Shown here: positions 1 through 43,523 of the stretch, piece after piece | Position numbering within the stretch: the stretch's first letter is position 1 | Layout of the letters: every line of letters starts with the position of its first letter | NCBI RefSeq assembly: GCF_900156285.1 | Contig: NZ_FTNC01000022.1 | Location: 1 to 43,523 of the forward strand | Reading direction: 5' to 3' | DNA from: Halanaerobium kushneri | GTDB taxonomy: Bacteria > Bacillota > Halanaerobiia > Halanaerobiales > Halanaerobiaceae | Length of the DNA stretch: 43,523 nt | Notes under the pieces: model-generated | Seen by the model: the letters and a program-made list of their open reading frames with translations, nothing else | Databases searched by the model: none | Told to the model about the DNA's origin: nothing | Position numbers and translations under genes: made by a program

Positions 1-271
1 ATTTATCTACATAGACTTTACCACATCTGGAGCAGAATCTACTTTTGCAGCTGAAGCTGACGATATGCTCTTGACCACAGTCCAAGCATTTATATTTAGC
101 ATAACCATTTTCTGGATTACCACATTTCATTGACTTTTCTACCTGATCAATTACATGGTTTAACATATCAGCAGGCACTCTACCTGGAAGATGTTTAATC
201 TTAAACTCTTCCCAGTGATCATTCAATATTGTTTTAACTTTAATACGTTTTCCTCTTTGTTTTGGGCTCAT
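1..271 (-). mobile_element. IS91-type transposase, N-terminal zinc-binding part (cut by window edge)
   Basis: Reading the minus strand from an ATG at 271 gives 90 codons that run off the left edge. The segment has the layout of the zinc-binding N-terminal domain of IS91-family (Y2-type, rolling-circle) transposases: a helical start with an HWEEFK motif, then cysteines at residues 50, 62, 65, 75, 80 and 83, the last three within an SCKSRFCSRCGK motif. The catalytic tyrosine domain would lie outside the window. An AGAAGGAT ribosome binding site sits at 282-289. The ORF is partial, so integrity of the element cannot be judged. Family call is from motif recognition. Confidence 0.82.
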
Positions 272-339
272 AATATTTTTATCCTTCTATAAAGTTATCC
301 ACATTCCTGCAAAAGCATAATTTCCTATATAATAAAAAA

Positions 340-359
340 GCATATTCAATTGAATATGC
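340..359. repeat. 20-bp perfect palindrome at the IS/remnant junction
   Basis: The ten bases GCATATTCAA are followed directly by their reverse complement. The palindrome sits where HD-GYP similarity begins, next to the transposase upstream region. It may be a target or end structure of the element, or chance within an AT-rich coding remnant. Confidence 0.55.
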
Positions 360-468
360 AGTTGAAGAACTCAAAAGATGTTCTGGGAGTCAGTTTGACC
401 CCCAGTTGGTAGAAATTTTTATAAATAAAGTATTATTTGAAGAAATTAGTTCTGTAAATTCAATTTAA
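340..468 (+). pseudogene. C-terminal remnant of an HD-GYP domain protein
   Basis: An open frame with no start of its own ends at a TAA at 466-468. From 340 it encodes about 42 residues containing EELKRCSGSQFDP followed by a short hydrophobic tail. This matches the characteristic last helix of HD-GYP cyclic-di-GMP phosphodiesterases (consensus close to E-E-L-K-R-x-S-G-T-Q-F-D-P). The catalytic HD and GYP motifs are absent, and the sequence turns into the upstream end of the IS91-type element, so this looks like a gene beheaded by insertion. The frame stays open further upstream, but that sequence no longer resembles the family. Its stop overlaps the convergent LysR gene by 9 bases. Confidence 0.7.
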
Positions 469-1344
469 TTTAAATAAGTGCAGAAATTTTTCCGCCGCAT
501 TAGACAGTGGAATATTTTTCATTTTTACAACAGCCAGTTTTCTTGCTGGCAGTTTTTCTTTTATATTTATTTTAAATAAATCATTGCTGTTGAGATTGAG
601 ACAATATTCCGGCACAAAAGCAATTCCAAGTCCAATTTTGGTCATTTCAATTAAAAGATCAACACTGCCAAGTTCAATTGCCGGTGTAATTTCTATTTCC
701 ATTTCACTTAAAGTTTTATCCAGAAATCTACGGGTAGTTGTTTTAGGTTCAAGCATTAAGAGCGGATATTTTTTAAGTATTTTTAGTGGCTTAATTTGTC
801 CTTTAATTTCTTTAAACTCATTTCCGGCAATGAAGATATCATTAAAACTGTATATTGTTTTAACTTCCATTTCTTTGTTAATTTTTTGATTTGGTAGATT
901 GCTAATAATTAGATCAACCTTATTTTGCTGCAGTAGTTCAATACAGGTACTGGAAGTTCTATTTGTTATTTGGATTTGAATATCTGGATAGAGCTGATGA
1001 AATTTATTTAAATAGGGAAGCAAAAAATCTTTGGAAATTGTATCATTCGCTCCAATGTGAATTTCACCCTTTTTTAAAGCATTGATTTCTTTAATACTCT
1101 TTTCTCCATTTTCTATTAAGTTATACGCCGGTTCAATGTGTTCAAACAGAATTTTACCTGTTTTAGTCAGCTCAACTTTTTTGGTACTGCGAATAAATAG
1201 GTCAGTATTTAATTCATTTTCTAAATTTTTAATATTCTGACTGACTGCAGACTGAGATATAAATAAATTTTCAGCAGCTCTGGAAAAGCTTAACGAGCTG
1301 GCTACCTGATAAAAGACTTTATATAATTCATAATTTAAAGCCAT
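460..1344 (-). CDS. LysR-family transcriptional regulator
   Basis: A 294-residue LysR-type regulator. Residues 1-60 form the winged helix-turn-helix (FSRAAENLFISQSAVSQNIKNLE is the family's recognition helix region). The rest is a two-lobed substrate-binding domain starting near residue 90 (GEIHIGANDT). Family members are usually tetramers that activate a divergent gene when bound to a small effector. Here the divergent neighbour is purL and the intergenic space is only about 120 bases, with an AT-rich inverted repeat between the two start sites. The effector cannot be read from the sequence. Start: ATG at 1344 with an AGGAGT site seven to twelve bases upstream. Confidence 0.88.
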   Translation of the reverse strand: MALNYELYKVFYQVASSLSFSRAAENLFISQSAVSQNIKNLENELNTDLFIRSTKKVELTKTGKILFEHIEPAYNLIENGEKSIKEINALKKGEIHIGANDTISKDFLLPYLNKFHQLYPDIQIQITNRTSSTCIELLQQNKVDLIISNLPNQKINKEMEVKTIYSFNDIFIAGNEFKEIKGQIKPLKILKKYPLLMLEPKTTTRRFLDKTLSEMEIEITPAIELGSVDLLIEMTKIGLGIAFVPEYCLNLNSNDLFKINIKEKLPARKLAVVKMKNIPLSNAAEKFLHLFKLN

Positions 1345-1359
1345 TGATTAACACTCCTT

Positions 1360-1383
1360 ATTAATAGTATAAGTATTATTAAT
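1360..1383. promoter_or_regulatory. Candidate LysR operator (inverted repeat)
   Basis: ATTAATA at 1360-1366 and TATTAAT at 1377-1383 form a dyad with a ten-base spacer. It lies just upstream of the LysR ribosome binding site and abuts the purL -35 box. This is the usual position of an autoregulatory LysR recognition site. Function is inferred; AT-rich dyads also occur by chance. Confidence 0.45.
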
Positions 1384-1412
1384 TTTACTACTTAAGTGTA
1401 TCATTCTATAAT
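1384..1412 (+). promoter_or_regulatory. Promoter for purL
   Basis: TTTACT at 1384-1389, a 17-base spacer and a perfect TATAAT at 1407-1412, about 54 bases before the purL ATG. No purine riboswitch fold is visible in the short leader. Confidence 0.6.
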
Positions 1413-1465
1413 TAAATTGCAAGAGATTTTTTTGCATATAAAATTTTCAAAAAGGAGAGCTAAAA

Positions 1466-4400
1466 ATGGCAGAGCAGATCAGACGGGTTTTTGTTGAAAA
1501 AAAAGAAGGCTTTGATGTTAAGGCAGAAGAACTTCTGCATGATTTTAGAGAAAGTCTGGAACTTGATAGTCTAGAAGGACTGCGATTGTTGAACCGCTAT
1601 GATATAACAGCTATTTCGGATTCGGCTTACAGAAAGGCGTGTGAGACAATCCTGGCAGAGCTGCCTGTGGATCTGACTTATCAGGAGGAAATTACAGCAG
1701 CTGCAGAAGCTAAGATATTTGCAGTAGAATATCTGCCGGGACAATATGACCAGAGGGCAGATTCTGCTGAACAGTGTATTCAGATTTTAAATAATGATGA
1801 AAAGCCTATTGTGCGAGTGGCCCAAATTTTTATTTTAACAGGTGATTTAAGTGAAGAAGATGTCGAAAAAATAAAAGATTACTATATTAATCCAGTTGAC
1901 TCCAGAGAGGCTGAGCTAAAGAAACCGGAAAATTTAAAAATGAGTTATAAACTGCCGGATAAAGTTGAAAGTATAACAGGTTTTATTAAAGCAGATGAAA
2001 AAGAACTAAAAAATATCTTATCTGAATTTGGCCTGGCAATGAGTATTGAAGATTTAAAACATACTCAGAAATATTTTAGAGAAGATGAAAAAAGAAATCC
2101 GACTATTACTGAGATTAGAGTGCTGGATACTTACTGGTCTGATCACTGCCGACATACAACTTTTTTGACTAAAATTGAGAATGTAGAAATTGAAGAGAGT
2201 AAATTTACCCGGGGGGTTAAAAAAGCCTATCGAGAATATTTAACGGGACGCAAAAAGATTTATCAGAATAAAGAAAAAGATATTTGCCTTATGGATATTG
2301 CCTTAATGGGAATGAAAGAATTAAGAGCAGAAGGGAAATTGGAAGACTTAGAAATTTCAAATGAGGTAAATGCAGCCAGTATAGAAGTTAAAGTTGACGT
2401 AAATGGTAAGGATGAAGACTGGCTGGTGATGTTTAAAAATGAGACTCACAACCATCCGACAGAAATTGAGCCCTTTGGTGGAGCAGCCACCTGTCTTGGA
2501 GGAGCGATTAGAGATCCGCTTTCCGGGCGTTCTTATGTATATCAGGCAATGAGAGTTACCGGTGCTGGGGACCCAAGAACTCCAATTGAGGAGACGCTGG
2601 AAGGTAAATTACCACAGAAAAAAATCGTCCAGGAAGCTTCGGATGGCTACAGCTCTTATGGTAATCAGATTGGTCTGGCAACAGGGATGGTTAATGAAAT
2701 TTATAATGAACGTTATCTCGCTAAACATATGGAAATAGGAGCAGTTATTGCAGCAGCTCCTAAAGAAAATGTTTTTCGAGGAGAGGCCTTAGCTGGGGAT
2801 ATAGTTATTCTTCTTGGTGGTAAAACTGGTCGTGATGGTTGTGGAGGTGCAACTGGTTCTTCCAAGGTGCATACAGAAGAATCGATAGAAGAGAGCAGTG
2901 CTGAAGTACAAAAAGGTAATCCACCGACTGAGAGAAAAATACAGCGTTTGTTTCGAAATCCTGAAGTGAGTAAGAAAATTAAAGTCTGTAATGACTTTGG
3001 TGCTGGAGGAGTGTCTGTAGCCATTGGTGAGCTGGCAGATGCACTGGAAATTAATTTAGACGCTGTACCAAAAAAATATGAAGGCCTGGATGGGACTGAA
3101 CTTGCTATTTCGGAGTCACAGGAAAGAATGGCAGTTGTTATAGGCAAAGAAGATGTTGAGAGTTTTATTGCTCTGGCTGCAGAAGAAAATTTAGAGGCAA
3201 CCGTTGTAGCTGAGGTTAAAAATCATAATCGATTAATTATGCGCTGGAATGGTGATGATATTGTTAACTTGAGTAGAAGTTTTCTGGATACAAACGGGGC
3301 TACTCAAACTACAGAAGTTAAGGTTACCAAACCGGAAGCGGCTGATAATTATTTCAAAAGAGCTGTAGTTGAACGTCTGGCTGAAGCAGATAATTTGAAA
3401 TCAAAATGGCTGCAGAATCTGGCGAATATTAATGTAGCAAGTCAAAAAGGGTTGGTTGAAAAATTTGATAGTTCAATCGGTGGTGGAAGTGTAACAATGC
3501 CTTATGGAGGAAAGTTTCAGTTAACTCCAACTCAGGCTATGTCAGCTAAAATACCGCTAATAGAAGGAGAAACAAACACGGGGACAATTATGAGCCATGG
3601 TTATGATTCAAAATTAACTACCTGGAGTCCTTTTCATGGAGCTTTTTATGCTGTTATAGAATCAATTGCCAAAATTGTGGCTTCTGGTGGTGATTACAGT
3701 AAAATTAGGTTTACTTTTCAGGAGTACTTTGAGCGTCTGCGTCAGGATCCTGAGAGATGGGGTAAGCCTTTTAGTGCTTTATTGGGAGCTTATCAGGCAC
3801 AAAAAGAATTTGAATTACCAGCTATAGGTGGTAAAGACAGTATGTCAGGAACTTTTCATGAAATAGATGTACCGCCAACTTTAGTTTCTTTTGCAGTTGA
3901 TACTGTTGATATTAATAATGTGATTTCTCCAGAGTTTAAAGATGTTAATAGTAAAATTATCTATCTTCCTGTAGAGCGAGGAGAGGACGAATTAGCAAAT
4001 ATAGAAAAACTCAAACAGGCCTATAAAAAAGTAGAACAGTTAATAGCAGCAGGAAAAATAAAAGCTGCTTCTGCAGTAACATTTGGAGGGCTGGCTGAAG
4101 CCCTGTCAAAGATGAGCTTTGGCAACAAAATTGGGGTTGAAATAACTTCTCAGCTGAGCGAATCAGAATTCTTTTCGCCTGAATATGGTGCTTTAGTTTT
4201 AGAAGTTGACGGAAAATATGAACCAGCAGAGATGTTTGACGGAATAGATTTCAAATTAATTGGTAGAACCATAATTGAAGAAGTAATTAAAGTTGCTCAG
4301 ATAGAAATTAATATTGAAGCTGCTTTAAAGAGCTGGGAAGAACCTCTGGAAAAAATATATAAAACTACAACTGAGGAAGAAGAATTTGCTGATTTAATTT

Positions 4401-5281
4401 CTTCTAAAGAACAGCAAAAATTACTTAAAGTTGATCTTTCTCAGAGTCAAAATAGTTTTTCTGCAAACTTTAAGACTGCTAAACCCCGGGTATTGATTCC
4501 AGTTTTCCCGGGAACAAACTGTGAGTATGATACAGCGAGACAGTTTAGAGAAGCAGGAGCTGAAATTGAGACCTTTATTTTTAAAAATTTAGAACCAGAA
4601 CAGATAGAAAGTTCAATAGAAAAAATAGCTGCTTTAATTAGAAATTCCCAGATTGTCATGCTGCCTGGTGGTTTTAGTGCTGGAGATGAACCCGATGGAT
4701 CTGGTAAGTTTATTGCCACTGTTTTTAGAAATCCGGAGATTAAAGAGGCAGTTATGAATTTATTAAATAATAGAGATGGTTTGATGCTTGGAATTTGTAA
4801 TGGTTTTCAGGCTCTGGTTAAGCTGGGATTGCTACCTTATGGGGAGATTCGAGATTTAACCGCTGATTCTCCTACTTTAACATATAATACAATTGGGCGG
4901 CATGTATCTCAAATGGTAAATACAAAAATTATTTCCAATAATTCTCCCTGGCTGACTAAAGTAAAACCGGGAGATATCCATACAATTCCTGTTTCTCATG
5001 GTGAAGGGCGTTTTGTTGCTTCAGCTGAAATGATAAAAGAATTAAATGCTAAAAAACAGATTGTAACTCAATATGTTGATTTAAAGGGAAATCCAACTAT
5101 GGAAATGCCGCATAATCCTAATGGTTCAATTGCAGCAGTAGAAGGAATCTGCAGTCCAGATGGTAGGGTTTTGGGTAAAATGGGACATTCAGAGAGAATT
5201 GGAAATAATGTTGCTAAAAATATAATAGGTCAAAAAGATCAGATGCTCTTTAAGTCAGGCGTAGATTATTTTAGAAAATAG
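1466..5281 (+). CDS. purL: Phosphoribosylformylglycinamidine synthase, single-chain PurL-PurQ form
   Basis: Fourth step of purine synthesis: FGAR, glutamine and ATP give FGAM, glutamate, ADP and phosphate. The 1271-residue chain has the layout of the large single-chain FGAM synthases: N-terminal region, linker with the TYWSDHCRHTTF signature (about residues 220-231), two AIR-synthase-like ATP-binding halves (KNETHNHPTEIEPFGGAATC and later GGKDSMSGTF), and a C-terminal class I glutamine amidotransferase domain from about residue 1010. In that domain the nucleophile is C1111 (GICNGFQ) and the H-x-E pair is H1241/E1243 (GHSER). All catalytic residues seem intact. RBS AAAGGAG precedes the ATG. 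No other pur genes flank it; it is transcribed alone, divergent from a LysR gene. Confidence 0.96.
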   Translation: MAEQIRRVFVEKKEGFDVKAEELLHDFRESLELDSLEGLRLLNRYDITAISDSAYRKACETILAELPVDLTYQEEITAAAEAKIFAVEYLPGQYDQRADSAEQCIQILNNDEKPIVRVAQIFILTGDLSEEDVEKIKDYYINPVDSREAELKKPENLKMSYKLPDKVESITGFIKADEKELKNILSEFGLAMSIEDLKHTQKYFREDEKRNPTITEIRVLDTYWSDHCRHTTFLTKIENVEIEESKFTRGVKKAYREYLTGRKKIYQNKEKDICLMDIALMGMKELRAEGKLEDLEISNEVNAASIEVKVDVNGKDEDWLVMFKNETHNHPTEIEPFGGAATCLGGAIRDPLSGRSYVYQAMRVTGAGDPRTPIEETLEGKLPQKKIVQEASDGYSSYGNQIGLATGMVNEIYNERYLAKHMEIGAVIAAAPKENVFRGEALAGDIVILLGGKTGRDGCGGATGSSKVHTEESIEESSAEVQKGNPPTERKIQRLFRNPEVSKKIKVCNDFGAGGVSVAIGELADALEINLDAVPKKYEGLDGTELAISESQERMAVVIGKEDVESFIALAAEENLEATVVAEVKNHNRLIMRWNGDDIVNLSRSFLDTNGATQTTEVKVTKPEAADNYFKRAVVERLAEADNLKSKWLQNLANINVASQKGLVEKFDSSIGGGSVTMPYGGKFQLTPTQAMSAKIPLIEGETNTGTIMSHGYDSKLTTWSPFHGAFYAVIESIAKIVASGGDYSKIRFTFQEYFERLRQDPERWGKPFSALLGAYQAQKEFELPAIGGKDSMSGTFHEIDVPPTLVSFAVDTVDINNVISPEFKDVNSKIIYLPVERGEDELANIEKLKQAYKKVEQLIAAGKIKAASAVTFGGLAEALSKMSFGNKIGVEITSQLSESEFFSPEYGALVLEVDGKYEPAEMFDGIDFKLIGRTIIEEVIKVAQIEINIEAALKSWEEPLEKIYKTTTEEEEFADLISSKEQQKLLKVDLSQSQNSFSANFKTAKPRVLIPVFPGTNCEYDTARQFREAGAEIETFIFKNLEPEQIESSIEKIAALIRNSQIVMLPGGFSAGDEPDGSGKFIATVFRNPEIKEAVMNLLNNRDGLMLGICNGFQALVKLGLLPYGEIRDLTADSPTLTYNTIGRHVSQMVNTKIISNNSPWLTKVKPGDIHTIPVSHGEGRFVASAEMIKELNAKKQIVTQYVDLKGNPTMEMPHNPNGSIAAVEGICSPDGRVLGKMGHSERIGNNVAKNIIGQKDQMLFKSGVDYFRK

Positions 5282-5429
5282 ATGTATCCTTATCATTAGT
5301 TAGCAGAAACAATTTAATCAAATTAAGTATAATTCCAAAAATATAATAAAATTCATATTTCCTTCACATTCTTACTTTATGATATAATTAAAGCAAAGCA
5401 CTCAAGTTTATAAAAGGAGTAGTGATAAT

Positions 5430-5729
5430 ATGTTTAGATTTGGTCACATGGGTGGATTTGGCCACATGGGATTTAACAATTATCTAGGAGGTGGAGGATT
5501 TATGATGTTTTTTTGGGTAATTATTCTGGCAGCAGTAATTTATTTTATTGTTCAGAAAGGCAATGAAGGCAAAAATTATAATCAGCGGAATAATAACTCT
5601 TACTATAATAGAGAACAGATAAGAAGTGACCATAGAGACAGTGCCGAAGAAACCGCCCGTCAGCGTTATGCAAAGGGAGAAATTTCCAAGGATGAGTTTG
5701 ATGAAATCATTAGAAATTTGAGAAGATAA
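5430..5729 (+). CDS. SHOCT-domain small membrane protein
   Basis: A 99-residue protein: a Gly/His/Met/Phe-rich start (GHMGGFGHMG), one transmembrane helix at about residues 27-42, a polar Asn/Tyr-rich linker, and a C-terminal SHOCT motif (ARQRYAKGEISKDEFDEIIRNL). SHOCT domains are short amphipathic C-terminal modules in bacterial membrane and secreted proteins, probably for oligomerisation; no enzyme activity is expected. RBS AAAGGAG. A TATAAT at 5383-5388 is a likely -10 box, but no good -35 is in register. A terminator follows, so the gene is likely monocistronic. The His/Met-rich N-terminus might bind metal, which is speculation. Confidence 0.85.
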   Translation: MFRFGHMGGFGHMGFNNYLGGGGFMMFFWVIILAAVIYFIVQKGNEGKNYNQRNNNSYYNREQIRSDHRDSAEETARQRYAKGEISKDEFDEIIRNLRR

Positions 5730-5749
5730 ATTATATAAGTTAATCCAGG

Positions 5750-5790
5750 AGCAGCTTTGATTCTCGTAAGAGAGTTGAAGCTGCTTTTTT
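5750..5790 (+). terminator. Intrinsic terminator after the SHOCT gene
   Basis: AGCAGCTT at 5750-5757 pairs with AAGCTGCT at 5778-5785, with further pairing (TTCTC/GAGAG) inside the loop, followed by a run of six T. Confidence 0.85.
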
Positions 5791-5835
5791 GATTTTAGAA
5801 AATTATAATCTAAAAAAAAGAATGTTAAACGTTAG

Positions 5836-5865
5836 TTGTACATTAGGTTCTAAAAATAGTATAAT
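5836..5865 (+). promoter_or_regulatory. Promoter for the diguanylate cyclase gene
   Basis: TTGTAC at 5836-5841, an 18-base spacer and TATAAT at 5860-5865, about 50 bases before the ATG. Confidence 0.55.
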
Positions 5866-5915
5866 ATATTTAAATATAAGTAAAATTGTAAGAATAGTAG
5901 AGAGGAGATCAGCAG

Positions 5916-6803
5916 ATGGGTTTAAAGCTTGAGCAGTATAAAAGAATTGTTGAAAATACGCCTAATTTAATCTGGGTTTCTGGTGTTGATGCAAAATGTT
6001 ATTACTTCAATCAAACCTGGCTTGATTTTAGGGGGCGAAGTTTAGGAGAGGAATATGGCAACGGCTGGTTTGAAGATGGAGTGCATCCTGATGATAAAGA
6101 AGAATGTATGAAAATTTATTTAGAAAATTTTAATCAAAAAAAGCGTTTCAACATGGTTTACCGACTGCAGAGACATGATGGAGAATACCGCTGGATTGAT
6201 GATACAGGAGCTCCATTTTATGATGAAGCGGGAAACTTTGCTGGTTTTGTCGGCAGCTGTGTTGATATTACGGAGCGTATTAGGGGCCAGCAGTATAAGG
6301 AAAGAGCTACCCAGGACGGACTTACCGGGATTTTCAATCGTCAGTATTTTTTCGATTTAATGCAGGAAGAATATTTTAAGTCAGTTGAAAATAAAACTCC
6401 TCTTTCGGTAATTATGTTTGATGTTGATAAATTTAAATCAATTAATGATAATTACGGACATCTAATCGGAGATCAAGTTTTAAAGTCAATTACAGAGGCT
6501 GTTAATAAAGTTATCAGAGATTTTGATCTTTTTGCTCGTTATGGAGGTGACGAATTTGTAGTTGGACTTCCCGGGACCAGTACTATGGCTGCCAGTAAGG
6601 TGGCAGTTAGAATTCTGGAAAGTATAGAAAAAGTTAAGATTAAAAAGGAGCCAGAACTTGCAATTTCTTGCAGTATCGGGACTGTAACTTTAAACAAAGA
6701 AAACAACTTTGAAGAATTAATTGATAAAGCAGATAAAGCTCTTTACAGTTGTAAGAACGATGGTGGTAATTGTGTAGTTAACTTTAACCATAAATTTGCT
6801 TAA
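5916..6803 (+). CDS. PAS-GGDEF diguanylate cyclase
   Basis: Makes cyclic-di-GMP from two GTP. The 295-residue protein has an N-terminal PAS domain (about residues 5-120, ending in the usual DITERIR junction) and a GGDEF domain (about 130-290). The catalytic motif GGDEF is intact at residues 210-214. An RxxD inhibitory site (RDFD) lies exactly five residues before it, so product feedback inhibition is expected. There is no transmembrane segment, so it is a soluble sensor; the PAS ligand is not evident. RBS AGAGGAG. It stands alone after a terminator. An HD-GYP remnant (0.34 kb) and a ComFB protein (28.6 kb) in the same window also relate to cyclic dinucleotides. Confidence 0.93.
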   Translation: MGLKLEQYKRIVENTPNLIWVSGVDAKCYYFNQTWLDFRGRSLGEEYGNGWFEDGVHPDDKEECMKIYLENFNQKKRFNMVYRLQRHDGEYRWIDDTGAPFYDEAGNFAGFVGSCVDITERIRGQQYKERATQDGLTGIFNRQYFFDLMQEEYFKSVENKTPLSVIMFDVDKFKSINDNYGHLIGDQVLKSITEAVNKVIRDFDLFARYGGDEFVVGLPGTSTMAASKVAVRILESIEKVKIKKEPELAISCSIGTVTLNKENNFEELIDKADKALYSCKNDGGNCVVNFNHKFA

Positions 6804-6825
6804 ATAGGCTTATTTCTGCTATAAT
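6796..6825 (+). promoter_or_regulatory. Possible promoter for degV
   Basis: TTGCTT at 6796-6801, an 18-base spacer and a perfect TATAAT at 6820-6825. The -35 overlaps the end of the preceding gene. Only the first three -35 bases match consensus. Confidence 0.4.
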
Positions 6826-6830
6826 ATGAT

Positions 6831-6843
6831 TTGTTGTCAACAA
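6831..6843. promoter_or_regulatory. TTGTTG-T-CAACAA dyad, possible operator
   Basis: A perfect 6-1-6 inverted repeat centred at 6837, a few bases after the degV -10 box and so near the expected transcription start. Its position suits a repressor site. The cognate regulator is not recognisable. Confidence 0.4.
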
Positions 6844-6900
6844 AATTTTAAAATTTTTGATTATGCTTAAATTAAGTCACAGTTAGAAGGAGAAAAAATA

Positions 6901-7755
6901 ATGAAAGAAAAAATTGCGGTTGTAACTGATAGTACATCTGATTTAACTCAAGATGATTTAAAGAGATTCGGGATTAAATCTATTCCTTTAAAAGTTATTT
7001 ACAGTGATTCTCAGTACCATGACCGAGTTGATATAACTCCAGCAGAGGTCTATGAGAGTTTTGAGAAAGAAATCCCAACTACTTCTATGCCCTCCCCACA
7101 GGAAATTATGGATGTTTATAATGAGTTAAAAGATGAAGGCTATACCCATATTATATCTATTCATATTTCGAGTGGACTGTCCGCAACTTACAGTAACTGT
7201 ATGATGGTTGCAGACCAAATAGATGGAATAAAAGTTGAAGTTATTGATTCTAAGATGCTTTCTAAAGGACTGGGAAGACTGGTTCTTTATGCAAGTTCTC
7301 TGGTAAATGAAGCTGAAGTATCATTTGATAAAATAATTGAAAAAGTAGAAGCTAAAAAGGATAAAATAGAGGTCTTTTTTGTAGTTGAAACTCTTAAATA
7401 CCTCAAAAAGGGTGGGCGTATTGGTAAAGTATCAGGAACTATTGCGGAATTTTTAAATATTAAGCCTATTATTGCTATTGATGAAGATGGAGAATACTTT
7501 ACTTTTGATAAAGTTAGAGGACGACGGCGTTCACTAAAGAAAATGTATTCTATTATCAAAGATAAATTGGAGGAAGGCAAGGAATATGTAGTTGATGTAA
7601 TGAATGCAGCAGCCGAAGAAGAAGCCAGGGGGCTTCTCGATAAATTTAAAGAGCTGGCCCAGGTAAAAGAAACATATTTTAGCGAAATTAGTCCGGTAAT
7701 GGTTGTGCATACTAGCCCTGGTTTAATAGGTGTTGTATTAACAGAATTAGATTAG
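6901..7755 (+). CDS. DegV family fatty-acid-binding protein
   Basis: A 284-residue DegV/FakB-type protein. The family binds a fatty acid in a buried cleft and, as FakB, presents it to the FakA kinase so that exogenous fatty acids can enter phospholipid synthesis. Seen here: the N-terminal VVTDSTSDL motif (about residues 7-15), the mid-protein TSMPSPQE and SSGLSATYSN motifs that line the headgroup site, and the C-terminal VVHTSPGLIGV motif. Length is typical. RBS AGAAGGAG. No fakA is visible nearby, so the kinase partner must be elsewhere. A dyad lies near the likely transcription start, and a terminator follows. Confidence 0.92.
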   Translation: MKEKIAVVTDSTSDLTQDDLKRFGIKSIPLKVIYSDSQYHDRVDITPAEVYESFEKEIPTTSMPSPQEIMDVYNELKDEGYTHIISIHISSGLSATYSNCMMVADQIDGIKVEVIDSKMLSKGLGRLVLYASSLVNEAEVSFDKIIEKVEAKKDKIEVFFVVETLKYLKKGGRIGKVSGTIAEFLNIKPIIAIDEDGEYFTFDKVRGRRRSLKKMYSIIKDKLEEGKEYVVDVMNAAAEEEARGLLDKFKELAQVKETYFSEISPVMVVHTSPGLIGVVLTELD

Positions 7756-7798
7756 ATTTAATAACTTTATTATGAATGAAAATTATTAAAGATTTAAA

Positions 7799-7825
7799 GG
7801 GCAGCTTAAATGGCTGCTCTTTTTT
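7799..7825 (+). terminator. Intrinsic terminator after degV
   Basis: GGGCAGC at 7799-7805 pairs with GCTGCTC at 7813-7819 (one G-U), then a run of six T. Confidence 0.85.
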
Positions 7826-7835
7826 GCTTATTTAC

Positions 7836-7864
7836 TTGACAAAAATACTTATTTTTATTATAAT
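7836..7864 (+). promoter_or_regulatory. Near-perfect housekeeping promoter
   Basis: TTGACA at 7836-7841, exactly 17 bases, then TATAAT at 7859-7864: both hexamers match consensus fully. It drives the 56-codon gene starting at 7906. A Fur-like box follows immediately, which suggests a strong promoter held off by a repressor. Confidence 0.85.
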
Positions 7865-7865
7865 T

Positions 7866-7884
7866 GAAAATAATAATCAATATC
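7866..7884. promoter_or_regulatory. Fur-like operator
   Basis: This 19-base stretch matches the classical Fur consensus GATAATGATAATCATTATC at 16 of 19 positions (mismatches at positions 3, 7 and 15). It begins two bases after the -10 box, covering the expected transcription start. A very similar box overlaps another promoter at 35431. The regulator is inferred; no fur gene is in the window. Confidence 0.55.
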
Positions 7885-7905
7885 AAATAGTGAGGAGTGA
7901 GCAAA

Positions 7906-8076
7906 ATGGCTAAAAAAAATAAAGAACAGTTTAATTGGTCCGACAGTCAGGTATTTGATTATAAGCTGATCAAGCATCCAGAAAATAATAAGTCTCATCT
8001 TGAAAAAAGAGAAGAATTAATTAAACAGGGAGAGGTGGAGTGTTCTGAATGGTGGTTATGTTGGAGAAAACATTAA
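7906..8076 (+). CDS. 56-residue hypothetical protein, putatively Fur-controlled
   Basis: A short ORF from ATG 7906 to TAA 8076 with a good GAGGAGTGAG ribosome binding site, a consensus promoter upstream and its own terminator downstream, so it is very likely a real gene. The protein is soluble, highly charged in its N-terminal two thirds (many Lys, Glu, Asn), and ends with a striking Cys/Trp-rich tail (CSEWWLCWRKH) carrying two cysteines and three tryptophans. I do not recognise the family. The tail could be a metal-binding or protein-docking element; that is a guess. The Fur-like box suggests expression under iron limitation. Confidence 0.75.
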   Translation: MAKKNKEQFNWSDSQVFDYKLIKHPENNKSHLEKREELIKQGEVECSEWWLCWRKH

Positions 8077-8104
8077 AATTAAAAAATATAATATTATTTT
8101 AGAG

Positions 8105-8136
8105 ACCTCTTTTGTTAACAGCAGAAGAGGTTTTTT
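8105..8136 (+). terminator. Intrinsic terminator after the 56-residue gene
   Basis: ACCTCTT at 8105-8111 pairs with AAGAGGT at 8125-8131, followed by a run of six T. Confidence 0.85.
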
Positions 8137-8225
8137 ATTTAATAGAGGATTATTAACTTTAATAGCGAAGATAATTTAATGAGATATATAAGCTTTTATA
8201 ATTAATAATTTGCTGGAGGAATAAT

Positions 8226-9011
8226 ATGTATCAACATCACAAAAAAACACTTGAGAATTTGAAGAATAAAATTATTGAGAATACCGACATAAAAGCTCTG
8301 CTTTTATGTGGATCAATAGCTCATGGTTTTGAGCGGGAAAGCTCTGATTTAGATGTGTTGTTTATTGTTAGCAAAGAAGATTACCTTACAAGAAAAAATA
8401 TAGGAAAACTTACATATTTTGATCCAGAATTAGCTGTGGCTCCAACCGAGTATATTGACGGCAAATATATAAGTTTAGAGTTTATGGAAAAAGTTGCCGA
8501 AAGAGGAAGTGAGCCAGCTCGTTTTGCTTTTGAGGGAGCAGAAATAATTTTTTCTCGAATTGCTGATTTAGCAGGTCTGCTCGCTAAAATTACAGTTTAT
8601 CCGGTTAAAGAAAAACAGGATAAAATAGAGAGATTTTATGCTCAATTTGAAGCCTGGAAATGGTATGCAGAAGAGGCGATTAAACTAAATAATCAGTATC
8701 TGCTCAATCGGGCAGTTAATAATCTGGTTCTATTTGGCGGGCGCTTGATTTTAGCAGAAAATGAATGTCTTTATCCTTTTCATAAGTGGTTTCTGAGAGT
8801 TTTGGCTGAAATTGAAGATAAGCCGGATCAATTGATGAAAACTATCGATGATTTAATGGCCATCCCTGATCAAAAATTAGTGGAAAAATTTTATCAGGTT
8901 ATTAAAACTTATAAAAATTGGGTAGATACAGATATAAACTGGCCCCATCAATTCATGCTGGATACAGAACTGACCTGGCTGGAAGATAAAACCCCTGTGG
9001 CAGATTTATAA
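8226..9011 (+). CDS. Nucleotidyltransferase-domain protein
   Basis: A 261-residue protein with the polymerase-beta-type nucleotidyltransferase fold at its N-terminus. GS at residues 29-30 (CGSIAHGF) is followed by the metal-binding SDLDV motif with D41 and D43. The remaining 150 or so residues are helical, with many Trp and Phe, as in stand-alone nucleotidyltransferases related to aminoglycoside adenylyltransferases. The substrate is unknown; it could modify a small molecule or a macromolecule. No HEPN partner gene of the MntA/HepT type is adjacent, so a toxin-antitoxin role is not supported. RBS TGGAGGA before the ATG. No terminator is visible before the next gene. Confidence 0.82.
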   Translation: MYQHHKKTLENLKNKIIENTDIKALLLCGSIAHGFERESSDLDVLFIVSKEDYLTRKNIGKLTYFDPELAVAPTEYIDGKYISLEFMEKVAERGSEPARFAFEGAEIIFSRIADLAGLLAKITVYPVKEKQDKIERFYAQFEAWKWYAEEAIKLNNQYLLNRAVNNLVLFGGRLILAENECLYPFHKWFLRVLAEIEDKPDQLMKTIDDLMAIPDQKLVEKFYQVIKTYKNWVDTDINWPHQFMLDTELTWLEDKTPVADL

Positions 9012-9106
9012 AGGGAGTTATTTATTTTATTTTTAGATTGTGAAATTTATATTATATAACTATATTGTGAAAAGACAAAATTAAAACAAAGGTTGGGAAA
9101 ATTTTA

Positions 9107-9613
9107 ATGAAGAATGAAATTAGTTTTGAAACAAAGAGATTAAAGCTGAGATTGTTTAAAAAAAGTGATTTGAAAAAAGTCTTTCAGATGAGTCAGGAAG
9201 AGGGAATTAGAAGATGGCTGTCAGATCAGTACTATAAGAATCAAGAAAAAGCCGCAGAAGTTATTAATTTTTTGATTGAATCTTATTCAGAAGTAGACCC
9301 TTTAAAAAAACCATTTGTTCTGGGAATTGAGCTAAAGAAAAACAAAGAATTAATTGGTCACATTGGCCTAAGTCCTGTTGATGATCTTGTTGAAGTTGGT
9401 TATGCAGTGGAAGAAAAATATCAGGGTGCTGGTTATGCTACGGAAGCGGTTAAAGTATTTTCAGCCTGGGCTCAAAAAGAACTTAATTTAGAGGTAATCT
9501 GGGGGATTGTTGAAAAAGATAATTCTGCTTCGGCAAAAGTTCTAGCAAAAGCTGGTTATTTACTTGATAAATCAAAAATAAATATGGACAAGGATTATTA
9601 TAGTTTTGTTTAA
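9107..9613 (+). CDS. GNAT-family N-acetyltransferase (RimJ/RimL-like)
   Basis: A 168-residue acetyltransferase. It begins with the FETKRLKLRLFKKSDL motif typical of the RimJ/RimL-type subgroup. The acetyl-CoA binding motif A region is near residues 103-118 (VGYAVEEKYQGAGYATEAV), and the C-terminal NSASAKVLAKAGY segment is also typical. The acceptor (protein N-terminus, antibiotic or metabolite) cannot be told. Start ATG at 9107, after GGTTGGGAAA, a weak Shine-Dalgarno. The next gene follows after about 20 bases, so the two may be co-transcribed. Confidence 0.88.
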   Translation: MKNEISFETKRLKLRLFKKSDLKKVFQMSQEEGIRRWLSDQYYKNQEKAAEVINFLIESYSEVDPLKKPFVLGIELKKNKELIGHIGLSPVDDLVEVGYAVEEKYQGAGYATEAVKVFSAWAQKELNLEVIWGIVEKDNSASAKVLAKAGYLLDKSKINMDKDYYSFV

Positions 9614-9633
9614 AAACAAACAGGAGGTTCAGC

Positions 9634-10851
9634 ATGTGTTTCAAAATCAAAGGGAAATGGTTTTGGATAGTTGCTTTATTTGTAATATCATTAATTATAC
9701 TTTTATTATGGCAGCCCTGGAAATACACTTATTCTACTTCAGATTTAAAAACTGTTTCCATAATTTCAGGAATCGAAATAAAAAAAGAGCATATTGAGCA
9801 GAATAGAGGAAAATTAAGAATTGAAATTCCAAAAACATATGAGCTGCTTCACATTATCATTTCACTTGGCGAATATGGACAGAGTTCAGGGATGATTTAT
9901 AAGGATACTGAATATTATCAGGAGGTTCAAAGATATTTCAAGGAATATAAACAGCATCCAATTGTAAAAAAGCTAAGTGATTCATTAACTAAATCACGCG
10001 GCAATTATAATAAATGGAAAAATTATTCCGCTTATTATAATTTTGAAGGCGAAAAACTGATAGCAAATTCCAACTATCCATTTTACAGTGATAATAATTT
10101 TAGCATGAATCTTAATCTCTTTTTAGATTTTGCTGAAAAGAGTAAGTTTTTGGCCTTTTATAAAAATCATCAAGATTATTATCAAAATCAGATAAATCAA
10201 TTTGAAAAGAAATCGATGATCAAGCAGATTTGGAGCTGGCTTGAAATGAATTTTTTGGTTGAATATGATTCTCACCGTATAGTATTTTCTCCTCTGGCTG
10301 GTTCCACTCCTCATAATACTTTTGCCTTTAAGGCAAAAAACTATGATTATCAGGAAACATTTATTTTTGTTCAGGGGCTTGATTCTTACAGCCAGAGTTT
10401 TAATGGTAAATTAAGCAAAGATGAACAGCGGGGATTATTTATTAGTAATTTATTTACTGAAATTGACCATAATTATGTTAATCCGGCAACAAATAATTAT
10501 TTATCTGATATTGCTCCAGCTTTTAGTAACTTTAAAAAATGGAATCAGCAGCAGGGTTATAGCAGCATACCAATGACTTTTAATGAGTATATGACCTGGG
10601 CCACCTTTATAGTATTTGCAGCAGAAAATTTTGAGGAAAAGTTATTTGAGAAGACTAGAAATATTCAAGAGCTGATTATGATTCAGGGACGTCAGTTTAA
10701 AGAATACAGGGAGTTTAATCAAAGACTACTTCAGTTATATCAAAACAAGAAGAATGATGAAAAACTAGTTGATCTTTATCCAGAGATCATCAATTGGGCT
10801 GCAGAAAATAACAAAGATTTTTTTGATTTATCAGCTCTTATAAAAAATTAA
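9634..10851 (+). CDS. Membrane-anchored DUF4932-like protein
   Basis: A 405-residue protein with an N-terminal membrane anchor (about residues 9-27, WFWIVALFVISLIILLLW) and a large extracytoplasmic domain. The body resembles the DUF4932 group: an N-terminal segment on legs and hydrolase-like spacing, then a TEIDHNYVNP motif at residues 275-284. That motif sits where gluzincin-type peptidases carry HExxH; here the first His is Thr (T275-E276-I277-D278-H279), so zinc-peptidase activity is doubtful. The family call is from memory of the motif and is moderate. AGGAGG ribosome binding site; 20 bases after the GNAT gene. No clear substrate or partner. Confidence 0.55.
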   Translation: MCFKIKGKWFWIVALFVISLIILLLWQPWKYTYSTSDLKTVSIISGIEIKKEHIEQNRGKLRIEIPKTYELLHIIISLGEYGQSSGMIYKDTEYYQEVQRYFKEYKQHPIVKKLSDSLTKSRGNYNKWKNYSAYYNFEGEKLIANSNYPFYSDNNFSMNLNLFLDFAEKSKFLAFYKNHQDYYQNQINQFEKKSMIKQIWSWLEMNFLVEYDSHRIVFSPLAGSTPHNTFAFKAKNYDYQETFIFVQGLDSYSQSFNGKLSKDEQRGLFISNLFTEIDHNYVNPATNNYLSDIAPAFSNFKKWNQQQGYSSIPMTFNEYMTWATFIVFAAENFEEKLFEKTRNIQELIMIQGRQFKEYREFNQRLLQLYQNKKNDEKLVDLYPEIINWAAENNKDFFDLSALIKN

Positions 10852-10934
10852 TAAGATCTGTCATCAGAAAGCATTAATTGACAGGCTGCAGTATATATAT
10901 TCTGTTATGATTATTTATGGAAGGGGAGATCGGT

Positions 10935-11792
10935 TTGGAATATATTAAAAAATTAAATCAAAGCATTGATTATCTTGAAGAAAATATCTGTGAGGAGTTT
11001 AAGATTGAAGAAGTAGCTAAAATAGCCTGTTTATCAAAATTCCATTTTCAAAGGATGTTTAATATGTTAGCAGGTTATACTGTCGCAGAATACATCCGCA
11101 AGAGAAGGCTTACTTTAGCGGCTCAAGATCTTGCCTCAGATAATTCTAAAGTCATTGATGTGGCAGTTAAATATGGTTATTCAACAGCTGAATCCTTTTC
11201 TAAAGCATTCAGCAGACTTCACGGGATAAATCCTTCAACAGTAAAAAATACTGACTCAAAATTAAAGGCCTATCCGCGTCTCTTTTTCCAACTAAAACTA
11301 CAGGGGGCTGAAAATATGGATTATCGAATTGTTGAAAAAGAAGAGTTTAAAGTTGTTGGGAAGAGTATTCAGGTTTCTACTCTTGATGGACAGAATTTCA
11401 AAGAAATACCTGAGTTCTGGGATCAATGCAATCAAAATGGGTTTTGCGAAAAGTTGTATCCACTTGCTGATCAAATGGGGATTCTTGGTATCTGTATGGA
11501 TTATGAAGAAAATAAGGATAGAATGAGGTATATGATTGCAGTTGAGGAGCCAAATAGGGAGCTTGATTTTGAAGTTGAAGCAAGATTTATACCAGCAAAC
11601 AGCTGGGCAGTATTCGAAGTTGTGGGCCCAATGCCTGATGCGATTCAAAAAGTTTGGCAGCGTATTTATTCAGAATGGTTCCCTTCCACAGGCTATGAAC
11701 ATGCTGGAGGACCTGAATTAGAAGTCTATCTACCCGGTAATCCTGAGGCTGAAGATTACAGATCAGAAATCTGGATTCCAATCAAAAAATAA
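10935..11792 (+). CDS. AraC-family regulator with GyrI-like effector domain
   Basis: Residues 1-105 are an AraC-type double helix-turn-helix (EEFKIEEVAKIACLSKFHFQRMF and VIDVAVKYGYSTAESFSKAFSRLHGINPS). The C-terminal 160 residues form a GyrI-like effector-binding domain (MDYRIVEKEEFKVVGKS ... EVYLPGNPEAEDYRSEIWIPIKK), as in Rob/BltR-type multidrug-responsive activators. Start: the ATG at 10917 lacks a ribosome binding site, while the TTG at 10935 has AGGGGAG six bases upstream and gives the usual family N-terminus, so 10935 is chosen (285 residues). A terminator follows. Its target genes are not evident; no efflux pump is adjacent. Confidence 0.88.
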   Translation: MEYIKKLNQSIDYLEENICEEFKIEEVAKIACLSKFHFQRMFNMLAGYTVAEYIRKRRLTLAAQDLASDNSKVIDVAVKYGYSTAESFSKAFSRLHGINPSTVKNTDSKLKAYPRLFFQLKLQGAENMDYRIVEKEEFKVVGKSIQVSTLDGQNFKEIPEFWDQCNQNGFCEKLYPLADQMGILGICMDYEENKDRMRYMIAVEEPNRELDFEVEARFIPANSWAVFEVVGPMPDAIQKVWQRIYSEWFPSTGYEHAGGPELEVYLPGNPEAEDYRSEIWIPIKK

Positions 11793-11799
11793 TAACTGC

Positions 11800-11840
11800 A
11801 AAAAACTCTATAGCCACACCTCTGGTTATAGAGTTTTTTT
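11800..11840 (+). terminator. Intrinsic terminator after the AraC-GyrI gene
   Basis: AACTCTATA at 11804-11812 pairs with TATAGAG at 11827-11833, with an inner CCA/TGG pairing, then a run of seven T. Confidence 0.9.
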
Positions 11841-11938
11841 GAAAATTAAATTTACTTATGAAGCAGGACATTTTTGATTAATGGCTAAATTTGATAATGA
11901 TAAGTAATTTAATTAACTTTGGTCTGGGAGTGATAAAT

Positions 11939-12694
11939 ATGGAATTTTATTCAGAGTTCAGTAAAAACTATGATAAAATTTTTCCACTTAATGACAAAAA
12001 GCTGGAATTGATTGATAATACATTTAAGGATCTGAAGGATAAAAAAGATGATATAAAACTGCTTGATGTCGGCTGTGGCACCGGAAGTTACAGTATAGCT
12101 CTGGCAGAAAAAGGATATCAGCTGCAAGCGGTTGATATAGATGCGGAAATGATTTCAATAGCCGAATCAAAAATAGAAGCAGCCCGGGTAAATGTTGACT
12201 TTTATAGGCTGGGTATGCTGCATTTAAAGGAAAAATTTAAGGATGCCAGCTTTGATGGTATTTATATAATTGGTAATGTGCTGGTTCATCTTCAAAAAGA
12301 AGAAATTAAAGAGTTTTTAAAACTGGCAGCTGAGCTCTTAAAAGCTGGTGGGAAAATATTTATTCAGATAGTAAATTATTATCGAATCCTGGAGCTTGAT
12401 TTAGATGGACTGCCCACAATTTACAGTCAGGATGATTCTGTCCGCTTTGAGCGGGATTATAAATATGCTGAAGAGAAAAATGTAATTTATTTTATAACAA
12501 GATTGATCGATCACTTTAATGATCAAATTTTATCGAAAAATAAAATTGAGTTATATCCGCTCTGCAGGTCAGAGCTGGAAGCAGATTTAAATCAGGCTGG
12601 ATTTAAAATAAAGAATGTTTATGGTAATTCAAATGGAGACCAGTTTAGAGAATTAAATTCAATTCCCTTAATTATGACAGCTGAGAAGAAATAA
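11939..12694 (+). CDS. Class I SAM-dependent methyltransferase
   Basis: A soluble methyltransferase. Motif I (LLDVGCGTGSYSIALAEKG, about residues 42-60) binds S-adenosylmethionine; the acidic VDIDAEM after the second strand fits motif II. The start ATG at 11939 (251 residues) is preferred over an in-frame ATG at 11891, because GGGAGTGA lies just upstream and the resulting N-terminus, MEFYSEFSKNYDKIFP, is the normal beginning for this group. Substrate unknown; small-molecule methylation is likely. A partial Fur-like sequence (14 of 19) lies at 11893-11911. No operon partner. Confidence 0.87.
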   Translation: MEFYSEFSKNYDKIFPLNDKKLELIDNTFKDLKDKKDDIKLLDVGCGTGSYSIALAEKGYQLQAVDIDAEMISIAESKIEAARVNVDFYRLGMLHLKEKFKDASFDGIYIIGNVLVHLQKEEIKEFLKLAAELLKAGGKIFIQIVNYYRILELDLDGLPTIYSQDDSVRFERDYKYAEEKNVIYFITRLIDHFNDQILSKNKIELYPLCRSELEADLNQAGFKIKNVYGNSNGDQFRELNSIPLIMTAEKK

Positions 12695-12760
12695 ATTTAT
12701 TGCTTCTGTTTATATATATTAGATATATAGATTAGAATTGATATTTTCTAATAATTGACA

Positions 12761-12779
12761 GTTAAATTTAAAATTTAAC
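12761..12779. promoter_or_regulatory. 9-1-9 perfect inverted repeat
   Basis: GTTAAATTT, one A, then AAATTTAAC, directly after a TTGACA at 12755-12760. It has no T-run, so it is unlikely to be a terminator. It lies 24 bases before the next start codon and could be an operator. There is no -10 box in register with the TTGACA. Confidence 0.4.
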
Positions 12780-12803
12780 AGTAGCTGAGATAAGGAGAAA
12801 AAA

Positions 12804-13406
12804 GTGAAAAATTTATTAAAAAGTGATAGAATAATTGTAAGATTTTTTGGTCTATATTTACTTTCATTATTCCTGCTTTTTTCAAGCTGGTTTATTTCCT
12901 ATCATTTTCTGCCAGATGGTTTATTAAGAGGAAGAATGGCTCTTAGTAATTTGGCCGGAGATAGTGCAGCTTTCAGTTTGGTATTAGAATTTTTTAAAAT
13001 TTTTATTATAAATACACTTGGGTTTTTTGTTATTATAGCTGGTAATTATATTCTCCGGGTTAAATATTTTGCCTTTGGTTATTTGGTCCCTCTGGCCTGG
13101 ACCACACTATATGGTCTAATTCTTGGTACAAATTCTTTTGCTATTCAGATGACAGAAAAGTTGGCGCCGAGCTGGAAAGTGTTTATGCGAAGTGGACCAT
13201 ATGAGATGATGGCTGCCGTACTTCTGGCTGTGGCCACTGATAAAATAGCGATAAATAAGTCAGAGAGTTTTTTAAAAAAATCTGAAGCTGTACCTAAATC
13301 GGAGCGAGATAAACTAAAGAAGAAAAACTACTTTGCAATTATTATTTCATTCTTGATACTTGCAGCTGCAGCATGGAGAGAGGCCTATATGATTTTCCAG
13401 TTTTAA
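12804..13406 (+). CDS. Integral membrane protein, possibly SpoIIM-like
   Basis: A 200-residue protein with about five hydrophobic segments (near residues 12-32, 65-88, 95-112, 133-150 and 177-194). The NTLGFFVIIAGNYI segment followed by a G/N-rich loop and SGPYEMMAAVLLAVATDKI recalls the pattern of the SpoIIM/DUF95 family, where the last loop carries a conserved Glu, but the match is loose and a sporulation role should not be assumed. GTG start with TAAGGAG eight bases upstream. A perfect inverted repeat lies in the leader. Confidence 0.5.
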   Translation: MKNLLKSDRIIVRFFGLYLLSLFLLFSSWFISYHFLPDGLLRGRMALSNLAGDSAAFSLVLEFFKIFIINTLGFFVIIAGNYILRVKYFAFGYLVPLAWTTLYGLILGTNSFAIQMTEKLAPSWKVFMRSGPYEMMAAVLLAVATDKIAINKSESFLKKSEAVPKSERDKLKKKNYFAIIISFLILAAAAWREAYMIFQF

Positions 13407-13456
13407 ATAAATGGGATATTTTTCTATGCACCCGGGACCAAAAAGGGAGGAAACGC

Positions 13457-13589
13457 ATTGATAATTTAGAATTTGAGTTTCTTTTCTGCTTTTAGATACA
13501 AATACCCAAAGTTGAAGTATCTGGGGTTAATTGGCTTATCAGGGATTATATTTTATTTGCTTGCGATTCTTGATGTTATAAAGGTTTAA
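13457..13589 (+). pseudogene. Possible frameshifted small membrane protein
   Basis: Behind an AAAGGGAGG site, one frame (13457-13495) encodes DNLEFEFLFCF and stops. The next frame (13494-13589) continues with RYKYPKLKYLGLIGLSG, a hydrophobic helix and TAA. Removing one T from the TTTT run at 13490-13493 would join them into a protein of about 44 residues with one membrane helix. The first frame has no normal start codon beyond ATT. It may be a decayed gene, a sequencing error in a homopolymer, or chance. Confidence 0.28.
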
Positions 13590-13622
13590 AAGTGAACACT
13601 TTTTATTTTAAGGGTGATGTAA

Positions 13623-13850
13623 ATGCTGAAAAAAATTGGAATAATTCTTCTGTTAATCAGTCTTGCTTTTCTAATCGGGAGTGGTCTTTATCATTTAATG
13701 CTGGTCATCATTAATGACCCAGGTTTACCACTTTTAATTAGATTTGCTCTTGGTGGTTTAATTATTGCTCTGCTAATAATTTTAATTGCCTTAATCAAGG
13801 AAAGGTGGGAGGATAAAAAAAATGAAAAATTTGATCATCGTAAATACTGA
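13623..13850 (+). CDS. Small two-helix membrane protein
   Basis: 75 residues with two transmembrane helices (about 5-30 and 38-61) and a highly charged C-terminal tail. The last 29 bases overlap the start of the YbjQ-family gene, whose GGGAGG site lies inside this ORF, so the two are translationally linked. RBS AAGGGTGATG. The family is not recognised. In other Firmicutes, short two-helix proteins are often paired with YbjQ proteins; a membrane partner role is inference only. Confidence 0.65.
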   Translation: MLKKIGIILLLISLAFLIGSGLYHLMLVIINDPGLPLLIRFALGGLIIALLIILIALIKERWEDKKNEKFDHRKY

Positions 13851-14145
13851 GAGTGTAGCAGGTAGAGAAATATCGGGGCAGCTGGGTCTTGTAAGGGGAA
13901 ATACAATTAGAGCCAGACATATTGGCAGTGACATTATGGCTGGCTTAAGAAATATAGTTGGAGGCGAGGTAAAGGAATATACTCAGATGATTAGTGAAGC
14001 TCGAGAAGAGGCTCTAAAAAGAATGATTGAGGAAGCTGAAAGTTTAAATGCGGATGCAGTAGTAAATGTTCGCTTTACAACCTCACAGGTAATGGGCGGC
14101 GCAGCAGAAATTTTAGCTTACGGTACAGCTGTAAAGTTAAATTGA
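13822..14145 (+). CDS. YbjQ/UPF0145 family protein (putative heavy-metal-binding)
   Basis: 107 residues matching the YbjQ/UPF0145 fold: the GREISGQLGLVRGNTIRARH start, the helix REEALKRMIEEAESLNADAVVNVRF, and the C-terminal strand AEILAYGTAVKL. Proteins of the group form pentamer-like rings and have been named heavy-metal-binding from structure; the cellular role is not established. Length is standard. RBS GGGAGG. Confidence 0.88.
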   Translation: MKNLIIVNTESVAGREISGQLGLVRGNTIRARHIGSDIMAGLRNIVGGEVKEYTQMISEAREEALKRMIEEAESLNADAVVNVRFTTSQVMGGAAEILAYGTAVKLN

Positions 14146-14236
14146 TTCTAAGAACTTTAAGTTAATAAAATTTACGCTGAGATTTAAATATTTTTTATTA
14201 TAGGAGACAAAAATATAAATGTGGAGGAATTTTTTA

Positions 14237-14299
14237 ATGGCTTATTTTAAAAAAATTAAAGGAGAAATTCCAAATTTAGTTCAGAAGCTGATTAAATAA
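14237..14299 (+). CDS. 20-residue basic amphipathic peptide
   Basis: ATG 14237 to TAA 14299 encodes MAYFKKIKGEIPNLVQKLIK. A GTGGAGGAA ribosome binding site sits eleven bases upstream. Six of its residues are Lys or Arg-like charges balanced by one Glu, and F4, I7, I11, L14, V15, L18 and I19 would line one face of a helix, as in small membrane-active peptides. It is too short to be sure it is translated. It lies between the YbjQ gene and a membrane protein gene on the same strand. Confidence 0.4.
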   Translation: MAYFKKIKGEIPNLVQKLIK

Positions 14300-14334
14300 C
14301 TAATAGCGCTGAAGCCTGATAAGAAAGGAAAATT

Positions 14335-14724
14335 ATGAAAAAACTATTAACTTTTTTTCATTTTTTTGTTGGAATAGGTGCTTTATTTGGCGGTGGAGGG
14401 GCAATTATTAATCCGCTTAGCCCAATGGGGATTCCTATTGATGTTTTAGAGAACTCACCTTTTAATAGTTTTTTAGTTCCAGGTATAATTTTATTTGTAA
14501 TTATAGGATTAGGTAATATTTTTGCAGCAGTTATTTTATTTAAAAACTATGATTATAGCTTTTATATTAGCCATTTTATGGGGCTTGTTCTTGCTGGTTG
14601 GATTGTTGTCCAGTGTGTAATGATGAGAACTATTAATTTTTTGCATATTATTTACTTTATAATTGGTGGAGTAGAAATGCTTATTTCACTTAGATTAATA
14701 ATTAGTGAAAAGACTGTTTCTTAA
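14335..14724 (+). CDS. Four-helix integral membrane protein of unknown function
   Basis: 129 residues with four hydrophobic segments (about 4-25, 44-67, 72-95 and 100-123). The first loop has GGGGAIINPLSPMGIP. Similar small four-helix proteins are common in Firmicutes without known function. RBS AGAAAGGAAAA before the ATG. A terminator follows immediately. Confidence 0.65.
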   Translation: MKKLLTFFHFFVGIGALFGGGGAIINPLSPMGIPIDVLENSPFNSFLVPGIILFVIIGLGNIFAAVILFKNYDYSFYISHFMGLVLAGWIVVQCVMMRTINFLHIIYFIIGGVEMLISLRLIISEKTVS

Positions 14725-14726
14725 TG

Positions 14727-14754
14727 AAAGTGAGCAGATTTCTGCTCGCTTTTT
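14727..14754 (+). terminator. Intrinsic terminator
   Basis: AAAGTGAGCAG pairs with CTGCTCGCTTT around a three- to four-base loop, continuing into a T-rich tail. Confidence 0.85.
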
Positions 14755-14835
14755 GTTTTAAAAGCAGGTAATTAACTAAATTTATTGAATAAATATCTTA
14801 ACAGAATGTTAATTTAGCTAATAAGGAGCAGAAAA

Positions 14836-15387
14836 ATGATAAATCATCTACATATTTTAGGACCATCAGGTTCTGGGACTACAACAGTTGCTAAAGCACT
14901 GAGCAAAAAACATAATTTTGCTCATTTTGATGCTGATAATTATTTCTGGAAACCAACTGATCCCCCCTATCAGCAACTACGTTCAATTGAAGAACGCCGC
15001 TGTCTGCTAAAAAAAGATCTTAGAAATGAAAGCCGCTGGATAATTAGTGGTTCTTTTTGTGGCTGGGGAGATGTTTTTAGGGATTCCTTTGATCTTGTGA
15101 TCTATCTCTGGACACCAATTAATGTTAGATTAAGAAGGCTAAAAAGCAGAGAGCAGCAGCGGTTCGGCAGTGCAGTGCTGCCCGGAGGTAAAATGTTTGA
15201 GAGGCACCAGAAATTTTTAGATTCAGCGGCAAGATATGATTATGATCAGACGGAATTCAGAAACAGGAGAACCCACGAAGAGTGGATGCAGAAATTAAAT
15301 TGTCCGATTCTAAAAATTGAGGGCGAAAAAACAATCAAAGAGATTGTATCGTTAATAGAGGCTAAAATTGAAGAACTGGAAAGCTAA
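14836..15387 (+). CDS. P-loop kinase of the adenylate/shikimate-kinase-like group
   Basis: 183 residues. The nucleotide-binding loop is GPSGSGTTT (residues 9-17): the usual Walker A lysine is Thr. This SGSGTTT variant occurs in a recognised set of adenylate-kinase-like proteins, so it may be functional in its own way. The DADNYFW motif follows strand 2, and YLWTPINVRLRRLKSRE is a lid-like basic region. The substrate is unknown. RBS TAAGGAG. No operon partner is evident; a 2-hydroxyacid dehydrogenase gene follows after 47 bases. Confidence 0.78.
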   Translation: MINHLHILGPSGSGTTTVAKALSKKHNFAHFDADNYFWKPTDPPYQQLRSIEERRCLLKKDLRNESRWIISGSFCGWGDVFRDSFDLVIYLWTPINVRLRRLKSREQQRFGSAVLPGGKMFERHQKFLDSAARYDYDQTEFRNRRTHEEWMQKLNCPILKIEGEKTIKEIVSLIEAKIEELES

Positions 15388-15434
15388 ATTTTCAAAAATT
15401 TTAGTTTTAAAATAAAAGAGAGGAGTATACTAAA

Positions 15435-16394
15435 TTGCACAATATATTAGTTATCAAAAATGAAATTTTTGACCTGCCAGCAGGAGCTGAAGCAGAAATA
15501 AATCAGCTGGATTCGGAACTCAAACTAAATTTAATTGATTCCAGCGAGGATTATCTACCTTTACTTAAAGAGGCGGAGATAGTATTTGGCTGGCCCAAAA
15601 CTGATTTGGTCAAAAAGGCTGAAAATTTGAAGTGGCTTCATCTCCCCAGTGCTGGTGTTGACCGCTATGCAAATCAAGAAATATATCAAAAAAATGATGT
15701 TTTACTGACAAATTCAAGTGGAGTTTATGGGAAACCAATAGCCGAACATGTATTTTCGATGATTATGGCTCATAATCGGAATTTAATTGATTATGCCTAT
15801 GATAAGAAGGACAAAAATTGGCAGCGTAAAACTGAAATTAAGGATTTCTTTAATTCCACAGTTGGGATTTTAGGTTTTGGGGATATCGGTAGTACAGTGG
15901 CTAAAAGAGCAAAGGCCTGGGGAGCTAAAGTTCTGGCCTTAAAAAGAACCATGATTGAAACTCCCGAATATGTGGATAAAATATATTTAAGTGATGACCT
16001 TGATAAACTATTAAAGGAATCGGATTATCTTATTTTGACTCTCCCGGCTACTCCTAAAACAGAAGGCATAATTGGACGAGATGAATTTAAATTAATGAAA
16101 GACTCTGTTTTTATAGTTAATATAGGTCGAGGTACTTTAATTAAACAGGATCAGCTGATTGAGGCTCTAAAAAACAACTGGATTTCAGGAGCAGGACTTG
16201 ATGTAACAGATCCAGAGCCTCTGCCGGAAAACAGTCAACTCTGGGATCTGGATAATGTGATTTTAACACCGCATACTTCTGGCTTTTCGCCTACAAACGA
16301 CCAGCGGCGTTTTGAAATTTTTAAAGACAATTTGCGGAGCTATCTCAATGGTCAACAGCTTAAAAATATAGTTGATTTTAAATTAAAATATTAA
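15435..16394 (+). CDS. D-2-hydroxyacid dehydrogenase family protein
   Basis: 319 residues, NAD(P)-dependent interconversion of a 2-oxoacid and a D-2-hydroxyacid. The Rossmann motif GILGFGDIGSTVAKRA lies near residues 144-159. The catalytic set is visible: Arg in NIGRGTLI, Glu in DPEPLPENS, and His in LTPHTSG. The N-terminal catalytic lobe is shorter than in SerA, and there is no ACT domain, so it is not a phosphoglycerate dehydrogenase; ketopantoate- or glyoxylate-type activity is possible. TTG start with GAGGAG eight bases upstream. A terminator follows. Confidence 0.88.
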   Translation: MHNILVIKNEIFDLPAGAEAEINQLDSELKLNLIDSSEDYLPLLKEAEIVFGWPKTDLVKKAENLKWLHLPSAGVDRYANQEIYQKNDVLLTNSSGVYGKPIAEHVFSMIMAHNRNLIDYAYDKKDKNWQRKTEIKDFFNSTVGILGFGDIGSTVAKRAKAWGAKVLALKRTMIETPEYVDKIYLSDDLDKLLKESDYLILTLPATPKTEGIIGRDEFKLMKDSVFIVNIGRGTLIKQDQLIEALKNNWISGAGLDVTDPEPLPENSQLWDLDNVILTPHTSGFSPTNDQRRFEIFKDNLRSYLNGQQLKNIVDFKLKY

Positions 16395-16400
16395 TTTTGT

Positions 16401-16430
16401 AAAAAAAACTGCTTTCCGGCAGTTTTTTTC
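16401..16430 (+). terminator. Intrinsic terminator after the hydroxyacid dehydrogenase gene
   Basis: AAAAAACTGC and GCAGTTTTTTT flank a six-base loop; the T-run is seven bases. Confidence 0.88.
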
Positions 16431-16537
16431 TTTTTAAAGCAGGAAAATCAACCTGAGTAAAGAAGTATATTTAATAACAAATATGATTATTTTTATCAGA
16501 ATAATTATATTTATTTTTTTAGGGAGGTTAGTATTTA

Positions 16538-18277
16538 GTGCAGAAGATTAAGTTTGGTATAAAAAAGAAAATGATAACATTTATTGTAATGTTGGTTGTT
16601 ATAACTGTGATTACTCTTGGCTTTTATTCTTTAAACAATTTGAATGACACACTTTATCAGGAAAAAGAAACTCAGGTTAGAGAAATGGTAAATTCGGCAC
16701 TTGGAGTCATAGAATATTATTACCAGATGGAAATAAACGGTAAAATAAGTCGAGAAGAAGCTCAGAAAAGAGCTGCTTTGGCTGTCGAAAAGATGACTTT
16801 TGGCCAGAATGATCGAGATTATTTCTGGATTAATGATCAGCAGCCTGTAATGATAATGCATCCTTACTCTAAGTCCTTAGAGGGTGAGAATATTGGCTCA
16901 ATTCAAGATCCAGATGGAAAATATTTATTTAGAGAAATGGTTGAGGTTGTAAAAGAAAATGAGGCTGGTTTTGTAGAATATCAGTGGCAGTATTATGATC
17001 AGGAAAATCGTATTGAACCAAAACTCTCTTATGTTAAGGGATTTGAACCCTGGGGTTGGATTCTTGGTACCGGAGTATATATTGACAATATTAAAAGTTC
17101 ATATTTAGAGTTAAGAAATCAGTTTTTAATAATTGGGCTCATAATTTTATTGATTTCTTTATTGCTAACCTATTTAATTGCCAGTTATCTGGCCAGCCCA
17201 ATTAGTTTATTAACAGGAATTATAGATCGACTGGCAGATTTTGATCTAAGAGATAATAACAAAGAACTTCTCACAAAATACAGCATTCGTAGTGATGAAA
17301 TAGGTTCAATTGCGGTCGCTTTAAAGCGAATGAAAGATAATCTTTTAGAATCGGTTAAAAAAGAGTCTGATATTGCTGAAAATCTGGCAGCATCAAGTGA
17401 AGAACTTTCAGCCAGCAGTCAGGAAATGTCAGCTTCGGCTGAGGAAGTTAGTCGTTCTATTAACAATTTAGCTCAAGGAACAGTTATGCAGAACGATAAA
17501 CTTGCTCAAACGGAAGAAAACATAGTAGAGCTTGATCAAAAAATAGATGCGATTACTGAAAAAGCAGAAGTGATTAAAACTGAAGCTGATGAAGCAGGAA
17601 AAGAGATTGATAAAGGAAATAAAGCAGTAAAAACTACGGCAGATGAGATAGAAGTTGTAGTTGATAATCAGCAAAATGTTCTAAAGAGTGTATCAGAATT
17701 AGATGAATTATCCGGACAGATTGGTAAAATTGTTGAGATTATTAATGGAATTGCAGATCAGACAAACCTACTGGCTTTAAACGCTGCAATTGAGGCTGCA
17801 AGGGCTGGCGAAGCTGGTCGTGGTTTTAGTGTTGTTGCAGAAGAAATAAGAGAACTTGCAGAAGAATCATCTCAGGCAACAGATGAGATAAATAGTCTGA
17901 TCAAAGAGATTCAGACAAAAGTCAGCGACACTACAGAGATGATGACAGAATCTGATCAGGGAGTTAGAGCAAGCAGCAGAGCAGTTGCAGAAGCGGAAAG
18001 AACTTTTGCAGAAATTGAAAGTGTTGTTTCGCGATTGAGTAGTTTAATAAATGAAATTGCTGATAATTCTCAGGAGATGAAGCATAATAGTAAAGATGTT
18101 AGTAAAGCTGTAGAGGATATCTCGGAAATAAGTAGGGAATCTGCTTCAATTGCAGAAGAGGTAGCAGCCGCCTCAGATGAGCAGAGTAATTCAACTATTG
18201 ATATAGTCAATGCTGCAGAAGATCTTGCCGAAATGGCACAGAAATTAACTGGTATTACTTCGAAATACAAAAGCTAA
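16538..18277 (+). CDS. Methyl-accepting chemotaxis protein with Cache sensor
   Basis: 579 residues in order: transmembrane helix 1 (about 10-30), an extracytoplasmic single Cache domain (about 35-185, with [17 protein letters not shown] and [14 protein letters not shown], typical of the sCache_2 group), transmembrane helix 2 (about 192-214), HAMP (about 215-275), and the signalling domain, whose hairpin tip is [28 protein letters not shown]. It relays ligand binding to CheA/CheW. sCache_2 domains often bind small carboxylates; the ligand here is unknown. GTG start with AGGGAGG. Monocistronic, between two terminators. No che genes are in the window. Confidence 0.94.
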
Positions 18278-18285
18278 AAAATTCT

Positions 18286-18326
18286 AAATGTCCGGGGCCT
18301 GAAAAGTGCTCTCCGGGCATTTTTTT
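18286..18326 (+). terminator. Intrinsic terminator after the chemoreceptor gene
   Basis: ATGTCCGG and CCGGGCAT form the stem (one G-U pair), followed by TTTTTT. Confidence 0.85.
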
Positions 18327-18462
18327 CTTTCCAAATTTTTATAAAAAAATAAAGGTTAATAGTAATTATTAGAGAAGTATAAAAATATACAAAGTGACTG
18401 CATTAAAGAGGCTTTATTAGTTTGGGTTTTGTTTAGTAATAGTTTTAAGAGGAGTGTAAGAA

Positions 18463-19248
18463 ATGGAAGAGAAGGTTATAATCAGAAAAAATATCAGAAA
18501 ATTTAAAATAAACAAATTTATTGATGAACAGGATTTGATAATTAGTGAGGAACCACTGACACTCTTTATAAATGGCTATCAGTTTTTGACTCTGATGGTG
18601 CTTCAGGAAAATTTGGAAGAATTGATTATAGGTTTTCTGGCGGCAGAAGGAATTATCGAGGTTGAAAATGATCTAAAAAAAATTGATTTTAAATATGACA
18701 AAACTGTGGCTATGATTGAAGTAAAAGGAGATTTCTCACCAGCAGCCTATAAAAAAAGAACGTTAACATCGGGTTGTGGAGGAGGATCAACTTTTATTAA
18801 TCTTAAAGACTGTGCAGCAGCCAAAAACATTAGTTCTGACCTAAAAGTTATTGCAGCTAAAATTCCGCTTTTAATGAGCAACTTACAGCAGAATACAGAA
18901 TATTTTCACCAGACAGGGGGGACTCATATTGCAGCCCTGGCTACAGATAATCAGATTATTTATCAGTTTGAAGACATCGGACGTCATAATACCATCGACA
19001 AAGTTATTGGCAGGGCATTAAAGGACAATATTCAACTTGCAAATAAAATTGTTCTCACCAGTGGTAGAATTTCTTCGGAAATGGTTGTGAAAATCCTGAA
19101 ACAAAAAATACCATTTTTAGTCTCAAGATCGGCCCCGACAGAGGCGGCAATTAAAATAGCTAGAGCAAGAAATCTGACTTTGATAGGTTTCTGCAGGGGT
19201 AAGCGTTTTAACATTTATAGTGGGGAAGAAAGAATAAAATTAGATTAA
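18463..19248 (+). CDS. fdhD: FdhD, formate dehydrogenase accessory sulfurtransferase
   Basis: 261 residues. FdhD moves sulfur from IscS-type desulfurases to the bis-MGD cofactor of formate dehydrogenase. Seen: EEPLTLFINGYQFLTLM near the N-terminus, the active loop TSGCGGGSTF with C105, and the later FEDIGRHNTIDKVIG and SRSAPTEAAIKIARARNLTLIGF blocks. Only one cysteine is in the loop: the second Cys of the E. coli CxxC is Gly, as in many Firmicutes. No formate dehydrogenase gene is near. It ends 30 bases before the mutase B12-subunit gene, so it could be the first gene of that operon. RBS AGAGGAGTG. Confidence 0.93.
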   Translation: MEEKVIIRKNIRKFKINKFIDEQDLIISEEPLTLFINGYQFLTLMVLQENLEELIIGFLAAEGIIEVENDLKKIDFKYDKTVAMIEVKGDFSPAAYKKRTLTSGCGGGSTFINLKDCAAAKNISSDLKVIAAKIPLLMSNLQQNTEYFHQTGGTHIAALATDNQIIYQFEDIGRHNTIDKVIGRALKDNIQLANKIVLTSGRISSEMVVKILKQKIPFLVSRSAPTEAAIKIARARNLTLIGFCRGKRFNIYSGEERIKLD

Positions 19249-19278
19249 AATATTAAATTTAGATAGGAGAGGATTCTA

Positions 19279-19665
19279 TTGAAAAGTAAAAAAAGAATTT
19301 TAATTGCTAAATTAGGACTGGATGGCCATGACCGGGGAGCAAAAGTGGTTGCACGGGCTTTAAAAGATGCAGGGATGGAAGTAATTTATACCGGTCTCAG
19401 GAATACAGCTCAGGATATTGTGAGCACTGCCCTGCAGGAAGATGTTGATTTGATTGGCATTAGTATTCTTTCTGGGGCTCAAAAAACTCTTTTAAAAAAG
19501 TTATTTAGATTATTGGAGGAAGAAAAAATAGAAAATACTCCTGTTATTATAGGGGGAATAATTCCTCAGAGTGATTATAATTATCTTTATCAGTTAGGAG
19601 TTAAAAAAATTTTTGCTAGTGGTACTCCTCTATCAGAGATAGTAAATTATGTTGAGAATATTTAA
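19279..19665 (+). CDS. Methylmalonyl-CoA mutase, B12-binding subunit
   Basis: A stand-alone cobalamin-binding domain of 128 residues. The DGHDRG motif (residues 15-20) provides H17, the lower axial ligand to cobalt. SGAQKTLL and the later GGIIP fit the SxL and GG motifs of B12 domains. It would pair with the catalytic subunit encoded 7 kb downstream (26734-28434) to form a two-subunit mutase; such splits are known in archaea and several anaerobes. TTG start with GGAGAGGA upstream. Codes in the same direction as the rest of the cluster. Confidence 0.93.
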   Translation: MKSKKRILIAKLGLDGHDRGAKVVARALKDAGMEVIYTGLRNTAQDIVSTALQEDVDLIGISILSGAQKTLLKKLFRLLEEEKIENTPVIIGGIIPQSDYNYLYQLGVKKIFASGTPLSEIVNYVENI

Positions 19666-19724
19666 TCAGTGCCTGGATGAATTTATTTGTTTGCTTAGAT
19701 CAGGAAGTTAAAAGGTAATAGTGA

Positions 19725-19868
19725 TTGAGCCAACAGGCCAGCATATTTGAAGATTATTTAGCAAAAATATTAGCGGTAGAAACCGCGCCAGTTCAGCTTG
19801 TTGAGGAGTTTGTTGATAATAATTTAACAATCTTAGTTGACTTGTGGTCAGTTTTTTGCTATCCTTAA
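19725..19868 (+). CDS. 47-residue hypothetical ORF
   Basis: A TTG at 19725, weakly supported by AAAAGGT about nine bases upstream, opens a frame to TAA at 19868. The product (starting MSQQASIFEDYLAKILAVE) is an acidic amphipathic helix followed by a hydrophobic end, LTILVDLWSVFCYP. Codon use looks protein-like. It lies between the B12 subunit and epimerase genes, where other organisms often encode the mutase chaperone MeaB, but I see no MeaB similarity. It could be a small accessory protein, a remnant or a chance ORF. Confidence 0.38.
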   Translation: MSQQASIFEDYLAKILAVETAPVQLVEEFVDNNLTILVDLWSVFCYP

Positions 19869-19895
19869 TGGTGTCGATTAAGTAAAGGAGGTAAA

Positions 19896-20312
19896 ATGAA
19901 TCTCAAAAATATAGAACATATAGGGATTGCAGTTCAGAATCTGGAGAATGCCCTTAACTTTTATCAAAACATCCTGGGTTTAAAATTTATTAAGCGAGAA
20001 ATCGTGGAGACACAGGCGGTTGAGATAGCTTTTTTAAAAGTTGGAGAGAGTAAAATAGAGTTGCTTGAGCCCTTAAATGAAGAGAGTACTATTGCCAGAT
20101 TTCTCGAAAAGAACGGGGAAGGGATTCATCACTTTGCTATTTTAGTCGACAGCATTGAGGATAAGATAAAAGCAATGCAGGCTCAGGGAGCTAGATTGAT
20201 AGGAAATAAGGCAAGCGCTGGTGCAGACAATATGAAAATTATTTTTGTTCATCCCAGAAGTACTAACGGAGTCTTGTTAGAGTTATGTGAACCATTTGCT
20301 AAGGAGGAATAA
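19896..20312 (+). CDS. mce: Methylmalonyl-CoA epimerase
   Basis: 138 residues of the VOC/glyoxalase fold. It swaps the R and S forms of methylmalonyl-CoA, linking the mutase product to the decarboxylase. Metal ligands are visible as H9 in IEHIGIAV, a Glu in the middle (VEIAFLKVGESKIELLEPL), H in GIHHFAI and E in LLELCEP. Standard length. RBS AAAGGAGG. The stop is only two bases before the ATG of the next gene. Confidence 0.95.
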   Translation: MNLKNIEHIGIAVQNLENALNFYQNILGLKFIKREIVETQAVEIAFLKVGESKIELLEPLNEESTIARFLEKNGEGIHHFAILVDSIEDKIKAMQAQGARLIGNKASAGADNMKIIFVHPRSTNGVLLELCEPFAKEE

Positions 20313-20314
20313 TA

Positions 20315-21865
20315 ATGTCAGTAGAAGATAAGGAAAAATTATTAGAAGATAAAAAAGAGACGATTCGACAGGGTGGTGGCCAGGCAAGAATAGAAAAGCA
20401 GCACAAAAAGAATAAAAAAACCGCCAGAGAAAGAATAGAATACTTACTTGATGATAACACATTTAATGAATTAAATATGTTTGTAGAAAATCGCAGTACA
20501 TCTTTAGGCATGGACGAAAAGGAAGTGCCAGGAGAAGGTGTAGTAGTAGGTTATGGAACTATCGAAGGTAGGCTGGTTTATGTTTATGCTCAGGACTTTA
20601 CAGTAATGGGAGGTTCTGTTGGAGAAGCTCATGCACAAAAGATTTCTGAAGTAATGGACTTAGCTGTTAAGAACGGTGCGCCAGTTATTGGTTTAAATGA
20701 TTCCGGTGGAGCAAGAATCAATGAGGGTATAGACTCCCTTAATGGCTATGGAGAGATCTTTTATCGTAATACTAAAGCTTCTGGTGTGGTACCCCAGATT
20801 ACAGCAATTTTAGGGCCCTGTGCCGGTGGAGCAGTTTATTCACCAGCAATTACAGATTTTATAGTTATGGTTGACCAGACATCCAAGATGTTTATAACCG
20901 GTCCCAGTGTAGTTAAGTCAGTAACTGGGGAAGAAGTAACAGCAGAAGAACTTGGAGGAGCAGCCACCCATAATGAAATTAGTGGTGTAGCTCATTTTAT
21001 GGAAGCTAATGAGGAAGCAGCTTTAACCAGGATCAGAAAACTATTATCTTACATACCCGATAATTTTAAAGAAGAACCTGAAAGCCTGGAGAGTAATGAC
21101 AGTCCAGGTCGAAGTACAGAAGAATTAAAAGAGATAGTAAATGAAAACCCGAAAAAAGCTTACAATGTTAAAGATGTAATAGAAATTTTGGTTGATAGGG
21201 ATAGCTTTATGGAAATTCAGCCTTATTTTGCTAAAAATGCAGTAATCGGTTTTGCCAGATTAAATGGGCGCAGTGTGGGGATAGTAGCAAACCAACCTCA
21301 ATTTTTAGCCGGCTGTTTAAATATTGATGCATCAACTAAGATAGCAAGATTTATTCGTTTCTGTGACAGTTTTAATATTCCCATTATTTCGTTAGTAGAT
21401 GTTCCCGGATATTTACCCGGAGTTGAACAGGAATACGGAGGAGTAATCAGGCATGGAGCGAAAGTACTGTATGCATATTCAGAAGCGACAGTACCCAAGA
21501 TTACTTTAATAATGCGCAAAGCTTATGGAGGAGCGTATATAGCGATGGGAAGTCGTTCGGTAAGAGCTGATTTAGTTTATGCCTGGCCGATAGCAGAGAT
21601 AGCAGTTATGGGACCGGAGGGAGCAGCCAATGTAATTTACAGAAAAGAGATAAAGGCTGCAGATGATCCAGGTCAGCTGAGGCAGGAGAAAATAGACGAA
21701 TATAAGGATAACTTTGCCAATCCATATATTGCAGCAAAAAGAGGAATGGTAAATGATGTAATCAAGATGGAAGAAAGCAGAAATAAACTAATTAATGGTC
21801 TTGAGATGATGATTAACAAACGCGAAGATGGACAGGATAAAAAGCACGGTAATATTCCGTTATAA
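20315..21865 (+). CDS. mmdA: Methylmalonyl-CoA decarboxylase alpha subunit (carboxyltransferase)
   Basis: 516 residues of the acyl-CoA carboxylase beta-subunit type. It takes CO2 from (S)-methylmalonyl-CoA and places it on the biotin of the carrier domain, leaving propionyl-CoA. The N-terminal crotonase half has the oxyanion-forming GGSVGEAHAQK and GPCAGGAVYSPA segments; the C-terminal half has GFARLNGRSVGIVANQP and MRKAYGGAYIAMGS. Propionyl-CoA carboxylase beta is the main alternative, but adjacent membrane gamma and beta subunits favour the sodium-pump decarboxylase. RBS AAGGAGG overlaps the end of mce; translation is likely coupled. Confidence 0.95.
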   Translation: MSVEDKEKLLEDKKETIRQGGGQARIEKQHKKNKKTARERIEYLLDDNTFNELNMFVENRSTSLGMDEKEVPGEGVVVGYGTIEGRLVYVYAQDFTVMGGSVGEAHAQKISEVMDLAVKNGAPVIGLNDSGGARINEGIDSLNGYGEIFYRNTKASGVVPQITAILGPCAGGAVYSPAITDFIVMVDQTSKMFITGPSVVKSVTGEEVTAEELGGAATHNEISGVAHFMEANEEAALTRIRKLLSYIPDNFKEEPESLESNDSPGRSTEELKEIVNENPKKAYNVKDVIEILVDRDSFMEIQPYFAKNAVIGFARLNGRSVGIVANQPQFLAGCLNIDASTKIARFIRFCDSFNIPIISLVDVPGYLPGVEQEYGGVIRHGAKVLYAYSEATVPKITLIMRKAYGGAYIAMGSRSVRADLVYAWPIAEIAVMGPEGAANVIYRKEIKAADDPGQLRQEKIDEYKDNFANPYIAAKRGMVNDVIKMEESRNKLINGLEMMINKREDGQDKKHGNIPL

Positions 21866-21924
21866 AATAGTAGTTTGAAATTGCTTTTACAATTATTTGA
21901 TTATTTTAAGTTGGGAGGAATTAG

Positions 21925-22644
21925 ATGAATGTCTTAGGAGAAACACTGGAGATTACCGTAATTGGACTTTCCGTTGTTTTTTTAGTACTGCTTTTATTAA
22001 CTATCATTTTGAAGCTTCAGGGCTGGTTAATGGAAAAATTCTTTTTAAAAAGTAAAAAAGAAACCAAAAAGCAGGTTGAAAAAGAAGGAAATATAGCAAA
22101 AACAGAAAAGAAGAAAAGAGCTGTTATTGCTGCAGCGATAGATTCGTATCTTAAAGATCATCCGGCAGGATTTACTACTCAGGAGGGAAGAAATATGCAA
22201 AAGTATAAAATAAAAATTGATGACGAAATTTATGAAGTTGAAGTAGAATTAGTTGATGAGGGTAATAATATTAAATCAATTAATAAAAGTAATAATCAGA
22301 GTAAAAGTAAGTTTTCTACTATTTCAAAAGATAGTAATAGTACAACAGATAAACAGTCAGCAGCTAAAAAGAGAGCAGCTCAAATTAAGAGTAAAGAAAA
22401 ATCAAGAACTTCTTCGGTTTCTGAAGATGACGAACTGGAAATTAAAGCACCAATGCCAGGTCAGATCCTGATGCTTGCTGTTACAGAAGGAGAAGAAGTT
22501 CAGGAAGGACAGCATCTAGCAGTACTGGAAGCAATGAAAATGGAAAATGATATTACTGCACCAAAAGATGGTGTAATTAAAGAGGTATGTGTAAAAGAAG
22601 GTAAAGAGGTTAATTCTGGAGATAATTTGTTTATTTTAAATTAA
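21925..22644 (+). CDS. Fused decarboxylase gamma subunit and biotin carrier protein
   Basis: 239 residues. Residues 1-35 are an OadG/MmdD-type gamma subunit (MNVLGETLEITVIGLSVVFLVLLLLT, one membrane helix). A linker follows, then a BCCP part from M91 (MQKYKIKIDDEIYEVEVE) with a low-complexity Ser/Lys/Asn spacer (about 117-170). The biotinyl domain has EAMKMEN, in which K205 would be biotinylated. MmdD and MmdC are usually separate. An in-frame ATG at 22195 carries AGGAGGG at 22181-22187, so a free 149-residue carrier may also be made. RBS GGGAGGA. Confidence 0.9.
   Translation: MNVLGETLEITVIGLSVVFLVLLLLTIILKLQGWLMEKFFLKSKKETKKQVEKEGNIAKTEKKKRAVIAAAIDSYLKDHPAGFTTQEGRNMQKYKIKIDDEIYEVEVELVDEGNNIKSINKSNNQSKSKFSTISKDSNSTTDKQSAAKKRAAQIKSKEKSRTSSVSEDDELEIKAPMPGQILMLAVTEGEEVQEGQHLAVLEAMKMENDITAPKDGVIKEVCVKEGKEVNSGDNLFILN
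22181..22197 (+). promoter_or_regulatory. Internal ribosome binding site and start codon within the fusion gene
   Basis: AGGAGGG at 22181-22187, a seven-base spacer and ATG at 22195-22197, in frame with the fusion and exactly where the biotin-carrier part begins. It looks like a former gene boundary retained inside a fusion, or a deliberate second start. Confidence 0.55.
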
Positions 22645-22668
22645 CAGTAAAAGGATGGTGTACTATTT

Positions 22669-23799
22669 GTGACAGATAAAATAATATTATTTTTACAGGG
22701 AAGTGGTTTTGCTCAATTGAGCTGGGGTCATATTGGAATGATTATCATTTCAGCTATTTTAATGTACCTTGCAATATTTAAGGAATATGAACCCCTTTTA
22801 CTATTACCAATTAGCTTTGGTATTTTCCTATCTAATATTCCAGGAACAGGATTAATGTCCGGCCCAACAGCTAAAACTGTTGGTGGTTTGCTGCATTATC
22901 TTTATGAGGGTGTAAGGTTGGGGATTTATCCTCCTTTAATATTTTTAGGAATTGGAGCTATGACTGATTTTGGACCACTAATTGCTCAACCCAAAACAAT
23001 GTTGTTGGGGGCAGCGGCTCAGTTGGGAATATTTACTACTTTTTTTGGTTCAAGATTATTAGGATTTAATCCAGCAGAGGCTGGTTCGATTGCAATAATT
23101 GGTGGTGCAGATGGACCAACATCTATTTATTTAACATCATTATTATCACCGCATTTACTGGGGCCAATAGCTATTGCAGCTTATATCTATATTGCTCTGG
23201 TACCTTTAATTCAGCCGCCAATTATTAAGTTTTTTACTACCAAAGAAGAACGATCAATTGAAATGGGTCAGATGAGGAGAGTTAAAAAAATTGAGAAATT
23301 AATTTTCCCAATTCTGGTTTCATTAATTGTTGGATTAATTGTACCACAGGCATTAACTCTGGTTGGTATGCTGATGTTAGGAAATATATTAAAAGAAAGT
23401 GGAGTTGCAAAAAGATTATCAGATACTGCCAGTACTGCAATGATAAATATTGTTACAATTCTTTTAATGTTGAGTGTTGGTGCAAGTTTGAAAGCTGAAC
23501 AGTTTTTTACTATTCAGTTTATTTCCATTATTGGACTGGGATTATCTGCTTTTGCCTTAAGTACTTTTTCAGGTTTAATGATGGGGAAATTAATGTATTA
23601 TTTAACAAATGGAAAAATCAACCCAATAATTGGTGCAGCAGGTGTTTCAGCAGTACCTGAAGCAGCTAGATGTTCTCAGAAGCTTGGAAATGAAGCAAAT
23701 CCAGGGAACTTTTTATTAATGCATGCTATGGGACCTAATGTAGCAGGAGTAATTGGTTCTGCTGTTGCAGCGGGAGTACTGTTATCAGTTTTAGGGTAG
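22669..23799 (+). CDS. mmdB: Methylmalonyl-CoA decarboxylase beta subunit (Na+ pump)
   Basis: 376 residues, about nine transmembrane segments, OadB/MmdB/GcdB family. It releases CO2 from carboxybiotin and exports Na+. Key family motifs are visible: GGADGPTSIYLTSLLSP (about residues 145-161), containing the essential Asp, and NPIIGAAGVSAVPEAARCSQK (about 323-343). The substrate type (methylmalonyl, oxaloacetate or glutaconyl) is set by the alpha subunit and context, both pointing to methylmalonyl-CoA. GTG start with AAAGGATGG upstream. Confidence 0.95.
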   Translation: MTDKIILFLQGSGFAQLSWGHIGMIIISAILMYLAIFKEYEPLLLLPISFGIFLSNIPGTGLMSGPTAKTVGGLLHYLYEGVRLGIYPPLIFLGIGAMTDFGPLIAQPKTMLLGAAAQLGIFTTFFGSRLLGFNPAEAGSIAIIGGADGPTSIYLTSLLSPHLLGPIAIAAYIYIALVPLIQPPIIKFFTTKEERSIEMGQMRRVKKIEKLIFPILVSLIVGLIVPQALTLVGMLMLGNILKESGVAKRLSDTASTAMINIVTILLMLSVGASLKAEQFFTIQFISIIGLGLSAFALSTFSGLMMGKLMYYLTNGKINPIIGAAGVSAVPEAARCSQKLGNEANPGNFLLMHAMGPNVAGVIGSAVAAGVLLSVLG

Positions 23800-23819
23800 T
23801 TATAATTAATTAAAGATTA

Positions 23820-23842
23820 GGCCAGCAGTATACCTGCCGGCT
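23820..23842 (+). other. Imperfect hairpin after mmdB
   Basis: GCCAGCAG and CTGCCGGC can pair with one A-C mismatch. The following TTAATTT is a poor T-run, so it is at best a partial terminator or attenuator between mmdB and the oxidoreductase genes. The rest of the 190-base gap shows no clear gene or riboswitch. Confidence 0.4.
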
Positions 23843-23994
23843 TAATTTACAGCAATAAAAGTCAGAAAATTAAAATAATACTTTTAAATAAATTTAAAAA
23901 TTTTCTTTTTTTTAAAGTAGAGAGTATCGAGCAGCTGGCTTCATCTCCGCCTGAAATGGGCAGAAAATAAAATTATTTTTAAGGAGTGAAAATC

Positions 23995-24201
23995 ATGGCC
24001 AGAGGTGAGAGAATAGAAATTGAACATCCTGACTGGTGTAAAAACTGTGGTATTTGTGTTTCGGTTTGTCCAACAGATATTTTAATTAAAGGTAAAAAGA
24101 TAGTAGAAATTTTTGATTTAGAAAAGTGCATAGGCTGTCATAATTGTGAGTTGATTTGTCCTGACTTTGTGTTGAAGGTGGTGGCAAGTGATGAAGACTA
24201 A
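23995..24201 (+). CDS. korD: 2-oxoacid:ferredoxin oxidoreductase, ferredoxin-like delta subunit
   Basis: 68 residues with two 4Fe-4S motifs: CKNCGICVSVCP and CIGCHNCELICP. It passes electrons from the TPP enzyme core to ferredoxin. The ATG at 23995 is chosen over a GTG at 23986 because AAGGAG at 23981-23986 overlaps that GTG and is well spaced for the ATG. Its end overlaps the alpha-subunit gene by 14 bases, so the two are translationally coupled. Confidence 0.92.
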   Translation: MARGERIEIEHPDWCKNCGICVSVCPTDILIKGKKIVEIFDLEKCIGCHNCELICPDFVLKVVASDED

Positions 24202-25351
24202 AATATTTAAGCCAGAAAAAAGAGCGGTTCTTCTCCAGGGTGATCAGGCAGTTGTAGAAGGTGCACTGGCAGCAGGGGTAGAATTTTTTGCCGGTTATCC
24301 AATTACTCCCGCCTCCGAAATTGCGGAGGGTTTTGCCAGAGAACTGCCTAAAATTGGAGGCAAGTTTTTACAGATGGAAGACGAAATCGCCGGAATGGCT
24401 GCAGTGGTAGGTGCCTCACTTGCTGGGAAAAAATCAATTACTGCTACAAGTGGACCAGGATTTGCTCTCAAACAGGAGAATCTGGGCTTTGCAACTATGG
24501 TAGAAGCACCTTTAGTTGTAGTTAATGTGCAGAGAGTTGGTCCTTCAACTGGTCTCCCCACTTCACCTTCCCAGGGAGATTTGATGCAGACTCGCTGGGG
24601 GAGAAATGGTGATCAGGAAATAATTGCTCTGGCACCTGCTTCTGTAGCAGAAAGTTACGAACTGACAATTAAAGCAGTAAATTTAAGTGAGAAATTTAGG
24701 CAGCCGGTTGTTTTGCTGCTGGATGAAGTTATTGGGCATTTGAGAGAAAAAATATATTTAAATGACAGTGAAGAAATCGAAATAATTAACAGAAAGCGTC
24801 CCACCGCAGATCAGGATCCAAAAAGTTATCTTCCTTATCAGCAGACTGATGACTTAATTCCTCCCATGGCTGATTATGGTAGTGGTTTTAAATATCATAC
24901 AAGTGGTTTATTTCATGATCAGAGTGGATTTCCTGATGGTAAAAAGGAGACTGCCAAATTGATGCAGGACCGACTCCATAATAAGCTGCACAATAATTTG
25001 GAGCAGATAATATTTTATCAGAAAGATATTAGAAATGATGATCGGGTGGCAGTTTTGAGTTATGGATCGACTGCCAGAACAGCGATTAGTGCTGTCAATA
25101 CTGGACGAAAAGATAATCTGAAAGCTGGCTGGTTTAAACTACAGACAGTGTGGCCGTTTGCAGAAAGGGAAGTCGCCAAACTGGCAGCTCAGGTTGAGAC
25201 CATTATTGTACCTGAATTAAACCAGGGGCAGTTGATTAGAGAAGTTGAAAGAGCAGTCGCCGGTCAGGCCAGAGTTCTCGGGATAAATTCTTATGCAGGA
25301 GAATTAATTAAGCCGGAAGCAATCAGAGATCTAATGGAGGAGGTATTATAA
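24188..25351 (+). CDS. korA: 2-oxoacid:ferredoxin oxidoreductase, alpha subunit
   Basis: 387 residues. Converts a 2-oxoacid and CoA to acyl-CoA, CO2 and reduced ferredoxin, as part of the delta-alpha-beta-gamma complex. The GYPITPASEIAEGF motif and SGPGFALKQENLG are the family's CoA/2-oxoacid-binding region; VNVQRVGPSTGLPT follows. Subunit order and the succinyl-CoA pathway context support 2-oxoglutarate as substrate; branched-chain oxoacids cannot be excluded. Start GTG at 24188 or ATG at 24191; AAGGTGG at 24175-24181 fits both. The stop overlaps the next ATG by one base. Confidence 0.92.
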   Translation: MMKTKIFKPEKRAVLLQGDQAVVEGALAAGVEFFAGYPITPASEIAEGFARELPKIGGKFLQMEDEIAGMAAVVGASLAGKKSITATSGPGFALKQENLGFATMVEAPLVVVNVQRVGPSTGLPTSPSQGDLMQTRWGRNGDQEIIALAPASVAESYELTIKAVNLSEKFRQPVVLLLDEVIGHLREKIYLNDSEEIEIINRKRPTADQDPKSYLPYQQTDDLIPPMADYGSGFKYHTSGLFHDQSGFPDGKKETAKLMQDRLHNKLHNNLEQIIFYQKDIRNDDRVAVLSYGSTARTAISAVNTGRKDNLKAGWFKLQTVWPFAEREVAKLAAQVETIIVPELNQGQLIREVERAVAGQARVLGINSYAGELIKPEAIRDLMEEVL

Positions 25352-26175
25352 TGGAAACTGAAAAATATTTAAGAATGGATAAATTACCTCATATCTGGTG
25401 TCCGGGCTGTGGCCATGGGACTATTTTAAATTCATTTATTAGAGCTTTTACTGAAAGTGATTTAGATCAGGATAAAACAGTTGTGATCTCAGGTATTGGT
25501 TGTTCTGGCCGAGCTACCGGTTATTTAAATTTTGACACTCTGCATACTACTCACGGGAGAGCTATTGCTTTTGCTACAGGAGTTAAAATGGCCAATCCCA
25601 ACTTAAATGTTATTGTAATGACTGGAGACGGTGATGGGACTGCAATTGGTGGCAATCATTTAATTCATGCTGCTCGTCGGAATATTGATTTAACAGTTAT
25701 TTTATTTAATAATCAGATTTATGGAATGACAGGTGGACAATTTTCGCCAATGACTCCTCCCAGTGATATGGCAACCACTGCTCCATATGGCAATATTGAT
25801 CAAAACTTTGATCTGGCACAACTTGTCGAAGGAGCAGGAGGAACTTTTATTGCCCGAGGAGCTACTTTTGATCCCCGGCAGTTAAAAAGGTTATATCTTG
25901 CTGCCTTAAAACATAAGGGATTTTCTTTTGTAGAAAGCTTTTCGCAGTGTCCGGTTAGTTATGGACGTCAGAACGGAAGCGGAGATGCGGTAGAGATGTT
26001 GAAGAGTCAGAAAAAGAATACAGTAGACTTTAAAAAGTGGCAGCAGCTCAGTACTGAGAAAAAACAGCTTTTGTATCCCCTGGGAATTTTAAAAGAAGTG
26101 GATAGTCCTGAGAGTGAATATACTGTCCGTTATAAAAAGATTATTGCAAAAGCAAATCAAGAGGGGGCTTTATAA
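25351..26175 (+). CDS. korB: 2-oxoacid:ferredoxin oxidoreductase, beta subunit (TPP-binding)
   Basis: 274 residues. WCPGCGHG near residue 16, ISGIGCSGRATGY and the Mg/TPP motif GDGDGTAIGGNHLIHAARRN are all present, followed by FNNQIYGMTGGQFSPMTP. Typical of the 2-oxoglutarate-type beta subunit in length and motif order. Overlaps both neighbours by one base. Confidence 0.94.
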   Translation: METEKYLRMDKLPHIWCPGCGHGTILNSFIRAFTESDLDQDKTVVISGIGCSGRATGYLNFDTLHTTHGRAIAFATGVKMANPNLNVIVMTGDGDGTAIGGNHLIHAARRNIDLTVILFNNQIYGMTGGQFSPMTPPSDMATTAPYGNIDQNFDLAQLVEGAGGTFIARGATFDPRQLKRLYLAALKHKGFSFVESFSQCPVSYGRQNGSGDAVEMLKSQKKNTVDFKKWQQLSTEKKQLLYPLGILKEVDSPESEYTVRYKKIIAKANQEGAL

Positions 26176-26747
26176 TGAATAGATATGAAATTAGACTAAG
26201 TGGTGCCGGAGGTCAGGGAATGATTTTAGCTGGGAAAATTCTGGCTGAGGCAGGAGTTATGGTTGATAATTTAAATATTAGTCAGAGTCAGTCTTATGGT
26301 CCGGAATCAAGAGGGGGAGCCAGCCGGTCTGAGATTGTTTTTGATGAAGACCAGATTGATTTTCCTAAAGTTATTAAACCTGATCTTTTAGTCTGTTTGA
26401 CTCAGGAGTCCTTTGATCAGTACGGATCTGATTTAAAAAGTTATGGAGTAATTATTGTTGATAGTAGAATTGATATTTCTGCTGTTAGACAGGAATTTAA
26501 AGATAATGTTTATCAGCTAAATATTCTAGATCTGGCTGCTAGAAAAATTGGGGAAGAAATTTCTGCTAATATGATTGTATTGGGGGTTATTTCCAGAATT
26601 ATACAGAACAAAATTCCAGTAGAGTTTATTAAAAAGGCAATAATCGAAAAGGTCCCCCCGGAAACTATTGATATTAATATGGAGGCTTTTGATTTGGGTT
26701 TTGATTTAAAACTTGATAAAAGGAGCTATATTTATGGGAGAATATAA
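26175..26747 (+). CDS. korC: 2-oxoacid:ferredoxin oxidoreductase, gamma subunit
   Basis: 190 residues. [20 protein letters not shown] and [16 protein letters not shown] are the family's signature blocks. It completes the four-subunit oxidoreductase. RBS GAGGGGG. Its last 14 bases overlap the mutase catalytic-subunit gene, which ties the oxidoreductase to methylmalonyl-CoA chemistry at the translation level. Confidence 0.93.
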
Positions 26748-28434
26748 AGATAAAGAACAGAGTGAAAATGAATATTGGAGTTTAAAGGAGAATGAAAAAA
26801 GCTGGCAGGAAAACAAATATCAAAAAACAGCAGAACGTTTTGGTTTGAGGAAGGATGTTTTTTCTTCTGATACAGAATTCAAAATTAAACCTCTTTATAC
26901 ACCCCTGGATTCTCAGAATATTAATTATAAAAAGAAGCTTTCATTTCCTGGAGAGTTTCCATTTACCAGAGGAGTTTATCCAACAATGTATCGTTCCCGT
27001 CTCTGGACAATGAGACAGTATTCGGGATATGGTACTGCCAGAGAAACAAATAATCGATTCAAATATCTTTTAAAACAGGGGCAGTCTGGTTTGAGCGTTG
27101 CCTTCGATCTTCCCACACAAATTGGTTATGACTCTGATCATCAGCTGGCTGAGGGAGAGGTAGGAAAAGTAGGGGTAGCAATTGATAGCGTAGAAGATAT
27201 GAAAATTCTTTTTGATGATATTCCCCTGGCCGAAGTTAGTACTTCAATGACAATTAATGCACCGGCTGCAGTTGTTCTGGCAATGTATATTGTAGCGGCC
27301 GAAGAGAAAGGGATTGCGCCTGAACAGCTGTCCGGGACTATTCAAAATGATATTTTGAAAGAATATGTTGCTCGAGGAACTTATATTTACCCACCTGAAC
27401 CTTCACTGCGTCTGATTACAGATATTTTTGATTATTGTTCTCAAAAGATGCCTGGCTTTAACACAATTAGTATTAGTGGCTATCATATTCGGGAAGCAGG
27501 CTCAACTGCTGTTCAGGAACTTGCTTTTACTCTGGCAGATGCTTTGACTTATGTGGAAGCAGCTTTAAAAATTGGTCTTGATATTGATGATTTTGCTCCA
27601 AGACTGTCATTTTTCTTTGCTGCTCAGATGAATCTAATGGAAGAAACAGCTAAATTTAGAGCGGCCAGGAGACTCTGGGCTGAAATTATGGAAGAAAAAT
27701 TTGGGGCAGAAAAGAAGAAGTCGAAACTGCTGCGTTTTCATACCCAGACTGCGGGAACTGCTTTAACAGCCAGTCAGCCCTTAAATAATATAATTAGAGT
27801 AACAATCCAGGCAATGGCAGCTGTTTTTGGTGGCACTCAATCTCTGCATACAAATTCTTATGATGAAGCTTTGTCTCTTCCCTCTGAAGAAGCAGTAGAA
27901 ATAGCTTTGAGAACTCAACAGATTATTGCAGAAGAAAGTGGAATTGCTGATGTTATTGATCCACTTGGAGGTTCCTACTATTTAGAAGAATTAACGGATA
28001 CTTTTGTAGAAAAAAGTCGTAAATATTTAAATAAAATTGATCAACTTGGTGGAATGATAGAGGCAATAAAAACAGGTTATATACAGCGAGAAATTCAGGA
28101 AAGCGCCTATCAAAAGCAAAAGGAGATTGACCAAAAAAAGAAAGTAGTGGTTGGAGTCAATCGATACCAGACAGAAAATCATAACTCGGGAATAGAACTG
28201 CATCAACTTAATCCAGATCTAGAAACAGATCAGATAGCAGATCTGAAAAAAATCAAAAACAGTAGAGACCAAAAAAAGCTTCAAAAAGCATTAAAAGCAG
28301 TTAAATCTACTGCTAAAACTAATGAAAATTTAATGCCAGCTATTATTCAAGCCGTTAGGGCTAGAGCAACTTTAGGTGAAATAAACGATCAATTAAGAGA
28401 AGTATTTGGTGAGTATCAAAATAGAAATATATAA
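26734..28434 (+). CDS. Methylmalonyl-CoA mutase, catalytic subunit
   Basis: 566 residues forming only the substrate-binding barrel; the C-terminal B12 domain is absent and is encoded separately at 19279. Y96 in RQYSGYG and R226 in PSLRLITD are the two residues expected in methylmalonyl-CoA mutases (Phe and Gln in isobutyryl-CoA mutases). The catalytic His is in SGYHIREAG. So it likely converts succinyl-CoA to (R)-methylmalonyl-CoA. The ATG at 26734 with AAAAGGAGC upstream is chosen over an in-frame TTG at 26713. A terminator follows. Confidence 0.94.
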
Positions 28435-28442
28435 TTATTATT

Positions 28443-28473
28443 TAAACCCTGTCATTTTTAGGCAGGGTTTTTA
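28443..28473 (+). terminator. Intrinsic terminator after the mutase gene
   Basis: AAACCCTG pairs with CAGGGTTT around an eleven-base loop, followed by TTT. It closes the cluster that begins near 18.5 kb. Confidence 0.85.
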
Positions 28474-28568
28474 CTATTTATAAAGAAATATTAATTTAAG
28501 AAGTCAAATTAATAGGGGGAAAATTCTTAATTAAAATTATTTAATTCTAAATAAGTGGGAGGTAAATT

Positions 28569-28877
28569 ATGCTAAGAAATGAAAAATTAAAGAGTCTAAA
28601 AAAGAGTTTGAATAACTTAACTGAAGAAGTTGTATTAGAAATGTTGGACGAGATGCTTCAAAGAGAGGAATTTAATGATGTCTGCAAGGATGAAGATTGT
28701 TTATTGGATATGGCAAGTTATGCTTTGAATCGTTTGCCTGCAAAATATGTTGCCACTTCTAAAGGAGAAGTTTTTTCCAAAACAGAAGAGCTTGAACAGC
28801 AGCATTCAGTTGATGTACTTTCTGTTGTTACCAGAGCCATTAAAGTTGTATCAGAGAATAAGCATCATAATACATAA
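28569..28877 (+). CDS. ComFB-family late competence protein
   Basis: 102 residues. The central block CKDEDCLLDMASYALNRLPAKYVATSKGEV (C39, C44) and the later HSVDVLSVVTRAIKVV helix match the ComFB domain. In B. subtilis comFB lies in the competence operon; in other bacteria family members have been described as cyclic dinucleotide receptors. Here it stands alone, without comFA or comFC, behind a TGGGAGGT ribosome binding site. A diguanylate cyclase in the same window makes a c-di-GMP link plausible, by inference only. Confidence 0.8.
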   Translation: MLRNEKLKSLKKSLNNLTEEVVLEMLDEMLQREEFNDVCKDEDCLLDMASYALNRLPAKYVATSKGEVFSKTEELEQQHSVDVLSVVTRAIKVVSENKHHNT

Positions 28878-28939
28878 TTCCTGTTGGGCAATATAGATTT
28901 TTTTATAGGTTGAAAATGAAATGATTTAAGGAGGCTTTT

Positions 28940-30013
28940 ATGTTCAAAGAACGTTTTTTTAGAATTGGACACGGAGTAATAATTATTCTGATAATAATTT
29001 TTTTAGCTGGCCAGATACCATATTTTACAGCACCTTTAACTTCCGTACTCAGTTTTGTGCTGCTGCCGCTTTTGTTCAGTACTTTTTTATATTATTTAAT
29101 GAGGCCACTGGTTAGATTTTTGCATAAATGGATCAAAAACAAATCTCTTTCAATAGTGATTTCATTTTTGGTGGTTATTACAATTATAACAATGGTCTTT
29201 TATTTTGGCGGCAGTATTATTTACAATCAGGGCAAAGAGCTCAGCCAGAGCTTAAGTGGTAATTATGACTATATTTACAATTTTATCCTGGGTATAATTG
29301 AAAGTTTGAGAGAATATATAAATTTTGATCAGTCTTTTTTAGAAGATTTGAATTTAAGGGAAAGAATATTCTCTTATGCAAATAATCTGGCTCAGAAAAT
29401 TTCTTCTTATAATTATATGGGGATTTTTAGTTCTATTACTAATTTTGGATTAATAATTTTGTTGATTCCATTTGTATTATTTTATTTACTTAAAGATGAT
29501 AAAAAGATATTTGATAATTTAATGACATTTGTTCCAGAATCTAAAAAGAGGAAAGTCGAAAAAATGGGAGTTGAAATTGATCAAATACTCTCTACTTTTA
29601 TCAGTTCTCAGCTGGTTGTAGCATTTTTTCTGGGCTTAGTAATGTTTGCAGGTTTTTTAATTATTGGACTTCCTAATGCTGTTGTTTTGTCTTTAATAGC
29701 AATGATAACTTCTTTAATTCCTATTATTGGACCGTTTTTTGGCAGCCTGCCGGCTGTTTTTGTTGCTGTAACAAATAGCTGGTTTTTATTTTTAGGAGTT
29801 CTGACAATTATTTTGATTGCACAATATTTAGAAGGAAATGTTATTAGACCCCTTGTCCAGGGAAGAAGATTGGAGATTCATCCGATTGCAGTTTTATTTG
29901 TAGTTTTATCAGGTGTTTATTTATTTGGATTTATCGGAGCCCTAACCGCTGTTCCATTTTATGTGGTTGTAAGATTGATTTTCAGGAAAAAATATATAGA
30001 AAAAGAAATATAA
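28940..30013 (+). CDS. AI-2E family transporter (YtvI/PerM-like membrane protein)
   Basis: 357 residues with about seven or eight transmembrane helices in the usual 2+1+5 arrangement. The signature block near residues 245-275 (VVLSLIAMITSLIPIIGPFFGSLPAV) and YLEGNVIRPLVQGRRLEIHP are diagnostic of the family. Members have been linked to Na+/H+ antiport, AI-2 export or permease roles, so the substrate is open. RBS AAGGAGG. A terminator follows. Confidence 0.9.
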   Translation: MFKERFFRIGHGVIIILIIIFLAGQIPYFTAPLTSVLSFVLLPLLFSTFLYYLMRPLVRFLHKWIKNKSLSIVISFLVVITIITMVFYFGGSIIYNQGKELSQSLSGNYDYIYNFILGIIESLREYINFDQSFLEDLNLRERIFSYANNLAQKISSYNYMGIFSSITNFGLIILLIPFVLFYLLKDDKKIFDNLMTFVPESKKRKVEKMGVEIDQILSTFISSQLVVAFFLGLVMFAGFLIIGLPNAVVLSLIAMITSLIPIIGPFFGSLPAVFVAVTNSWFLFLGVLTIILIAQYLEGNVIRPLVQGRRLEIHPIAVLFVVLSGVYLFGFIGALTAVPFYVVVRLIFRKKYIEKEI

Positions 30014-30026
30014 ATTTAAAGCTTAT

Positions 30027-30078
30027 TGGCAGCGAGTGTCTGGAAATTACCTCCAGATACCTGGTGCCATCTTTTTTT
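30027..30078 (+). terminator. Intrinsic terminator after the AI-2E gene
   Basis: An outer GGCA/TGCC stem and an inner CTGGA/TCCAG stem, followed by a T-rich run at 30071-30078. Confidence 0.7.
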
Positions 30079-30111
30079 ATTGTTAATTAAGTTACTTTTT
30101 TAGCTAAATCC

Positions 30112-30140
30112 TTGACTAAAGTTGAGTAATGTTGTAGGAT
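30112..30140 (+). promoter_or_regulatory. Candidate promoter for the suf operon
   Basis: TTGACT at 30112-30117, 17 bases, then TAGGAT at 30135-30140. TTGACT ... GAGTAA around the -35 is a loose dyad that could be a site for an Rrf2/IscR-type repressor, a common control of suf operons. No such regulator is in the window, so this is tentative. Confidence 0.35.
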
Positions 30141-30193
30141 ATAAATAGCAGAATGCTGAGCAGATAACTTTAATAAAGGAGATGACATAGATT

Positions 30194-30970
30194 ATGGCTA
30201 AAAAATTGCTTAAAATTTGTAATCTGAAATCAAAGGTAGAAGATGAAGAAATTTTAAATGGAATCAATTTGGAAGTGAATAAAGGCGAAATTCATGTGAT
30301 TATGGGGCCAAATGGAGCCGGAAAATCTACTCTGGCTAATGTCTTGATGGGGCATCCGGAACACAAAATTATAAATGGAGAAATCGAGTTTGAAGGAGAA
30401 AACATTAATGAATTAGCAGTTGACAAAAGAGCTAAAAAGGGTATTTTCTTATCATTTCAGTATCCTCAGGAAATTCCAGGAGTGACGGTGGAAAACTTTT
30501 TGCGTACTGCAAAAACAGCAGTTAGTGGTGAACAGCAGAGTATTTTCGATTTTAAATTTCTTTTAGAAGAAAAGATGAACCTGCTGGATATTGATCAGTC
30601 ATATGCAGATCGTTATTTGAACAAAGGCTTTTCTGGAGGAGAAAAGAAAAAAAATGAAATCTTACAGATGGCAGTTTTAGAGCCAAAACTTGCAATTCTA
30701 GATGAAACAGATTCTGGATTGGATGTTGACGCTACAAAAACAGTCGCCGAAGGAATTAAAAAGCTTGCTTCTGAAGATAATGCAATGATAATAATTACTC
30801 ACCATAACCAGATTTTGGACTATCTGCAGCCGGATTATGTTCATGTGCTTGTTGATGGTAGAATTGCTAAGTCAGGGGATATGGAGCTGGCAAAAGCGAT
30901 CGAAAAAGAAGGTTATGCTGAATATAAAGCTGAACATCTAGATGAAAGCAATTCTAAAACAAATTGTTAA
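30194..30970 (+). CDS. sufC: SufC, Fe-S assembly ATPase
   Basis: 258 residues, ABC-type ATPase of the SufBCD scaffold. Walker A GPNGAGKST (about residues 39-47), signature FSGGEKKKNEI, Walker B LAILDETDSGLDVDA, and the switch histidine in IIITHHNQI. First gene of the sufCBDSU set. RBS AAAGGAG. A 115-base gap separates it from sufB, with no terminator seen in it. Confidence 0.96.
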   Translation: MAKKLLKICNLKSKVEDEEILNGINLEVNKGEIHVIMGPNGAGKSTLANVLMGHPEHKIINGEIEFEGENINELAVDKRAKKGIFLSFQYPQEIPGVTVENFLRTAKTAVSGEQQSIFDFKFLLEEKMNLLDIDQSYADRYLNKGFSGGEKKKNEILQMAVLEPKLAILDETDSGLDVDATKTVAEGIKKLASEDNAMIIITHHNQILDYLQPDYVHVLVDGRIAKSGDMELAKAIEKEGYAEYKAEHLDESNSKTNC

Positions 30971-31084
30971 CTTAAATTTATAAATAAAATTGGATTATAA
31001 TAAAGATGATAGTTTAATATATATTGGGGGATTTAATATCAGAAAGTCATTGCTTAATGTTTTTAGAACAGGGAGGTTTTTAAG

Positions 31085-32488
31085 ATGAGTGAAAAGACAG
31101 AAGTCAAAGATGTTGATCGCAGTTTGCATGACGAAAAAAATGAAGAAAAACATCGCTATAAAGCACAAAAAGGTCTGACTCCTGAAGTAATAAGAGAAAT
31201 ATCCCGGGAGAAAAATGAACCGGAGTGGATGCTTGAATTCAGGCTAAAGGCTTTAAAAATATATCAGAATAAAGAGGTTCCCACCTGGGGAGCTGATATT
31301 TCGGATTTGGATATGGATAATATTATTACCTATGTGAGGCCAGATGCTGATCTTGAGAGTGACTGGGATCAGGTTCCAGAAGAGATTAAAAACACTTTTG
31401 ATGCTCTGGGTATTCCGGAGGCAGAAAAGGAGTCTCTGGCTGGAGTAGGAGCTCAGTATGACTCAGAAGTTGTTTATCATAATTTAAAAGAAGAACTGGT
31501 TGAACAGGGCGTTATTTATATGGATATGGAGAACGCCGTTAAAGAACACGAAGAGATAGTTAGGGAACATTTTATGAAATTAATCACACCTAATGATCAT
31601 AAATTTTCAGCTCTGCATGGAGCCGTCTGGTCAGGTGGGTCTTTTGTTTATGTTCCGGCAGGAGTAGATGTAGATATACCTCTGCAGTCTTATTTCCGCC
31701 AGAATGCACCTGGCTCAGGTCAATTTGAGCATACACTGATTATTTTAGAAGAAGGAGCAAATGCTCACTTTATTGAAGGCTGCTCAGCCCCAAAATATTC
31801 AGTTAATAACCTTCATGCAGGAGCTGTGGAATTATTTGTCAACAAAGGTGCAAAACTACGCTATAGTACAATAGAGAACTGGTCTCGCAACATGTATAAT
31901 TTAAACACTAAGCGGGCACTGGTTGACGAAGATGGAGTTATTGAGTGGGTTTCTGGTTCATTTGGCTCCAAAGTTTCGATGCTTTATCCAATGAGTATTT
32001 TAAAAGGAGCCAGAGCCAGAGCAGAATTTACAGGTGTTACTTTTGCTGCTGAAGGACAGTATTTAGATACAGGAGCACAGGTAATCCATGCAGCTCCAAA
32101 TACTACTTCTACAGTTAATTCTCGTTCAATTGCCAAGGATGGAGGTCATGCTTATTACCGCGGACTGCTCAAGGCAACTGATAATGCTCACGGAGCAAAG
32201 GCTTCAGTTTCCTGTGAATCCTTAATGCTTGATAATGAATCTAAATCAGACACACTCCCGATAATGAAACTTCAGACTGATGATATTGATATTGGGCATG
32301 AAGCTAAAGTAGGACGAATCAGTGAAGAAGCAGTTTTTTATCTGATGAGCCGAGGGATTAGTGAAGAAGAAGCCAAGGCAATGATTGTTCGTGGTTTTGT
32401 GGAACCAATTGCAAATGAACTACCATTAGAATATGCAGTTGAATTGAATAATTTAATCAACCTTGAACTCGAAGGTACTATAGGATAG
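31085..32488 (+). CDS. sufB: SufB, Fe-S scaffold subunit
   Basis: 467 residues. Builds Fe-S clusters with SufC and SufD. The beta-helix core contains SALHGAVWSGGSFVYVPAGV and CSAPKYSVNNLHAGAVELFV; the C-terminal block EEAVFYLMSRGISEEEAKAMIVRGF is shared with SufD. RBS GGGAGG. The stop is ten bases before sufD. Confidence 0.97.
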   Translation: MSEKTEVKDVDRSLHDEKNEEKHRYKAQKGLTPEVIREISREKNEPEWMLEFRLKALKIYQNKEVPTWGADISDLDMDNIITYVRPDADLESDWDQVPEEIKNTFDALGIPEAEKESLAGVGAQYDSEVVYHNLKEELVEQGVIYMDMENAVKEHEEIVREHFMKLITPNDHKFSALHGAVWSGGSFVYVPAGVDVDIPLQSYFRQNAPGSGQFEHTLIILEEGANAHFIEGCSAPKYSVNNLHAGAVELFVNKGAKLRYSTIENWSRNMYNLNTKRALVDEDGVIEWVSGSFGSKVSMLYPMSILKGARARAEFTGVTFAAEGQYLDTGAQVIHAAPNTTSTVNSRSIAKDGGHAYYRGLLKATDNAHGAKASVSCESLMLDNESKSDTLPIMKLQTDDIDIGHEAKVGRISEEAVFYLMSRGISEEEAKAMIVRGFVEPIANELPLEYAVELNNLINLELEGTIG

Positions 32489-32498
32489 GTGATATAAA

Positions 32499-33689
32499 AT
32501 GTATAATAAAAATTTAGTAGATAATTTAACTACCGGTCAGTCGAAACTTTTAAGCAGTAGAAGAAAAGAAAGCTACGAAATTTATGAAAATTTGACTAAG
32601 GGTGATTATAAAAGAATAAATTTATTTGATTATCAGTTTCCAGAATACAGTCCTTATAATAAAGAGTATCTAAAAGAAAAAAAGTGGCAGCAGGAACTGA
32701 TGATCAAAAAAATGACAGATAATCTAAATAATGAAGAAGAAATTATAAATTATCTGGATCAATTTAAAGATAAAAAAGTTAAAAAAGGAAATCAGGGTCT
32801 TGATCCTAAATATTTAGCAATGGTTGAAGCTTTTTATAATACCGGACTTTTTATTAAAGCTCCCCAAAATGTGGAGTTGAAGGTCCCGGTAGAGATTTTT
32901 TATGAGCTCGATCAGGAAAACCCAGTTTTAATCGATAATAATTTAATTGTAGCCGAAGAAAACTCTAATTTGACAATTGTAATTGATTATCGAATGCAGG
33001 ATCAGAACTTAAAAGCTTTCCATAATGGCCTAACCCGGGTAATAGTAAAGGAAAATGCTGTTTTAAATATTGTTAAGGTACAGCGTTTCAATGATCAGAG
33101 TGATAATTTTGACAGTAATATTTCTCTCGTTTCCAACCAGGGAGAACTCAATTGGATTCCGATCGAACTGGGAGCAAAGAACTCAGTAACTAATAATGAA
33201 AATACCTTAATTGCTGACGGGAGTAGAGCCAGTATTAGTTCTGTTTATTTTGCGGATGGGGAACGCAAACTGGATCTTGGTTTTAAGATGAATCACCAGG
33301 GACGTCACAGCAGCAGCGAAATTGAATCAAAGGGAGTTTTAAAAGATAAGGCCCAGAAAGTATTTAGAGGCGACTTATATTTCCAAAAAGGTGCCGGTCA
33401 GGCAAAAGGCTCAGAGAGAGAAGAAGTGCTGCTTCTGGATAAGACTGTAGATTCTGATTCAATTCCCGCACTATTTTCGGAAGAAGATAATGTGGAAGGA
33501 GAACATGCAGTAAGTGCCGGACAAATAGATGAACAGAGACTTTTTTATTTAATGAGCAGGGGGATGACAAAAGCTGAAGCCAAACAGTTAATGGTTGAGG
33601 CATCTTTTAATCCAATATTTGATAAGATACCTCTAAATGACCTCAAAGGAAGTGTTATCAATGACGTCAAAACAAGAATTCGCAGTTAA
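32499..33689 (+). CDS. sufD: SufD, Fe-S scaffold subunit
   Basis: 396 residues, paralogue of SufB with the same C-terminal LFYLMSRGMTKAEAKQLMVEASFNP block. RBS AGGTGAT. Its last 29 bases overlap the sufS start. Confidence 0.95.
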   Translation: MYNKNLVDNLTTGQSKLLSSRRKESYEIYENLTKGDYKRINLFDYQFPEYSPYNKEYLKEKKWQQELMIKKMTDNLNNEEEIINYLDQFKDKKVKKGNQGLDPKYLAMVEAFYNTGLFIKAPQNVELKVPVEIFYELDQENPVLIDNNLIVAEENSNLTIVIDYRMQDQNLKAFHNGLTRVIVKENAVLNIVKVQRFNDQSDNFDSNISLVSNQGELNWIPIELGAKNSVTNNENTLIADGSRASISSVYFADGERKLDLGFKMNHQGRHSSSEIESKGVLKDKAQKVFRGDLYFQKGAGQAKGSEREEVLLLDKTVDSDSIPALFSEEDNVEGEHAVSAGQIDEQRLFYLMSRGMTKAEAKQLMVEASFNPIFDKIPLNDLKGSVINDVKTRIRS

Positions 33690-34935
33690 AGAAAGAATAT
33701 CAGGTCAGGAATTTGCTGAAAAATATAAAGCGGATTTTCCGATTCTTAAGCAGCAGATAAATGGTAAGGAACTGATTTATTTTGATAATGCAGCTACAAC
33801 TCAAAAGCCTGAGTCGGTTTTAGATGCAGTCGATAATTACAATCGGACCATTAATGCCAATCCTCACCGGGGAGCGCATACATTAAGTGCGCGTGCTACT
33901 GAGGCTTACGAAAATGCCAGAGCAAAAGTTAAAGATTTTATTAATGCTGAAAAATCGGAGGAAATTATTTTTACCCGTAACACTACTGAATCACTAAATT
34001 TGCTGGCAAACAGCCTGGAAGCTTTAGTTGAAGAGGGAGATGAAATTTTAATTTCTGTTCTTGAACATCACAGCAATATTTTGCCATGGCAGCAGCTGGC
34101 TGAGCGGAAAAATTTAAAATTAAAGTATTTATATCCAGATCAAAATTATAGAATTCCACTTTCAGAATTAAAGGAAAAACTGACTAAAAAAACTAAGATT
34201 TTTAGTATCTCTCAGATGTCAAATGTGAGTGGAGTAATTAACCCGGTTAAAGAAATGGCAGAACTTGCCCATCAAAAAGGAGCTTTAGTTGTGGTTGATG
34301 GAGCTCAGGGTGCTCCTCATATCCGGACTGATATTAGAGATTTAGATGCTGATTTTTATGCTTTCTCAGGTCATAAAATGCTGGGACCAATGGGAATAGG
34401 CGTTCTTTACGGTAAAAAAGAACTTTTAGAAACATTACCTCCTTTTCTAAAGGGTGGAGGTATGATAGAATATGTAAAAGAACAGGGTTCTACTTATGCG
34501 CCACTTCCAGAAAAATTTGAAGCCGGTACTCCCAATGTAGAAGGAGCAGTGGGACTGCAGGCTGCAATTGAGTATTTAGAGGAGGTTGGACTGGATAAAA
34601 TTAAAGAGTACGAGCTGGAGCTAACTGAATATGCCTTAGAAAAAATGAAAGAGCTTGACTATGTAGAAATAGCCGGCCCACTTGATTTAGAAAATAGAGG
34701 TGGCATTATATCTTTCAACCTGAAGGACATTCATTCTCATGATCTGGCCACTATAGTTGATAGTGAAGGAATTGCAATTCGCTCAGGTCATCACTGTGCC
34801 CAGCCTTTAATGAAATTTTATCGTCTTAACTCTACCGGTCGGATCAGTTTTTATTTCTATAATACTAAAGCAGAAGTGGATCGTTTTCTGGAATCCCTGG
34901 AGAAGGTAAGGGAGGTTTTTGGATATGGATCTTGA
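33661..34935 (+). CDS. sufS: SufS cysteine desulfurase
   Basis: 424 residues, PLP enzyme of the group II (SufS/CsdA) desulfurases; takes sulfur from cysteine for cluster assembly. The PLP lysine is in FSGHKMLGPMGIGVLYG and the catalytic Cys in IRSGHHCAQPLM. The ATG at 33661, eight bases after AAAGGAAG, is chosen over the in-frame ATG at 33637 that would overlap sufD further. The end overlaps sufU. Confidence 0.96.
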   Translation: MTSKQEFAVKERISGQEFAEKYKADFPILKQQINGKELIYFDNAATTQKPESVLDAVDNYNRTINANPHRGAHTLSARATEAYENARAKVKDFINAEKSEEIIFTRNTTESLNLLANSLEALVEEGDEILISVLEHHSNILPWQQLAERKNLKLKYLYPDQNYRIPLSELKEKLTKKTKIFSISQMSNVSGVINPVKEMAELAHQKGALVVVDGAQGAPHIRTDIRDLDADFYAFSGHKMLGPMGIGVLYGKKELLETLPPFLKGGGMIEYVKEQGSTYAPLPEKFEAGTPNVEGAVGLQAAIEYLEEVGLDKIKEYELELTEYALEKMKELDYVEIAGPLDLENRGGIISFNLKDIHSHDLATIVDSEGIAIRSGHHCAQPLMKFYRLNSTGRISFYFYNTKAEVDRFLESLEKVREVFGYGS

Positions 34936-35356
34936 TTCAGTTTATACAGAATTAATAATGGAGCACAATAAGAACAGCCGCAACAAGCATTCTTTAGATG
35001 ATGCTGATTTGAGTGAACACGGCCATAATCCAAGCTGTGGAGATGATATTACTCTTGAGCTTAAGTTTGATGGTGATCTAATCAGTGAGGCAGCTTTTAC
35101 CGGCAGCGGTTGTGCTATCTCGCAAGCTTCAACTTCGATTATGATTGATTTAATTAAAGGAAAAAGTATTGAAGAGGCCCTGGAGCTGGTGGAGACTTTT
35201 ATTGCCATGATCAAAAAAGATATAGATGATCAGCAGGAGTTAAGGAAATTAAAGGATGCAATGGCTTTGAAAAATATTTCAAATATGCCCGCCCGGGTTA
35301 AGTGTGCAGTATTGTCCTGGCACACTCTTAAGGAAGCTTTAAAAGAGAGAAATTAA
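34925..35356 (+). CDS. sufU: SufU zinc-dependent sulfurtransferase
   Basis: 143 residues. Accepts persulfide sulfur from SufS and hands it to the SufBCD scaffold. Zn ligands C38, D40, C63 and C127 are all present, as in Bacillus SufU, with the G-x-G-C insertion typical of SufU over IscU. The ATG at 34925 is preferred to the TTG at 34919, because GGAGG at 34911-34915 is too close to the latter. A terminator follows. Confidence 0.96.
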   Translation: MDLDSVYTELIMEHNKNSRNKHSLDDADLSEHGHNPSCGDDITLELKFDGDLISEAAFTGSGCAISQASTSIMIDLIKGKSIEEALELVETFIAMIKKDIDDQQELRKLKDAMALKNISNMPARVKCAVLSWHTLKEALKERN

Positions 35357-35375
35357 AATTTGAAAACTAATTTTA

Positions 35376-35402
35376 AAACTTCACCTAAAAGGTGGAGTTT
35401 TT
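35376..35402 (+). terminator. Intrinsic terminator after sufU
   Basis: AACTTCACC at 35377-35385 pairs with GGTGGAGTT at 35391-35399 (one mismatch at the T/G position), followed by T residues. Confidence 0.85.
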
Positions 35403-35404
35403 AC

Positions 35405-35433
35405 TTTACATAAGGATAAAGACTATATATAAT
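35405..35433 (+). promoter_or_regulatory. Promoter for the DMT transporter gene
   Basis: TTTACA at 35405-35410, 17 bases, then TATAAT at 35428-35433. A Fur-like box overlaps the -10. A 12-base palindrome, TATAATATTATA, lies further down at 35518-35529. Confidence 0.7.
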
Positions 35434-35449
35434 AATGATAATGAATATC
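35431..35449. promoter_or_regulatory. Second Fur-like operator
   Basis: 16 of 19 positions match the classical Fur consensus (mismatches at positions 1, 13 and 15). It overlaps the last three bases of the -10 box. It is the same kind of placement as the box at 7866, and the two share most of their bases. Confidence 0.5.
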
Positions 35450-35545
35450 ATAGAAGTGGGAACAAAAAAGTGTTTTAAACAGTTACTTGTTGATAAGTTT
35501 TAATAACTCTATAATTCTATAATATTATAAGATGAGGTGGAAAAA

Positions 35546-36448
35546 ATGGAAAACAGAAAAAAGGGAATAACATTTATACTTTTATCATCACTCTTTTTTG
35601 CGTTAATGGCAGCTACAGTTAAATTTTTAGGTGATATGCCGACAGCAGAGAAGATATTTTTTAGAAATTTAGTTGGTATTTTTGTTGCTTTCAGTCTGGT
35701 AAAAAAAAGCGGCAGCTCTCTGATTGGAAATAACAAAAAACTTTTGATTTTACGCAGTACTTTTGGACTTTTAGGAATTGCAGCTTATTTTTATGCTCTG
35801 GCAAATATGAAACTTTCGGATGCAGTAATTTTAAATAAAATGTCACCATTTTTTGTAATGATTTTTGCTGCTCTATTTTTAAAAGAGAAGATTACTAAAA
35901 AGCAGTTAATTGCTTTAGTTACCGCTGCCTTAGGTGCTATTCTTGTGATAAGACCAGGTTTTGATTCAAATCTTATACCATCCTTAATCGCCTTAATGTC
36001 GAGTATATTTGCCGGGGTTGCCTATACATTAGTAAGGCAGCTGCGCAAAACAGATTCGGCAGCTACAGTTGTATTTTATTTTAGTTTTTTTTCAACCATA
36101 GCTATGATACCTTTTATGCTCAGCGGAAGTTTTGTGATTCCAACTGCTGTTCAGGCACTTGCGTTACTGGCTTTGGGGCTATTTGCTGCAGTTGCTCAAT
36201 TATTTATGACTAATGCTTACCGCCATGCTGAAGCGAGTGAACTGTCAATTTATACTTATGCCAATATTGTCTTTTCTTCAGTTTTTGGTTTTGTCTTATT
36301 TCAAGAGATTCCGGATATTTTTTCAATCATCGGTGCATTTTTAATAATTTCAGCCGGTTATTTAAATTATCGGGCCAAAGAAAAAGAACAGGCCGAAAAA
36401 GCAGCGAAATTGAAGCTTGAGCAGAAAAAACAGCGGAGTACAGTTTAA
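35546..36448 (+). CDS. DMT-superfamily (EamA) exporter
   Basis: 300 residues with ten predicted transmembrane helices in two EamA repeats (the second starts near residue 150). Family members export amino acids, nucleosides or other metabolites. The ATG at 35546 with GAGGTGG upstream is chosen over a GTG at 35537 that lies inside the ribosome binding site. It ends in a basic, Glu/Lys/Gln-rich cytoplasmic tail. Regulation by an iron-type repressor is suggested by the box upstream; the substrate is unknown. Confidence 0.88.
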   Translation: MENRKKGITFILLSSLFFALMAATVKFLGDMPTAEKIFFRNLVGIFVAFSLVKKSGSSLIGNNKKLLILRSTFGLLGIAAYFYALANMKLSDAVILNKMSPFFVMIFAALFLKEKITKKQLIALVTAALGAILVIRPGFDSNLIPSLIALMSSIFAGVAYTLVRQLRKTDSAATVVFYFSFFSTIAMIPFMLSGSFVIPTAVQALALLALGLFAAVAQLFMTNAYRHAEASELSIYTYANIVFSSVFGFVLFQEIPDIFSIIGAFLIISAGYLNYRAKEKEQAEKAAKLKLEQKKQRSTV

Positions 36449-36471
36449 GCAAAAGAATATTTTACCAAATC

Positions 36472-36504
36472 ACCCTCAGTTTAATCACTGAGGGTTTATT
36501 TTTT
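36472..36504 (+). terminator. Intrinsic terminator after the DMT transporter gene
   Basis: ACCCTCAGT pairs with ACTGAGGGT around a six-base loop, followed by a T-rich run. Confidence 0.9.
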
Positions 36505-36517
36505 AGAGCAGTTGGCA

Positions 36518-36546
36518 TTGCAGAAATCTTGATAAAACAATATAAT
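36518..36546 (+). promoter_or_regulatory. Weak promoter for the KdsC-like gene
   Basis: TTGCAG at 36518-36523, 17 bases, then a perfect TATAAT at 36541-36546, about 42 bases before the TTG start. Confidence 0.45.
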
Positions 36547-36588
36547 AAAATTAGTCTGCATATTTTTATTTAAAATGGAGGGATAAAA

Positions 36589-37089
36589 TTGAAGGAGATA
36601 AATACAATTTTTTTGGATGTTGATGGTACACTAACAAATGGTAAAGTTTATTTAGATAATGGGAAAAATGAATTTAAAGCTTTTAATGTTAAAGATGGTT
36701 TAATGGTGGTGGCTGCAATAAAAATGGGATATGATGTAATTATTATGACTGGTCGAAAATCTGAAGTGGTAGCCAGGAGAGCTGCTGAGTTAGGGATTGA
36801 AGAATACTATCAGGGGGTTAGAGATAAAAAAACTGCTTTAGAGAAGTTGATGGAAAAAAAGGGGATTAATTATAGTAATCTGGCATATCTGGGTGATGAT
36901 TTAAATGATCTGGCAGTGATGAGCAAAGCCCGATTCGCAGGATGTCCTGCTGATGCTGCAGATGAAGTTAAAGAAATCTCCGATTTAGTCTCTGAATTTA
37001 AAGGTGGAGCTGGGGCAGTGAGAGAAATTTTAACTCATCTTCTTAAATCTAAGGGAGAATATCATAAAATTGTAGAAAGTTTTTCTTAG
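36589..37089 (+). CDS. KdsC-like HAD phosphatase
   Basis: 166 residues of the HAD superfamily without a cap domain. The nucleophile loop FLDVDGTLTNG has D10 and D12; TGRKSEVVARRAAELGI and YLGDDLNDLAVM follow in the KdsC order. The family removes phosphate from 3-deoxy-D-manno-octulosonate 8-phosphate in lipopolysaccharide synthesis; a related group acts in sialic-acid synthesis. No other kds gene is near. If it is KdsC, it supports an outer membrane in this organism. TTG start with TGGAGGGAT upstream. Confidence 0.85.
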   Translation: MKEINTIFLDVDGTLTNGKVYLDNGKNEFKAFNVKDGLMVVAAIKMGYDVIIMTGRKSEVVARRAAELGIEEYYQGVRDKKTALEKLMEKKGINYSNLAYLGDDLNDLAVMSKARFAGCPADAADEVKEISDLVSEFKGGAGAVREILTHLLKSKGEYHKIVESFS

Positions 37090-37107
37090 TAATTGAGTAA
37101 AATTATA

Positions 37108-37137
37108 TTGACAGCGAGCATAATTAAAGTGTATAAT
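37108..37137 (+). promoter_or_regulatory. Promoter for the OhrR-type regulator gene
   Basis: TTGACA at 37108-37113, 18 bases, then TATAAT at 37132-37137. Both hexamers are consensus. Confidence 0.75.
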
Positions 37138-37140
37138 AAA

Positions 37141-37160
37141 TTAAGTTGAATTCAATTTAA
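37141..37160. promoter_or_regulatory. Palindromic operator for the OhrR-type regulator
   Basis: TTAAGTTGAA followed by TTCAATTTAA, a 20-bp palindrome with one mismatched pair, three bases after the -10 box. OhrR and MarR proteins bind such AT-rich palindromes to repress their own genes. Confidence 0.6.
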
Positions 37161-37188
37161 TCACATAAAATAAAATAGAGGTGATAAG

Positions 37189-37629
37189 ATGGATCAATTT
37201 GAGAAGTTAAAATTAGAAAATCAGATCTGTTTCCCGCTTTATGCACTTTCCCGCAAAGTGATTCAGTTATATAAACCATTACTGGATAAGTATAATTTAA
37301 CCTATACTCAGTATATAATAATGCTGGTCCTCTGGGAAGAAGAAAAGATTTCAATAAAGGAACTGGGCGAAAAGCTTTATCTTGATTCTGGAACTATTTC
37401 TCCGGTGGTAAAAAAATTGGTTAAGCAGGGACTGCTTGAAAAATTTAGATTTAAAGAAGATGAGCGGATAGTTATGGTCAAGTTAACTGAAAAAGGAAAA
37501 GAAATGAAAGAAGAGATTGTTGAGATTCCGGAAAAATTATACAGGAATTTTGAGGGAGATAAAGAAGCACTTTTTCAGTTAAAAGAGAATTTAGATAAGA
37601 TTTTAGAAGAATTTAAGGAAGGAAGTTAA
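37189..37629 (+). CDS. OhrR-type MarR-family redox regulator
   Basis: 146 residues, winged helix (about 35-105). NQICFPLYALSRKVIQLYKPLLDKYNLTYTQYIIMLVLWEE closely follows the OhrR pattern. The peroxide-sensing cysteine is C14, and the two tyrosines that hydrogen-bond to it in B. subtilis OhrR (C15, Y19, Y29) are matched by Y18 and Y28. Oxidation of the Cys would release DNA. Usually it sits next to an ohr peroxidase gene; none is visible here. RBS AGAGGTGAT. Confidence 0.87.
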   Translation: MDQFEKLKLENQICFPLYALSRKVIQLYKPLLDKYNLTYTQYIIMLVLWEEEKISIKELGEKLYLDSGTISPVVKKLVKQGLLEKFRFKEDERIVMVKLTEKGKEMKEEIVEIPEKLYRNFEGDKEALFQLKENLDKILEEFKEGS

Positions 37630-37679
37630 ATCCTGTTTAAGCAGGGTTTAACTTATGTTTTTAAAAATTAAGTTGAGAA

Positions 37680-37715
37680 AAACGGAGTAGAGAAAATCTA
37701 CTCCGTTTATTTTTA
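37680..37715. terminator. Terminator shared by the convergent ohrR-type and thiI genes
   Basis: AAACGGAGTAGA and TCTACTCCGTTT form a perfect 12-bp stem with a five-base loop. The + side is followed by TATTTTT and the - side by TTTTTCTC, so it may work in both directions. Confidence 0.85.
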
Positions 37716-37744
37716 AGTACAATTAAAATTTTGAATGAAAATAT

Positions 37745-38968
37745 TTATTCTGCTGCTCCTTCACTAATTGTAATAACTTCCATTTTTTCTATAGCTCGAT
37801 CAATTAAATTTTCAATTTCTAAATCCTCTTCGCCAAAATGAATAGTGTCAAGTTTAGGCTGAGTTGCAGGATTATCAGGCACAAAAATTGTACAGCAGTC
37901 TTCATGAGGTCTAATCGAAATTTCATAAGTTCCAACTCTTTTTGCCAGAGCAATAATATCATTTTTGTCCATGGTAATTAAAGGCCTCAAAACTGGAAAT
38001 TCAGCTACTTCATCAGAAGAACGCAGACCTTCTAAAGTCTGACTTGCTACTTGTCCCAGGCTCTCACCGGTAACCAGGGCAAGTTCTCCGTTCATCTCAG
38101 CCAGTCTGTTGGCGATTCTAATCATCATTCTCCGCATAATTGTTACGGTATATCTTCTTGGAGATTTTTTTAATATTTCCTGCTGGATTTCTGTAAAATA
38201 AGGAATCTGTAGTTTGATTTCTCCACCATAACGGCTTAAAACCTTTGTCAGATCAACAACTTTTTCTTTGGCTCTTTCTGATGTGTAAGGAGGGGAGTTA
38301 AAATAAACGGCATTTAAGGTCAGTCCTCTTTTTAAACCCAGCCAGCCAGCAACAGGACTGTCAATACCTCCAGATAATAAAAGCAGAGCCTTTCCGGATG
38401 ACTTAACCGGCAGCCCTCCCGGGCCAGCCTCTCGCCTGATGAAAATATATATTTTACCCCGTCTAATTTCGATTTCAAATAGATGTTCTGGCTGATGAAC
38501 ATCAACACTGAGTGGTCTAGTTTTGCTTTCCACTTCTCTCAAAATTTCTGCTCCCAGCTCTCGATTAAGTTCAGGACTTTCCATTGGAAAAGATTTATCT
38601 GCCCGAGTAGTTTCGACCTTAAAAGTAGTGGGATAGTTTTTAACTTCAGCTTTAAAGAGTTGAACAACTTTTCTTTTTAGTTTTTCAAAATCCTGCTGTT
38701 CAAAGTTAGCGACTTTTTTTCCGATTCTAAACCGCTGAGCAGGACTTAAGGAAATAATTCCCGGAACATTGACCAATCTTCCTACAATTTTTTCAATCTT
38801 ATCACTTTCTGCGTAAAGAAAAATCCGCCCGTAAACTGTGCTGATTTCAAATTCTCCCAGATCTCTGGTTGCTCTCTCAATATTTGCAACCAGCTGAGAG
38901 ATAAAATCGTTGATATTATCGCCTTTTAAGCCAATTTCTCCATAACGAATAATTATTAAATCATACAA
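37745..38968 (-). CDS. thiI: ThiI, tRNA 4-thiouridine / thiamine sulfurtransferase
   Basis: 407 residues: N-terminal ferredoxin-like and THUMP domains (about 1-165), then an ATP-pyrophosphatase domain with the PP-loop LSGGIDSPVAGW (about 198-209). The C-terminal rhodanese domain of E. coli ThiI is absent, as is usual in Firmicutes. It makes 4-thiouridine in tRNA. TTG start at 38968 with GAGGTG seven bases upstream; the nearby ATG is out of frame. It lies directly after the desulfurase gene, from which it likely gets sulfur. Confidence 0.94.
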   Translation of the reverse strand: MYDLIIIRYGEIGLKGDNINDFISQLVANIERATRDLGEFEISTVYGRIFLYAESDKIEKIVGRLVNVPGIISLSPAQRFRIGKKVANFEQQDFEKLKRKVVQLFKAEVKNYPTTFKVETTRADKSFPMESPELNRELGAEILREVESKTRPLSVDVHQPEHLFEIEIRRGKIYIFIRREAGPGGLPVKSSGKALLLLSGGIDSPVAGWLGLKRGLTLNAVYFNSPPYTSERAKEKVVDLTKVLSRYGGEIKLQIPYFTEIQQEILKKSPRRYTVTIMRRMMIRIANRLAEMNGELALVTGESLGQVASQTLEGLRSSDEVAEFPVLRPLITMDKNDIIALAKRVGTYEISIRPHEDCCTIFVPDNPATQPKLDTIHFGEEDLEIENLIDRAIEKMEVITISEGAAE

Positions 38969-38982
38969 AATTTTTCACCTCA

Positions 38983-40131
38983 TTAAAAAAGTTTAAGAAA
39001 ATTTATCTGTTCTTTTAAAGTTTTTATAAAATAATTCAAATCATCTTTTGTGATTTCTTTGTTTAAACTCACTCTAAGTGCACTCTCGCTTCTAGCCTGT
39101 GATAATCCGCAGGCATTAATTATTCTACTCCCCTTTTTTTGGGAAGAACAGGCTGAACCTGTAGAAATATAGATTCCCCTACTTTCCAGTGCATGCAGCA
39201 TGGTTTCTCCTTTAATTCCCGGAATAGAAAAATTAATAATATGTGGTGCTCCAAATTCTGGTGAGTTAATAACCACCTCTTCTATGTCATTTAAATAATT
39301 TAAGAGGTATTTTCTAAGTTTAACCAATTTTTGTTCAAAAATAGCTTTAGTAGTTAATTCGGGCAGCTTTTTCACTGCTTCGCCCAAACCAGCAATTGCC
39401 GGCACATTTTCTGTACCTGAGCGCAAATTCCTTTCCTGTCCGCCTCCATAAATAAGAGGCTTTAAATTTATACCTTTTTTGATATATAAAGCTCCTACGC
39501 CTTTAGGACCGTGAATTTTATGACCACTAATTGAATAAAGATCTATTGGCCATTGACCAAGCTGGCTGTGAATTTTACCAAAACCCTGCACACCATCTAC
39601 ATGGAAAAAGCTGAGTGCATTTTTATCTTTAATTATTTTAGCGATTTTTTCCAGGGGCTGGATAGTTCCCAGCTCATTATTAACCTGCATAATGCTGACT
39701 AAAAGAGTGTCTTTGGTGATTAAAGATTTTAGGTGCTCAAGATCAACATGTCCCTCCTGATCAACCTTAACTCTATCTACCTGCCAGCCTTCCTTTTCTA
39801 AAACTTTAAATAGCTCAGCCACAGAAGAATGTTCGATAGGAGAGGTGATTAAATGTTTTCCCCTATTTTTATAAGCTTCCGTAATTCCTCTAATGGCCAG
39901 ATTATTACTTTCTGTACCTCCGGAAGTGAAGATGATTTCTTTGCTTTGGATACCGAGATATTCAGCAATAATTTTTCTGCTTTTTTTTAAAACCTTTTCT
40001 GCTTTTAAGCCAAAGTTGTGTAGTGAAGAAGGATTAGCATAATTTTTTTCTAAAGCCTCAACTACAGCACTTGTTACTTCAGGTAGAGCCTTAGTGGTTG
40101 CAGCATTATCTAGATATATATTTTTTTTCAT
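38983..40131 (-). CDS. NifS/IscS-type cysteine desulfurase
   Basis: 382 residues, group I PLP-dependent desulfurase. The PLP lysine is in ISGHKIHGPKGVGALY, and the catalytic cysteine in STGSACSSQKKGSR on a long flexible loop. It pairs with ThiI in the manner of B. subtilis NifZ-ThiI, distinct from SufS upstream. ATG at 40131 is preferred to an in-frame GTG at 40140, since AGGAGTG at 40146-40140 is the ribosome binding site. The ThiI start lies 14 bases after its stop. A -10-like TATAAT is seen on the minus strand at 40171-40166. Confidence 0.93.
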   Translation of the reverse strand: MKKNIYLDNAATTKALPEVTSAVVEALEKNYANPSSLHNFGLKAEKVLKKSRKIIAEYLGIQSKEIIFTSGGTESNNLAIRGITEAYKNRGKHLITSPIEHSSVAELFKVLEKEGWQVDRVKVDQEGHVDLEHLKSLITKDTLLVSIMQVNNELGTIQPLEKIAKIIKDKNALSFFHVDGVQGFGKIHSQLGQWPIDLYSISGHKIHGPKGVGALYIKKGINLKPLIYGGGQERNLRSGTENVPAIAGLGEAVKKLPELTTKAIFEQKLVKLRKYLLNYLNDIEEVVINSPEFGAPHIINFSIPGIKGETMLHALESRGIYISTGSACSSQKKGSRIINACGLSQARSESALRVSLNKEITKDDLNYFIKTLKEQINFLKLF

Positions 40132-40403
40132 TAAACTCACTCCTAATTTTAAACACTAACTTTAATTATACCACCAATGGGTAGATAAATAAACCGTTAT
40201 AGCTGATAAATTTGGCTCAGAAGTGTTTTGGTGGCTAAGATCCCTAATTAAAGACAGCCTGGTTTATCTCTTATTTTATTTTTTAAGTTCTAGTGATATA
40301 ATACAAGATGAAGGTAATATATATTATTCAATAATTTTTTACCTGCATAATAGAAAGTTTTGTTATTAGAATTTAAATTTAATTTATAGAGGGAGGAAAA
40401 AAA

Positions 40404-41171
40404 TTGCGTTTAATAGATACTCATGCTCACCTGGATTTTGATGATTATGAACAGGATAGAGAAGAAGTTTTTGCTAGAGCCCACAAAAAGGGTGTAGAAA
40501 AAATTGTAAATATTGGTGCAGATCTGGAAGGGAGTCGGCGGGCTGTGGAACTGGCCGAAAAATATGATTTTATTTATGCTTCAGTTGGGATTCATCCACA
40601 TGAGGCAGATACTGTAAACAGAGAAAGTCTGGCAGAGATTAAGGCTTTAGCTGCTTCCTCTAAGGTAAAGGCAATTGGAGAATGTGGACTTGATTTTTAT
40701 TATGATAATTCACCTCGTGAGATTCAAAAAGAAGCCTTTAAAAAACAGCTTGATCTGGCGCTCAAACTTGAGCTTCCGGTAGTTATTCATTCTCGAGAAG
40801 CGGCAGCAGAGACTTTAGAAATTTTAGCCCAGGCTGCTGATTTTGCCGAAAATTTAATTTTCCACTGTTATGCCTATGGGCCGGAAGAGATTGAAGAAAT
40901 TATAAATAGAGATTATTATGCAGCCTTTGGGGGCTTAATTACCTTTAGCAGTGCTCAGCCGATTAGAGATGCTTTAAAAAAAGTGCCGTTGAATAGAATT
41001 TTGCTGGAAACTGATGCCCCCTATCTGACTCCAGCACCTTATCGGGGAAAAAGAAATGAACCGGCCTATTTAGAACAAATTGTAAAAAAGGCTGCAGAAA
41101 TAAAAGGGATTACTGCTGAAAAAATGGGAGAAATTACAACTGAAAATGCTGAAAGAATCTATGGATTTTAA
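40404..41171 (+). CDS. TatD-family metal-dependent hydrolase
   Basis: 255 residues, TIM-barrel DNase/hydrolase of the TatD group. Metal ligands: H-x-H in DTHAHLDFDDY at the N-terminus, E in GECGLDFYYD, His in VIHSREA and FHCYAYG, and D in LLETDAPYLTP. TTG start with AGGGAGG eight bases upstream. It stands before rsmA with one gene between; in many Firmicutes the middle gene is rnmV. Confidence 0.93.
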   Translation: MRLIDTHAHLDFDDYEQDREEVFARAHKKGVEKIVNIGADLEGSRRAVELAEKYDFIYASVGIHPHEADTVNRESLAEIKALAASSKVKAIGECGLDFYYDNSPREIQKEAFKKQLDLALKLELPVVIHSREAAAETLEILAQAADFAENLIFHCYAYGPEEIEEIINRDYYAAFGGLITFSSAQPIRDALKKVPLNRILLETDAPYLTPAPYRGKRNEPAYLEQIVKKAAEIKGITAEKMGEITTENAERIYGF

Positions 41172-41250
41172 AATTTAATTGAAATTTGGAAATTTTAAAT
41201 TTGCTGTCTAAAAGTCTTTAAAAAGAAGATAAAACAGGGAGGCTATTTAA

Positions 41251-42147
41251 ATGAAAATAGGAATAATTGGGCTGGGAGATATTGCTCAAAAAGCATATTT
41301 ACCTTTAATTACGCAAATGGAAGCTGTAGAGCCTTATTTCTGTACTCGTAACAAAACTACTCTAAAGCAGCTGGGGAAAAAATATCGAGTTGATAACTTA
41401 TATAGCTCAGTTGATGAGCTGCTAAAAGAAGATTTAGACGCTGCTTTTATTCATGCAGCTACAGAAGCACATTATTCTTTAGCCAAAAAACTTTTAAAAA
41501 ATAATATTCCCACTTTTGTTGATAAACCACTTACCTATCATTTAGAACAGACTGAAGAACTGTTTAGATTGGCTAGAAATTATAATGTGATTTTGATGAC
41601 CGGATTTAATCGTCGTTATGTTCCAACTTATAGGTCTTTATTGGCAATTGAGAATCCTAAAACAATAATTATGGAGAAAAATCGAAGAGAACTTCCCGGG
41701 AATCCCCGCAGTTTTATAATGGATGATTTTATTCATGTAATTGATACGATTTCGTATTTAATGGGCGAAGTTGATTTGAATCAAGTTGATGTCAATAAAA
41801 TTAAAAGAAATAATAAATTAGTTCAGGTTATCTTAAAGCTCAGTCAGGGAGAAAACACTGCAATTGGAATTATGAATCGAGATAATGCAATTACTGAAGA
41901 AACTCTTGAACTAATGAGCTTTAAACAGAAAAAGAAGATAAAAAACATAACTCAAATTGTTAATTATAATGATGGTAAAGAAATTATTTCTCAGACAGCT
42001 GGCTGGAATAAGATGGGATATGATCGGGGTTTTGTAGATATGATCAGTGAATTTTTAGAAAGGGTAAGAAAAGGAGAGAATAATAAAAAGGAACTGGCAG
42101 CAGATTTATTAACTCATCGTCTGGCTGAAAAAGTTATTGAAGCTTAA
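41251..42147 (+). CDS. Gfo/Idh/MocA-family oxidoreductase
   Basis: 298 residues. The NAD(P)-binding motif GIIGLGDIAQKAYLPLI is at the N-terminus, and the FVDKPLTY motif (the K-P pair that lines the active site) near residue 91. The C-terminal sheet domain is shorter than average. The substrate (sugar or cyclitol derivative) cannot be told. RBS AGGGAGG. It occupies the spot of rnmV between tatD and rsmA. Confidence 0.87.
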   Translation: MKIGIIGLGDIAQKAYLPLITQMEAVEPYFCTRNKTTLKQLGKKYRVDNLYSSVDELLKEDLDAAFIHAATEAHYSLAKKLLKNNIPTFVDKPLTYHLEQTEELFRLARNYNVILMTGFNRRYVPTYRSLLAIENPKTIIMEKNRRELPGNPRSFIMDDFIHVIDTISYLMGEVDLNQVDVNKIKRNNKLVQVILKLSQGENTAIGIMNRDNAITEETLELMSFKQKKKIKNITQIVNYNDGKEIISQTAGWNKMGYDRGFVDMISEFLERVRKGENNKKELAADLLTHRLAEKVIEA

Positions 42148-42269
42148 AAATAAATTGTCAGCTTAAGTTAAAAGATTGCTTGATTATCAGAACTTCCAAC
42201 TTTGCCTGAACTGAGTGAATATGATAAAATTATAACAAATAATTTAATTAAGGATGATTTAAAATTAAT

Positions 42270-43163
42270 ATGAAAAATAAGATTGCAACACCTTCGGCAA
42301 CAAAAAAGATTTTGCGTGAGCACAACTTAAATTTAAAAAAGAGTCTCGGTCAGAACTTTCTAATTGACTCTAATATTATTGATATTATTACAGCAGCAGC
42401 AGAGATAAAAGGTGATGAATTTATAATTGAAATTGGTCCTGGGATTGGCTCACTAACTCAGGCAGTACTAGAAAAGCTAAAGAGTGGTAATATGCTGGCT
42501 GTAGAAAAAGATGCAGCAATGGTTGAAGTTCTAGAAGATATTTTTGCAGATCAGGAAAAACTAGCTTTGCTTAATCAGGATGCGCTGAAAATCAAATGGG
42601 AAGAAACAGCAGCTAAATATAATCCTGAAAATCGGAAGATGAAGCTGATTGCAAATCTTCCCTATTATGTAACTACTCCAATAATTATGGGGGTTTTAGA
42701 GAGTGAGCTGGAGCTTGAACAGATGGTATTTATGGTGCAGAAAGAGGTTGGAGAAAGAATTTGTGCCGGACCAGAAACCAAAAAATTTGGTTCCTTAAGT
42801 GTTGCAGTTCAGTATCACATGCAGCCAGAAATCGTACATCAGGTCCCTGCATCTGTATTTATACCTCAGCCGGATGTTGATTCGGTTATTGTCAGTTTAA
42901 CTCCCTATGAGAAAAATATTTATCAGGAAGAGGTAATTAACAGAAAATTCTTCTTTCAGGTTGTAAAATCAATATTTCAGCAGCGGCGTAAAACCCTGCG
43001 TAATAGTTTGAGTAAATCAGCTGTAATCAATCTTGACCGTGATCTTGTAACTCAAGCTTTAGAAGATGAAGGTATTGGTCTTAAAAAACGTGGTGAAAAA
43101 CTTTCTATTTCGGAAATGATTTCAATAAGTAATAGAATTTATGAAATGAAAGAAAATAAATGA
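42270..43163 (+). CDS. rsmA: RsmA (KsgA), 16S rRNA adenine dimethyltransferase
   Basis: 297 residues. Dimethylates two adjacent adenines in the 3' hairpin of 16S rRNA. N-terminal KKSLGQNFLIDSNII, SAM motif IEIGPGIGSLTQAV, catalytic NLPYY, and C-terminal FQQRRKTLRNSL are all present. RBS AAGGATG, rather far (about 12 bases) from the ATG. Confidence 0.97.
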   Translation: MKNKIATPSATKKILREHNLNLKKSLGQNFLIDSNIIDIITAAAEIKGDEFIIEIGPGIGSLTQAVLEKLKSGNMLAVEKDAAMVEVLEDIFADQEKLALLNQDALKIKWEETAAKYNPENRKMKLIANLPYYVTTPIIMGVLESELELEQMVFMVQKEVGERICAGPETKKFGSLSVAVQYHMQPEIVHQVPASVFIPQPDVDSVIVSLTPYEKNIYQEEVINRKFFFQVVKSIFQQRRKTLRNSLSKSAVINLDRDLVTQALEDEGIGLKKRGEKLSISEMISISNRIYEMKENK

Positions 43164-43269
43164 TTTAGGTTAAATAATTAAACTTGAATTCGGCAAGTAA
43201 AAATACCGAATCCAGTTATGATAGTCTTTAAACAGTAAATCTAGTTCAAATTTTTTTGAATAAAAAAAT

Positions 43270-43342
43270 AGAATCTCCTCTTGGTTTTATGGTAAAATGT
43301 TTTTAGGACAAAAAACCATACCAAAACCAAAAAGGAGATTCT
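43270..43342 (+). repeat. Long inverted repeat enclosing the transposase ribosome binding site
   Basis: AGAATCTCCT at 43270-43279 pairs perfectly with AGGAGATTCT at 43333-43342; TTGGTTTT pairs with AAAACCAA, and ATGG with CCAT, giving about 22 pairs with small bulges. The right arm contains AAGGAG, the ribosome binding site for the ORF at 43346, so read-through transcripts would hide that site. Confidence 0.75.
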
Positions 43343-43345
43343 GAT

Positions 43346-43523
43346 ATGAGTTTACCACAAAACAACAATAAAATAAATAGTTTTAACAAATTAAATATTC
43401 CAGCTAAATTTGATAGTGATACTGTGTCTAGTTGTCCAGCCTTTTCTTATCTGGAAGCTGCTAAATCCTGTATAGATTTTAAATCTTTAATTTCAGATAA
43501 TATTAGCTATCAAAAAGCAGCTA
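43346..43523 (+). mobile_element. Probable transposase, N-terminal part (cut by window edge)
   Basis: ATG 43346 opens a frame that runs past the right edge (59 codons seen, no stop). The start, MSLPQNNNKINSFNKLN, followed by SCPAFSYLEAAKSCIDFKSLI, has the flavour of transposases from IS elements in low-GC anaerobes, but I cannot place the family. The main support is the hairpin that masks its ribosome binding site, a known feature of insertion sequences. The element's end lies somewhere between rsmA (43163) and the hairpin. Confidence 0.45.

Follow-up and report, generated by a model that had tools for sequence, protein, structure and literature searches.

A fused anchor and biotin-carrier gene in a Halanaerobium Na+-pump operon keeps an internal ribosome-binding site and start codon, which probably give a second, free carrier

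The window analysed here is a stretch of 43,523 nucleotides from the salt-loving anaerobe Halanaerobium kushneri (assembly GCF_900156285.1, contig NZ_FTNC01000022.1). At 21925-22644 on the forward strand lies a single open reading frame of 239 residues, in which an OAD_gamma/MmdD-type anchor is joined to an MmdC-type biotin carrier. The fused gene sits between mmdA and mmdB, giving the operon mmdA-[fusion]-mmdB. The features of the locus are as follows, where G009 and G010 are two other species of the genus and G000 is the genome of the window.

19279-19665, forward strand: methylmalonyl-CoA mutase, B12-binding domain subunit (TIGR00640, above cut-off)
19896-20312, forward strand: methylmalonyl-CoA epimerase (TIGR03081, above cut-off)
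20315-21865, forward strand: mmdA, carboxyltransferase alpha subunit of the pump (TIGR01117 best match, full length)
21914-21921, forward strand: ribosome-binding site of the full-length product, in the GGGAGGAA region upstream of ATG 21925 (predicted -10.2 kcal/mol)
21925-22644, forward strand: fused mmdD-mmdC gene (Pfam and NCBIfam matches, orthologues in G009 and G010)
21925-22158, forward strand: anchor part, with a predicted long helix 2-78 that includes a transmembrane segment, OAD_gamma 7-75 (Pfam, AlphaFold model)
22181-22187, forward strand: internal Shine-Dalgarno sequence AGGAGGG in codons CAG GAG GGA (Gln-Glu-Gly; predicted -10.8 kcal/mol)
22195-22197, forward strand: in-frame ATG within the fused gene (codon 91), where a free carrier of 149 residues is proposed to start
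22195-22641, forward strand: complete MmdC-type carrier, comprising beta-hairpin 91-108, disordered linker 112-167 and biotinyl domain 171-238
22669-23799, forward strand: mmdB, beta subunit of the Na+-translocating decarboxylase (TIGR01109, 472 bits, cut-off 191)
24188-26747, forward strand: 2-oxoacid:ferredoxin oxidoreductase subunits (Pfam POR_N, PFOR_II, TPP_enzyme_C, POR)
26713-28434, forward strand: methylmalonyl-CoA mutase, catalytic subunit (TIGR00641, above cut-off)

The two parts of the fused protein are both recognised by profile searches. OAD_gamma (PF04277) matches residues 7-75 with 54.9 bits (cut-off 27), and the anchor part also matches TIGR01195 (38.6 bits, cut-off 36). Biotin_lipoyl (PF00364) matches residues 172-238 with 77.3 bits (cut-off 22.1); the carrier part contains the biotin attachment motif EAMKMEN, with its biotin lysine, and the solved structures nearest to it are gamma chains of methylmalonyl-CoA decarboxylase (2d5d). 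An AlphaFold2 model of the fused protein, built from a 13-row alignment and with a mean pLDDT of 74.6, predicts a single long helix from residue 2 to 78, then a loop, then a beta-hairpin that begins at residue 91. The stretch 112-167 is modelled with low confidence and is probably disordered, and the biotinyl domain at 171-238 is modelled confidently.

The mmdA product scores 858 bits against TIGR01117 (E 2e-258), short of the 999 set as cut-off for that subfamily model, and the pump parts present by profile matches are an MmdA-family alpha subunit, an MmdB-type beta subunit, an OadG/MmdD-type anchor and an MmdC-type carrier. Because mutase and epimerase genes adjoin the operon, we infer methylmalonyl-CoA as the substrate, and the 2-oxoacid:ferredoxin oxidoreductase is the probable source of succinyl-CoA. 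This setting fits a Na+-pumping methylmalonyl-CoA decarboxylase in a route from succinyl-CoA to propionyl-CoA. In Veillonella parvula, the Na+-translocating methylmalonyl-CoA decarboxylase is encoded by mmdA, mmdD, mmdC and mmdB as separate genes. The Halanaerobium locus resembles that enzyme in its alpha, beta, delta and gamma parts, its order A-D-C-B, its biotin motif and its mutase and epimerase neighbours, but differs in that D and C form one frame with the start signals of C inside it.

The seam between the two parts reads ACT CAG GAG GGA AGA AAT ATG CAA AAG TAT, wherein AGGAGGG is followed after a spacer of 7 nt (AAGAAAT) by the ATG at 22195, in frame with the ATG at 21925. Residue 91 is aligned with the first Met of unfused, stand-alone MmdC proteins, and the carrier's beta-hairpin begins with it in the AlphaFold model, so a product initiated at 22195 would be a complete MmdC. 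Its 149 residues are the same length as stated for the gamma chain behind PDB 2d5d. A preliminary description of the locus had claimed MmdD/OadG-like and BCCP parts in one 239-residue frame, with AGGAGGG, a spacer of seven bases and an in-frame ATG (22195) at the seam, the ATG placed where BCCP proteins normally begin; the Pfam matches, a direct reading of the sequence and the alignment to unfused MmdC starts bear this out in turn. Predicted pairing with the anti-Shine-Dalgarno sequence is -10.8 kcal/mol for the internal site versus -10.2 kcal/mol for the gene's own start, and across 367 ORFs from 434 kb of G000 the best starts have a median of -8.4 kcal/mol. Ranked against real starts, the initiation region of two species has little structure (11th and 31st percentile) and that of the window a moderate amount (76th percentile). 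We see no significant RNA fold in the window that might hide or expose the internal site (z +0.66), and an Rfam search of the window gave no RNA element.

Background rates for such sites were drawn from 434 kb of the window genome and roughly 300 kb from G009. There are 54 occurrences of AGGAGG in 269 kb of internal coding sequence from G000, with seven distinct cases having an in-frame start 5-9 nt downstream; 189 kb from G009 holds 31, and the only one with such a start lies at the seam of the fusion's orthologue. A strong internal AGGAGG with an in-frame start is uncommon, not unique, and a rate of about seven comparable sites per 269 kb of coding sequence counts against a dual-product reading of the gene. 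The site stands above chance because it coincides with a domain seam and is kept in all three species that carry the fusion.

Carrier-like matches are present in all 38 genomes of the order, and the fusion in three of the 12 genomes (species) of the genus, namely G000, G009 and G010. The G009 orthologue is full length, free of stops and 54% identical; that of G010 is 81-82% identical and split between two contigs, which join just past the seam. The break in the G010 assembly falls a few codons past the internal start, the contig ends overlapping by about 4 bases (L058:1-5 and L059:10739-10743). No further copy of the fusion turned up in the 38 order genomes or, with either the carrier or the beta subunit as query, in a 398-genome sample of the phylum, and no independent OadG-BCCP fusion was found among the long BCCP frames of the phylum sample. 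A pattern scan of genome contigs gave no further close fusion among the matches listed, which were mostly LEAMKME matches, and a pattern search of viral contigs found nothing. The fusion is confirmed as real, and as rare among the genomes searched. Two sets of candidates were rejected: a 235-aa frame in G021, where the OadG ORF ends in TAG and the 125-aa BCCP ORF is separate, and matches in Alistipes, Bacteroidales and Ignavibacteriales, which are in-frame neighbours split by one stop. In a tree, the three fused pumps group by their beta subunits in one clade with 100/100 support and a long stem; the fusion therefore most simply arose once, and the site has been kept since the three last shared an ancestor.

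Comparison of these sequences leads us to the reading that the internal start has been retained and is probably working, in which case the gene would give both anchored and free carriers. Two adjacent in-frame cistrons, mmdD and mmdC, would have merged by stop loss, with survival of the ribosome-binding site and start of the second. The full-length product would then be a carrier tethered to the membrane beside the MmdB pump, and initiation at 22195 would yield free, complete MmdC of 149 residues. Both products would be biotinylated, and the free form would raise the ratio of carrier to anchor. That a free carrier would alter pump stoichiometry is a further step beyond the existence of two products. 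Our opinion is evenly divided on the fullest version of this proposal, in which one pump gene gives tethered and free carriers, the start has been selected since an old fusion, and carriers exceed anchors by a margin that depends on how strong the two ribosome-binding sites are relative to each other. Paired N-terminal proteoforms from in-frame starts have been shown by riboproteogenomics in Salmonella (PMC11005335). Internal Shine-Dalgarno sequences are depleted in highly expressed genes (PMC5100845), so a strong one kept in a gene of energy metabolism would be the more notable.

Unfused loci of the genus suggest, by analogy, a likely origin of the site. There mmdD ends AAA AGA TAG GAG CTG, and its TAG stop begins the Shine-Dalgarno sequence of mmdC (TAGGAG); in one copy, from G008, the junction reads TAG GAG CTG AAT AAT ATG, with the stop in frame with the mmdC ATG and, as in the fusion, a distance of 15 nt. 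The fusion has CAG at the codon that matches the TAG stop. Because the mmdD stop lies inside the mmdC ribosome-binding site, its loss would fuse the genes with the site kept, and a single T-to-C change (TAG to CAG) would join mmdD and mmdC and leave the ribosome-binding site untouched. The proposed stop-loss origin is argued by analogy since the beta subunit of the fused pump is not nested in the unfused clade of the genus. In-frame D-C neighbours split by one stop are seen in other families and phyla too. In other families of the order, the junctions L042, L054 and L055 have AGGAGG in the last mmdD codons before the stop, and a ribosome-binding site of mmdC within the end of mmdD appears to extend beyond this genus.

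Most simply, then, the internal site is a leftover of an ordinary mmdD/mmdC junction, and because the ribosome-binding site of unfused mmdC overlaps the mmdD stop, the existence of the site alone is no proof of dual function. The main alternative reading stops at this point: the Shine-Dalgarno sequence and ATG would be a fossil with no meaningful use, the gene would give one tethered carrier only, and Gln-Glu-Gly would have been kept by chance or by protein constraints at the seam. We regard this as possible but rather unlikely. The junction of the unfused relatives directly explains where the site came from, as the fossil reading needs, and yet the AGGAGGG of the fusion is better than their TAGGAG.

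Conservation bears more directly on the choice between the two. Whether relatives with the fusion keep the internal site was a check set beforehand in the preliminary description, and all three fusions do retain CAGGAGGG followed after 7 nt by a start codon (ATG, ATG and TTG), with a predicted anti-Shine-Dalgarno pairing of -10.8 kcal/mol in each species. The seams read CAG GAG GGA AGA AAT ATG in G000, CAG GAG GGT ACA AAT ATG in G010 and CAG GAG GGA AAA AAA TTG in G009, and the corresponding peptides (TTQEGRNM, IKQEGTNM and NFQEGKKL for G000, G010 and G009, respectively) differ in flanking codons on both sides; the alignment also has a two-codon gap in G009 immediately upstream of the site. 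In G009 the internal start has changed from Met to Leu, using the codon TTG, a minor one for Leu in that genome (11% of Leu codons) and the best-scoring start in 49 of 248 of its ORFs. Synonymous sites between G000 and G009 are near saturation (same codon at 57% of conserved residues, 51% expected at saturation), and the persistence of Shine-Dalgarno sequence, spacing and start codon despite this, with substitutions on both sides, speaks against a fossil. When codons were resampled with the protein fixed, a Shine-Dalgarno sequence this good arose in 16.5% of draws for G000 and 9.5% for G009, and together with the start codon in 0.9% of draws for G009; these values are modest, were obtained post hoc and draw on what amounts to two independent lineages. 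They suggest, short of proof, selection on the site, and odds of 10-17% per lineage for the codon choice, not being extreme, leave room for a fossil.

Control sites, few in number, cut both ways. In a sample of 48 orthologue pairs from G000 and G009, five distinct internal Shine-Dalgarno-start sites of -9 kcal/mol or stronger were comparable, and three of the five are lost in the other species, the two kept being the seam and a site at PGGKM. Put differently, three of the four non-seam sites are lost, even where the protein motif is largely retained, which weighs against passive survival of the seam site. The kept control lies in the same window, in a kinase-like gene (ORF 14836-15387) with ATG 15193 and a Shine-Dalgarno-start stretch at 15181-15195, CCGGAGGTAAAATG. 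It is evidently kept for protein reasons, as the unchanged residues largely dictate GGAGG, and it therefore warns, in line with the fossil reading, that retention alone can mislead. Unlike at PGGKM, the neighbouring residues at the seam do change.

We consider it improbable that the site acts instead as an elongation pause, wherein ribosomes slowed at the Shine-Dalgarno sequence (about codon 88) give time for the N-terminal helix to insert in the membrane and no second protein is made. The site does come directly after the predicted helix 2-78, at a point where a pause might plausibly occur with the transmembrane segment already clear of the ribosome, but the kept start codon and 7-nt spacing, including the change from ATG to TTG, would go unexplained, and slowing by internal Shine-Dalgarno sequences has been termed controversial (PMC5100845). 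An assembly or sequencing error (or chimera) that removed a stop codon and so created a false fusion, as might be suspected from the several relatives with unfused genes in the same frame, split by a single stop, and from the contig break just past the seam in G010, is ruled out by the independent, full-length, stop-free G009 orthologue and the identical Shine-Dalgarno codons (CAG GAG) at the G010 seam.

Returning to the retained, probably working start, related pumps indicate what a second carrier form might mean. Glutaconyl-CoA decarboxylase of Clostridium symbiosum, of the same pump family, has two carriers, GcdC1 and GcdC2, in one complex with composition 4A:2B:C1:C2:2D, and its head is proposed to be bridged to the membrane base by a stretch of A together with the C-terminal region of D and the N-terminal region of C (PMC7145394). 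Those carriers are distinct, slightly different subunits, whereas the two putative forms here would come from one gene with two starts, one of them tethered. A D-C fusion places the bridge pieces in cis and meets a 1:1 ratio; by this analogy, a fusion making only the full-length product would already fit the ratio of two carriers to two anchors (PMC7145394), which counts against the dual-product reading. In oxaloacetate decarboxylase (OadA, OadG, OadB), OadG is homologous to the anchor part here, and the biotin domain is fused to alpha instead of to the gamma/delta anchor. OadG and OadB form a beta3gamma3 core, the C-terminal tail of OadG binds alpha, and as many as six alpha subunits, all carrying a biotin domain of their own, could attach to the core (PMC7274780). 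It is conceivable for this reason that carriers outnumber anchors, and free MmdC from the internal start would permit it.

The closest precedent in principle is Cas11, an internal in-frame translation product of cas8 and cas10 genes that is encoded by a separate gene in other systems (PMC11899642). There, as putatively here, the C-terminal part of a larger protein is additionally produced by itself, providing extra copies of a small subunit; the Cas11 proteins are unrelated to ours and their case has been demonstrated experimentally, ours being known from sequence. If the dual-product reading is true, operon neighbours can fuse without losing a separate second subunit, the stop being lost and the ribosome-binding site kept, in parallel both to Cas11 in CRISPR complexes and to the two-carrier asymmetry of the C. 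symbiosum enzyme. The gene would also serve as a natural experiment on whether Na+-pumping decarboxylases require carriers free of a one-to-one tie to the anchor, and an annotation listing just the fused protein would miss the free carrier. Among the papers searched, none on this enzyme in Halanaerobium was found.

Some further differences were seen between the genomes. At the G009 and G010 loci, the order is chemoreceptor, mmdA, fusion, mmdB and a ComFB-like gene, each directly after the other, and the FdhD, mutase, epimerase and oxidoreductase genes of the window (18463-20312 and 24188-28434) have no counterpart there, so that a gene block around the operon has been gained or lost between the window genome and these two. 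G000 and G009 each also have a second, unfused pump. The two pumps of the window genome are 92% identical in alpha (20315-21865 versus L060:7427-8977) and only 63% in beta, and the alpha subunit of the fused pump is 87% identical between the window genome and G009; this suggests that mmdA has been replaced or gene-converted between the two pumps. On contig 12 of G000, a transposase-like ORF (L060:5975-7168) separates mmdA from mmdD of the unfused pump, and this second operon may thus be interrupted.
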